Source: a virus. From it: 24,946 nucleotides of DNA. The stretch's first letter is position 1; every line of letters begins with the position of its first letter. Of this stretch, positions 1 through 24,946 are shown one piece after another. Location: the IMG/VR virus record IMGVR_UViG_3300032278_000112, positions 1 through 24,946 of that record; one strand, given 5' to 3'. A model generated the notes under the pieces. The model ran no database searches. It was not told where the DNA came from and was given only the letters and a program-made list of their open reading frames with translations. A program made the position numbers and the translations under genes.

Positions 1-233
1 CTTTTAAGATAAGAAACAAATTTTCCACGAGCAGGCTTAATAACTACTCCAGCAAATCCACAAACTCCACCTTCAACAACATAAGTTTTTTTGGAATAAT
101 CAATTTCATTACCCATCAACTCTGTAGGAGTTCCGACTACCATCGGAGTAACACCGACTCTACGACCAGCATCCATACCCATCAGATGGGCTCTCTCTAA
201 AACTTTTTCACAATGAACTTTGCTCATACTCAT
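1..233 (-). CDS. Conserved small phage protein, 3' end outside window
   Basis: The frame opens at an ATG at 233 and runs off the left edge, giving at least 77 residues beginning MSMSKVHCEKVLERAHLMGM. A second in-frame ATG lies two codons on. GAGAGA precedes the start by about 6 nt and serves as the SD sequence. The visible part ends with a GVCGFAGVVIKPARGKF stretch. I recognise that pattern from uncharacterised small phage proteins (usually GVCGFAWVxVxPAxGxF), but no function is known to me. It is the first gene after the promoter at 291-319, whose leader runs straight into its SD. No membrane segment or catalytic motif is visible. Confidence 0.75.
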   Translation of the reverse strand, partial: MSMSKVHCEKVLERAHLMGMDAGRRVGVTPMVVGTPTELMGNEIDYSKKTYVVEGGVCGFAGVVIKPARGKFVSYLK

Positions 234-290
234 AATAAATCTCTCAAAATTGGGAATTAATAGTCAGGAGAATTCCTAACCTTCACTTAT

Positions 291-319
291 ATTATCTCAA
301 AAACCAGCCATAGTGTCAA
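291..319 (-). promoter_or_regulatory. sigma70-type promoter, shared-leader family, copy 1
   Basis: On the minus strand TTGACA (319-314) and GATAAT (296-291) are separated by exactly 17 nt. It is flanked upstream by CCAATTATTGTC and downstream by ATAAGTGAAGG then GGAATTC, as in the related promoters at 1299, 6700 and 7524. It drives the gene starting at 233. The -10 differs from consensus by one base. Confidence 0.85.
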
Positions 320-337
320 GACAATAATTGGTTTTTT

Positions 338-427
338 CTAGATTAACGCAATCATAAAAAGTATTGATATATATGCAACACCAGATAACAATACTAGGAT
401 TGCAATTTCTTCAAGAAACATTTTCAT
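338..427 (-). CDS. 29-residue membrane peptide
   Basis: ATG at 427 is preceded by AGGAGTATATT, one of the best SD sequences in the window. The product begins MKMFLEEIAILVLLSGVAYI and is almost entirely one hydrophobic helix (about residues 8-29) with a short charged N-terminus. This suggests a single-pass inner-membrane micropeptide. It lies 9 nt downstream of the 24-residue gene and just upstream of the promoter at 291-319, so it closes the preceding unit. Function unknown. The strong SD and membrane character argue that it is translated, but size alone gives little statistical support. Confidence 0.55.
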   Translation of the reverse strand: MKMFLEEIAILVLLSGVAYISILFMIALI

Positions 428-436
428 AATATACTC

Positions 437-511
437 CTATTTTTTCTTTGATTTAACTTTTAATGATTCTAAAAACTTTTTGAAATTTTTCTGTTGTTCC
501 CACCTTTTCAT
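437..511 (-). CDS. 24-residue basic peptide
   Basis: ATG at 511 has GAGGTTGGAT immediately upstream as a plausible SD. The product (MKRWEQQKNFKKFLESLKVK then SKKK) is strongly basic and probably helical. It sits between the 98-residue protein (ends 524) and the 29-residue membrane peptide (starts 427) with only 9-12 nt gaps, which fits an operon of micro-genes. A nucleic-acid-binding role is only a guess from charge. Confidence 0.45.
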   Translation of the reverse strand: MKRWEQQKNFKKFLESLKVKSKKK

Positions 512-523
512 ATCCAACCTCTA

Positions 524-820
524 TTAAAATAATGAAGTATACATTCCAGTATGAGCAGTAAATTGATCTGTCAACATATCAAAATAAATGTTATTGTATT
601 CACTAACAGATTTCTTCTCACCCATTTTGGAAACTTTAGCAAATTCCATATCATAAGTATCCATTGAATTCAATGTGATCTTTAAATAATTAGAATTTGA
701 ACTGTTTCTACCAATCTTCATTACCAGACCATTAGAAAAACCCATAAAGTTTTTCGCTCCAGTCATCATACGGAATTTATTTCCGCCAAGTTGTTCTAAA
801 ATCGTTTTTGCTACACTCAT
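524..820 (-). CDS. Conserved phage protein (LGGNKF...MTGAKNF type)
   Basis: A 98-residue soluble protein starting MSVAKTILEQLGGNKF, with AGGATATATT upstream of the ATG. The pattern ILxQLGGNKF-xxMTGAKNF-GLxxKI-LKITLNSxDTYDMEF is one I recognise from small proteins scattered through phages and mobile elements of unrelated hosts. All are annotated as hypothetical, so the family is recognised but not its role. The DxYDxEF segment (about residues 54-61) and the C-terminal YTSLF are the most characteristic parts. There is no signal peptide or membrane segment. It sits 8 nt after the 53-residue gene, in the unit driven from 1299-1327. Confidence 0.85.
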   Translation of the reverse strand: MSVAKTILEQLGGNKFRMMTGAKNFMGFSNGLVMKIGRNSSNSNYLKITLNSMDTYDMEFAKVSKMGEKKSVSEYNNIYFDMLTDQFTAHTGMYTSLF

Positions 821-828
821 AATATATC

Positions 829-990
829 CTACTTTACACTTTCAACTAATGTTTCAACATCCGACACAAATCTAGTAACAACTTTACTAGGATTGAATCC
901 GACCCCAACTTCTTCACCAGAGAATTTAACACTAAATACTCCAGCAAAAAGCATATAAGCTAACGTTCCAATTGCTATATACTTAATCAT
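829..990 (-). CDS. 53-residue protein with N-terminal hydrophobic helix
   Basis: ATG at 990 overlaps the stop of the preceding small gene (ATGA), and AGGAGAAAGTT gives a strong SD. Residues 4-20 (YIAIGTLAYMLFAGVFS) form one hydrophobic helix, either an uncleaved anchor or a signal peptide. About 30 polar residues follow, ending VETLVESVK. There is no cysteine lipobox. Function unknown. The SD, the translational-coupling overlap and the short gap to the next gene make it a credible gene. Confidence 0.7.
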   Translation of the reverse strand: MIKYIAIGTLAYMLFAGVFSVKFSGEEVGVGFNPSKVVTRFVSDVETLVESVK

Positions 991-1082
991 AACTTTCTCC
1001 TGCGATGTTTATAACTCATTAAAACCCAGTCAAGTCTTTTACTAGATTTTTCTTCACTCACTCTTTTATACTTGGTCAACAT
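987..1082 (-). CDS. 31-residue very basic peptide
   Basis: This frame opens with ATG at 1082, encodes MLTKYKRVSEEKSSKRLDWV and ends with the basic tail YKHRRRKL. Its stop overlaps the next ATG (ATGA), suggesting translational coupling. No clear SD precedes its own start, so translation may depend on coupling to the 51-residue gene that ends 6 nt upstream. A nucleic-acid contact is possible from charge only. Confidence 0.4.
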   Translation of the reverse strand: MLTKYKRVSEEKSSKRLDWVLMSYKHRRRKL

Positions 1083-1088
1083 AATGAT

Positions 1089-1244
1089 CTATACCAAATC
1101 AATATGTTCTGTGATCACCATTCGACCACCAGTTTTCCAATGCTTAATAAAGCTGGCAATATCGTCTTCATAGGACATAACCATTTCAGCAAATCCCATT
1201 CTATCACCAAAGCATGATTCGTAAAACAATCTTATTCTACACAT
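1089..1244 (-). CDS. 51-residue phage protein, first gene of the 1299 promoter
   Basis: ATG at 1244 is preceded by AATAGAGTTTAATT (weak SD, AGAG). The product begins MCRIRLFYESCFGDRMGFAE and ends HIDLV. It has an acidic helix-like middle (EMVMSYEDDIASFIKHW) and two N-terminal cysteines (residues 2 and 11). No family is recognised. Its position directly after a consensus promoter and its conserved leader supports expression. Confidence 0.6.
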   Translation of the reverse strand: MCRIRLFYESCFGDRMGFAEMVMSYEDDIASFIKHWKTGGRMVITEHIDLV

Positions 1245-1298
1245 AATTAAACTCTATTGGGGGTTACGAGGCGAGAGGAATTCCCAACCTTCACTTAT

Positions 1299-1327
1299 AT
1301 TATATCAAATGGGGGGTGGAGTGTCAA
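1299..1327 (-). promoter_or_regulatory. Perfect-consensus sigma70 promoter, shared-leader family, copy 2
   Basis: Minus-strand TTGACA (1327-1322), a 17-nt spacer and TATAAT (1304-1299) match both boxes perfectly. CCAATTTTTATC lies upstream. Downstream comes ATAAGTGAAGGTTGGGAATTC and then GCCTCGTAACCC, nearly identical to the leader at 6660-6699. The transcript starts about 45 nt before the ATG at 1244. Confidence 0.92.
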
Positions 1328-1359
1328 GATAAAAATTGGTTATTTTGGTATTTTACCAA

Positions 1360-2004
1360 TTATTCTCTAGTAAATTTAGTAAACTCGCTTGTTGGGTAAG
1401 AGTTTTTGTCACATGTTGTATATAAAACATCTTCTTCCTGCTGTTGTCCGTATGGATTGGAGTAGTCGGTATAATAATATGAACAATAAAGAAAATCTCC
1501 TGTGTTCCACTCTCTATCATCTGGTCCACAATTTTTTGTAACATTCAATTTCCAATCATTATAATCACATTTAGAATCTTTATTATAAAGATTTACTGCT
1601 GAATCAGATTGCGGTGTTATTTTTATAGTAGATCCCATAGTTACTAAATAAGTTTTCGAATCAATATCAATAGAATAAGTGTGTTTTTCATCCTCTACAG
1701 CATAATTAGTAACACAATCTATATCAGAATACTCTTCAGTTTTTACAGATATGTCATTATCTACAAATGAAAATGAAAAATAATATGAGTGATTATCTTC
1801 ATTATCATAACAATCTGTTTTCCATATTTCTGCTGATTTTGTAGTAGCAGTTTGTGGACTGGAAAATTTTGTTCCACTTATGTTATCTCCATGATAATTT
1901 TTGGCTGGAGAAGTCGAAACATTCGCAGATGAACTGGGTGCATATTCTTCATTGTTTGCACAACCTAATAAAACGAGAAGTAAAGTGGGAATAATATATT
2001 TCAT
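1360..2004 (-). CDS. Predicted lipoprotein of unknown function
   Basis: I place the start at ATG 2004 because AAAGGAACAAC lies just upstream and the protein then opens with a lipoprotein signal, MKYIIPTLLLVLLGC, cleaved before Cys15 (lipobox LLGC). A longer in-frame extension exists but has no SD and would bury the signal. The mature part, about 200 residues, starts with a Ser/Asn-rich linker. It holds several cysteines (two CDxx pairs, an NCGPDD segment, CSYYY, TTCDKN) and many aromatic and acidic residues, as in exported disulfide-bonded proteins. It lies 25 nt downstream of the halogenase. Phage lipoproteins can act in superinfection exclusion or as o-spanins. It is too long for a typical o-spanin, so exclusion or surface alteration is the likelier guess. 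Confidence 0.75.
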   Translation of the reverse strand: MKYIIPTLLLVLLGCANNEEYAPSSSANVSTSPAKNYHGDNISGTKFSSPQTATTKSAEIWKTDCYDNEDNHSYYFSFSFVDNDISVKTEEYSDIDCVTNYAVEDEKHTYSIDIDSKTYLVTMGSTIKITPQSDSAVNLYNKDSKCDYNDWKLNVTKNCGPDDREWNTGDFLYCSYYYTDYSNPYGQQQEEDVLYTTCDKNSYPTSEFTKFTRE

Positions 2005-2029
2005 GTTGTTCCTTTCATAATATATTTCA

Positions 2030-3283
2030 TTAATCAGTTGTTTTTGGACTATAATATTTAAAATCATCTAAATAAACTCCCAATTGACACCAAATCCCTG
2101 AAGGAAATAAATTAGTATACTTATTACTATTTGATTGATAATTTTTCCAAAGCATTTTAGAACAATCATCTTTTATTTCTCGCATATGTCGCCAAAATTC
2201 TGTGTCTTCACGACCATTCAATGCATAATGTGTCAATTGAAAATCTAAACATTCTTTCCAGATTTTTATCATTAATTTATTATATGCTCGAGGACCTATT
2301 CCTCTTTTTAAGCATTTAACTAAAGTACTAATTCCAGTTTGTGTCATAACAAGAGCGGTAGCCTCTAATGGATCTACAAATCCAGCAGAAGATCCTATCG
2401 CAACAACATTATTACTCCAAGGATTTGCATATACTAAAGGTTTCCAGTTTATTAGTCTTGGTTCTTCCAATTTCTCACGGCCATTAATCATATGTTGTTC
2501 AAATTCTAAACTTGCCATTTCTTTATTAACATGTGATGAACTATAAACATATCCAATACTTACTCTATTTTTCAAACGTATTTCAAATTGCCACCCATAA
2601 CTTCTTGCAATAGATTTCGTTAAAAAAGTAGATTCATCTCTTTCTAAATTCTTTACTTGACATACTAATGCACTATCAGCATAATGATATTTACTAATAG
2701 GCATTTCCGTTTTATCTTGAACAAACTTTCTCTGAAATCCAGTACAATCAATATATAAATCATAACCAGAAGGCAATTCTTTCAATGTTGATTTAATATT
2801 TTTTGTTTTTTTACAATGATTTTTAACAATATCTGCCGCATTTGCCGCATCTAAATGATATCCATAATCTCTCCAACCTTGAGGTTTAGCGAACTCTTCT
2901 TGAAATATTTTCTTATTAATAACTCTATCTTTTCCTGATTCATATCTATAGTTTGCAGGATCTTTCATCATTTGATCAAAAGCATTATCATCATTTTGCC
3001 AAAAATATAAAGTAAAAGGATCACCCAATCCTGCCTCCTGATCCCATCCTGATTTCCAATTTCCATATTTTTTTATCGCCTGTGCTTTTGGCATCCATGT
3101 CTCTTCAGATATACCCAAATCATCAAACCATATTTTTATTTGAGGTAATGTAGATTCTCCCACACCTAAAATAGGAATATCTTCACTCTCATAAACTGTC
3201 AAATCATAATCTGGAAGATGTTTTTCAAAATAACCTGCAGTCCACCATCCAGCATGACCTCCACCAATTATACAAATCTTCAT
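2030..3283 (-). CDS. Flavin-dependent (tryptophan-type) halogenase-like protein
   Basis: A 417-residue FAD-dependent halogenase-family protein; SD AGGAAAAATAAT precedes the ATG. Visible motifs are the dinucleotide-binding GGGHAGW (residues 7-13), GVGESTLPQ (40-48), YDLYIDCTG before the second FAD segment, and FVDPLEATA, which matches the FLEPLESTG segment carrying the catalytic glutamate of PrnA. It is shorter than PrnA-type enzymes (about 500-540 residues). Two signature sites are altered. The WxWxIP motif reads WQFEIR. The region of the catalytic lysine (Lys79 in PrnA) reads MPKAQAIKKYGNW, where a gapless alignment to the tryptophan puts Gln at the lysine site, with lysines at 66, 71 and 72 nearby. 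A marine cyanophage halogenase (VirX1) is established, so a phage copy is plausible. The substrate is unknown, and a non-halogenating monooxygenase role cannot be excluded. tRNA-Val lies directly upstream. Confidence 0.85.
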   Translation of the reverse strand: MKICIIGGGHAGWWTAGYFEKHLPDYDLTVYESEDIPILGVGESTLPQIKIWFDDLGISEETWMPKAQAIKKYGNWKSGWDQEAGLGDPFTLYFWQNDDNAFDQMMKDPANYRYESGKDRVINKKIFQEEFAKPQGWRDYGYHLDAANAADIVKNHCKKTKNIKSTLKELPSGYDLYIDCTGFQRKFVQDKTEMPISKYHYADSALVCQVKNLERDESTFLTKSIARSYGWQFEIRLKNRVSIGYVYSSSHVNKEMASLEFEQHMINGREKLEEPRLINWKPLVYANPWSNNVVAIGSSAGFVDPLEATALVMTQTGISTLVKCLKRGIGPRAYNKLMIKIWKECLDFQLTHYALNGREDTEFWRHMREIKDDCSKMLWKNYQSNSNKYTNLFPSGIWCQLGVYLDDFKYYSPKTTD

Positions 3284-3302
3284 ATATTATTTTTCCTATA
3301 TT

Positions 3303-3378
3303 TGGTAGGGGTTATTGGAATCGAACCAATGACAATCTGCGTGTAAAACAGGCGCTCTCCCAACTGAGCTAAACCCCT
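3303..3378 (-). tRNA. tRNA-Val (anticodon TAC)
   Basis: The 76-nt cloverleaf includes an encoded CCA. Acceptor AGGGGTT pairs with AACCCCT, the D-arm is AGCTCAGTTGGGAGAGC, the anticodon loop TTTACAC gives UAC, and the T-arm is TTGGTTCGATTCCAA. It reads GUA and, if U34 is modified to cmo5U, further Val codons. Confidence 0.95.
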
Positions 3379-4059
3379 ATGATAAATATTATAATTATGG
3401 ATGAACTTACATACACATATAAAAATATGTTCCACGAGGAAAGTATAGGATTTCGTTTCTCCCCTCATGCTTCCCTAGAAGAAAAAACACTCACCGTAGG
3501 ACCAAATTCTAAACTGACAAAATCTTGTTCAACAACTATTGATGGACCTCATTTAACATTTGATTCTATAAAATGGAATGACATCTTAATGATAGATATA
3601 AAAATCGAAGCATTTCTTACAGGAGTAGCACAAAAAGTATTAAACAAAGCCATATTCAATTCAAATACCGGACCCAAAGATATGTCTTTTCAAAAACTTC
3701 TTATTCAGTTACATGTCGGTCAAAGTCTTCCCAGTCATAACTGTTCACCAGCATATTATGGAGAAATAATTCAAGAAGCATTTGATTATTTCAATCAAAT
3801 AAATTCTGCTGTGATTGAACAATTCCAAATTCACAACCGCAAAAAGATGATTTATCTTGAATATATCATAATAGATAATCAAACAATTTATCTAACCCCA
3901 TTAACAAATATGAAAACCGATATGTTTTGTGATATCGAAATTCATACGCATCAAAATCAATTCGTTATAATTGAAAAATGGAGTGTCCGACAGGATTCGA
4001 ACCTGCATGATACGGGTTTGCAATCCGATACCTATCCATTCAGTCACAGACACAATTAA
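3379..4059 (+). CDS. Unrecognised protein on the opposite strand
   Basis: This is the only convincing plus-strand gene in the window. The frame is open for 226 codons, from an ATG touching the 5' end of tRNA-Val to a stop just past tRNA-Cys. No minus-strand frame covers 3470-3978. Codon third positions are mostly A/T, as in neighbouring genes, and the middle looks like a real folded protein (YYGEIIQEAFDYFNQINSAV). The C-terminal 25 or so residues are read antisense through tRNA-Cys and are probably not native, so the gene may have lost its true 3' end there. The start is uncertain: ATGs at 3379, 3397 and 3427 all lack an SD. No domain is recognised and no plus-strand promoter is evident. It could be a newly acquired or decaying gene. 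Confidence 0.55.
   Translation: MINIIIMDELTYTYKNMFHEESIGFRFSPHASLEEKTLTVGPNSKLTKSCSTTIDGPHLTFDSIKWNDILMIDIKIEAFLTGVAQKVLNKAIFNSNTGPKDMSFQKLLIQLHVGQSLPSHNCSPAYYGEIIQEAFDYFNQINSAVIEQFQIHNRKKMIYLEYIIIDNQTIYLTPLTNMKTDMFCDIEIHTHQNQFVIIEKWSVRQDSNLHDTGLQSDTYPFSHRHN
3979..4053 (-). tRNA. tRNA-Cys (anticodon GCA)
   Basis: The 75-nt cloverleaf has acceptor GTGTCTG pairing with CGGACAC (one G-U), discriminator U and encoded CCA. The anticodon loop TTGCAAA gives GCA. The T-arm is GCAGGTTCGAATCCTGT. It lies antisense to the 3' end of the plus-strand gene and 2 nt from the end of the CmcI-like gene. Confidence 0.95.
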
Positions 4060-4841
4060 AAAACTTTAAATATCGAGTCAACACAACAAGTAGTATTTCT
4101 TCCAAAGAAATCTACATAAAAATTATCAACTTTATATTTATTTTTTGCATTAGATAAAAAATCAACTATCTCAGATTCTTTTTTTTCACTATCTTCAATA
4201 ATAAGATAATCACCTTCTCTAAGGAGTAAATCTGTTTTTAAAAGTACTTCTTTTACATTTACATGAGCATCTTCAATAACTAATTTTTTACCCCGCCATC
4301 GTTCTAAAATTACAAAATCTTGTACAAGATCAAGATTTACAAAATCAACTTTTGGATGTAGCATATTTGGGGGGTTTATGTCGTAACTAATAACATCAGT
4401 ATCAAGTCCCATTACTGAACTAATATCAGCTAACCAAATAGCACTTCCTCCTAATCCCGATCCATATTCTACTATCGTATTGGGTTTCAATTCAGAAATC
4501 AGCATCCAATAAATTACAAGATCATATACACTTTTATATAAACCCAAATCTTTCCATTTAATTAATGAATGAGTGCCTTGAGATGTTGCCGTCTGAATCC
4601 AACTCATTGTTCTTTTCTTATTACTTAAAGAACAATTTTCCCTAGACCTGTTTTCATAACTAGAAAATCTATTAGATTTTGAATTTAAAAGTTGTTCCCA
4701 TAAATTTAAAATAGGTGAATAAATCTTTTCATCTTCTTCTTTAATACCCAAATCATATATGAGATTATCAAAAAAAGTAGGAACATCTCCTTGGCTTTTT
4801 AGCTTTTTTTGTAGGAGTGTTTCAACTTTTTGTTTATTCAT
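4056..4841 (-). CDS. CmcI/cephalosporin-hydroxylase-family SAM methyltransferase
   Basis: A 261-residue protein whose C-terminal two thirds is a Rossmann-type SAM fold. Motif I is IVEYGSGLGGSAIW (residues 123-136), followed by a conserved acidic residue in SYDINPP (about 152-158). VIEDAHVN (188-195) and LLREGDYLIIED (206-217) are the pattern of the CmcI family (cephalosporin hydroxylase / rhamnosyl O-methyltransferase). Members methylate hydroxyls on sugars or small molecules using SAM and a metal. The substrate here is unknown. The N-terminal 90 residues are charged and less conserved. No SD precedes the ATG at 4841, which lies 14 nt after tRNA-Asp, so the message may start by processing from the tRNA transcript. 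Confidence 0.8.
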   Translation of the reverse strand: MNKQKVETLLQKKLKSQGDVPTFFDNLIYDLGIKEEDEKIYSPILNLWEQLLNSKSNRFSSYENRSRENCSLSNKKRTMSWIQTATSQGTHSLIKWKDLGLYKSVYDLVIYWMLISELKPNTIVEYGSGLGGSAIWLADISSVMGLDTDVISYDINPPNMLHPKVDFVNLDLVQDFVILERWRGKKLVIEDAHVNVKEVLLKTDLLLREGDYLIIEDSEKKESEIVDFLSNAKNKYKVDNFYVDFFGRNTTCCVDSIFKVF

Positions 4842-4855
4842 AATAATTATTTAAA

Positions 4856-4933
4856 TGGCGGTCCCAATGGGATTTGAACCCATGTTGCTAGATTGACAAT
4901 CTAGAGTCCTAGGCCTAACTGAACGATGGGACC
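4856..4933 (-). tRNA. tRNA-Asp (anticodon GTC)
   Basis: The 78-nt cloverleaf has acceptor GGTCCCA pairing with TGGGACC, a G discriminator and encoded CCA. The anticodon stem CTAGA/TCTAG encloses loop TTGTCAA (GUC). The T-arm is CATGGGTTCAAATCCCATT. Confidence 0.95.
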
Positions 4934-5097
4934 AGTAAAAATAGCAAGGGGCAGGCTTATGCGTAGCTCTGAGCTTATTCCACGCTCCCCATACCCCTCA
5001 TAGCATCCGTAACCTCAAGTCCCGTCTGGCATGTTCACGCATCACAAAGTGATCGTAGTAGCTGGTCGACTCTCTCGTACAGATGGTTAGCTAATTT
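4934..5097 (-). ncRNA. Candidate structured non-coding RNA between tRNA-Asp and a small gene
   Basis: The 164 nt contain no credible gene and are clearly richer in G+C than their surroundings. Several nested stems can be drawn: AGGGG (4947-4951) with CCCCT (4994-4998), enclosing GCGT (4961-4964) with ACGC (4982-4985) and AGCT with AGCT (4965-4975); ATCAC-AAA-GTGAT (5041-5053); TAGCT (5059-5063) with AGCTA (5089-5093). In the minus orientation there are also two tiny overlapping frames, of 14 and 8 codons. It matches no RNA class I can name (not tmRNA, 6S, RNase P or a hammerhead core). Being embedded between tRNAs, it would be co-transcribed and could be processed with them. Strand is assigned from the neighbours. 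Confidence 0.45.
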
Positions 5098-5250
5098 TTA
5101 AAAAGGACAGCCTGATGCAACTGAACAAAATCCATGCGGCTTGTCCCAATGATATACTGTCGAACTAATCAATGCAATCCATATTGAATTTTTCCATAAC
5201 CAAGACCATGTAAGCCATGGTATAAACGGAATTATTACTTCTAAACCCAT
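5098..5250 (-). CDS. 50-residue Trp-rich membrane peptide
   Basis: ATG at 5250 is preceded by AGAGATTTAAT (SD AGAGA). The product starts MGLEVIIPFIPWLTWSWLWK. It contains one or two hydrophobic segments (about 4-19 and 22-34) unusually rich in tryptophan, then a polar tail with two cysteines (CSVASGCPF at the end). Probably a small membrane protein. It lies 15 nt downstream of tRNA-Ile and directly upstream of the candidate structured RNA. Function unknown. Confidence 0.6.
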   Translation of the reverse strand: MGLEVIIPFIPWLTWSWLWKNSIWIALISSTVYHWDKPHGFCSVASGCPF

Positions 5251-5265
5251 ATTAAATCTCTATAT

Positions 5266-5342
5266 TGGTAGGCGAGGTTGGAATTGAACCAACGACCTCC
5301 ACCGTATCAGAGTGGCATTCTAACCTGCTGAACTACTCGCCT
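5266..5342 (-). tRNA. tRNA-Ile (anticodon GAT)
   Basis: The 77-nt cloverleaf has acceptor AGGCGAG pairing with CTCGCCT, discriminator A and encoded CCA. The anticodon stem CCACT/GGTGG encloses loop CTGATAC (GAU). The T-arm is CGTTGGTTCAATTCCAACC. It lies 2 nt from tRNA-Tyr, so the pair is co-transcribed. Confidence 0.95.
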
Positions 5343-5344
5343 AT

Positions 5345-5429
5345 TGGTGGGGAGGGATGGAGTCGAACCATCACAGTCTCAGACGGCTGATTTACAGTCA
5401 GTTGGGCTCGCCACTTGCTCAGCCTCCCC
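5345..5429 (-). tRNA. tRNA-Tyr (anticodon GTA)
   Basis: This class II tRNA of 85 nt has a long variable arm. Acceptor GGGGAGG pairs with CCTCCCC, followed by discriminator A and encoded CCA. Anticodon loop CTGTAAA gives GUA. Its 5' half overlaps in sense the 3' end of the small gene at 5379-5537, whose stop codon lies inside the variable region. Confidence 0.95.
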
Positions 5430-5537
5430 TTTATTTTCAACAATTCTATATGCAGTATTTCTTGCTTCTATTTCTCCAAATCCTTCTTGAAGAAGATCCC
5501 TATAAATATGTTCTACTAATCTTTGTTCAAAACTCAT
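5379..5537 (-). CDS. Small protein whose 3' end runs into tRNA-Tyr
   Basis: ATG at 5537 overlaps the stop of the metallopeptidase gene (ATGA), and CGGAGAAAAT provides an SD. The product is 52 residues, starting MSFEQRLVEHIYRDLLQEGF. The first 36 residues look like a normal helical small phage protein. From residue 37 (GEAEQVASPTDCKSAV) the sequence is simply tRNA-Tyr read in sense, and the stop TGA (5379-5381) is inside the tRNA. The tRNA 5' end falls exactly on a codon boundary after Lys36. RNase P processing would therefore leave a stop-less message. The original gene was probably longer and was truncated by acquisition of the tRNA. Function unknown. Confidence 0.6.
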   Translation of the reverse strand: MSFEQRLVEHIYRDLLQEGFGEIEARNTAYRIVENKGEAEQVASPTDCKSAV

Positions 5538-6052
5538 ATTTTCTCCGTTTCTTGTTTTACGAAATCATCCCAAACTGAAATAAATGATAAAAACAAACCA
5601 CGTTGTCTGCCATGTGCTTCTATTTCATATGGTAATTCAAAATATTCAGTCAAATCTTCAGGAGTAAATTCTTTATTTTTCCAACGTAAGGTACCTGATC
5701 TCCAGGTCAATTCTCCAATAAGATATTGTTTAATATGTACTAACTCATGAGCTAAAGTTTCAAGAATCTGATGAACCCATTCATCGCCACCTCTTCTACG
5801 ACCATATTCATCTTCATTCATTTTGCGATGATCAAGAATAATTTGAAACTTCCTTGGTCTGTAGACATTAGTACCAGGTTTAATTTTTGCTTCGCCACCA
5901 TCAATATGGCGCCTCATATGTACATCTATTTCTACATTATCTAAAAGTCTTTCACGATTAGGAAGCAATTTTGTTAGACCATAAGCGGTCATACCAACAA
6001 TTGCATCCTTAACGTTTTGATCAAAATTTCTACAATGAAGATTAACTTTCAT
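5534..6052 (-). CDS. Putative zinc metallopeptidase (HExxH)
   Basis: A 172-residue protein with a clear zinc-protease motif, LAHELVHIKQY: His102, Glu103 and His106. Downstream, LPYEIEAHG contains Glu143, Glu145 and His147, any of which could be the third zinc ligand. The arrangement resembles SprT-like or other small phage HExxH proteins. Family assignment beyond gluzincin-like is not secure. There is no signal peptide, so it would act in the cytoplasm. GGAGCTTATTAA precedes the ATG, and the preceding gene stops at the adjacent base (6053). It is translationally coupled to the small gene that overlaps tRNA-Tyr. Substrate unknown. Confidence 0.75.
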   Translation of the reverse strand: MKVNLHCRNFDQNVKDAIVGMTAYGLTKLLPNRERLLDNVEIDVHMRRHIDGGEAKIKPGTNVYRPRKFQIILDHRKMNEDEYGRRRGGDEWVHQILETLAHELVHIKQYLIGELTWRSGTLRWKNKEFTPEDLTEYFELPYEIEAHGRQRGLFLSFISVWDDFVKQETEKI

Positions 6053-6421
6053 TTAATAAGCTCCAGTCCATCTTACACAACGAAAACCTTTTTCTTCAAA
6101 AACATTTCCCCTTGCAAAGTTTCTTGCAGGAGCTGACCAACCAGCAGGCTTCAAAATGTCTCCGAAACGAAATTTTTTATCACGATCAGTATTAACAACA
6201 AAAGCACAAACAGAAGTACTTCCTCTTTTTCCGCTTATCACTTTTATATATTTAGAACCATATTCATAAACAAGACCATCAGCAAATTCTTTTTCCATCT
6301 GCTTTTTGATTTCATCTGATCCACTTTTACCTGCTCTTGACCATGAATTATAACTTTCTATCATGACATCAAGCATTTCGTCCATTTTATCGGACATTAC
6401 TTCATTTTCTATAACACGCAT
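6053..6421 (-). CDS. Conserved phage protein (GDILKPAGWxAPARNFARGN type)
   Basis: A 122-residue soluble protein starting MRVIENEVMSDKMDEMLDVM. The N-terminal third is helical and charged. The rest has a beta-rich pattern including YIKVISGKRGSTSVCAFVV and the distinctive GDILKPAGWSAPARNFARGN followed by FRCVRWTGAY at the end. I recognise this C-terminal signature from uncharacterised proteins in many large phages, usually 90-150 residues long. No enzymatic role is known to me. It lies between the small gene at 6431 and the metallopeptidase, in the unit driven from 6700-6728. Confidence 0.8.
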   Translation of the reverse strand: MRVIENEVMSDKMDEMLDVMIESYNSWSRAGKSGSDEIKKQMEKEFADGLVYEYGSKYIKVISGKRGSTSVCAFVVNTDRDKKFRFGDILKPAGWSAPARNFARGNVFEEKGFRCVRWTGAY

Positions 6422-6430
6422 AATTTTTCT

Positions 6431-6646
6431 CTATACTGAAAGATGTTTAATACTAGTAAATGCTTCTGACATTCGGGCTTTTCCCGATCCATTCTTACCC
6501 ATACGGGTTTTACCAGAACCTCCACGATAATTCGCAGAGTATTTTGAAAACAAATTTAGTGATTTGGCACCGAGAATCTTTTCGGATCGCTTAATACGAC
6601 CACCTCTAGACAAGAATTCTTCTACTGTTTCAAGTCTTTCATTCAT
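6431..6646 (-). CDS. Small basic phage protein
   Basis: A 71-residue protein starting MNERLETVEEFLSRGGRIKR, with AGAGATCAAAT before the ATG. The TVEEFLxRGGxIK segment is common at the N-terminus of small phage proteins of unknown role. The rest is rich in Gly, Ser, Lys and Arg (GGSGKTRMGKNGSGKARM), probably disordered and possibly nucleic-acid binding. GGSGKT resembles a P-loop, but the context (no preceding hydrophobic strand) makes ATP binding unlikely. It is the first gene of the promoter at 6700-6728. Confidence 0.7.
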   Translation of the reverse strand: MNERLETVEEFLSRGGRIKRSEKILGAKSLNLFSKYSANYRGGSGKTRMGKNGSGKARMSEAFTSIKHLSV

Positions 6647-6699
6647 ATTTGATCTCTATGAGGGTTACGAGGCGGGATGAATTCCCATCCTTCACTTAT

Positions 6700-6728
6700 A
6701 TTATATCGAATATGGGGTGGAGTGTCAA
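6700..6728 (-). promoter_or_regulatory. Perfect-consensus sigma70 promoter, shared-leader family, copy 3
   Basis: Minus-strand TTGACA (6728-6723), 17 nt, TATAAT (6705-6700). CCAAGAAATGTC lies upstream. Downstream is ATAAGTGAAGG, GGGAATTC and GCCTCGTAACCC, almost identical to the copy at 1260-1340. The early leader can form GGATG-GGAATT-CATCC. It drives 6646 to 5379 and probably the tRNAs beyond. Confidence 0.92.
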
Positions 6729-6755
6729 GACATTTCTTGGTTATTTTGGAGGAAT

Positions 6756-6829
6756 TGGAGCGAGTGACAGGAATCGAACCCGCATTATAAGATTGGAAAT
6801 CTCAGGTATTACCATTATACGACACTCGC
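6756..6829 (-). tRNA. tRNA-Gly (anticodon TCC)
   Basis: The 74-nt cloverleaf has acceptor GCGAGTG pairing with CACTCGC, discriminator U and encoded CCA. Anticodon loop TTTCCAA gives UCC. The T-arm is GCGGGTTCGATTCCTGT. Its first 15 nt overlap in sense the 3' end of the gene at 6815-7126. Confidence 0.95.
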
Positions 6830-7126
6830 TTTACCTTTATTTTCAATTAAAACAACTCTATTGAGGTAGGTTTGTGATGTTCCTTTGAATAATTTATACT
6901 TAGCAATTGTTGCTGTTACTGCAATACAATCACCTTCATCGATAGGAACATCATTTTCATTCTTTATATTATAAAAAGTTGCTTGCTTTCCATCTCTACT
7001 ACTTAATATATGAATTGTAAAAGCAGGAAACTTCAATCGTTTCTCAAGTTTGAGAAAGAATCTCCCACGATACTTAATGGGTCCCATGTATTTGTTATCT
7101 TCCACTTTCATTTGTAAAAAGCCCAT
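6815..7126 (-). CDS. Small protein whose stop codon lies inside tRNA-Gly
   Basis: A 103-residue protein starting MGFLQMKVEDNKYMGPIKYR; an alternative start is the ATG five codons on (7111). GGAG and GAGATAAA lie upstream. The pattern RGRFFLKLEKRLKFPAFTIHILSSRDG, TFYN, then DCIAVTATIAKYK...TYLNRVVLIE is beta-rich and looks like a small OB-fold-type or DUF-type phage domain. I cannot name it with confidence. The last four codons and the TAA stop are the first 15 nt of tRNA-Gly, and the tRNA 5' end falls on a codon boundary. Processing by RNase P would remove the stop codon. The gene is coupled closely to 7128-7298 upstream. Confidence 0.75.
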   Translation of the reverse strand: MGFLQMKVEDNKYMGPIKYRGRFFLKLEKRLKFPAFTIHILSSRDGKQATFYNIKNENDVPIDEGDCIAVTATIAKYKLFKGTSQTYLNRVVLIENKGKASVV

Positions 7127-7127
7127 T

Positions 7128-7298
7128 TTATCTCAAGCCACTCCAATTCATATAAGGATCATCATACATTTCCCTTTGAGCTTGTTCTTTTCTCAACATT
7201 CTAATCTCATCTCCACGAATATCATCTAATACATGTTGAGGAATTTTTTCAGTTTCTTTAATCATATGGTCATTAAACTTCTTTTTTTCTGTTCCCAT
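7128..7298 (-). CDS. 56-residue charged helical protein
   Basis: ATG at 7298 lies one base after the stop of the zinc-ribbon gene (TAAATG), and its own stop lies one base before the next ATG, so all three genes look translationally coupled. The product begins MGTEKKKFNDHMIKETEKIP. It is dominated by a charged helix around residues 22-44 (DDIRGDEIRMLRKEQAQREM) and ends YMNWSGLR. No known family. The SD is weak (GAAAGAC). Confidence 0.65.
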   Translation of the reverse strand: MGTEKKKFNDHMIKETEKIPQHVLDDIRGDEIRMLRKEQAQREMYDDPYMNWSGLR

Positions 7299-7299
7299 T

Positions 7300-7485
7300 T
7301 TAGTCTTTCATCTTAAATTTATTTTTGCTAAGAATTGAAGCAGGTGAATCTGACAACCAATTCTTAGGTGCTTCTTTCGCACATTTTTCAGAACAAGCAA
7401 ACGCAAGATCCTCACTAAGATTCCAATGATGACCTATGTCTATTGATCCTTTTAATATTCTCTTTCCACAATTACTACAAATCAT
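7300..7485 (-). CDS. Small zinc-ribbon protein
   Basis: A 61-residue protein with a strong SD (AAGGAGTATATT) and a putative zinc site made by Cys3-x2-Cys6 (MICSNCGKR) and Cys31-x3-Cys35 (FACSEKCAK). This C4 spacing is common in small phage zinc ribbons and treble-clef proteins that bind nucleic acid or partner proteins. The basic tail ILSKNKFKMKD would suit nucleic-acid binding. It is the first gene after the promoter at 7524-7552. Specific function unknown. Confidence 0.75.
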   Translation of the reverse strand: MICSNCGKRILKGSIDIGHHWNLSEDLAFACSEKCAKEAPKNWLSDSPASILSKNKFKMKD

Positions 7486-7523
7486 AATATACTCCTTAAC
7501 AATTATTTTTAACCTTCACTTAT

Positions 7524-7552
7524 ATGGTATCAAATCTAGTGAGGAGTGTCAA
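7524..7552 (-). promoter_or_regulatory. sigma70-type promoter, shared-leader family, copy 4
   Basis: Minus-strand TTGACA (7552-7547), 17 nt, TACCAT (7529-7524), with CCAACAATTGTC upstream and ATAAGTGAAGGTT downstream. The -10 is the weakest of the family and the GGAATTC leader element is absent. The stop codon of the gene at 7549-8076 (TGA) is formed by the -35 box itself. Confidence 0.75.
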
Positions 7553-8076
7553 GACAATTGTTGGTTCATACCAATTAAATGCATACGATTAGAATCAAGA
7601 CTTGCATTAATCGGAGTGTGTGGTTTAGTAGTATCGCAAAGATACGCAGAACCATTAGCAAACAAATGATGTGCATATTGATCTATCATAAGAAAACAAT
7701 TTTCATTTGTATCTATTGGTATGTGAATACGTTTTCTTGGATCTGCATGATATGATAAACACGTTTTGGGTTTTAAAATCATAACACGGGTTCTGAACAT
7801 AAGCAAGTCTTCTATTATAGAATTTGTATAATCTAGTTCAGGAAAAAGAAGCACATTAAAATCTTCTTCTTTAAGTCCGTCATCTGCTATATGTTTTAGA
7901 GTTCGGCTTCCAAAATAAGGATCCATTTCTGCATTTATTCCTTGCAAACAAATTTGAACTGAAAGATGAGAATCGTCCATTTGGTCTTGAAATTGATCTT
8001 CATTAAGAACAAATGTTTGAAGTTCAGTATATATTCTTTCAGTATCAATATCGGTTTTTATTGTTTTTACATTCAT
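7549..8076 (-). CDS. Aspartyl/asparaginyl beta-hydroxylase-like 2OG oxygenase
   Basis: A 175-residue protein; AAGGAAATATATT precedes the ATG. The C-terminal half is a cupin-type 2-oxoglutarate/Fe(II) domain. SYHADPRKRIHIPIDTN gives His110 and Asp112 of the HxD motif and the RxHIPxxTN pattern typical of the Asp/Asn hydroxylase family. KPHTPINAS gives the distal His153, and NRMHLIGM gives Arg164 for 2OG binding. Such enzymes hydroxylate amino-acid side chains or small substrates. The target here is unknown. It follows the radical SAM gene by 23 nt, making it the last gene of the 11084-7549 enzyme unit. Confidence 0.8.
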   Translation of the reverse strand: MNVKTIKTDIDTERIYTELQTFVLNEDQFQDQMDDSHLSVQICLQGINAEMDPYFGSRTLKHIADDGLKEEDFNVLLFPELDYTNSIIEDLLMFRTRVMILKPKTCLSYHADPRKRIHIPIDTNENCFLMIDQYAHHLFANGSAYLCDTTKPHTPINASLDSNRMHLIGMNQQLS

Positions 8077-8099
8077 AATATATTTCCTTAAAATTTTTA

Positions 8100-9179
8100 T
8101 TAAATAAAATTTACATCAACCATCTCTTCTGGATGTGTCAAATAATCCATAAGTTTATTGACCTCAGAACATTTGCAACACATTTGACATATTTTATCAT
8201 ATTTGACTCTACGAACAAAATTTATTGATTTTTGTCTTTGTTCCCCTCTCCATATATCAGCAAAAGATTTTTCGTATATATTGCCAAATGAAAACTTCTG
8301 TTTACCAGGATGATACGTACATATTTTAATTTCTCCTGTTGCATCTAAAATAGGCTCAAAGAAATGTCCTTCACAGGATCTAAAATTAAATACAGTCTTG
8401 TTTTCAAGGTCCATTCTCTTATCATTGCTCAAATTTAATTTTGGATGATGACCAAGACTATCAAAATATTCCCAAACTTCTTCATTTACTTCTAAATTAT
8501 CTCTCTCATCCGGTTTATAATAACGAGGTAAAATTGGTCTGACTTGTAAATAATCAACTGCATCATCTTCAAATATCCATTCTACTATATTTTTTGCTTC
8601 TTGTACTGTATATTCTGTACCCACATTCACATTTATTCCAACTTTAACAGGATAATCTTTCAATGCTTGAATATGTTTTTTGATAACTGGAGGACCATTC
8701 ACTCCTTTGTAATTTGTATATTTCTCTTCGTCAAGAGTATCAAGAGATATTCTCATCCATTTAAAACTTCTACCAATTAAATCAATATATTTCGATTTAA
8801 ATATCCCATTCGTCATCATTCCTAACTGTAATCCAACTTCTTTAGCCTGTATTACCGCTTGTTCAAAATATTTGTAAAACGTAGGTTCACCTTGGCCTGC
8901 ATATGTTATTGCTTTACCTCCGATTTCTTTAAATTCTTTTTGAAATTTTTTAAGTATTTCAATGTCTAAAGATTCTCCATGAATATTGTCTCGACCATTT
9001 TCAGTAATACACCACACACAAGATTCATTACATCTGTTAGTTAATCCTACTTCCATGAATATAGGACATAATGTGTCACCTGTTTGCATGTATTCATTTA
9101 ACCGGTCCCAATGCAATAACATTTTTGCTTGAGAACCGAAAGGATTATCTCCAGACAATTGTAAATAATTATTATCCAT
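8100..9179 (-). CDS. Radical SAM / SPASM-domain enzyme
   Basis: A 359-residue protein with the radical SAM 4Fe-4S motif Cys50-x3-Cys54-x2-Cys57 (TNRCNESCVWC), the AGQGEPT segment (94-100, the GGE-like SAM-binding strand) and a TIM-barrel-sized middle. A C-terminal SPASM-like region has Cys269, Cys287 (GEIKICTYH), FGNIYEKSFADIW (298-310) and a cysteine cluster at 331-337 (CQMCCKC) for auxiliary clusters. This family modifies peptides, sugars or other substrates by radical chemistry. Its start overlaps the stop of the epimerase by 8 nt, so the two are coupled. No precursor peptide with obvious RiPP features was found next to it, so a sugar or small-molecule substrate is at least as likely. Confidence 0.88.
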   Translation of the reverse strand: MDNNYLQLSGDNPFGSQAKMLLHWDRLNEYMQTGDTLCPIFMEVGLTNRCNESCVWCITENGRDNIHGESLDIEILKKFQKEFKEIGGKAITYAGQGEPTFYKYFEQAVIQAKEVGLQLGMMTNGIFKSKYIDLIGRSFKWMRISLDTLDEEKYTNYKGVNGPPVIKKHIQALKDYPVKVGINVNVGTEYTVQEAKNIVEWIFEDDAVDYLQVRPILPRYYKPDERDNLEVNEEVWEYFDSLGHHPKLNLSNDKRMDLENKTVFNFRSCEGHFFEPILDATGEIKICTYHPGKQKFSFGNIYEKSFADIWRGEQRQKSINFVRRVKYDKICQMCCKCSEVNKLMDYLTHPEEMVDVNFI

Positions 9180-10056
9180 TTTTATAACTCAACATTAAAT
9201 TTTTTATTCCTTCTTCAAGAGTTATTTTTGGTTCAAATCCGAGAGATTTGATTTTATCAATACTACAAGAAAAATCATCAATACCCACCTTTTTATGAAA
9301 GTCTGGTATATCAACTAACTCATACGATCCACAATTAGCATGTTCAATCATCAAGTCTAACATATGTCTAAATTGCATAGATTTACCTGTTGCTATATTA
9401 TAGATTTCCCCCGCATCACCTTTTTCTGCTAAAATTTGCAATCCAGATACAACATCTTTTACATGAATATAATCTCTTTGAATAGTATTATATTCTCTGT
9501 TTTTATAATTATAGCAAGGCACTTGTTTTCCCTGTGATATATCATATGCTAATCTGTTAAAGGCGGCCTTCTTATTATTACCAACTTGTTCACCTAATCC
9601 ATAAACATTCGATAATCTTGCTATTACAATATCTATGTTCCAGGTATTAAAATATATTTTACAAAAATTTTCACTAGCCAATTTAGTCGCAGGATATAAA
9701 CCCTGAGGATTGGGAAGGGTCTTCTCGGTAACTGGTAGCACATTTTGATTACCATATACAAAAAATGTACTAGTAAAAACAACTCTTGCAAAAGGATTAT
9801 GTCTTTTACATGCCTCAAGCAAAGATAATGTACCATGACAATTAGTGTTCACATCCAAACGCCAATCGTCTAACATGTGATAGTTATGTACCGTAGAAGC
9901 ACAATGAAAAATATAATCACAATCAATAACTTCAATATCAATATCAATTATATCTTTACCTTTAGGATATAAATTAACATCACAATGTTCATTATTATAT
10001 GCTTCATATAAATTTTGACCAATGAATCCATGACCTCCAGTAATAAGTATTTTCAT
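9172..10056 (-). CDS. NAD-dependent epimerase/dehydratase (extended SDR)
   Basis: A 294-residue extended short-chain dehydrogenase. The NAD-binding motif TGGHGFIGQN spans residues 6-15, VVFTSTFFVYG (92-102) carries the catalytic Ser/Thr region, and the catalytic pair YPATK is Tyr121 and Lys125. The order and length match nucleotide-sugar 4-epimerases and dehydratases, which act on UDP-, GDP- or dTDP-sugars. The segment IQRDYIHVKDVV is the usual substrate-domain signature (RDYIHVxDV). It overlaps both neighbours (ATGA with the gene at 10053-11084, 8 nt with the radical SAM gene), so the three proteins probably work in one sugar-related pathway. The exact sugar cannot be inferred. Confidence 0.9.
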   Translation of the reverse strand: MKILITGGHGFIGQNLYEAYNNEHCDVNLYPKGKDIIDIDIEVIDCDYIFHCASTVHNYHMLDDWRLDVNTNCHGTLSLLEACKRHNPFARVVFTSTFFVYGNQNVLPVTEKTLPNPQGLYPATKLASENFCKIYFNTWNIDIVIARLSNVYGLGEQVGNNKKAAFNRLAYDISQGKQVPCYNYKNREYNTIQRDYIHVKDVVSGLQILAEKGDAGEIYNIATGKSMQFRHMLDLMIEHANCGSYELVDIPDFHKKVGIDDFSCSIDKIKSLGFEPKITLEEGIKNLMLSYKNG

Positions 10057-11084
10057 TCCGTTTTTTTCATTAATCCATAATTCAATGGATTTGACAAATC
10101 AAAAATAAACAATAATTCATCATTCTTATATACATGTACTATTGGATATCCTGGAATTTTATCAATCAACACCCATGCACTATGTGCTAATGTATTTTGA
10201 AATACATATTCATTTATATTATTAGACTCATCCCTGAATTCTAATTTTATTTCATAATCTTCTTGTTCATTGTACGCTTGTCCGCCCATTACTAACATTT
10301 TTGATCTACCCTCAGACCAATCTAAAAACGGACACAATTGTACATCAGGGTGTTGAGGATTTAATAATGATTTCTCAATATGTTCTGATCGATCATGTTG
10401 AGCCATTACCCCAAATCTCCCATGGTTAAGAGTTCTTTTGGGTAAAATTTTATATGATATATTCTCTCGATTCATTAATGAATAATAAATCTGTTCTAAT
10501 GTAAACTCTTCTTTACTATCAAAAGAGAAAAACTCATCTTGACCAAATATTTTCCATAAAGACTTTTTAATAGCATCGGCAGAAAGTGTAAAAAACTCAG
10601 TATTTACTGAATTTCCTGGAACGAAAAATTCATAAAAAATCGCATCATATTCCTTCAATAATTCATGATGATATTCAATTTCATTGACTACATCATATTG
10701 ACAATCGTATGTGAAAAATGTTATGCTTGGCGCATTATATAATTTAAGTAGAATTAAAGATAAATCGTGATATTGTCGGTGATTTGCATATTGATGGTAT
10801 GGGATCTTTTTTTCAAGATTAAATCCTGGTATTGGCAATTCCCAAAAATAATGTTTGTATTGTTTTGTGTGAGCATTTTCAAAATCAACATTTCCCATAA
10901 TGTTGTTTTTATCTACCAAACACAAATCGCATAATTCTTGTATACGACTATCTACAGGAATATGAGAAGAAAATGATATAAAACTTCTCGGCCATTGACT
11001 TCTCAAAGAATTAATTAATCCTATCGCATGAAAAATTCTAGTTTCAGTTGTACAATGACCACCAATTGCAAAAAATTGTTGCAT
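10053..11084 (-). CDS. Unrecognised 343-residue protein in the epimerase/radical SAM operon
   Basis: Begins MQQFFAIGGHCTTETRIFHA with AGAGCAACTT upstream. The N-terminal pattern (IGGHCTTETRIFHAIGLINSL) could be the first Rossmann motif of a glycosyltransferase or sugar-handling enzyme, but I see no DxD or other decisive signature. The C-terminal third is beta-rich (KLEFRDESNNINEYVFQ, then WVLIDKIPGYPIVHVYKND). No membrane segment or signal peptide. Its stop overlaps the epimerase start (ATGA), and its own start overlaps the stop of the upstream open frame (TAATG). Context suggests sugar metabolism or glycosylation, by inference only. Confidence 0.8.
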   Translation of the reverse strand: MQQFFAIGGHCTTETRIFHAIGLINSLRSQWPRSFISFSSHIPVDSRIQELCDLCLVDKNNIMGNVDFENAHTKQYKHYFWELPIPGFNLEKKIPYHQYANHRQYHDLSLILLKLYNAPSITFFTYDCQYDVVNEIEYHHELLKEYDAIFYEFFVPGNSVNTEFFTLSADAIKKSLWKIFGQDEFFSFDSKEEFTLEQIYYSLMNRENISYKILPKRTLNHGRFGVMAQHDRSEHIEKSLLNPQHPDVQLCPFLDWSEGRSKMLVMGGQAYNEQEDYEIKLEFRDESNNINEYVFQNTLAHSAWVLIDKIPGYPIVHVYKNDELLFIFDLSNPLNYGLMKKTE

Positions 11085-11410
11085 TAAGTTGCTCTTTGTA
11101 TCCTAGTTCTCATAATATTATTTCCGTATTTCATTTCAATTTCCATAACTCCAGGTAAAGGAGCAATGTCCATTTCTTTAGCCCGCCTCACCTTAAACTG
11201 AATCTCTCCCCATTTATCTAAGTCTTCTTCGGAAATTGCATCATTAAAAAATTTACAAATTTCTTCAAATGATTTTGAGCGATGTTGAGAGGACGTTCCT
11301 CCTTGTTTTATCTTTTTTATATGTCCTCCCTTTGTATTATATAAAGAGAGTAATTGGGTAGGGCCTAGACTAACCCGAAAGATAACTCTTGCATGGCACT
11401 CGGGCCACGT
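11084..11410 (-). pseudogene. Open frame of 108 codons without a usable start
   Basis: Between an in-frame TAA at 11411-11413 and the stop overlapping the next gene (TAATG), this frame is open for 108 codons. It reads like protein: TQLLSLYNTKGGHIKKIKQ, then KSFEEICKFFNDAISEEDLD, ending MRTRIQRAT. No ATG occurs before codon 80. Two good SD-like runs (GGGAGGA and AAGGAGG) are inside it but are followed by no ATG, GTG or TTG at suitable spacing. Its first 20 or so codons overlap the structured element at 11347-11566. A short frame starting ATG about 20 nt upstream (MTFDKRGPSAMQELSFGLV) overlaps it and ends at a TAG. A -1 shift near that TAG would fuse the two. Options are a decayed gene, a programmed frameshift or bypass, or an exon of a gene split by a structured intron. 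Confidence 0.4.
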
Positions 11411-11566
11411 TTATCAAAAGTCATCTCCTCCCTCACCCGGTGGCACGTACCGTTGGTCTTATTGGAGGGGTACTCTTAACTTCATCTAGGTAGAGTCACA
11501 TATTCACGTTCAGTACTAGGGTCCGTCCCCCGTTCCTGGCTTTAGTGTCATTTGCCCAACTACTCT
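11347..11566 (-). ncRNA. 220-nt structured element closed by a long terminal helix
   Basis: The ends pair: AGAGTAATTGGG (11347-11358) with CCCAACTACTCT (11555-11566), 11 of 12 positions paired with a single A-C mismatch. The interior is GC-rich against an AT-rich background and offers more stems, e.g. GGGT/ACCC (11356-11376), the palindrome CACCCGGTG, and CCTCC with GGAGG across the centre. It follows the CmoA-like gene by 3 nt. Possible identities: a stand-alone ncRNA, a riboswitch-like leader for the 11084-7549 enzyme operon, or a degenerate self-splicing intron. I find no group I core sequence that I can defend. Strand is assigned from the surrounding genes, because the helix would form in either orientation. 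Confidence 0.55.
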
Positions 11567-11568
11567 TT

Positions 11569-12285
11569 TTAATCTCTTCCATAATCCTTAATAGCAATCG
11601 CTCCTACGAATGCATGATTTCTCCAAAACGGTTGTACTGTAGAAAATCCCGCATATGATACCATATGCTCAACTTGTTCCCATGTATTAGGTTTCATCAT
11701 ATGTCTCAGAGTGCGTTCTTTATCCATAATATCTTCTGTAGTAAATTTACCTACTGATCTTTTATAATCATAATAATTAAAAGTAATCATTTCTTGAACC
11801 AATGCACTTTTACATATTGTTTTTTCTGCAAATATAAAAGCACCACCCTCGTTTAATCCACTATATATGTTTCTTAATACTTCCATTCTATCTTTTTTTG
11901 ACATAAACTGCAAAGTAAAAATTGATGTAACAAGACTTGTTCCAGTCCAATCTCTATATTTTTTAATATCTATTGGATGCTTAAACTCTACATCATGTCC
12001 TTCTTTTTTTAATGCGGCTTCTCTTTTAACTAAATCTTTTTTGAATCCATCTGCAATTTCAACACCAACCCATTTTGCATTCTTACAATGATCTGAATTA
12101 TGTCTTAACATTGCTTCTGTTACTTTTCCTGTGGAACATCCAATATCTAATACAGTTGTTCCATCTTCAATAAAATATCTAGAAAGAGAAATAACATCTT
12201 GTAATAAATCCGAATAACCTCTGACGGATCTATTAATATGCTCATCAAATCCTTCTTCTCTATGTGCAAAAGTAAAATCAGCCAT
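11569..12285 (-). CDS. CmoA-like SAM-dependent enzyme
   Basis: A 238-residue protein resembling CmoA, the carboxy-SAM synthase of tRNA cmo5U34 biosynthesis, over its full length. The match includes FDEHINRSVRGYSDLLQ (13-29; CmoA has [21 protein letters not shown]), VLDIGCSTG (45-53), FTLQFM (123-128), IYSGLNEGGAFIFAEK (140-155), and a C-terminal YAGFSTVQPFWRNHAFVGAIA. CmoA makes carboxy-SAM from SAM and prephenate, and CmoB then uses it on U34. In E. coli CmoA, Arg199 contacts the extra carboxylate. Here gapless alignment puts Glu190 at that site and Arg191 one residue later, so Cx-SAM synthesis versus ordinary methyl transfer is undecided. It starts 6 nt after the 2OG oxygenase. The window also carries a tRNA-Val(UAC), a substrate class of this pathway. 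Confidence 0.75.
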   Translation of the reverse strand: MADFTFAHREEGFDEHINRSVRGYSDLLQDVISLSRYFIEDGTTVLDIGCSTGKVTEAMLRHNSDHCKNAKWVGVEIADGFKKDLVKREAALKKEGHDVEFKHPIDIKKYRDWTGTSLVTSIFTLQFMSKKDRMEVLRNIYSGLNEGGAFIFAEKTICKSALVQEMITFNYYDYKRSVGKFTTEDIMDKERTLRHMMKPNTWEQVEHMVSYAGFSTVQPFWRNHAFVGAIAIKDYGRD

Positions 12286-12291
12286 TTTTAG

Positions 12292-12909
12292 TTACTCCTT
12301 ATATATAAGTGTTTTTTTGATATTAAAAGAAATTGTTCTACGTTCACCTTCACATGAAAATGGATTTACTGTATGATAAAGTCTTGCTGGAAATAAATAA
12401 AAGTCTTTAACTTCAGGAACAATTACGTGACTACCTTCTTCTGCATCTTGAGGATTTCTCATTGAATTATTAATAAAGGTTATCGCACCATCTTCTGGTT
12501 TTTTTATTTTTAATTCGTCTGGTATTTTTAATACTACAATAGCTGATAAATCTAAACTATGAGTATGTGGGGGTTGATAATCATGTTTATACATACTATT
12601 CACCCAACATTGTTCCATAGTTACGTTACATTCCTGTAAAAAAGGATAACTGGTGGAAGGTTCAAGTTGATTCAAATTTTCAAAATAGTATAATGCAGAA
12701 TCTAAAAAAACTGATAATATATTTTTTTCCTTTAATGTATTAACTGGTATTTCAAATTGTCCTTTTATATGTCCTACTAACAAATGATTTATGTCTGGTG
12801 TATCTTTATTATCAATAAGCTCATCTGTTATTTGTAAAAGTTCATGAAATACATCATCTCTTAATTTCCATTTACCTATCGTAGGACCAAAGGGCTGTAT
12901 CTTTATCAT
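12292..12909 (-). CDS. Phage-type 2OG-Fe(II) oxygenase
   Basis: A 205-residue protein of the putative 2OG-Fe(II) oxygenase family common in marine phages. PPHTHSLDLSAIVVLKIP gives the proximal His115 with His117 or Asp120, FINNSMRN follows, DFYLFPARLYHTVNPF gives the distal His179, and GERRTISFNI gives Arg191 for 2OG. Substrates of this family are generally unknown; hydroxylation of proteins or small molecules is expected. It lies 6 nt from the gene on each side, in an operon with the CmoA-like enzyme. No signal peptide. Confidence 0.85.
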   Translation of the reverse strand: MIKIQPFGPTIGKWKLRDDVFHELLQITDELIDNKDTPDINHLLVGHIKGQFEIPVNTLKEKNILSVFLDSALYYFENLNQLEPSTSYPFLQECNVTMEQCWVNSMYKHDYQPPHTHSLDLSAIVVLKIPDELKIKKPEDGAITFINNSMRNPQDAEEGSHVIVPEVKDFYLFPARLYHTVNPFSCEGERRTISFNIKKTLIYKE

Positions 12910-12915
12910 TAATTT

Positions 12916-13170
12916 TTATATTGTAAGGTCAACTTTCTTTTTCATGTATGGGGGTCCGGACTTTATTTCACTACTCTTAGTCCACACGGAAGGCGATTGT
13001 CGTTCTGGATCATATTCAACTTTCTGAATAACCACTTGATCAGTCATTAACTTTTCTGTTCTCTTAGCTTTCCAGTCAATGAAAACTCTTTGTATAAACT
13101 TACGCCTATCTTCTTTATTTAGGTCTGTCTTTTTATAAATCTGTGTGACAGGTTTGACTTTTTCTATCAT
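12916..13170 (-). CDS. 84-residue basic hypothetical protein
   Basis: AGAGGAGTTAATT is a strong SD before the ATG. The product starts MIEKVKPVTQIYKKTDLNKE. It has a basic helical first half (DRRKFIQRVFIDWKAKRTEKLM) and a probably disordered second half ending YMKKKVDLTI. No known domain. Charge suggests nucleic-acid or ribosome contact but this is unproven. It is tightly packed between the coiled-coil gene and the 2OG oxygenase. Confidence 0.7.
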   Translation of the reverse strand: MIEKVKPVTQIYKKTDLNKEDRRKFIQRVFIDWKAKRTEKLMTDQVVIQKVEYDPERQSPSVWTKSSEIKSGPPYMKKKVDLTI

Positions 13171-13172
13171 AA

Positions 13173-13325
13173 TTAACTCCTCTGTTGTTCTAATTCTTTC
13201 ACACGATGTTGTAAGGTAGAAATAGTAGTATGAATATGTCCCATTTCAGTTGGCTCAAGTATTGATTTCAAATGTTCTATTTCAGCCTTGAGTACTGCAA
13301 TATATGTTTTTACTGCTTTGTCCAT
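13173..13325 (-). CDS. 50-residue coiled-coil protein
   Basis: AAAGGAGATTATTAAA gives an excellent SD before ATG 13325. The product starts MDKAVKTYIAVLKAEIEHLK and contains two heptad-like helices (about 4-24 and 34-49, ISTLQHRVKELEQQRS), consistent with a small coiled-coil oligomer. It begins 2 nt after the HIT gene stop. Function unknown. Confidence 0.7.
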   Translation of the reverse strand: MDKAVKTYIAVLKAEIEHLKSILEPTEMGHIHTTISTLQHRVKELEQQRS

Positions 13326-13326
13326 T

Positions 13327-13719
13327 TTAATAATCTCCTTTAGATGGAATTACATTTCTGACTCCTCCTCTTGGATTTGGATTATCTCCTTTTCTTCGTG
13401 GAATCATATGTACATGTGGCCACATTATTGATTGTCCCGCTTCAACTCCATTATTAATACCCACATTAAATGATTCCCATTTATAATTCATTATACCTTT
13501 CACTCCCCATTCCCAAGCGTATTCAAAACAGATTGTAATATCGGTTCTTTTGAGTTTTTTCTTAGGAACAAACAATAGATGTCCTTCAGTAACAGGATAT
13601 CCATCTTTATATACTATTACATTTTCATCTTCGAATACTATATGTTCATCGGGCCAAGGAGCATCTTTGTAAGAATCTAAATGTGGATTATTCTCCAACA
13701 TCGATGTGGTGTTTTTCAT
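13327..13719 (-). CDS. HIT-family nucleotide hydrolase/transferase-like protein
   Basis: A 130-residue histidine-triad protein. The fold signature is present: IVFEDENVIVYKDGYPVTEGHLLFVPK (27-53), then GINNGVEAGQSIMWPHVHMIPRR (88-109). In the canonical HxHxH triad the middle His is the nucleophile. Here the motif reads WPHVHM, so His102 and His104 are kept but the first His is Trp100. HIT proteins act on dinucleoside polyphosphates or nucleotidyl adducts. The activity of this one is unproven but plausible. The first ATG (13719) overlaps the preceding gene by 32 nt. A second ATG at 13701 is an alternative start, and neither has a clear SD. Confidence 0.82.
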   Translation of the reverse strand: MKNTTSMLENNPHLDSYKDAPWPDEHIVFEDENVIVYKDGYPVTEGHLLFVPKKKLKRTDITICFEYAWEWGVKGIMNYKWESFNVGINNGVEAGQSIMWPHVHMIPRRKGDNPNPRGGVRNVIPSKGDY

Positions 13720-13867
13720 GCTTTTCTTTATCTAATTGTTTCAACTCTCTCATTGGATGTCTACCTTTTATATTTCCCATCCATCGAATCGGTGTACAAA
13801 GTGTACATCGAGGACTACGTTTACGCCATCCTTTTCTACCACGTTTACCAACTCGTTTCTTTTTCAT
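13688..13867 (-). CDS. 59-residue very basic protein with a CxxC pair
   Basis: ATG at 13867 overlaps the stop of the upstream gene (ATGA). The product begins MKKKRVGKRGRKGWRKRSPR, followed by CTLCTPIRWMGNIKGRHPM and a His-rich tail (KHEKHHIDVGE). One CxxC plus downstream histidines could form a zinc site. The N-terminus resembles ribosomal- or RNA-binding basic tails. It overlaps the first codons of the HIT gene. RNA binding is inferred from composition only. Confidence 0.65.
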   Translation of the reverse strand: MKKKRVGKRGRKGWRKRSPRCTLCTPIRWMGNIKGRHPMRELKQLDKEKHEKHHIDVGE

Positions 13868-14082
13868 GATGGATAAATTAATCCTTTATCTATTATCATT
13901 CCATTTAATCTGTCTCTAAGTTCTTCTAATAGGTGTACGTGATGGGTGGGGGCTCCATGTTTCAACTTGTTTCTTAAAAGTAGATCCATGTCCCATGCAA
14001 CAAGAGCCCAATCCATTCCTTTTGAGGCCACATCAAACTCTTCTTTATCTTCTGGTAAATTAAATTTTAGTATTGCTTCCAT
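13864..14082 (-). CDS. Conserved small phage protein (LKFNLPEDKEEF type)
   Basis: A 72-residue protein, MEAILKFNLPEDKEEFDVAS then WALVAWDMDLLLRNKLKHG and HLLEELRDRLNGMI. I recognise this pattern (short strand, NLPED, then two amphipathic helices with LRxKLKH and EElRdrL) from small proteins in many phages of different hosts. Function is not known to me. AGAGAGAAATA precedes the ATG. A consensus-like promoter lies just upstream. Confidence 0.8.
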   Translation of the reverse strand: MEAILKFNLPEDKEEFDVASKGMDWALVAWDMDLLLRNKLKHGAPTHHVHLLEELRDRLNGMIIDKGLIYPS

Positions 14083-14093
14083 TATTTCTCTCT

Positions 14094-14122
14094 ATTATAA
14101 CTGGTTTCTTCTGTATAGTCAA
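14094..14122 (-). promoter_or_regulatory. Possible sigma70 promoter with a very short leader
   Basis: Minus-strand TTGACT (14122-14117), 17 nt, TATAAT (14099-14094). It lacks the shared flanks of the four-copy family. The -10 is only 11 nt from the ATG at 14082, so a normal start site would leave a leader of about 5 nt and remove part of the SD. It may work as a near-leaderless promoter or be fortuitous. Confidence 0.45.
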
Positions 14123-14124
14123 CT

Positions 14125-14451
14125 CTATTTTAAACCTTCTGCTTTGTTTGTCCACTTATCTTTCCACTCTTCAACTTTAACAAGTCTATATCTTATCTGC
14201 TCCGCATCTTTTTGTAATTTTATGATGTCGTTCTCTGCCTTGTTAGTCACTTTCTGATTGACATCCAATATTTCAATAACTTGACTTTGTGTATATTCAA
14301 GATTTGCTATACGACTATCCATGTGTGCAAAGTACCAAACTGCCATTACGAATTGAGTTAGTAGTGCTAAAATAGCACCCACCATCCATATCCAATTTAA
14401 TACCATTTTTTCTTTCACGCCCATTGATTCTCTGTGTTCTTCTTGACTCAT
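14125..14451 (-). CDS. Single-pass membrane coiled-coil protein
   Basis: A 108-residue protein with a short charged N-terminus (MSQEEHRESMGVKEKM). One transmembrane helix follows (about 18-44, LNWIWMVGAILALLTQFVMAVWYF), then a long charged coiled coil (about 45-105, RIANLEYTQSQVIEIL...RYRLVKVEEWKDKW). This N-in helix plus helical tail is the architecture of phage i-spanins and of XhlA/BhlA-type lysis accessories. No lipoprotein partner or endolysin is adjacent, so lysis is only a suggestion. Its start overlaps the stop of the phosphoribosyltransferase gene (ATGA). Confidence 0.75.
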   Translation of the reverse strand: MSQEEHRESMGVKEKMVLNWIWMVGAILALLTQFVMAVWYFAHMDSRIANLEYTQSQVIEILDVNQKVTNKAENDIIKLQKDAEQIRYRLVKVEEWKDKWTNKAEGLK

Positions 14452-14870
14452 TTCATTCCTATCATTGTAATTAAATTATGATTTTCATCCCTATACGGCA
14501 TTGTGAATAATGCATTAACCCAATGTGGTACGGGACCTCTAGCAAATACAACCCATCCAATATAATCAGTAGGATTTCTCCATTGTCTTTTTGTTTTAAA
14601 ATCATTCATCGATTCTCCCGTAGTAAGAACATCATCGACTATACAAATTGGATCTTCTTTTTTTCCTGTGCCATGTCGATTCATTAACTTACCTAATACA
14701 TTTCCTCCTCTGGGAATTCCAATTACTTCTCTAAATGGTGGAGAAAGTTCTCGTATCATATGTGATATACAATCCCATTCATTAGGTGTAAGAGCATCCA
14801 TTTCAATCTTCCATGTCAAGTCTAATCCAGAATGAGATTTAAAGTCTATCTTTTGAAACAGATCAATCAT
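14448..14870 (-). CDS. Phosphoribosyltransferase-like protein
   Basis: I start it at ATG 14870 because AGGAAATCTATT lies directly upstream; a longer in-frame extension has no SD and overlaps the previous gene. The 140-residue product carries the PRPP-binding loop of type I phosphoribosyltransferases, ICIVDDVLTTGES (residues 75-87), preceded by VIGIPRGG (49-56), the usual PPi-loop region. Such enzymes transfer ribose-5-phosphate from PRPP to purines, pyrimidines or orotate, or act as regulators. The base specificity cannot be read. It may be short of the full hood domain. It is sandwiched between two overlapping small genes. Confidence 0.8.
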   Translation of the reverse strand: MIDLFQKIDFKSHSGLDLTWKIEMDALTPNEWDCISHMIRELSPPFREVIGIPRGGNVLGKLMNRHGTGKKEDPICIVDDVLTTGESMNDFKTKRQWRNPTDYIGWVVFARGPVPHWVNALFTMPYRDENHNLITMIGMK

Positions 14871-15048
14871 AATAGATTTCCTCTTCAGCAGAAATCCATT
14901 GCATTGTTTCTTCTTCACCTGTCCATCTAGCAGACACTACTGGATAAGTACCCCATTGTCTAAGTACTGCTTCTTCGCCTCCACGACATATCATTTTAGA
15001 TCCATCCTCTAATGTTAGTTCTACTACTTTAACTTTTTCTACTATCAT
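14863..15048 (-). CDS. 61-residue acidic hypothetical protein
   Basis: Starts MIVEKVKVVELTLEDGSKMI with its ATG overlapping the stop of the upstream gene (ATGA), so it is probably translationally coupled. The fold looks beta-rich (VVELTLEDGSKMICRGGEEAV, VVSARWTGEEETMQW) and ends in an acidic tail, SAEEEIYYD. No family recognised. Its 3' end overlaps the start of the phosphoribosyltransferase by 8 nt. Confidence 0.7.
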   Translation of the reverse strand: MIVEKVKVVELTLEDGSKMICRGGEEAVLRQWGTYPVVSARWTGEEETMQWISAEEEIYYD

Positions 15049-15317
15049 AATTCAATTTCCCGTCCATGTTCTCTAACAGCACCTTTTAACATCACTATAG
15101 TATCCTTTCTCTGATGCTCAGGTAATTTTGATATCATCTCTTTACATTTATCTACATCTCCATTTAATGCATGTCTCTGTAGAACTTGTAAGGTTTCGTG
15201 TTGTTGTAAATGTTCTGGATGTTTCTCTTGCCCGTCTGGATGGGGCATGAGAATATGACCTAGTTCTTTATCTGCTTGTCTCTTCTCTGTGGCATTTTCA
15301 AAGTTGTATTTATGCAT
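15045..15317 (-). CDS. 90-residue His-rich helical hypothetical protein
   Basis: The ATG overlaps the end of the upstream small gene (8-nt overlap; AGGAGGACC SD nearby). The product starts MHKYNFENATEKRQADKELG. It is rich in His, Gln and charged residues (MPHPDGQEKHPEHLQQHETL), then has helical segments VLQRHALNGDVDKCKEMISK and RKDTIVMLKGAVREHG. Possible metal binding from the many histidines is not a real motif. No family recognised. Confidence 0.7.
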   Translation of the reverse strand: MHKYNFENATEKRQADKELGHILMPHPDGQEKHPEHLQQHETLQVLQRHALNGDVDKCKEMISKLPEHQRKDTIVMLKGAVREHGREIEL

Positions 15318-15471
15318 TGTGGTCCTCCTCTAACATTTCTTTAGCCATTTTCTTTCTCTTTTCATACCTTTCCATCCACTCAATATTTTGTTGAGCATTC
15401 TTGTTCTGCATAGCCTTTTCAAGTCTTTTACGTTGAGCATCGAAATATTCTCCAAAAGATGTTGTTGTCAT
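15310..15471 (-). CDS. 53-residue charged helical protein
   Basis: ATG at 15471 with GAAAGAAAC upstream (weak SD). The product starts MTTTSFGEYFDAQRKRLEKA and is one long charged helix (about 9-50, AQQNIEWMERYEKRKKMAKE), ending LEEDHNA. Its 3' end overlaps the next gene by 8 nt and carries that gene's SD (GAGGAGGACC), a typical coupled pair. Function unknown. Confidence 0.65.
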   Translation of the reverse strand: MTTTSFGEYFDAQRKRLEKAMQNKNAQQNIEWMERYEKRKKMAKEMLEEDHNA

Positions 15472-15494
15472 ATTAATATGTTTCTTTCATTCAG

Positions 15495-15989
15495 TTAGGA
15501 CAAAGTATACCAAATATTTAAAGTATATCTATTCAAACTTTCTATTGGCGTAACTCCATGATAGTGTTTTTTACCATCAAAACACAATACTCTACCAGTC
15601 TTTGGGGTACATGTCATTATTTGATTTGTATCTTCAAACACTAAAGTTTTTCCTCCTTGAAAATTTTGATTTAAATATGTTATTGATGTATAGTTAGTTT
15701 CTATTCTTGTTTTATCAATATGAAAATTTTGTTTAGAATCTTCAGGCCAAAGCGATAAAGTCGCCGATTCCATTAAATATTTTTTATTTGTTATTTGATT
15801 AATTCTTTCGTTTGTTCTTTTACATATTTCATGACAAAATTCTTTATCAGATAAATCCATTTCAATCTCATATAAATGTAAAACATGAATATCTCTATGT
15901 TTTTTTGATTTAATAGACCAATCACCAAATAATCTAATTAAATTTTGACATTCGGATTCTTTAAGAAAATTGTCTTCTATCCCTATCAT
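15495..15989 (-). CDS. Prolyl-4-hydroxylase-like 2OG-Fe(II) oxygenase
   Basis: A 164-residue protein spanning a whole minimal P4H-type double-stranded beta-helix. NFHIDKTR gives His90 and Asp92, SITYLNQNFQGGKTLVFED (102-120) is the usual core (YLN...GGxTxF), KTGRVLCFDGKKHYHGV gives the distal His144 (or His142), and NRYTLNIWYTL gives Arg154 for 2OG. Related phage proteins are thought to hydroxylate proteins or small molecules; the target is unknown. Its start overlaps the last base of the FkbM gene upstream (TAATG-type junction), suggesting that the oxygenase and the methyltransferases are made together. Confidence 0.85.
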   Translation of the reverse strand: MIGIEDNFLKESECQNLIRLFGDWSIKSKKHRDIHVLHLYEIEMDLSDKEFCHEICKRTNERINQITNKKYLMESATLSLWPEDSKQNFHIDKTRIETNYTSITYLNQNFQGGKTLVFEDTNQIMTCTPKTGRVLCFDGKKHYHGVTPIESLNRYTLNIWYTLS

Positions 15990-16765
15990 TATGTACCATA
16001 TAAATCACTCAATTTTAATTTTGTTAAAGAATGTCTGGTTGCAGATGTGGGGGAAAAAGATTCCATTAACTTATCAAAATCTGAATCAATTTTGAATAAA
16101 CTATTTTGTGAAAAACTAGAATTCTTTTCATAAAAAATTCTATAATCAATATCTAAGTTTTCCATAAAATTATAAACTTTAGAATCAGATATTTCTATGT
16201 ACATAATTGGTTTATGTTTTCTTATTGTGTTTTCAGCACCCCGTAAAACATTGAGTTCAAACCACTCAACATCTATTTTAATAAAATCAACTTTTGAAAA
16301 TTCATAACTATCTAATGTTCTGGTTTCAATTATCATTCTTGGAAAATTATACAGATTATCCCAACCAGGAGTTGGTGTTTTATCTAGCTGTACAATTGAT
16401 GCCATTCCACTATTGGTTGTCTTGGGTACTTGAATTGTAGCAGTTCCATTTTCATCACCAAGTGCTACTGTATTTAATGTACAAAAGTTTTCCCATTCAA
16501 TATGTTCATTAGTGAAATTTGTCACATTCTGTTTCCAACATTCAATATGTTTTGGAACAGGTTCAAATGCATATACTCTTTTAAATTTTTCTGCCAATCT
16601 CATAGACCATATACCTACATGGGCGCCAACATCAAGTGCTACATCCCATTTAGTTATATGATGATTCATTATATCATCGAATTCATTCTTCTCATAATCT
16701 ACTCCCCACTCGTCCCAATAATCATCATCAGGAATCCATATCTTCTTGTCATCAGTAAGATGCAT
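15989..16765 (-). CDS. FkbM-family SAM methyltransferase, downstream copy
   Basis: I start it at ATG 16765 (MHLTDDKKIWIPDDDYWDEW), because the copy upstream begins with the same MHLT sequence; the result is 258 residues. Motif I is ALDVGAHVGIWS (43-54), FEPVPKHIECWKQN follows, and the FkbM signature KIDVE is present. The residue after DVE is Trp (DVEWFE) where the family and both paralogs have Gly. FkbM enzymes O-methylate sugars or polyketide-like hydroxyls. Compared with the upstream paralog it keeps a longer C-terminus (about 38 residues, ending LSDLYGT). No SD: the start lies within the end of the upstream copy and overlaps it by 14 nt. Confidence 0.85.
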   Translation of the reverse strand: MHLTDDKKIWIPDDDYWDEWGVDYEKNEFDDIMNHHITKWDVALDVGAHVGIWSMRLAEKFKRVYAFEPVPKHIECWKQNVTNFTNEHIEWENFCTLNTVALGDENGTATIQVPKTTNSGMASIVQLDKTPTPGWDNLYNFPRMIIETRTLDSYEFSKVDFIKIDVEWFELNVLRGAENTIRKHKPIMYIEISDSKVYNFMENLDIDYRIFYEKNSSFSQNSLFKIDSDFDKLMESFSPTSATRHSLTKLKLSDLYGT

Positions 16766-17390
16766 TATCAATTTTAAATAAACTATTATTCCATTGATCA
16801 ATTATTGAGTTTCTTAATCTTTTATAACCTATATCCAAATTTTCTATAAAATCATAAACTACAAGATCAGATATCTCTATAAACATAACGGGTTTATGTT
16901 TTCTTATTGTATTTTCAGCACCCCGTAAAACATTAATTTCAAAGCCCTCAACATCTATCTTTATAAAATCTACTTGATCAAATTCATAACTATCTAATGT
17001 TCTGGTTTCAATTTCTATGGTTTGAGTATCAGGAGTTGGCCATACAAGTGAAGCCATTCCACTATTCATTATGGGAACGTACATTTCATTAATTACATTT
17101 TCATCACCAAGTGCTACTGTATTTAAGAAGTGGGTAAAATCGCATTGTGACATATTCTGTTTCCAACATTCAATATGTTTCGGAACAGGTTCAAATGCAT
17201 ATATATTTTTAAATTTTTCTACTAAGTTTCTAGACCATATACCCACATGGGCACCAACATCAAGTGCTACATCCCATTTAGTTATATGGTTCATTGTCTC
17301 ATCAAATTCATCCTTCTCATAATTTGCTGACCATTCATGCCAATGATCACCATCTGGAATACATATCTTATTGTCAGTAGTAAGATGCAT
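16752..17390 (-). CDS. FkbM-family SAM methyltransferase, upstream copy, truncated by duplication
   Basis: A 212-residue close paralog of the downstream gene. The opening MHLT, ALDVGAHVGIWS, FEPVPKHIECWKQN, LNTVALGDEN and RTLDSYEF...VDFIKIDVEGFE are shared, with DNA identity obvious by eye over several stretches of about 40 nt. It ends NSLFKIDNASY. The shared SLFKID is followed by three residues and a stop supplied by the first bases of the next copy. So its original C-terminal 30-40 residues were lost at the duplication junction. The methyltransferase core looks intact. The start ATG shares a base with the ClpP-like gene stop (TAATG) and has no SD, so coupling is likely. Confidence 0.85.
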   Translation of the reverse strand: MHLTTDNKICIPDGDHWHEWSANYEKDEFDETMNHITKWDVALDVGAHVGIWSRNLVEKFKNIYAFEPVPKHIECWKQNMSQCDFTHFLNTVALGDENVINEMYVPIMNSGMASLVWPTPDTQTIEIETRTLDSYEFDQVDFIKIDVEGFEINVLRGAENTIRKHKPVMFIEISDLVVYDFIENLDIGYKRLRNSIIDQWNNSLFKIDNASY

Positions 17391-17980
17391 TAATATGTTT
17401 CTTTAATTGAATCACATAGTCCCAATTTCTTTGCTTCTTTAGCAGAGAGCCAAACATCATGTGGAGGTAAAAGATAGTTTCGAATATCTTTCTCAGATAG
17501 TCCAGTACATTTTTTATAATGAGCAATCATTCTTTCTGTAGTCAAATCATACTCTTTTACCACAGCAAATAACTCATGTTCTTTTCCATAATTTCCCCAT
17601 GAATATTGATGAGAAAGAATAGAAGTATTAGGAGTAAGTATTCTCTTTCCTTTTTCTCCAGAGATAAACATCAACAATCCACAAGATGCAATCATTCCCA
17701 TACCTATTGTACGAATAGGAATCTTTGATCCTTTCATAACATCTACTAATGCAAAGCAAGCATTGAGATCACCTCCAGGACTACAGATAGCAAGAGTTAA
17801 TTCTTTATGTTTCTTTTCTTTATTAAAGTTTTCTGCAATGATCCAATCTATCAAGGGCTTTATTGTTTCTTGTGTAACATCAGCCATGAAAGTTTTGAAT
17901 CCTCTCATACCTAATTCAGACTCTGGATCTCCTGCGCCTTGTTCTTTTTGTGCTTTATGTTCTTCTTCGTTATTCATCAT
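17390..17980 (-). CDS. ClpP-like serine protease
   Basis: A ClpP/crotonase-fold protein of 196 residues from the ATG at 17980; a TTG at 18007 could extend it by 9 residues. The ClpP triad is readable. Ser99 is in GMGMIASCG (the AASMG motif of bacterial ClpP), His124 in ILSHQYSWG, and Asp175 in HDVWLSAKEA, matching the DRFLSAxEA segment. ICSPGGDLNACFA (65-77) is the oxyanion segment. ClpP paralogs are known in cyanophages and other large phages. Roles include working with host ClpX/ClpA or as prohead-type proteases. No Clp ATPase or scaffold gene is adjacent. The N-terminus is polar and differs from ClpP's usual axial loop. It overlaps the membrane-protein gene upstream by 11 nt. Confidence 0.88.
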   Translation of the reverse strand: MMNNEEEHKAQKEQGAGDPESELGMRGFKTFMADVTQETIKPLIDWIIAENFNKEKKHKELTLAICSPGGDLNACFALVDVMKGSKIPIRTIGMGMIASCGLLMFISGEKGKRILTPNTSILSHQYSWGNYGKEHELFAVVKEYDLTTERMIAHYKKCTGLSEKDIRNYLLPPHDVWLSAKEAKKLGLCDSIKETY

Positions 17981-18191
17981 TGGGTTTTGTGCCGTAATTA
18001 TGTTCAAATTCTTTTTCTATTTTATCTATTATTTCTATTGGTAGAAACGGTAAAAAATTCGGAATAAAACTATGAATTATTCCAATTACGAAAACGCTTA
18101 ACGCTAAAAAACTTAAATATATTCCAAGAGTTAAATGTTTAAAGTAACTTAATTGAGTATGTTCTAAATGATGACTCTCCCACCATTTCAT
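17970..18191 (-). CDS. Small membrane protein, DUF6356-like
   Basis: Start chosen at ATG 18191 because AAAGGAGATTTT lies just upstream. The 73-residue product begins MKWWESHHLEHTQLSYFKHL. It has one strong transmembrane helix (about 20-45, LTLGIYLSFLALSVFVIGIIHSF) and a short amphipathic C-terminus. The WxxSHHxEHxxxSYFxHL opening plus the IHSFIPxFLPF segment resembles DUF6356 membrane proteins, whose function is not established. That assignment is from memory of the pattern and needs a profile search. Confidence 0.7.
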   Translation of the reverse strand: MKWWESHHLEHTQLSYFKHLTLGIYLSFLALSVFVIGIIHSFIPNFLPFLPIEIIDKIEKEFEHNYGTKPNDE

Positions 18192-18202
18192 AAAATCTCC
18201 TT

Positions 18203-18541
18203 TCAAGAAGCAAAAACTTTCGATTTTGATTCATCGATTCCACCATGTTTTTCAATCACTTGATCAATAACAGAACATGGCACATAACCATAAACAGTAT
18301 CACAGAGATTGTCTTGATCTTCTGCATACGTAGTGAGCAACTTTTCTTCTTCTGAAGGAAAGCCCACTTCTGCATCTTCATATTCATCTGCTACATCTTT
18401 TGGAGTACTGTACAAACTTTGTCCAGCTTGAACAGACATTTTAAATCCATCTTTACAAACTATATGAGGAATAAATGATCTTGTAAAGCCCGGTAGTTTA
18501 CTTAATTTTCTATATTTTTTTATAAATTCATTAATATTCAT
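18203..18541 (-). CDS. Conserved phage protein (VCKDGFKMSVQAG...VYGYVP...HGG type)
   Basis: A 112-residue soluble protein. The order VCKDGFKMSVQAGQSLYSTP (28-47), YEDAEVGFPSEEE, YAEDQDN, TVYGYVPCSVIDQVIEKHGG (82-101) is a signature I recognise from conserved hypothetical proteins in very many phages, usually 90-130 residues. No function is known. Its ATG overlaps the stop of the FkbM gene upstream (ATGA). The proteins here are probably made in a coupled series. Confidence 0.88.
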   Translation of the reverse strand: MNINEFIKKYRKLSKLPGFTRSFIPHIVCKDGFKMSVQAGQSLYSTPKDVADEYEDAEVGFPSEEEKLLTTYAEDQDNLCDTVYGYVPCSVIDQVIEKHGGIDESKSKVFAS

Positions 18542-19206
18542 TTTATATATCTCGCAATATGATTATGTTCATCAATACTATGGATTATTTTAATAAGCTC
18601 TTCGTATTTTTTTCTATTAATATCATTATGTATTTCAATATGAATCAAAGGATCATGTTTCGCATATTTTTCACACGCTTTAAGAACATTATATTCTGCA
18701 CCCTCAACATCTATCTTAATAAAATCAACTGAACCTTTTACTTTAGGGGGAGATACTGTAACAGTTATCTCTTTATACTTTTCTTCTGAATTAAAAAATT
18801 CAGTCTTAGGAATTTTGTATGAACCAATACTTCCATCTGCAATTTTAGTGAGATAAGTAAACTCTAACATTTCTGTAGAAACATCTATTCCATAAGGATA
18901 TAATCTAATATTATTATACTTGAGTGTATTGTATGCTAATACGGGAAACAAATCATGATTACATTCAAATGCATGTATAGTAGAAAAGTAAGGTGACATT
19001 TGAATACTCCAATAACCAATATGGGCTCCTATATCAAGCATCACAAGATTCTTCTTATCTTTAAAATGTTCTATAACATATTCTAAGGAATCTTGTTCAT
19101 ATGTTTTATCAGGATTATCTTTCCATTCCCAATGGCATTCGAATTTATGTTTCACTTTTACGTAATTAGGTTGAAAGTTAGGTACAATTCTTTTACCTCT
19201 TTTCAT
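18538..19206 (-). CDS. FkbM-family SAM methyltransferase, third and divergent copy
   Basis: A 222-residue protein with motif I MLDIGAHIGYWS (56-67), HAFECNHD, and the FkbM core DFIKIDVEGAEYNVLKACE (162-180). It is clearly related to the other two FkbM genes but diverged, with a different N-terminus (KRIVPNFQPNYVKVKHKFEC). It keeps the canonical DVEGAE. The likely role is O-methylation of a sugar or small-molecule hydroxyl. Having three FkbM genes in about 3.3 kb suggests decoration of one complex glycan or metabolite at several positions. It is coupled to the downstream phage gene by an ATGA overlap. Confidence 0.85.
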   Translation of the reverse strand: MKRGKRIVPNFQPNYVKVKHKFECHWEWKDNPDKTYEQDSLEYVIEHFKDKKNLVMLDIGAHIGYWSIQMSPYFSTIHAFECNHDLFPVLAYNTLKYNNIRLYPYGIDVSTEMLEFTYLTKIADGSIGSYKIPKTEFFNSEEKYKEITVTVSPPKVKGSVDFIKIDVEGAEYNVLKACEKYAKHDPLIHIEIHNDINRKKYEELIKIIHSIDEHNHIARYIK

Positions 19207-19207
19207 T

Positions 19208-19462
19208 TTAAATATACCATTTCATAGTATCTGGAATTGTTTCTGGAATTCCTAATTCTTCACGAATTTCTTTATCATCATTCTCCGCAAATGTTTCTAT
19301 TTTATTTTCAATCAATCTCATTGCATGTATTAATGCAAGTTGAGATCCTGTTGTACCACCACAGGAACATGCTTCTAGTGTTCTTGTTCCTTCATTGTAT
19401 TGATCATTAATATGATTCAATTCAGAAAGTATATCATATAATTCTTTTTTACACGAATCCAT
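19208..19462 (-). CDS. 84-residue helical hypothetical protein with a CSCGG segment
   Basis: Start at ATG 19462 (MDSCKKELYDILSELNHIND); a TTG one codon earlier is less likely. AGAGATC lies 6-12 nt upstream. The protein is helical with a central EACSCGGTTGSQLALIHAMR. The CxCGG could bind a metal or be a redox site, but with three cysteines in all this is uncertain. It ends IPDTMKWYI, 1 nt before the FkbM start. No family recognised. Confidence 0.7.
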   Translation of the reverse strand: MDSCKKELYDILSELNHINDQYNEGTRTLEACSCGGTTGSQLALIHAMRLIENKIETFAENDDKEIREELGIPETIPDTMKWYI

Positions 19463-19471
19463 CAATGATCT

Positions 19472-19816
19472 CTAGTTTTTATTAGAATAAGCATCTTTAT
19501 TGGCGTAAGGACCTCCCAGGCGTTGATTGAGTTGTTCATCTATACTTTTTATTGTTTTTCTTAATATACGTTGTGTGGTCTGTATGCCCATATATTCTCC
19601 TTCAGAAAAAATTTTCTTGTATTTTAAATCATCTTCTGTTCTTTTTATTATTTCTTTTTTTTCATACAAGAGATTATCATATTGTTCTATTACATCTTGT
19701 AACTCTTCTTGTATGGATCGATAAAAATAACTTTCTATCTTTTCTTGATCTTGTATTACTTTTTCTAATATACCATTTGATGTTCCAGAAGTACCACCAG
19801 TATTATAAATTGTCAT
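19472..19816 (-). CDS. 114-residue coiled-coil protein with Gly/Ser N-terminus
   Basis: Starts MTIYNTGGTSGTSNGILEKV with GAGAAGTAGAC upstream. After the flexible N-terminus it is predicted to be a long charged helix or helical hairpin (about 16-92, EKIESYFYRSIQEELQDVIE, then YDNLLYEKKEIIKRTEDDLK). It ends with GGPYANKDAYSNKN. A structural or adaptor role fits but nothing specific is recognised. The start overlaps the lipoprotein gene by 14 nt. Confidence 0.7.
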   Translation of the reverse strand: MTIYNTGGTSGTSNGILEKVIQDQEKIESYFYRSIQEELQDVIEQYDNLLYEKKEIIKRTEDDLKYKKIFSEGEYMGIQTTQRILRKTIKSIDEQLNQRLGGPYANKDAYSNKN

Positions 19817-20285
19817 GTCTACTTCTCAGGTCACAGGTCAACCAGACTTGTCCTTGCTCATCGGTGATACCACGGTATAATCTAGTTGGGTATTCTCGGT
19901 GCGGAGGGCGATGTTTTTTCATATATTCTTTGTCAGGTTTATTGCCTTGGTGATCTAGAATTTGTGTGCCGTAGCTATTGAGCATTTTAGTTTCTCCTGC
20001 ACCATTATCGTAGTAGTTCCAACAGTCTACTTCAGATGAAAATTCTTTGTCTATTGTATAAATGACAGGCCTCCATGTCATGACTATTGCAATCCATTCT
20101 TTATCACTCTTACTTGTTGTTGAATCGTTGTTTGATTCAGATGATGTCGTAGCCATAGATGAGTTTTCGGCATCTGCTGTATCTGCACATCCACTAACTA
20201 AAGCTAATGCTCCCGCTATTATAATAATGAGGGCGTGCCGTCGGAACGACACTCCGAGCCCCCAGATAATATCTATTATATTCAT
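19803..20285 (-). CDS. Predicted lipoprotein of unknown function
   Basis: A 160-residue protein with a long N-terminal signal (MNIIDIIWGLGVSFRRHALI, then IIAGALALVSGC). The lipobox VSGC gives Cys33 as the mature N-terminus. A Ser/Asp/Thr-rich linker (ADTADAENSSMATTSSESNN) is followed by a roughly 90-residue domain with Cys pairs (DCWNYYDNG and WLTCDLRSR) and GQVWLTC near the end, typical of exported folded domains. The signal-encoding DNA is unusually GC-rich and contains GTCG-TTC-CGAC, so this 5' end may be of different origin. It overlaps the zinc-ribbon gene start by 4 nt. Possible role at the envelope (exclusion or lysis), not proven. Confidence 0.75.
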   Translation of the reverse strand: MNIIDIIWGLGVSFRRHALIIIIAGALALVSGCADTADAENSSMATTSSESNNDSTTSKSDKEWIAIVMTWRPVIYTIDKEFSSEVDCWNYYDNGAGETKMLNSYGTQILDHQGNKPDKEYMKKHRPPHREYPTRLYRGITDEQGQVWLTCDLRSRHDNL

Positions 20286-20599
20286 GTTGTATCATCCGAT
20301 TTTGGAAATCCTAGTGGATAAGGAAAGAACCCATTACACGGCCAGCAATCTGCTTGTCTCCACTCTTCCCTAGTTTCTACATATCGTAATTCTCTTAAAT
20401 CTTTTCTGGTCAACTTATAACGTGTCTGACAGTTATCACAAATGAAATGCTCCATAGCTATTTGATGCAACCAATAAATCTGATTATATCCTACACCACA
20501 ATAATCACATCGGTAACACATATTAGTATGAGTGAGGTCTAAGAAACCTTGAAAATATTCATCTTTATGCTCTTTCTTTTTTTTATTATTAGGCATCAT
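20282..20599 (-). CDS. Zinc-ribbon protein
   Basis: A 105-residue protein (two ATGs in a row at the start; the first overlaps the upstream gene by 11 nt). It has a basic Lys-rich N-terminus, then MCYRCDYCGVGYNQ (about 27-40) and HFICDNCQTRY (about 51-61), giving four or more cysteines in CxxC pairs for a zinc ribbon. A further CWPCNGFF lies near residue 85. Such modules usually bind DNA or RNA or act as transcription accessory factors. Specific role unknown. Confidence 0.75.
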   Translation of the reverse strand: MMPNNKKKKEHKDEYFQGFLDLTHTNMCYRCDYCGVGYNQIYWLHQIAMEHFICDNCQTRYKLTRKDLRELRYVETREEWRQADCWPCNGFFPYPLGFPKSDDTT

Positions 20600-20771
20600 T
20601 CTTTAATTTTTCTATGTACACACATGCATCCATAAGTTCTTCTTGAAGATGTTGAAGCCATTCTAGGGTTGTAAGATCAGTACGTTCAGTAGTAACTCCA
20701 TATTTTAGTAATCCTTTTTGTTCTCTGGATTTTAACTGAGTTATTACATTATCTACATTCTTGTCAATCAT
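20589..20771 (-). CDS. Conserved 60-residue phage protein (LTTxEWLxHLxEELMDA type)
   Basis: Starts MIDKNVDNVITQLKSREQKG, then LKYGVTTERTDLTTLEWLQH and LQEELMDACVYIEKLKND. This composition (REQKGxxKYGxTxERxDLTTxEWLxHLQEELxDAxxYIEKL) is frequent in phage genomes and resembles the helices of MazG/HisE-type all-alpha nucleotide pyrophosphohydrolases, though it is too short for a full enzyme. Function unproven. Its ATG overlaps the upstream gene by 8 nt. Confidence 0.82.
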   Translation of the reverse strand: MIDKNVDNVITQLKSREQKGLLKYGVTTERTDLTTLEWLQHLQEELMDACVYIEKLKNDA

Positions 20772-21042
20772 TTTCTAATTGTTCAGATCGTAATTTTGTA
20801 TCGGGATATGGCCAGGAATGTTTTAAAGTTTCCAGCTTCGTTAGATATTCTTTCTGCCGCCTATGATCTTTTAATGTAGTAAGATTTTTAACCAATACAT
20901 CTATATCATCATTTGTTATATAAGGTAGAAAAGAATTAATTGCGGCTAATATATTCTGATGTGAATATAGTATTTCTTTTCCATCTAGTAATATTCTGCA
21001 AGTAGAACCTGTAGTCTTAACATCTAAATCATCATCATTCAT
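20764..21042 (-). CDS. 92-residue helical hypothetical protein
   Basis: Starts MNDDDLDVKTTGSTCRILLD. A short beta segment (CRILLDGKEILYSHQNILAA) precedes two helices (NSFLPYITNDDIDVLVKNLT and HRRQKEYLTKLETLKHSW). No family recognised. It shares 8 nt with the genes on each side, so it lies inside a tightly coupled cluster. Confidence 0.7.
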   Translation of the reverse strand: MNDDDLDVKTTGSTCRILLDGKEILYSHQNILAAINSFLPYITNDDIDVLVKNLTTLKDHRRQKEYLTKLETLKHSWPYPDTKLRSEQLEND

Positions 21043-21235
21043 ACGGCAATGTTTCCATACGTATAGGACGACTTTCTTGCTCTTCTAACTTTTCTAATTC
21101 TTTCACTCTATCCTTCAGAGTAGTTCTTATATATCCTATGTAAGGTATTTGATCTGGATCATCTTTCAAACGTTTTTCCCACAATGATATCTCATCATTT
21201 AAGATTGCAATTCTCATTCTATGACTAGTCAACAT
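21035..21235 (-). CDS. 66-residue coiled-coil hypothetical protein
   Basis: Starts MLTSHRMRIAILNDEISLWE. Two charged helices (about 5-25 and 36-56, TTLKDRVKELEKLEEQESRP) suggest a small helical hairpin or dimer. It overlaps the 45-residue gene by 11 nt and the 92-residue gene by 8 nt. Function unknown. Confidence 0.68.
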   Translation of the reverse strand: MLTSHRMRIAILNDEISLWEKRLKDDPDQIPYIGYIRTTLKDRVKELEKLEEQESRPIRMETLPYE

Positions 21236-21362
21236 GTTCTACCCTATAATTTTCAATTCTTTTTCGATTCTTAATATAATCAATCAAATCAGCCATACGT
21301 TTAAAGTATGCTGTAAACCAATGCTGTGGATATCCATGTATTTGATATGATAATTTTAACAT
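21225..21362 (-). CDS. 45-residue basic peptide
   Basis: ATG at 21362 shares a base with the stop of the zinc-finger gene (TGATG). The product is MLKLSYQIHGYPQHWFTAYF followed by KRMADLIDYIKNRKRIENYR and VEHVD. It is basic and probably helical. It overlaps the next gene by 11 nt, so coupling on both sides supports it as a gene. No function known. Confidence 0.6.
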   Translation of the reverse strand: MLKLSYQIHGYPQHWFTAYFKRMADLIDYIKNRKRIENYRVEHVD

Positions 21363-21586
21363 CAGTATAATGTTTCGCCAACAAACTTAGTTGCGAGATA
21401 GTTTTTATCTGTTCTGTGGTCATGACAATCATAACACATGTCACGCCACTTTATTTGTCCGGATGAATATTTATTATTCATGTCAGCAGGTTTACCACAA
21501 TTCTGACAACTAGGGCGATCCTCATGGGCATGATAAGTCGGATGCTGTGGATTCCACCAAATTTCTTTATCATTAATAATACTCAT
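21362..21586 (-). CDS. Small C4 zinc-finger protein (HNH-like spacing)
   Basis: A 74-residue protein starting MSIINDKEIWWNPQHPTYHA. It has CQNCGK (27-32) and MCYDCHDHRTD (about 50-60), two CxxC pairs 20 residues apart, which would bind one zinc. The spacing resembles the zinc knuckle of small HNH proteins, but the catalytic His-Asn-His cannot be assigned, so I call only a zinc finger. No SD is visible before the ATG (TAATTATG). It is part of the unit starting at the promoter 21837-21866. Confidence 0.72.
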   Translation of the reverse strand: MSIINDKEIWWNPQHPTYHAHEDRPSCQNCGKPADMNNKYSSGQIKWRDMCYDCHDHRTDKNYLATKFVGETLY

Positions 21587-21600
21587 AATTATTTTTTATG

Positions 21601-21816
21601 TTAAAAGTCGGCACCTGTCAACGGTGATTCTAATTGTTTTTTTAAATATGTTTTACATGCATCTGAGATTTCTATCATTTTTTCATTACACTCTTCTACA
21701 TGATTCTTCCAATATTCTGCTTCTTCTTCTTCAGTCATACGTACTCTAAAGGCATCCCTAAATTCTTTGTCTATTATATCTTGTATATGATAGAAAGAAT
21801 TATTTTCTACTGACAT
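21601..21816 (-). CDS. 71-residue acidic helical protein
   Basis: Starts MSVENNSFYHIQDIIDKEFR. It is mostly helical and acidic (RMTEEEEAEYWKNHVEECNE) and ends YLKKQLESPLTGADF. No domain recognised and no good SD. It is the first gene of the promoter at 21837-21866. Small acidic early phage proteins often act as inhibitors of host enzymes, but nothing in the sequence shows this here. Confidence 0.65.
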   Translation of the reverse strand: MSVENNSFYHIQDIIDKEFRDAFRVRMTEEEEAEYWKNHVEECNEKMIEISDACKTYLKKQLESPLTGADF

Positions 21817-21836
21817 TTAATTTTTATAATACTATT

Positions 21837-21866
21837 ATTATAACATATATTATTAATTGTTGTCAA
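21837..21866 (-). promoter_or_regulatory. sigma70-type promoter for the 21816-19208 cluster
   Basis: Minus-strand TTGACA (21866-21861) and TATAAT (21842-21837) with an 18-nt spacer rich in A/T. The -10 lies 20 nt from the ATG at 21816. It does not carry the shared flanks of the four-copy family. Confidence 0.75.
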
Positions 21867-21917
21867 GTTAAAAATGATATTTTTTTATTTTTATTATGGA
21901 TCATATCCCGCTGTATA

Positions 21918-22091
21918 CTACTTTCTAATGGTATTTCCTAGATAGTTCGTAAACAAAGAATCTAATATTAATTGCTTCATGGCTTCATACTCTTCCCCAT
22001 GCACCGCAGGCACATCAGTCTTAACAACAAAATAATGGGATAAAACTTCATCTAATCTTATAGCATAAGGATGATCTTTTTCAAACTTCAT
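21918..22091 (-). CDS. 57-residue hypothetical protein
   Basis: ATG at 22091 has GAGAAAGAAAT upstream (reasonable SD). The product starts MKFEKDHPYAIRLDEVLSHY and ends LGNTIRK. It appears as a compact helical protein, with FVVKTDVPAVHGEEYEAMKQ in the middle. It lies directly after a hairpin plus six T residues at 22107-22184, so its expression may be controlled by readthrough of that terminator or attenuator. No family recognised. Confidence 0.68.
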   Translation of the reverse strand: MKFEKDHPYAIRLDEVLSHYFVVKTDVPAVHGEEYEAMKQLILDSLFTNYLGNTIRK

Positions 22092-22106
22092 ATTTCTTTC
22101 TCATAT

Positions 22107-22184
22107 AAAAAACGAGTTGGTATAAAATTGGTTAATTGCTTTGCAGTATTTACTTTTCCTCTTTGCAAGATTTATACCAACTCG
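22107..22184 (-). terminator. Hairpin with T-tract (terminator or attenuator)
   Basis: In the minus orientation CGAGTTGGTATAAA pairs with TTTATACCAACTCG over 14 bp (22184-22171 with 22126-22113), enclosing a 44-nt loop, and is followed by TTTTTT (22112-22107). The long loop is unusual. TTGC and GCAA inside could extend it. It sits just upstream of the SD of the 57-residue gene, so an attenuator role is possible. Confidence 0.65.
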
Positions 22185-22201
22185 CATGAGAAGTTGAATA
22201 T

Positions 22202-22386
22202 AAATGAGTAGGAGTGTGATCACAGGAATAGAATAGTATACACACACTCCTACCTGTTTTCATTTACAAAATCGGGACGTTCACAGGAATTATACACTTG
22301 TCCCAGGACTCTTCATATCGACAAGATTCCAAACCCGTCTGTTCATTTCAGAACAGAAAAGGAGAGAGTGATTGCGGCTCACTCCC
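22202..22386 (-). other. Hairpin-rich non-coding stretch
   Basis: There is no gene between 22092 and 22475. After the terminator-like hairpin at 22107-22184, four more stem-loops follow: GTAGGAGTGTG with CACACTCCTAC (22208-22253), GGGAC with GTCCC (22274-22304), CTGTTC with GAACAG (22339-22356, loop ATTTCA), and GAGTGA with TCACTC (22366-22384, 7-nt loop). The first two of these four share a loop motif, TCACAGGAAT then TATACAC, with the middle bases present or absent. 22387-22475 shows nothing clear. Strand follows the neighbouring genes. Confidence 0.6.
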
Positions 22387-22475
22387 TATAGCCACCAGCA
22401 AAATTTTTATTCTTGCCTCACTTCTATATAGTGGATAGAAAAGGAATATTCATAATCAACTATCAACGAAGGCAT

Positions 22476-23081
22476 TTAATCCCCAAAGCTATAATTAATT
22501 TCGCCAAGTCCTTCTATTCTATGTGAAACTTTATCTTTAGGATGTACTAGACAATCAAATTGAGGACCTCCTCGAGGTGTATTAGGAGTTCCTGTTAATA
22601 TTATATCATTATACTGTAAATCTACAATCTGTGAAATATAGTCAATCGATTCAGCTAAATTATATTTCATATCTGCTGTAGTTCCTCTTTGTTTCTCTAT
22701 TCCATTAATAGTAGTCGTTAGAGTAAATATACTATTAATGTCAACTTCTTCCTGCGTAAGTAAGACTGAAGATATAGGACAAAATCCAGTCCTTGCTTTT
22801 GCCATGGGTAAATGATGATCACGTCCGCAAATATTTTCACACGTAATGTCACCAGCAACCATTAATCCTTTTATTGTATTGTTTCTACCAACAACAATTG
22901 CCAATTCGGCTTCTGTCCATACTTTGTCTGTTCTGAATCTAGGATAAGGTACTGTTCCGCCATCGTATGTTAAACATGCTTTTGATTTTAGAAAATATAG
23001 TGGAGGATGATTGTCGTTCCCAACTCCTTTATAATTTAACGCTAAACAATGTATATTATTCACGGGATAATTTTTAATCAT
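22476..23081 (-). CDS. Fumarylacetoacetate-hydrolase-family enzyme
   Basis: A 201-residue FAH-fold protein with AGGATGGAACC before the ATG. The motif order is canonical for the minimal (roughly 200-residue) isomerase/hydratase type: ALNYKGVG (14-21), PLYFLKSKAC (27-36), DKVWTEAELAIVVGR (52-66) with the metal-binding ExE pair Glu57/Glu59, VAGDITCEN (75-83) with Asp78, GRDHHLPMAKARTGFCPI, and DIILTGTP near residue 160. Such enzymes cleave or isomerise C-C bonds of acylpyruvate-type acids using Mg or Mn. Related small members include YcgM-type acylpyruvases and hepta-diene-dioate isomerases. The substrate here is unknown, and I do not know of a well-described phage copy. It follows the ParB-like genes and shares their T-rich leader style. 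Confidence 0.88.
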   Translation of the reverse strand: MIKNYPVNNIHCLALNYKGVGNDNHPPLYFLKSKACLTYDGGTVPYPRFRTDKVWTEAELAIVVGRNNTIKGLMVAGDITCENICGRDHHLPMAKARTGFCPISSVLLTQEEVDINSIFTLTTTINGIEKQRGTTADMKYNLAESIDYISQIVDLQYNDIILTGTPNTPRGGPQFDCLVHPKDKVSHRIEGLGEINYSFGD

Positions 23082-23120
23082 GGTTCCATCCTATATAGAA
23101 AAAAATATTGAAAAAAAAAT

Positions 23121-23510
23121 TTAGTCATAGATTATATATTGAAATCGTACTGGCACATAATCTAGCTTTAATTCAAGTGCTATTACCAGACGGTGATTTC
23201 CATCTGCTATGTTCTTTGAAGGGATATCTGTTTTCCATTTATCCTCAATATCTTCTTCTAATAATTCTTTAATAGAAGTAGCAGATGGGAATCTTGGAAA
23301 TTCACTTAACACTTTACTTGACACTTTATTGAATGTACCAATACGCACAATTATTGGACGTTTAGAATCAAAACCATTTGTTAATATATCTTTCTCTAGA
23401 AAAGAGAAGATGGGGAAATCACGAGGTGAGACAGGTGAAGGGATAGGTAGTAATGTAGGACTAATATAAAAAAGTTTTGATAATTTAAGTTTTTTGTAAT
23501 AATCTTGCAT
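23121..23510 (-). CDS. ParB/Srx-fold protein, copy 3 (longest spacer)
   Basis: Start at ATG 23510 (MQDYYKKLKLSKLFYISPTL), 129 residues; a longer in-frame extension into the T-rich leader is unlikely to be native. It shares with its two neighbours an N-terminal KLSKLFYI strand, LTNGFDSKRPIIVR, and a C-terminal block ADGNHRLVIALELKLDYVPV. DGNHRL (103-108) is the nucleotide/DNA-binding motif of the ParB N-terminal/sulfiredoxin superfamily. Copy 3 has an extra segment of about 45 residues between the two cores. No helix-turn-helix follows, so it is not a full partition ParB. Roles in this superfamily include CTP or ATP binding, DNA nicking and toxin activity. The leader is T-rich without an SD. 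Confidence 0.78.
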   Translation of the reverse strand: MQDYYKKLKLSKLFYISPTLLPIPSPVSPRDFPIFSFLEKDILTNGFDSKRPIIVRIGTFNKVSSKVLSEFPRFPSATSIKELLEEDIEDKWKTDIPSKNIADGNHRLVIALELKLDYVPVRFQYIIYD

Positions 23511-23532
23511 AAAAAAAATACTGAGAAAAAAA

Positions 23533-23784
23533 TTAAATATCAACCTTATATTCAAACCGTACTGGTACATAGTCTAGCTTCAATTCAAGTGCTACTGCCA
23601 GACGATGATTTCCATCTGCTATACGTTTACCTCCCCATAAACGAATTATTATTGGATGTTTGGAATCAAAACCATCTCTTAATATATCTTTCTTTACGGT
23701 GGAGAGATGAGCAATCCCAGGATCGCCTCCCAGAGATCCAGGATGAACATAAAAAATATCTGATAATTTAACTTGACCTGACAT
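23533..23784 (-). CDS. ParB/Srx-fold protein, copy 2 (minimal)
   Basis: An 83-residue protein, MSGQVKLSDIFYVHPGSLGG, then LRDGFDSKHPIIIRLWGGKR and IADGNHRLAVALELKLDYVP. The DGNHRL motif is at 57-62. It is the shortest of the three, close to a minimal ParB/Srx half-domain. C-terminal blocks of copies 2 and 3 differ at only a few residues, which indicates recent duplication. The leader TTTTTCTCAGAAGTTTTTCT precedes the ATG in place of an SD. A regulatory or nuclease activity cannot be inferred from this size alone. Confidence 0.78.
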   Translation of the reverse strand: MSGQVKLSDIFYVHPGSLGGDPGIAHLSTVKKDILRDGFDSKHPIIIRLWGGKRIADGNHRLAVALELKLDYVPVRFEYKVDI

Positions 23785-23806
23785 AGAAAAACTTCTGAGA
23801 AAAATT

Positions 23807-24142
23807 TTAGTTATAAATTATATATTCAAATCGTACTGGCACATAGTCTAACTTTAATTCATTAGCTATTGCTAAACGATGATTTCCATCTATTATATTA
23901 TCAGAATCTAAATGAATTAGTATTGGGTGTTTATCATCAAAACCTTTTCTTGATATTTCTGATTTTAATGCATCCCATCTATTCCATCTTTCTTCATCAG
24001 ATGCATTGAGCGAAAGCATAGGTAATCCTGTATCTATGTCTTCGATACGATTACTCCAGCAATTCTCCTTATTACGTATGTCGTGTTTGATATATTTAGG
24101 ATTAACATAAAAAATTTTTGATAATTTAATTTGATTAGACAT
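23807..24142 (-). CDS. ParB/Srx-fold protein, copy 1
   Basis: A 111-residue protein, MSNQIKLSKIFYVNPKYIKH, with an acidic linker (IEDIDTGLPMLSLNASDEER). It then shares KGFDDKHPILIHL and IIDGNHRLAIANELKLDYVP with the next two genes; DGNHRL is at 85-90. The insertion between strand 1 and the helix differs in each copy, so the core has been kept while a loop or linker diversified. The leader is T-rich (GAGATTTTTTCT) and shared in style with copies 2 and 3. No DNA-binding domain is attached. It may bind nucleotides or act on DNA, unproven. Confidence 0.78.
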   Translation of the reverse strand: MSNQIKLSKIFYVNPKYIKHDIRNKENCWSNRIEDIDTGLPMLSLNASDEERWNRWDALKSEISRKGFDDKHPILIHLDSDNIIDGNHRLAIANELKLDYVPVRFEYIIYN

Positions 24143-24152
24143 AGAAAAAATC

Positions 24153-24227
24153 TCAAATAACTTTTTTAGAGAATCTATGGAAGCTCCGCATGAAGTAGCC
24201 GCCGTTGGCCACCCCCCGCCTCTGCAT
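24153..24227 (-). CDS. Possible 24-residue peptide in a G-rich leader
   Basis: ATG at 24227 follows a strong purine run (AAAGGGGGTGGGGGGCAAT), and the frame reads MQRRGVANGGYFMRSFHRFS then KKVI. Its stop lies 11 nt before the ParB-like ATG at 24142. The first half is far more GC-rich than the genome. This could be a leader peptide or simply an open stretch within a structured element. I give it low weight. Confidence 0.22.
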   Translation of the reverse strand: MQRRGVANGGYFMRSFHRFSKKVI

Positions 24228-24245
24228 ATTGCCCCCCACCCCCTT
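24205..24245 (-). other. G-rich tract upstream of the ParB-like cluster
   Basis: In the minus orientation, runs of 5, 6 and 6 G occur within about 40 nt (GGGGGTGGGGGG, then GGCGGGGGGTGG), in a genome that is otherwise AT-rich. A two-layer quadruplex is easily drawn, a three-layer one is not certain. CCTCT and AGAGG can also pair around it. It lies between the terminator at 24261-24304 and the ATG at 24142. No sigma70-like promoter is visible here. Confidence 0.5.
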
Positions 24246-24260
24246 TAGAGGTAATAATAT

Positions 24261-24304
24261 AAAAAAAAACGAGAGCAGTTCATACACAGAACAAACGGCT
24301 CTCG
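24261..24304 (-). terminator. Strong rho-independent terminator
   Basis: In the minus orientation CGAGAGC (24304-24298) pairs with GCTCTCG (24276-24270). An inner GTTC/GAAC helix lies within the loop, and nine T residues (24269-24261) follow immediately. It ends the transcript of the gene at 24356-24703. Confidence 0.85.
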
Positions 24305-24355
24305 CTCTTCACATTCCACTAATTTTATGTCGTGGACCTTTATTGTATATATCTT

Positions 24356-24703
24356 TTAGGCGGCTACTGACAGCCAGCTCCATCCGCCCCTACAGTAGCG
24401 GGACATGAATCGCTTAGTCCAGTCAATACGTACTGGAGCTAAATCACTAGAGAATTTTTCTTTCTCTGTACGGAATCCCTCTGCAACCTCCGTGCTGGAC
24501 ACGACCTCCTCGGTACTGTACTCATCAGAGGAACACACGCGGAATTCTACAAAGTGTTCAGCATCTTCTATAGAAGGGGCTCCCTCTATGATATAGTCTT
24601 CTCCACCTTTTGCTTTCCACATTTGAGGGCATTCACCGACTCCGTCCCAGTCATGGGCTCCATAGTTTTCGTGTATCTGAGTCATTACGTGAACTGCTTC
24701 CAT
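24356..24703 (-). CDS. 115-residue hypothetical protein
   Basis: ATG at 24703 is preceded by AAAGAGAGATTTCAC (SD AGAGAG). The product starts MEAVHVMTQIHENYGAHDWD. The opening YGAHDWDGVGECPQMWKAKG followed by GEDYIIEG resembles N-termini of uncharacterised phage proteins with a beta core. The C-terminal part (FSSDLAPVRIDWTKRFMSRY) is basic, ending WSWLSVAA. No known family. It is more GC-rich than most genes in the window, like the non-coding stretch beside it. Its transcript ends at a strong terminator 52 nt downstream. Confidence 0.75.
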   Translation of the reverse strand: MEAVHVMTQIHENYGAHDWDGVGECPQMWKAKGGEDYIIEGAPSIEDAEHFVEFRVCSSDEYSTEEVVSSTEVAEGFRTEKEKFSSDLAPVRIDWTKRFMSRYCRGGWSWLSVAA

Positions 24704-24717
24704 GTGAAATCTCTCTT

Positions 24718-24775
24718 TGAAGTTGTTGACCCAACATGTTCGCTCACGACTGCACGCCGAGCAGGAGCTGGGTCA
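24718..24775 (-). other. Stable hairpin in the leader of the 24703 gene
   Basis: In the minus orientation TGACCCA pairs with TGGGTCA. The helix encloses GCTC/GAGC and CTGC/GCAG with terminal loop TCGGCGT, giving a three-tier stem of about 50 nt. CCCC-AAAA-GGGG precedes it. It could act as a leader control element or be part of a longer structured RNA. Confidence 0.5.
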
Positions 24776-24807
24776 TTCCCCTTTTGGGGATATGCGAAAA
24801 TTCGGTT

Positions 24808-24883
24808 GTCGGGAAAGGAATCGAACCTCACCCAACCAGTGGTCATTAGTTTTTGACTACGTTCGGCAAAAACTGTTTCCGAC
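24808..24883 (-). tRNA. tRNA-like element, possibly degenerate
   Basis: A 76-nt stretch has tRNA-like ends and a T-arm. GTCGGAA pairs with TCCCGAC (one mismatch), and GAGGTTCGATTCCTT is a good T-arm. A 3-bp D-arm (GTT/AAC) and an arm GTCA/TGAC with the 8-nt loop AAAACTAA can be drawn, but U33 is missing and no normal anticodon can be assigned. CCA is not encoded (A-ACC follows). It may be a decayed tRNA or a tRNA mimic. Confidence 0.3.
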
Positions 24884-24904
24884 CTTTCTATCGACACTTG
24901 AGAA

Positions 24905-24946
24905 GTGATGCGTTCACTATCTCGGTCTCCGAGACATGCCGTGAGA
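24905..24946. other. Palindromic GC-rich segment at window edge
   Basis: CTCGG-TCT-CCGAG forms a tight hairpin and can be enclosed by TCAC/GTGA. It runs to the window edge, so its full extent is unseen. It continues the structured, gene-free stretch 24704-24946. Confidence 0.35.

Follow-up and report, generated by a model that had tools for sequence, protein, structure and literature searches.

The window analysed here, 24,946 nucleotides of viral DNA (IMG/VR record IMGVR_UViG_3300032278_000112), carries several copies of what is, on the sequence evidence, well supported as a cassette joining a host-type promoter to a hairpin at the start of the message, each copy lying ahead of a different gene. 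The unit resembles cassettes of T4-type phages known as promoter-early stem-loops (PeSLs; Arbiol et al. 2010; Comeau et al. 2014; cited in PMC4503421), and its 5' hairpin probably shields early mRNAs at their 5' end and leaves the ribosome site accessible.

All four minus-strand promoters of the original prediction (p291, p1299, p6700 and p7524) are present where it had placed them (Table 1). Each contains AACCAA, CTTGACACT, a spacer of exactly 17 nt, as had been claimed, and ATAAGTGAAGG, and in every copy AACCAA lies 8 nt upstream of TTGACACT. Neither strand of the window holds another exact or one-mismatch copy of the 11-mer ATAAGTGAAGG (about 0.01 expected from base counting). The TTGA described as conserved ahead of the -10 box is present, but is better viewed as an extended -10 (TGn), found in three of the copies; the copy with TCGA (p6700) has no TGn. 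Together with the spacing and box scores of 10-12 out of 12, this supports a reading of the four copies as strong sigma70-type promoters, for which early timing is predicted. The sharing of GGAATTC by three copies (p7524 being the exception) and of the leader sequence GCCTCGTAACCC by two (at 1261 and 6662) was also confirmed.

Table 1. Cassette features and first downstream genes in the window.
Feature	Position	Strand	Details
p291 promoter	291..333	-	AACCAA 328-333; -35 TTGACA 314-319; 17-nt spacer ending TGA; -10 GATAAT 291-296
p291 start region	280..290	-	ATAAGTGAAGG; predicted transcription start ~284-286, from distance to -10
p291 leader hairpin	258..285	-	stem GTTAGGA/TCCTGA-, loop ATTC; fold -10.0 kcal/mol, z -2.6; R1 34.9 bits at 253-286
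gene A, first after p291	3..233	-	77 aa in window, cut by contig end; 129 aa in relatives
p1299 promoter	1299..1341	-	AACCAA 1336-1341; -35 TTGACA 1322-1327; -10 TATAAT 1299-1304
p1299 start region and leader hairpin element	1260..1298	-	ATAAGTGAAGG 1288-1298; hairpin element 1260-1294; fold -6.5 kcal/mol, z ~0 alone; R1 37.7 bits
gene D, first after p1299	1089..1244	-	51 aa
p6700 promoter	6700..6742	-	AACCAA 6737-6742; -35 TTGACA 6723-6728; -10 TATAAT 6700-6705
p6700 start region and leader hairpin element	6661..6699	-	ATAAGTGAAGG 6689-6699; hairpin element 6661-6695; fold -9.3 kcal/mol; R1 36.6 bits
gene F, first after p6700	6431..6646	-	71 aa
p7524 promoter	7524..7566	-	AACCAA 7561-7566; -35 TTGACA 7547-7552; -10 TACCAT 7524-7529
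p7524 start region and short leader	7482..7523	-	ATAAGTGAAGG 7513-7523; leader with AGGAG; no stable hairpin (0.0 kcal/mol); R1 8.3 bits
first gene after p7524	7300..7485	-	61 aa; CxxC, zinc-ribbon-like by eye

No fifth copy occurs in the other 17 kb of the window, itself a 24.9-kb fragment. Further copies, which the prediction had led one to expect, were found by a scan in related phages, and the family takes in the start region and the leader, in line with the claim that conservation extends past the promoter boxes. Gene A had no match in PHROG and Pfam searches, nor did the 61-aa CxxC gene in a Pfam search.

In three of the four window copies GGAATTC is part of an RNA hairpin, the predicted 5' end and the start of the hairpin being 1-5 nt apart. 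Single-sequence folds give modest z-scores (0 to -2.6 in the window) that are too weak to decide, so that the case for the hairpin rests on comparative tests. Across 23 leaders, seven of the eight pairs have changed on both sides, with a covariation of 0.504 against 0.321 after shuffling (0 of 500 shuffles); paired cells amount to 82.1%, compared with 71.8% in shuffled leaders, and drop sharply once the partner arm is slid, and pairing is better between the two arms of one leader than after arms are exchanged (0 of 5000). The hairpin is found in 38 of 67 related leaders, against 25.6 (sd 2.8) after shuffling and 10 of 66 at coding starts; in these tests the leaders are phylogenetically related, and the shuffle counts are not to be read as probabilities. 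Of the 38 leaders with a hairpin, 35 have their first pair between +1 and +5, counted from the predicted start. The other 29, p7524 included, lack it, and the hairpin is thus not needed for every early gene; the p7524 leader is a separate subtype. When 976 kb were scanned with an RNA model of the element, R1, 19 matches reached 34.9 bits or more, every one at a cassette, and the next best scored 16.9 bits. An Rfam search of the DNA returned tRNAs only, with no family matching the leader element.

The EcoRI-type GAATTC had been proposed as part of an operator. With 11 occurrences across the window it is not specific to these promoters, and the letters at this position change across relatives (ATTCC, ATTC, AGTCC, ATTA, ATTGA, ATTAA), the flanking arms continuing to pair by compensatory changes. 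Such changes, seen also between copies of one genome, fit an RNA hairpin better than a fixed protein site. If GGAATTCC and its neighbours formed a palindromic DNA site by which a phage or host regulator steers all copies jointly, the equal distance of GGAATTC from the -10 box in three window copies would be explained, and a DNA palindrome would likewise give symmetrical changes. The sequence nevertheless varies among copies of one genome with pairing retained (GAAG/CTTC versus GAGG/CCTC in L064) and p7524 has no GGAATTC, which makes joint control through an operator most improbable.

On sequence grounds the window comes from the genome of an uncultured marine T4-type myovirus, of which it is a fragment. 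The assignment goes via relatives, gp23 being absent from the window itself: the contig C18 is syntenic with the window and shares a bin with contig C1, which in turn matches record G008, and gp23, closest to that of marine T4-type isolates, is present in the related records G001 and G008-G010. The first viral scan gave many matches in seemingly unrelated contigs, and only those with a GTGAAGG leader or T4-type neighbours were kept. Used as a search handle, the neighbouring halogenase yielded a single relative. A host suggested by matches in a 'Chloroflexi NAT137' bin was rejected, as the cassettes in that bin belong to phage contigs and are no guide to the host; the remaining bacterial matches of the same scan resemble promoters matched by chance. 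The Pelagibacter phages HTVC008M and Mosig are without such a cassette.

The same block recurs in the relatives, and many promoters built to this plan, with signatures of their own, are present in related phages. The p291 promoter is found in C18, G003, G007 and L041, and in C18 the corresponding block (250-346) precedes a different gene. An 85-bp block (7482-7566) is common to the window and the G008/C1-type phages at about 83%, and its flanks are not shared. Copies inside one phage can be closer to each other than to their orthologues: L041 has an orthologous gene that is 98.4% identical, but its promoter core is only 0.78 alike, and its own two cassettes are 0.88 alike. This edge-bounded sharing and homogenisation favour the earlier proposal of spread as a mobile cassette, by way of recombination of a small unit. 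Such clear homogenisation within a genome would also be expected if start region and leader had no function past the promoter and were alike merely from recent duplication or conversion of copies. We consider this very unlikely, as compensatory changes across lineages and a hairpin position kept near +1 are unexpected without selection on structure.

Two other functions of the leader deserve consideration. It might act like a put or nut element, in which case the nascent hairpin, by itself or together with a phage protein, would modify RNA polymerase to read through downstream terminators and tRNA genes. A repeated structured RNA element at the extreme 5' end of several presumed early transcripts would suit antitermination, as would the tRNA genes that lie downstream of cassettes in the same transcription direction. 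However, put and nut elements keep specific bases, whereas the stem letters and loop vary freely here, between copies of one genome as well as between genomes; many promoters of the same phages have no hairpin and no boxA could be demonstrated, so that antitermination seems unlikely. Alternatively, as in the classical PeSLs, the stem-loop might mainly terminate upstream transcription and thereby insulate inserted genes. The kind of phage, the promoter and the shuffling are the same, p1299, alone among the window copies, is closely preceded by an AT-rich, terminator-like stem-loop that has a T-run, and perfect inverted repeats precede p7524 and a cassette in a related record (G007:19445). Yet p291, p6700 and most relatives have no such upstream stem-loop, and no T-run follows the leader hairpin on either strand, which speaks against its being an intrinsic terminator; insulation as the main function is quite unlikely.

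The reading that we favour is a protective 5' hairpin carried by a PeSL-like cassette. The AACCAA-CTTGACACT-N-TATAAT promoter, with its 17-nt spacing and mostly extended -10, would recruit the host sigma70-type RNA polymerase, and the transcript would begin at about the G of GTGAAGG. Folding and covariation indicate that the first ~25-30 nt form a stem-loop in three of the four copies, leaving about five or fewer unpaired 5' nt, and the ribosome site and start codon are predicted to stay unpaired. Structure at an mRNA 5' end hinders RppH and RNase E (review PMC3997798), and we infer that the stem-loop shields early mRNAs from 5'-end-dependent decay, its most likely function, and that it would give every swapped-in gene the same open leader. 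Since the cassettes are alike, phage recombination could swap them together with the genes behind them; such exchange would account for copies before different genes, flank-free sharing and homogenisation within a genome. A broader and rather unlikely version is that a lineage-wide 5'-terminal RNA element, moving with its promoter as one recombining unit, marks early mRNAs for special treatment (antitermination, selective stability or translation) via a phage or host factor. With these cassettes one could readily test whether early phage mRNAs are protected by 5' hairpins, and the cassette edges provide a sequence handle on small-gene swapping in these phages.

The mRNA of ompA exemplifies a 5'-terminal stabilising stem-loop (review PMC3997798). 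The likeness lies in a stem-loop with very few unpaired 5' nt, here relative to the predicted start, and a ribosome site open downstream; here, however, a single element, moving together with the promoter, is used by many phage genes, and stabilisation is the presumed effect. Repeated early promoters (TTGAC-N18-TATAAT/TATACT) occur in a related marine T4-type phage, the Methylophilales phage Melnitz (PMC9004378), whose spacer signature, a TTTGTT...AACA inverted repeat, is its own; a search of Melnitz with R1 gave nothing significant. The early promoters of T4 itself are likewise many copies of an extended sigma70 promoter conserved past both boxes, but copies of the window type have been homogenised genome by genome, and this extends to spacer and leader. 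We know of no 5'-terminal covarying hairpin in T4 early leaders.

The PeSL idea comes from T4-type phages that infect enterobacteria and vibrios, and the PeSL stem-loop is reportedly an effective transcription terminator. As far as the cited accounts outline them, PeSLs have in common with the present cassettes that strong early promoters of the sigma70 type come with a stem-loop, that several nearly identical copies recur in those parts of T4-type genomes where small genes vary, and that genes are gained, lost and swapped at the cassettes. The window and its relatives agree in these respects: a leader hairpin, covarying across relatives, accompanies the promoter in three of four copies; several copies exist, with gene shuffling whose edges fall at cassettes; and the genome is T4-type through the gp23 of relatives and the C18/C1/G008 chain. 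The inverted repeats of phage RB49 are located in the spacer, over the -10 box or, as a terminator, upstream, whereas the window has its conserved stem-loop within the leader, where the new transcript begins, and without a T-run; sequence, upstream AACCAA and host differ as well. The cassettes thus look like a previously undescribed PeSL variant. They carry the PeSL idea over to uncultured marine T4-type phages, in which the moving, homogenised unit seems to be a promoter together with a structured 5' leader.

The four minus-strand promoters of the window (p291, p1299, p6700 and p7524, each named after the position of its -10 box) do share one block as originally predicted, with small corrections: AACCAA, CTTGACACT, a 17-nt spacer, the -10 box and ATAAGTGAAGG. 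The -10 box is perfect in two copies and reads GATAAT and TACCAT in the remaining two. The conserved TTGA before it is present as well, with the correction that three of the four copies have an extended -10 motif (TGn) within it. Allowing one mismatch, the 11-mer ATAAGTGAAGG occurs four times in the window, always at these promoter sites, a copy count that applies to this 24.9-kb fragment. Further copies were found in related phages, where the original prediction had suggested looking for them: the block recurs, exactly or with one mismatch, in L041, G003, G006, G007, L064 and C18 (a 28-kb contig of G015), and its 7524 subtype in G008-G010, L006, L021 and C1 (a 161-kb contig of G015). In other relatives numerous promoters follow this plan, with an upstream, spacer and leader signature specific to each phage; in L053, for example, ATAAACAC-TTGAC-N18-TATAATGGTCCATGAAGGTAGGGGATTAACCCCTTCC is repeated with small changes before several genes.

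A near match to the window was not found among the deposited phages. Related IMG/VR records contain a T4-type capsid gene, one product of which is 63-67% identical to the capsid proteins of the Pelagibacter phages HTVC008M and Mosig and the Methylophilales phage Melnitz. Much of the window is syntenic with C18, which was binned together with C1; C1 matches the gp23-bearing G008 over 62 kb, and G006 matches both contigs. The window is therefore likely to be that variable region of a T4-type phage genome where tRNA genes and small genes lie. The bin is of marine origin and carries the label Chloroflexi (NAT137); at least two of its contigs (L177 and L178, i.e. C1 and C18) are from T4-type phage and probably make up a single phage genome binned together with the bacterium.

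Window features and their counterparts in related phages
Feature	Window coordinates	Strand	Observation
p291 cassette	250-346	minus	90% identical to C18 2872-2967; next gene different
p7524 cassette	7482-7566	minus	main stretch that the window has in common with G008-/C1-type phages (about 83%), where a different 200-aa gene follows
Tryptophan halogenase gene (PF04820)	2030-3283		adjoins tRNA-Val; one close relative in the viral scan (87% identity, G003, elsewhere in that contig)
226-aa ORF	3379-4059	plus	opposite to neighbours; end overlaps tRNA-Cys; 76-80% DNA identity in L041, G003, G007; no match in PHROG search
Non-coding stretch, possibly a small phage RNA	4934-5110		beside tRNA-Asp; last ~120 nt nearly identical in window, L041, G003, diverged in C18; no Rfam match; fold energy not unusual
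Gene duplicates, suggested to form a small family	23095-23896		matches from several places here fall on the same two C18 stretches (19.4-19.9 kb)

The cassettes and their neighbouring genes are associated differently from phage to phage. At the place orthologous to p7524, the promoter of G007 and C18 lacks the leader signature, and additional small genes are present. At p6700, a 55-aa gene stands beside the cassette in G003, G007 and C18; the window lacks it there, and it is 38-40% identical to the gene after p1299. Gene B directly follows a cassette in G003, G006 and G007; in the window it sits three genes behind p1299. The gene after p291 is shared by L041 and the window at 98%, but the similarity of their promoter cores is just 0.78, against 0.88 between the two cassettes within L041. 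Two cassettes of C18 have an identical leader, GGTTAGGAATTCTCCTGACTATTAACCCCC. Of the proposed spread as a mobile regulatory cassette, the pattern of exchange and homogenisation is thus observed, and recombination would be the process behind it. The cassette itself is very probably real.

After GTGAAGG the leaders can pair (TTGGGA-ATTCC-TCCCGA, TTAGGA-ATTC-TCCTGA, TTGAAG-ATTGA-CTTCAA, AGGGG-ATTAA-CCCCT and others alike). Among 23 aligned leaders, standard pairs fill 82.1% of the cells, against 71.8% after reshuffling of the 3' letters, seven of the eight stem pairs are altered on both sides, and pairing drops at every slide of the partner arm. Covariation in these leaders (0.504 versus 0.321 shuffled) was equalled in 0 of 500 shuffles, and own arms paired better than arms swapped among leaders (197 versus a mean of 182.6; 0 of 5000). 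Since the leaders are phylogenetically related, shuffle counts are not readable as probabilities; the structure, moreover, was defined after inspection of some of the leaders. One fixed rule finds a hairpin in 38 of 67 leaders, against 25.6 (sd 2.8) in dinucleotide-shuffled ones and 10 among 66 coding-start windows. Of the 38 hairpins, 35 have their first pair between positions +1 and +5, counted from the predicted start. A covariance model gave 19 matches of at least 34.9 bits in 976 kb, all at cassettes; many are training sequences, the relevant point being that all else scores at most 16.9 bits. Three window copies match; p7524 (8.3 bits) does not and is a separate subtype. We consider the RNA fold highly likely to be real.

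Sequence blocks, leader covariation and distribution are direct observations. From these, host polymerase would transcribe the cassettes early, beginning at the G of GTGAAGG, and the hairpin is predicted to lie near the 5' end with ribosome site and start codon unpaired. Antitermination by the leader hairpin, termination at the stem-loop and an operator in the leader are retained as rival readings. Protection of the mRNA 5' end by the hairpin, a standard open leader being kept, is favoured because of this placement and because RppH and 5'-tethered RNase E are known to be impeded by structure at the 5' end (PMC3997798); taken by itself, this best guess has about an even chance of being right.

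The covariance model found no leader element in HTVC008M, Mosig or Melnitz, nor in the first 50 kb of RB49. Melnitz has its own family of repeated promoters. Its early-type promoters (L131-L133) contain a spacer inverted repeat, TTTGTT...AACA, and those of RB49 (L157) inverted repeats in the spacer (GGGGATC...GATCCCC) or across the -10 box; these spacer palindromes could be operators or PeSL (promoter-early stem-loop) structures. The closest known kind is the PeSLs of T4-type phages (PMC4503421). Promoter, stem-loop, multiple copies and gene shuffling, all features of PeSLs, are present here. A terminator is a further PeSL feature; in the window the leader hairpin lacks a T-run, and p1299 alone is preceded by an AT-rich stem-loop of terminator type. 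The stem-loop, moreover, sits elsewhere, so that the cassettes would be a variant of the PeSL kind rather than a plain member.

Follow-up and report, generated by a model that had tools for sequence, protein, structure and literature searches.

Bacteriophage T4 codes for two small stable non-coding RNAs at its tRNA cluster, rnaC and rnaD (species 1 and 2), to which no role has been assigned (PMC3014915). GOLLD and ROOL, structured non-coding RNAs of phages and prophages that are often found near tRNA islands, are likewise of no known function (PMC12286853), and the manA and wcaG motifs are structured RNAs known both from marine sequences and from T4-like cyanophages (PMC2864571). Here we describe a further structured RNA, hereafter type 1, which resembles the two T4 species in being a non-coding RNA of T4-like phages that often lies beside tRNA genes, and GOLLD and ROOL in being phage-encoded and near tRNAs too. 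It is found in a 24,946-nucleotide viral sequence (IMG/VR record IMGVR_UViG_3300032278_000112, positions 1 to 24,946; this whole stretch is hereafter the window) as a GC-rich island (GC ~0.47-0.50 against ~0.3 in its surroundings) whose flanking genes are all on the minus strand:

11347 to 11566, minus strand: type-1 RNA, a predicted structured ncRNA gene spanning the whole island; the covariance model R1 matches 11352-11565 (153 bits)
11569 to 12285, minus strand: CmoA-like tRNA methyltransferase gene, immediately upstream of the type-1 RNA (phrog_4752, E 1.6e-58)
11084 to 11320, minus strand: small ORF downstream of the type-1 RNA, with ATA at its start position

The first-pass annotation of this DNA had located a GC-rich island in the gap between the CmoA-like gene and a start-less frame and had noted that its ends pair with a single mismatch. 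Both observations hold: the island begins 3 nt from the stop of the CmoA-like gene, and its ends, AGAGTAATTGGG (11347-11358) and CCCAACTACTCT (11555-11566), are present in the window and pair, when read on the plus strand, with a single A·C mismatch. As this A·C is a G·U on the minus strand, the mismatch disappears there and all 12 positions of the end helix pair. On the minus strand the island also forms a more stable fold than its shuffles do (z -2.73; 2/200 shuffles), which bears out the suggestion of structure beyond chance, and the case is clinched by covariation across the relatives described below. A plus-strand RNA was rejected because the fold of that strand is indistinguishable from those of shuffles (z -0.65); the pairing seen on the plus strand is real, but the RNA belongs to the minus strand. 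The 2OG-oxygenase gene (12292-12909), previously placed downstream, in fact lies upstream of the type-1 RNA. The conserved small ORF at 11084-11320 reads ATA in the window where relatives read ATG, with no ATG, GTG or TTG there, and could represent an AUA start, a lost start or a sequence error. Elsewhere in the window, positions 22100-22476 (minus strand) lack a clear ORF and make up a long intergenic region that contains several repeats resembling hairpins (e.g. GGAGTGTGTGTATAC...GATCACACTCC).

The first two relatives came from the sequence that follows homologues of the CmoA-like gene; a short pattern from these two led to 20 viral contigs and a degenerate pattern to 39 viral contigs. A covariance model and an Rfam search had been put forward by the first-pass annotation as the means of checking its proposal. 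The resulting model, R1, finds 40 type-1 copies, namely that of the window and those in 39 other viral contigs, at 117-179 bits, with one match per virus contig searched at E 0.01, a 177 kb contig included. Cellular origin was rejected, in that 11 genome contigs matched the pattern and 0/11 match R1; the pattern TAGTCTAGNCCCT gave chance matches except in L084, L094 and L108. At the curated gathering threshold, Rfam 15 recognizes tRNAs alone in the window, and the relatives gave the same outcome; a sensitive Rfam search of 11080-11640 (E up to 10) returned chance matches only. Blastn found no match to the type-1 RNA in a collection of 50,697 phage records and short chance matches at most in isolated phages. 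The R1 search was negative in nine isolated T4-like phages (HTVC008M, S-CRM01, S-B05, DLP6, Cr30, phiM12, RHph_I1_18, OC and T4), with nothing credible in T4 in either the tRNA region (filters off) or the whole genome. In five isolates that we inspected, the glycosyltransferase gene, which follows the RNA in some carriers, so closely trails the previous annotated gene that no room is left for an RNA before it. Our search of the literature found no published description of the family. Because the T4-type major capsid protein Gp23 is present in three of the longer carrier contigs, we take the carriers to be T4-like phages; judged by their relatives rather than by sample records, they are probably marine. 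On the comparative sequence evidence, type 1 is a real, previously undescribed structured RNA family of many uncultured T4-like phages. R1 also detects, at E 2e-5 and weaker, a divergent sister RNA (type 2), which in L127 follows type 1 in tandem, lies elsewhere in the virus that has type 1 in L086, and occurs in nine contigs in total (E down to 3e-13).

Type-1 copies, 34 in number, were aligned with MAFFT blind to structure, and 44 proposed pairs were tested for covariation on this alignment. The predicted fold is a three-way junction, in which the helix P1 closes two arms, P2-P3-P4 and P5-P6-P7/P8, with an optional P9:

11555 to 11566, minus strand: closing helix P1, 5' strand; 7/7 tested pairs (11555-11561) doubly changed, 98.3% paired
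11347 to 11358, minus strand: closing helix P1, 3' strand; a U-run comes next in most relatives
11497 to 11547, minus strand: P2-P3-P4 arm; P2 is 11543-11547/11497-11502
11534-11540/11506-11515, minus strand: P3, part of the P2-P3-P4 arm
11529-11532/11518-11521, minus strand: P4, part of the P2-P3-P4 arm
11484 to 11490, minus strand: P5 5' strand (CCUAGAU); P5 100% paired in 34 copies, 3 doubly changed pairs
11364 to 11370, minus strand: P5 3' strand (GUCUAGG), from the covariation alignment
11428 to 11470, minus strand: P6b arm, capped by the P7/P8 hairpin (loop ACGU)
11468-11470, pairing with 11374-11376, minus strand: P6a
11379 to 11427, minus strand: P9 hairpin, in long copies only, including the window's

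Across the 34 copies 93.5% of the cells of these pairs are paired, and compensatory double changes are seen in 23 of the 44 pairs, a number equalled by 0/500 shuffles; when partners were slid as a control, pairing fell to 23-46% and the doubly changed pairs to 1-6. A parsimony count on the tree likewise gave 42 compensatory double events versus 1-3 in the slid controls. Within the proposed pairs GU cells far outnumber AC cells (115 versus 10), indicating that it is the minus-strand RNA of the window that is under selection. The outer five positions of P1 pair in the window copy, and P5 contains a U-G pair that is invariant in 34/34 copies, while P7/P8 is weaker (78.5% paired) and is the least certain part of the fold. 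The patterns used to gather relatives fix parts of P2-P4 and the P5 5' strand, so that invariance there is partly due to the selection of copies; P1, the P5 3' strand and P6-P9 lie outside these patterns. For the window copy the comparative structure comes out at -64.3 kcal/mol, some 9 kcal/mol above the unconstrained minimum of -73.2 kcal/mol, and the fold thus rests on covariation, not on energy. In L089, L090 and L121 an unrelated insert of similar size stands in place of the P9 hairpin, which suggests that the RNA has an exchangeable domain. An outer helix devoid of compensatory change, or a conserved peptide, had been named at the outset as what would speak against a structured RNA; the outer helix covaries, and a conserved peptide was rejected, the frames through the island being short (none that lies mainly inside it exceeds 66 aa) and the pairing being conserved instead.

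The neighbours of type 1 comprise tRNAs (Asn, Asp, Pro and others), a glycosyltransferase, a 2OG-oxygenase, a nuclease and small ORFs, and its copies are always oriented as these neighbours are; the glycosyltransferase gene downstream of some copies adjoins the sliding clamp gene (phrog_223). The contigs L093, L124, L128, L131, L133, L153, L154 and L156 have tRNAs next to type 1 or type 2. A run of at least four U is found no more than 18 nt past P1 in 34/44 copies (25/35 distinct ones), as against 0/44 before P1 and 1/44 about 60 nt further on. Five copies have TTGACA-17-TATAAT 15 nt ahead of the model start, and the features after them differ; as these five share one upstream gene, they represent one ancestral arrangement rather than five. 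The window copy has neither a run of four U nor a consensus promoter. The varied contexts, together with the U-runs and promoters, speak for an RNA gene that stands alone and whose own closing helix may end it. Directly after the type-1 RNA in L124 (5299-5390), L126 and L137 we also observed a tRNA-like gene with the anticodon loop CTGTAAA and a CCA end, which is reported neither by ARAGORN nor, in L124, by Rfam.

Based on these comparisons, we consider it likely that the island encodes, as a gene of its own, a structured ncRNA of 160-225 nt from an undescribed phage family. The first-pass annotation had listed a stand-alone ncRNA among its options, and this option is backed by the strong covariation, by the diversity of gene contexts, by 3' ends that resemble terminators and by the promoters of some copies. 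A point against it is that every copy points the same way as the gene after it, as a cis-acting element would, usually 8-110 nt ahead of that gene or tRNA. The main rival is accordingly a leader (riboswitch, anti-terminator or attenuator), for which P1 and the U-run, resembling a terminator as they do, would be a regulated terminator of the next gene or tRNA, and the highly conserved unpaired bases would fit this as well. We judge a leader to be rather unlikely, because what follows the RNA ranges over features of unrelated function, tRNAs among them, because L127 and L170 have type 1 in a tandem arrangement with another structured RNA, and because we noticed no conserved alternative pairing. 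The consistent downstream pathway that marks a riboswitch is not seen among the glycosyltransferase, nuclease, tRNA and other genes that follow, and the earlier idea of a large riboswitch for an epimerase/radical SAM/oxygenase operon is likewise not supported, the relatives preceding these other genes and the oxygenase gene lying upstream. The RNA may nevertheless have a regulatory role on what comes after it.

Self-splicing and self-cleaving elements are, as a class, frequent in phages, and the presence of type 1 at many positions and its compact multi-helix fold could be read as signs of a mobile element of this kind, such as a remnant group I intron or a similar ribozyme. This is very improbable, as no Rfam intron or ribozyme model matches at E up to 10, the helix order does not, by inspection, produce the group I P3/P7 pseudoknot, and the RNA is intergenic in the contexts examined, splitting no frame and reaching at most into the 3' end of the frame before it; the remnant intron first suggested is not supported on the same grounds. 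Furthermore, all that is left of the RNA in L168 is the 5' strand of P1, an empty site that points to deletion of the RNA and fits neither splicing nor homing. The palindromic ends and GC-rich core might instead act as DNA, in packaging, recombination or replication, in keeping with the terminal inverted repeat and the single match per contig. We give this very little credence, since the genome position changes, the excess of GU over AC cells means that pairing is kept in the RNA of one strand only, and the U-G pair of P5 does not vary. A reverse transcriptase, which would adjoin a retron ncRNA, was absent from the 19 window ORFs scanned against PHROGs, a subset of its ORFs.

The sites occupied by type 1 are shared with other structured RNAs. 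The gap before the glycosyltransferase gene holds type 1, a divergent type-2-like RNA (L189-L191), other elements or nothing, and no element in this gap has a match in Rfam. A third conserved GC-rich non-coding element of ~270 nt (GATGACGATTCGTGAGAAGTTCGCAG...TCGAAGTACAAGGACA) precedes the glycosyltransferase gene in L170, L179, L181-L183 and L188, and in L170 it stands in tandem ahead of the type-1 RNA. A fourth putative RNA gene, in the same gap in L196 (L196:220-490), has TTGACA/TATAAT upstream and ends, AAAAAGGGTGA / TCACCCTTTTT, that pair perfectly and are followed by T-rich sequence; both of these elements were assessed by eye. The window itself contains another such RNA:

4938 to 5098, minus strand: second structured RNA, immediately before tRNA-Asp(GTC); by the model it is not related to type 1
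4856 to 4933, minus strand: tRNA-Asp(GTC)

This RNA has relatives in L084, L094, L268 and L269, and the five-sequence consensus fold has 42 pairs, 8 of them doubly changed. The slot before tRNA-Asp(GTC) is thus filled by this RNA in the window, by type 1 in L093 and by type 2 in L154. As the same slots hold different RNAs, these look like interchangeable cassettes, as seen in a few slots. We tentatively suggest that T4-like phages could hold at least four or five structured RNA cassettes (160-270 nt), only two of them recognizably related, that swap in fixed, tRNA-type slots in the manner of accessory genes.

The comparisons show that type 1 forms a family, on which strand it lies, how it folds, what surrounds it and that its slots are shared. 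Going beyond this, we posit that the stand-alone RNA would be made from the minus strand, by transcription that starts at a promoter of its own or that takes in adjoining genes and tRNAs by read-through. P1 would hold its 5' and 3' ends together and, with the usual U-run, probably also serve as its terminator. By analogy with orphan phage RNAs near tRNA islands, the folded RNA would most likely act in trans by binding a host or phage factor, and its conserved unpaired bases offer concrete targets for pull-down. These observations add a family of RNAs that is very strongly supported by comparison, plus a sister family, both missing from Rfam 15. If the cassette proposal is true, the repertoire would constitute an RNA-based accessory gene pool, serving for instance in counter-defence or host translation takeover.

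Set beside the described systems, type 1 is distinct from each of them. GOLLD, which forms a nanocage, is often >800 nt, and ROOL is ~660 nt with another fold, in contrast to the 160-225 nt of type 1, which matches neither in Rfam. The manA and wcaG motifs, also without an Rfam match to it, lie in the 5' UTRs of particular metabolic genes, whereas type 1 has no consistent downstream function. T4 rnaC has a tRNA-like GTTCGAATCCC stretch that type 1 lacks. Related phages fill identical genomic slots with different structured RNAs, and such swap-in cassettes would provide a comparative handle on the role of T4's two stable tRNA-region RNAs (PMC3014915).
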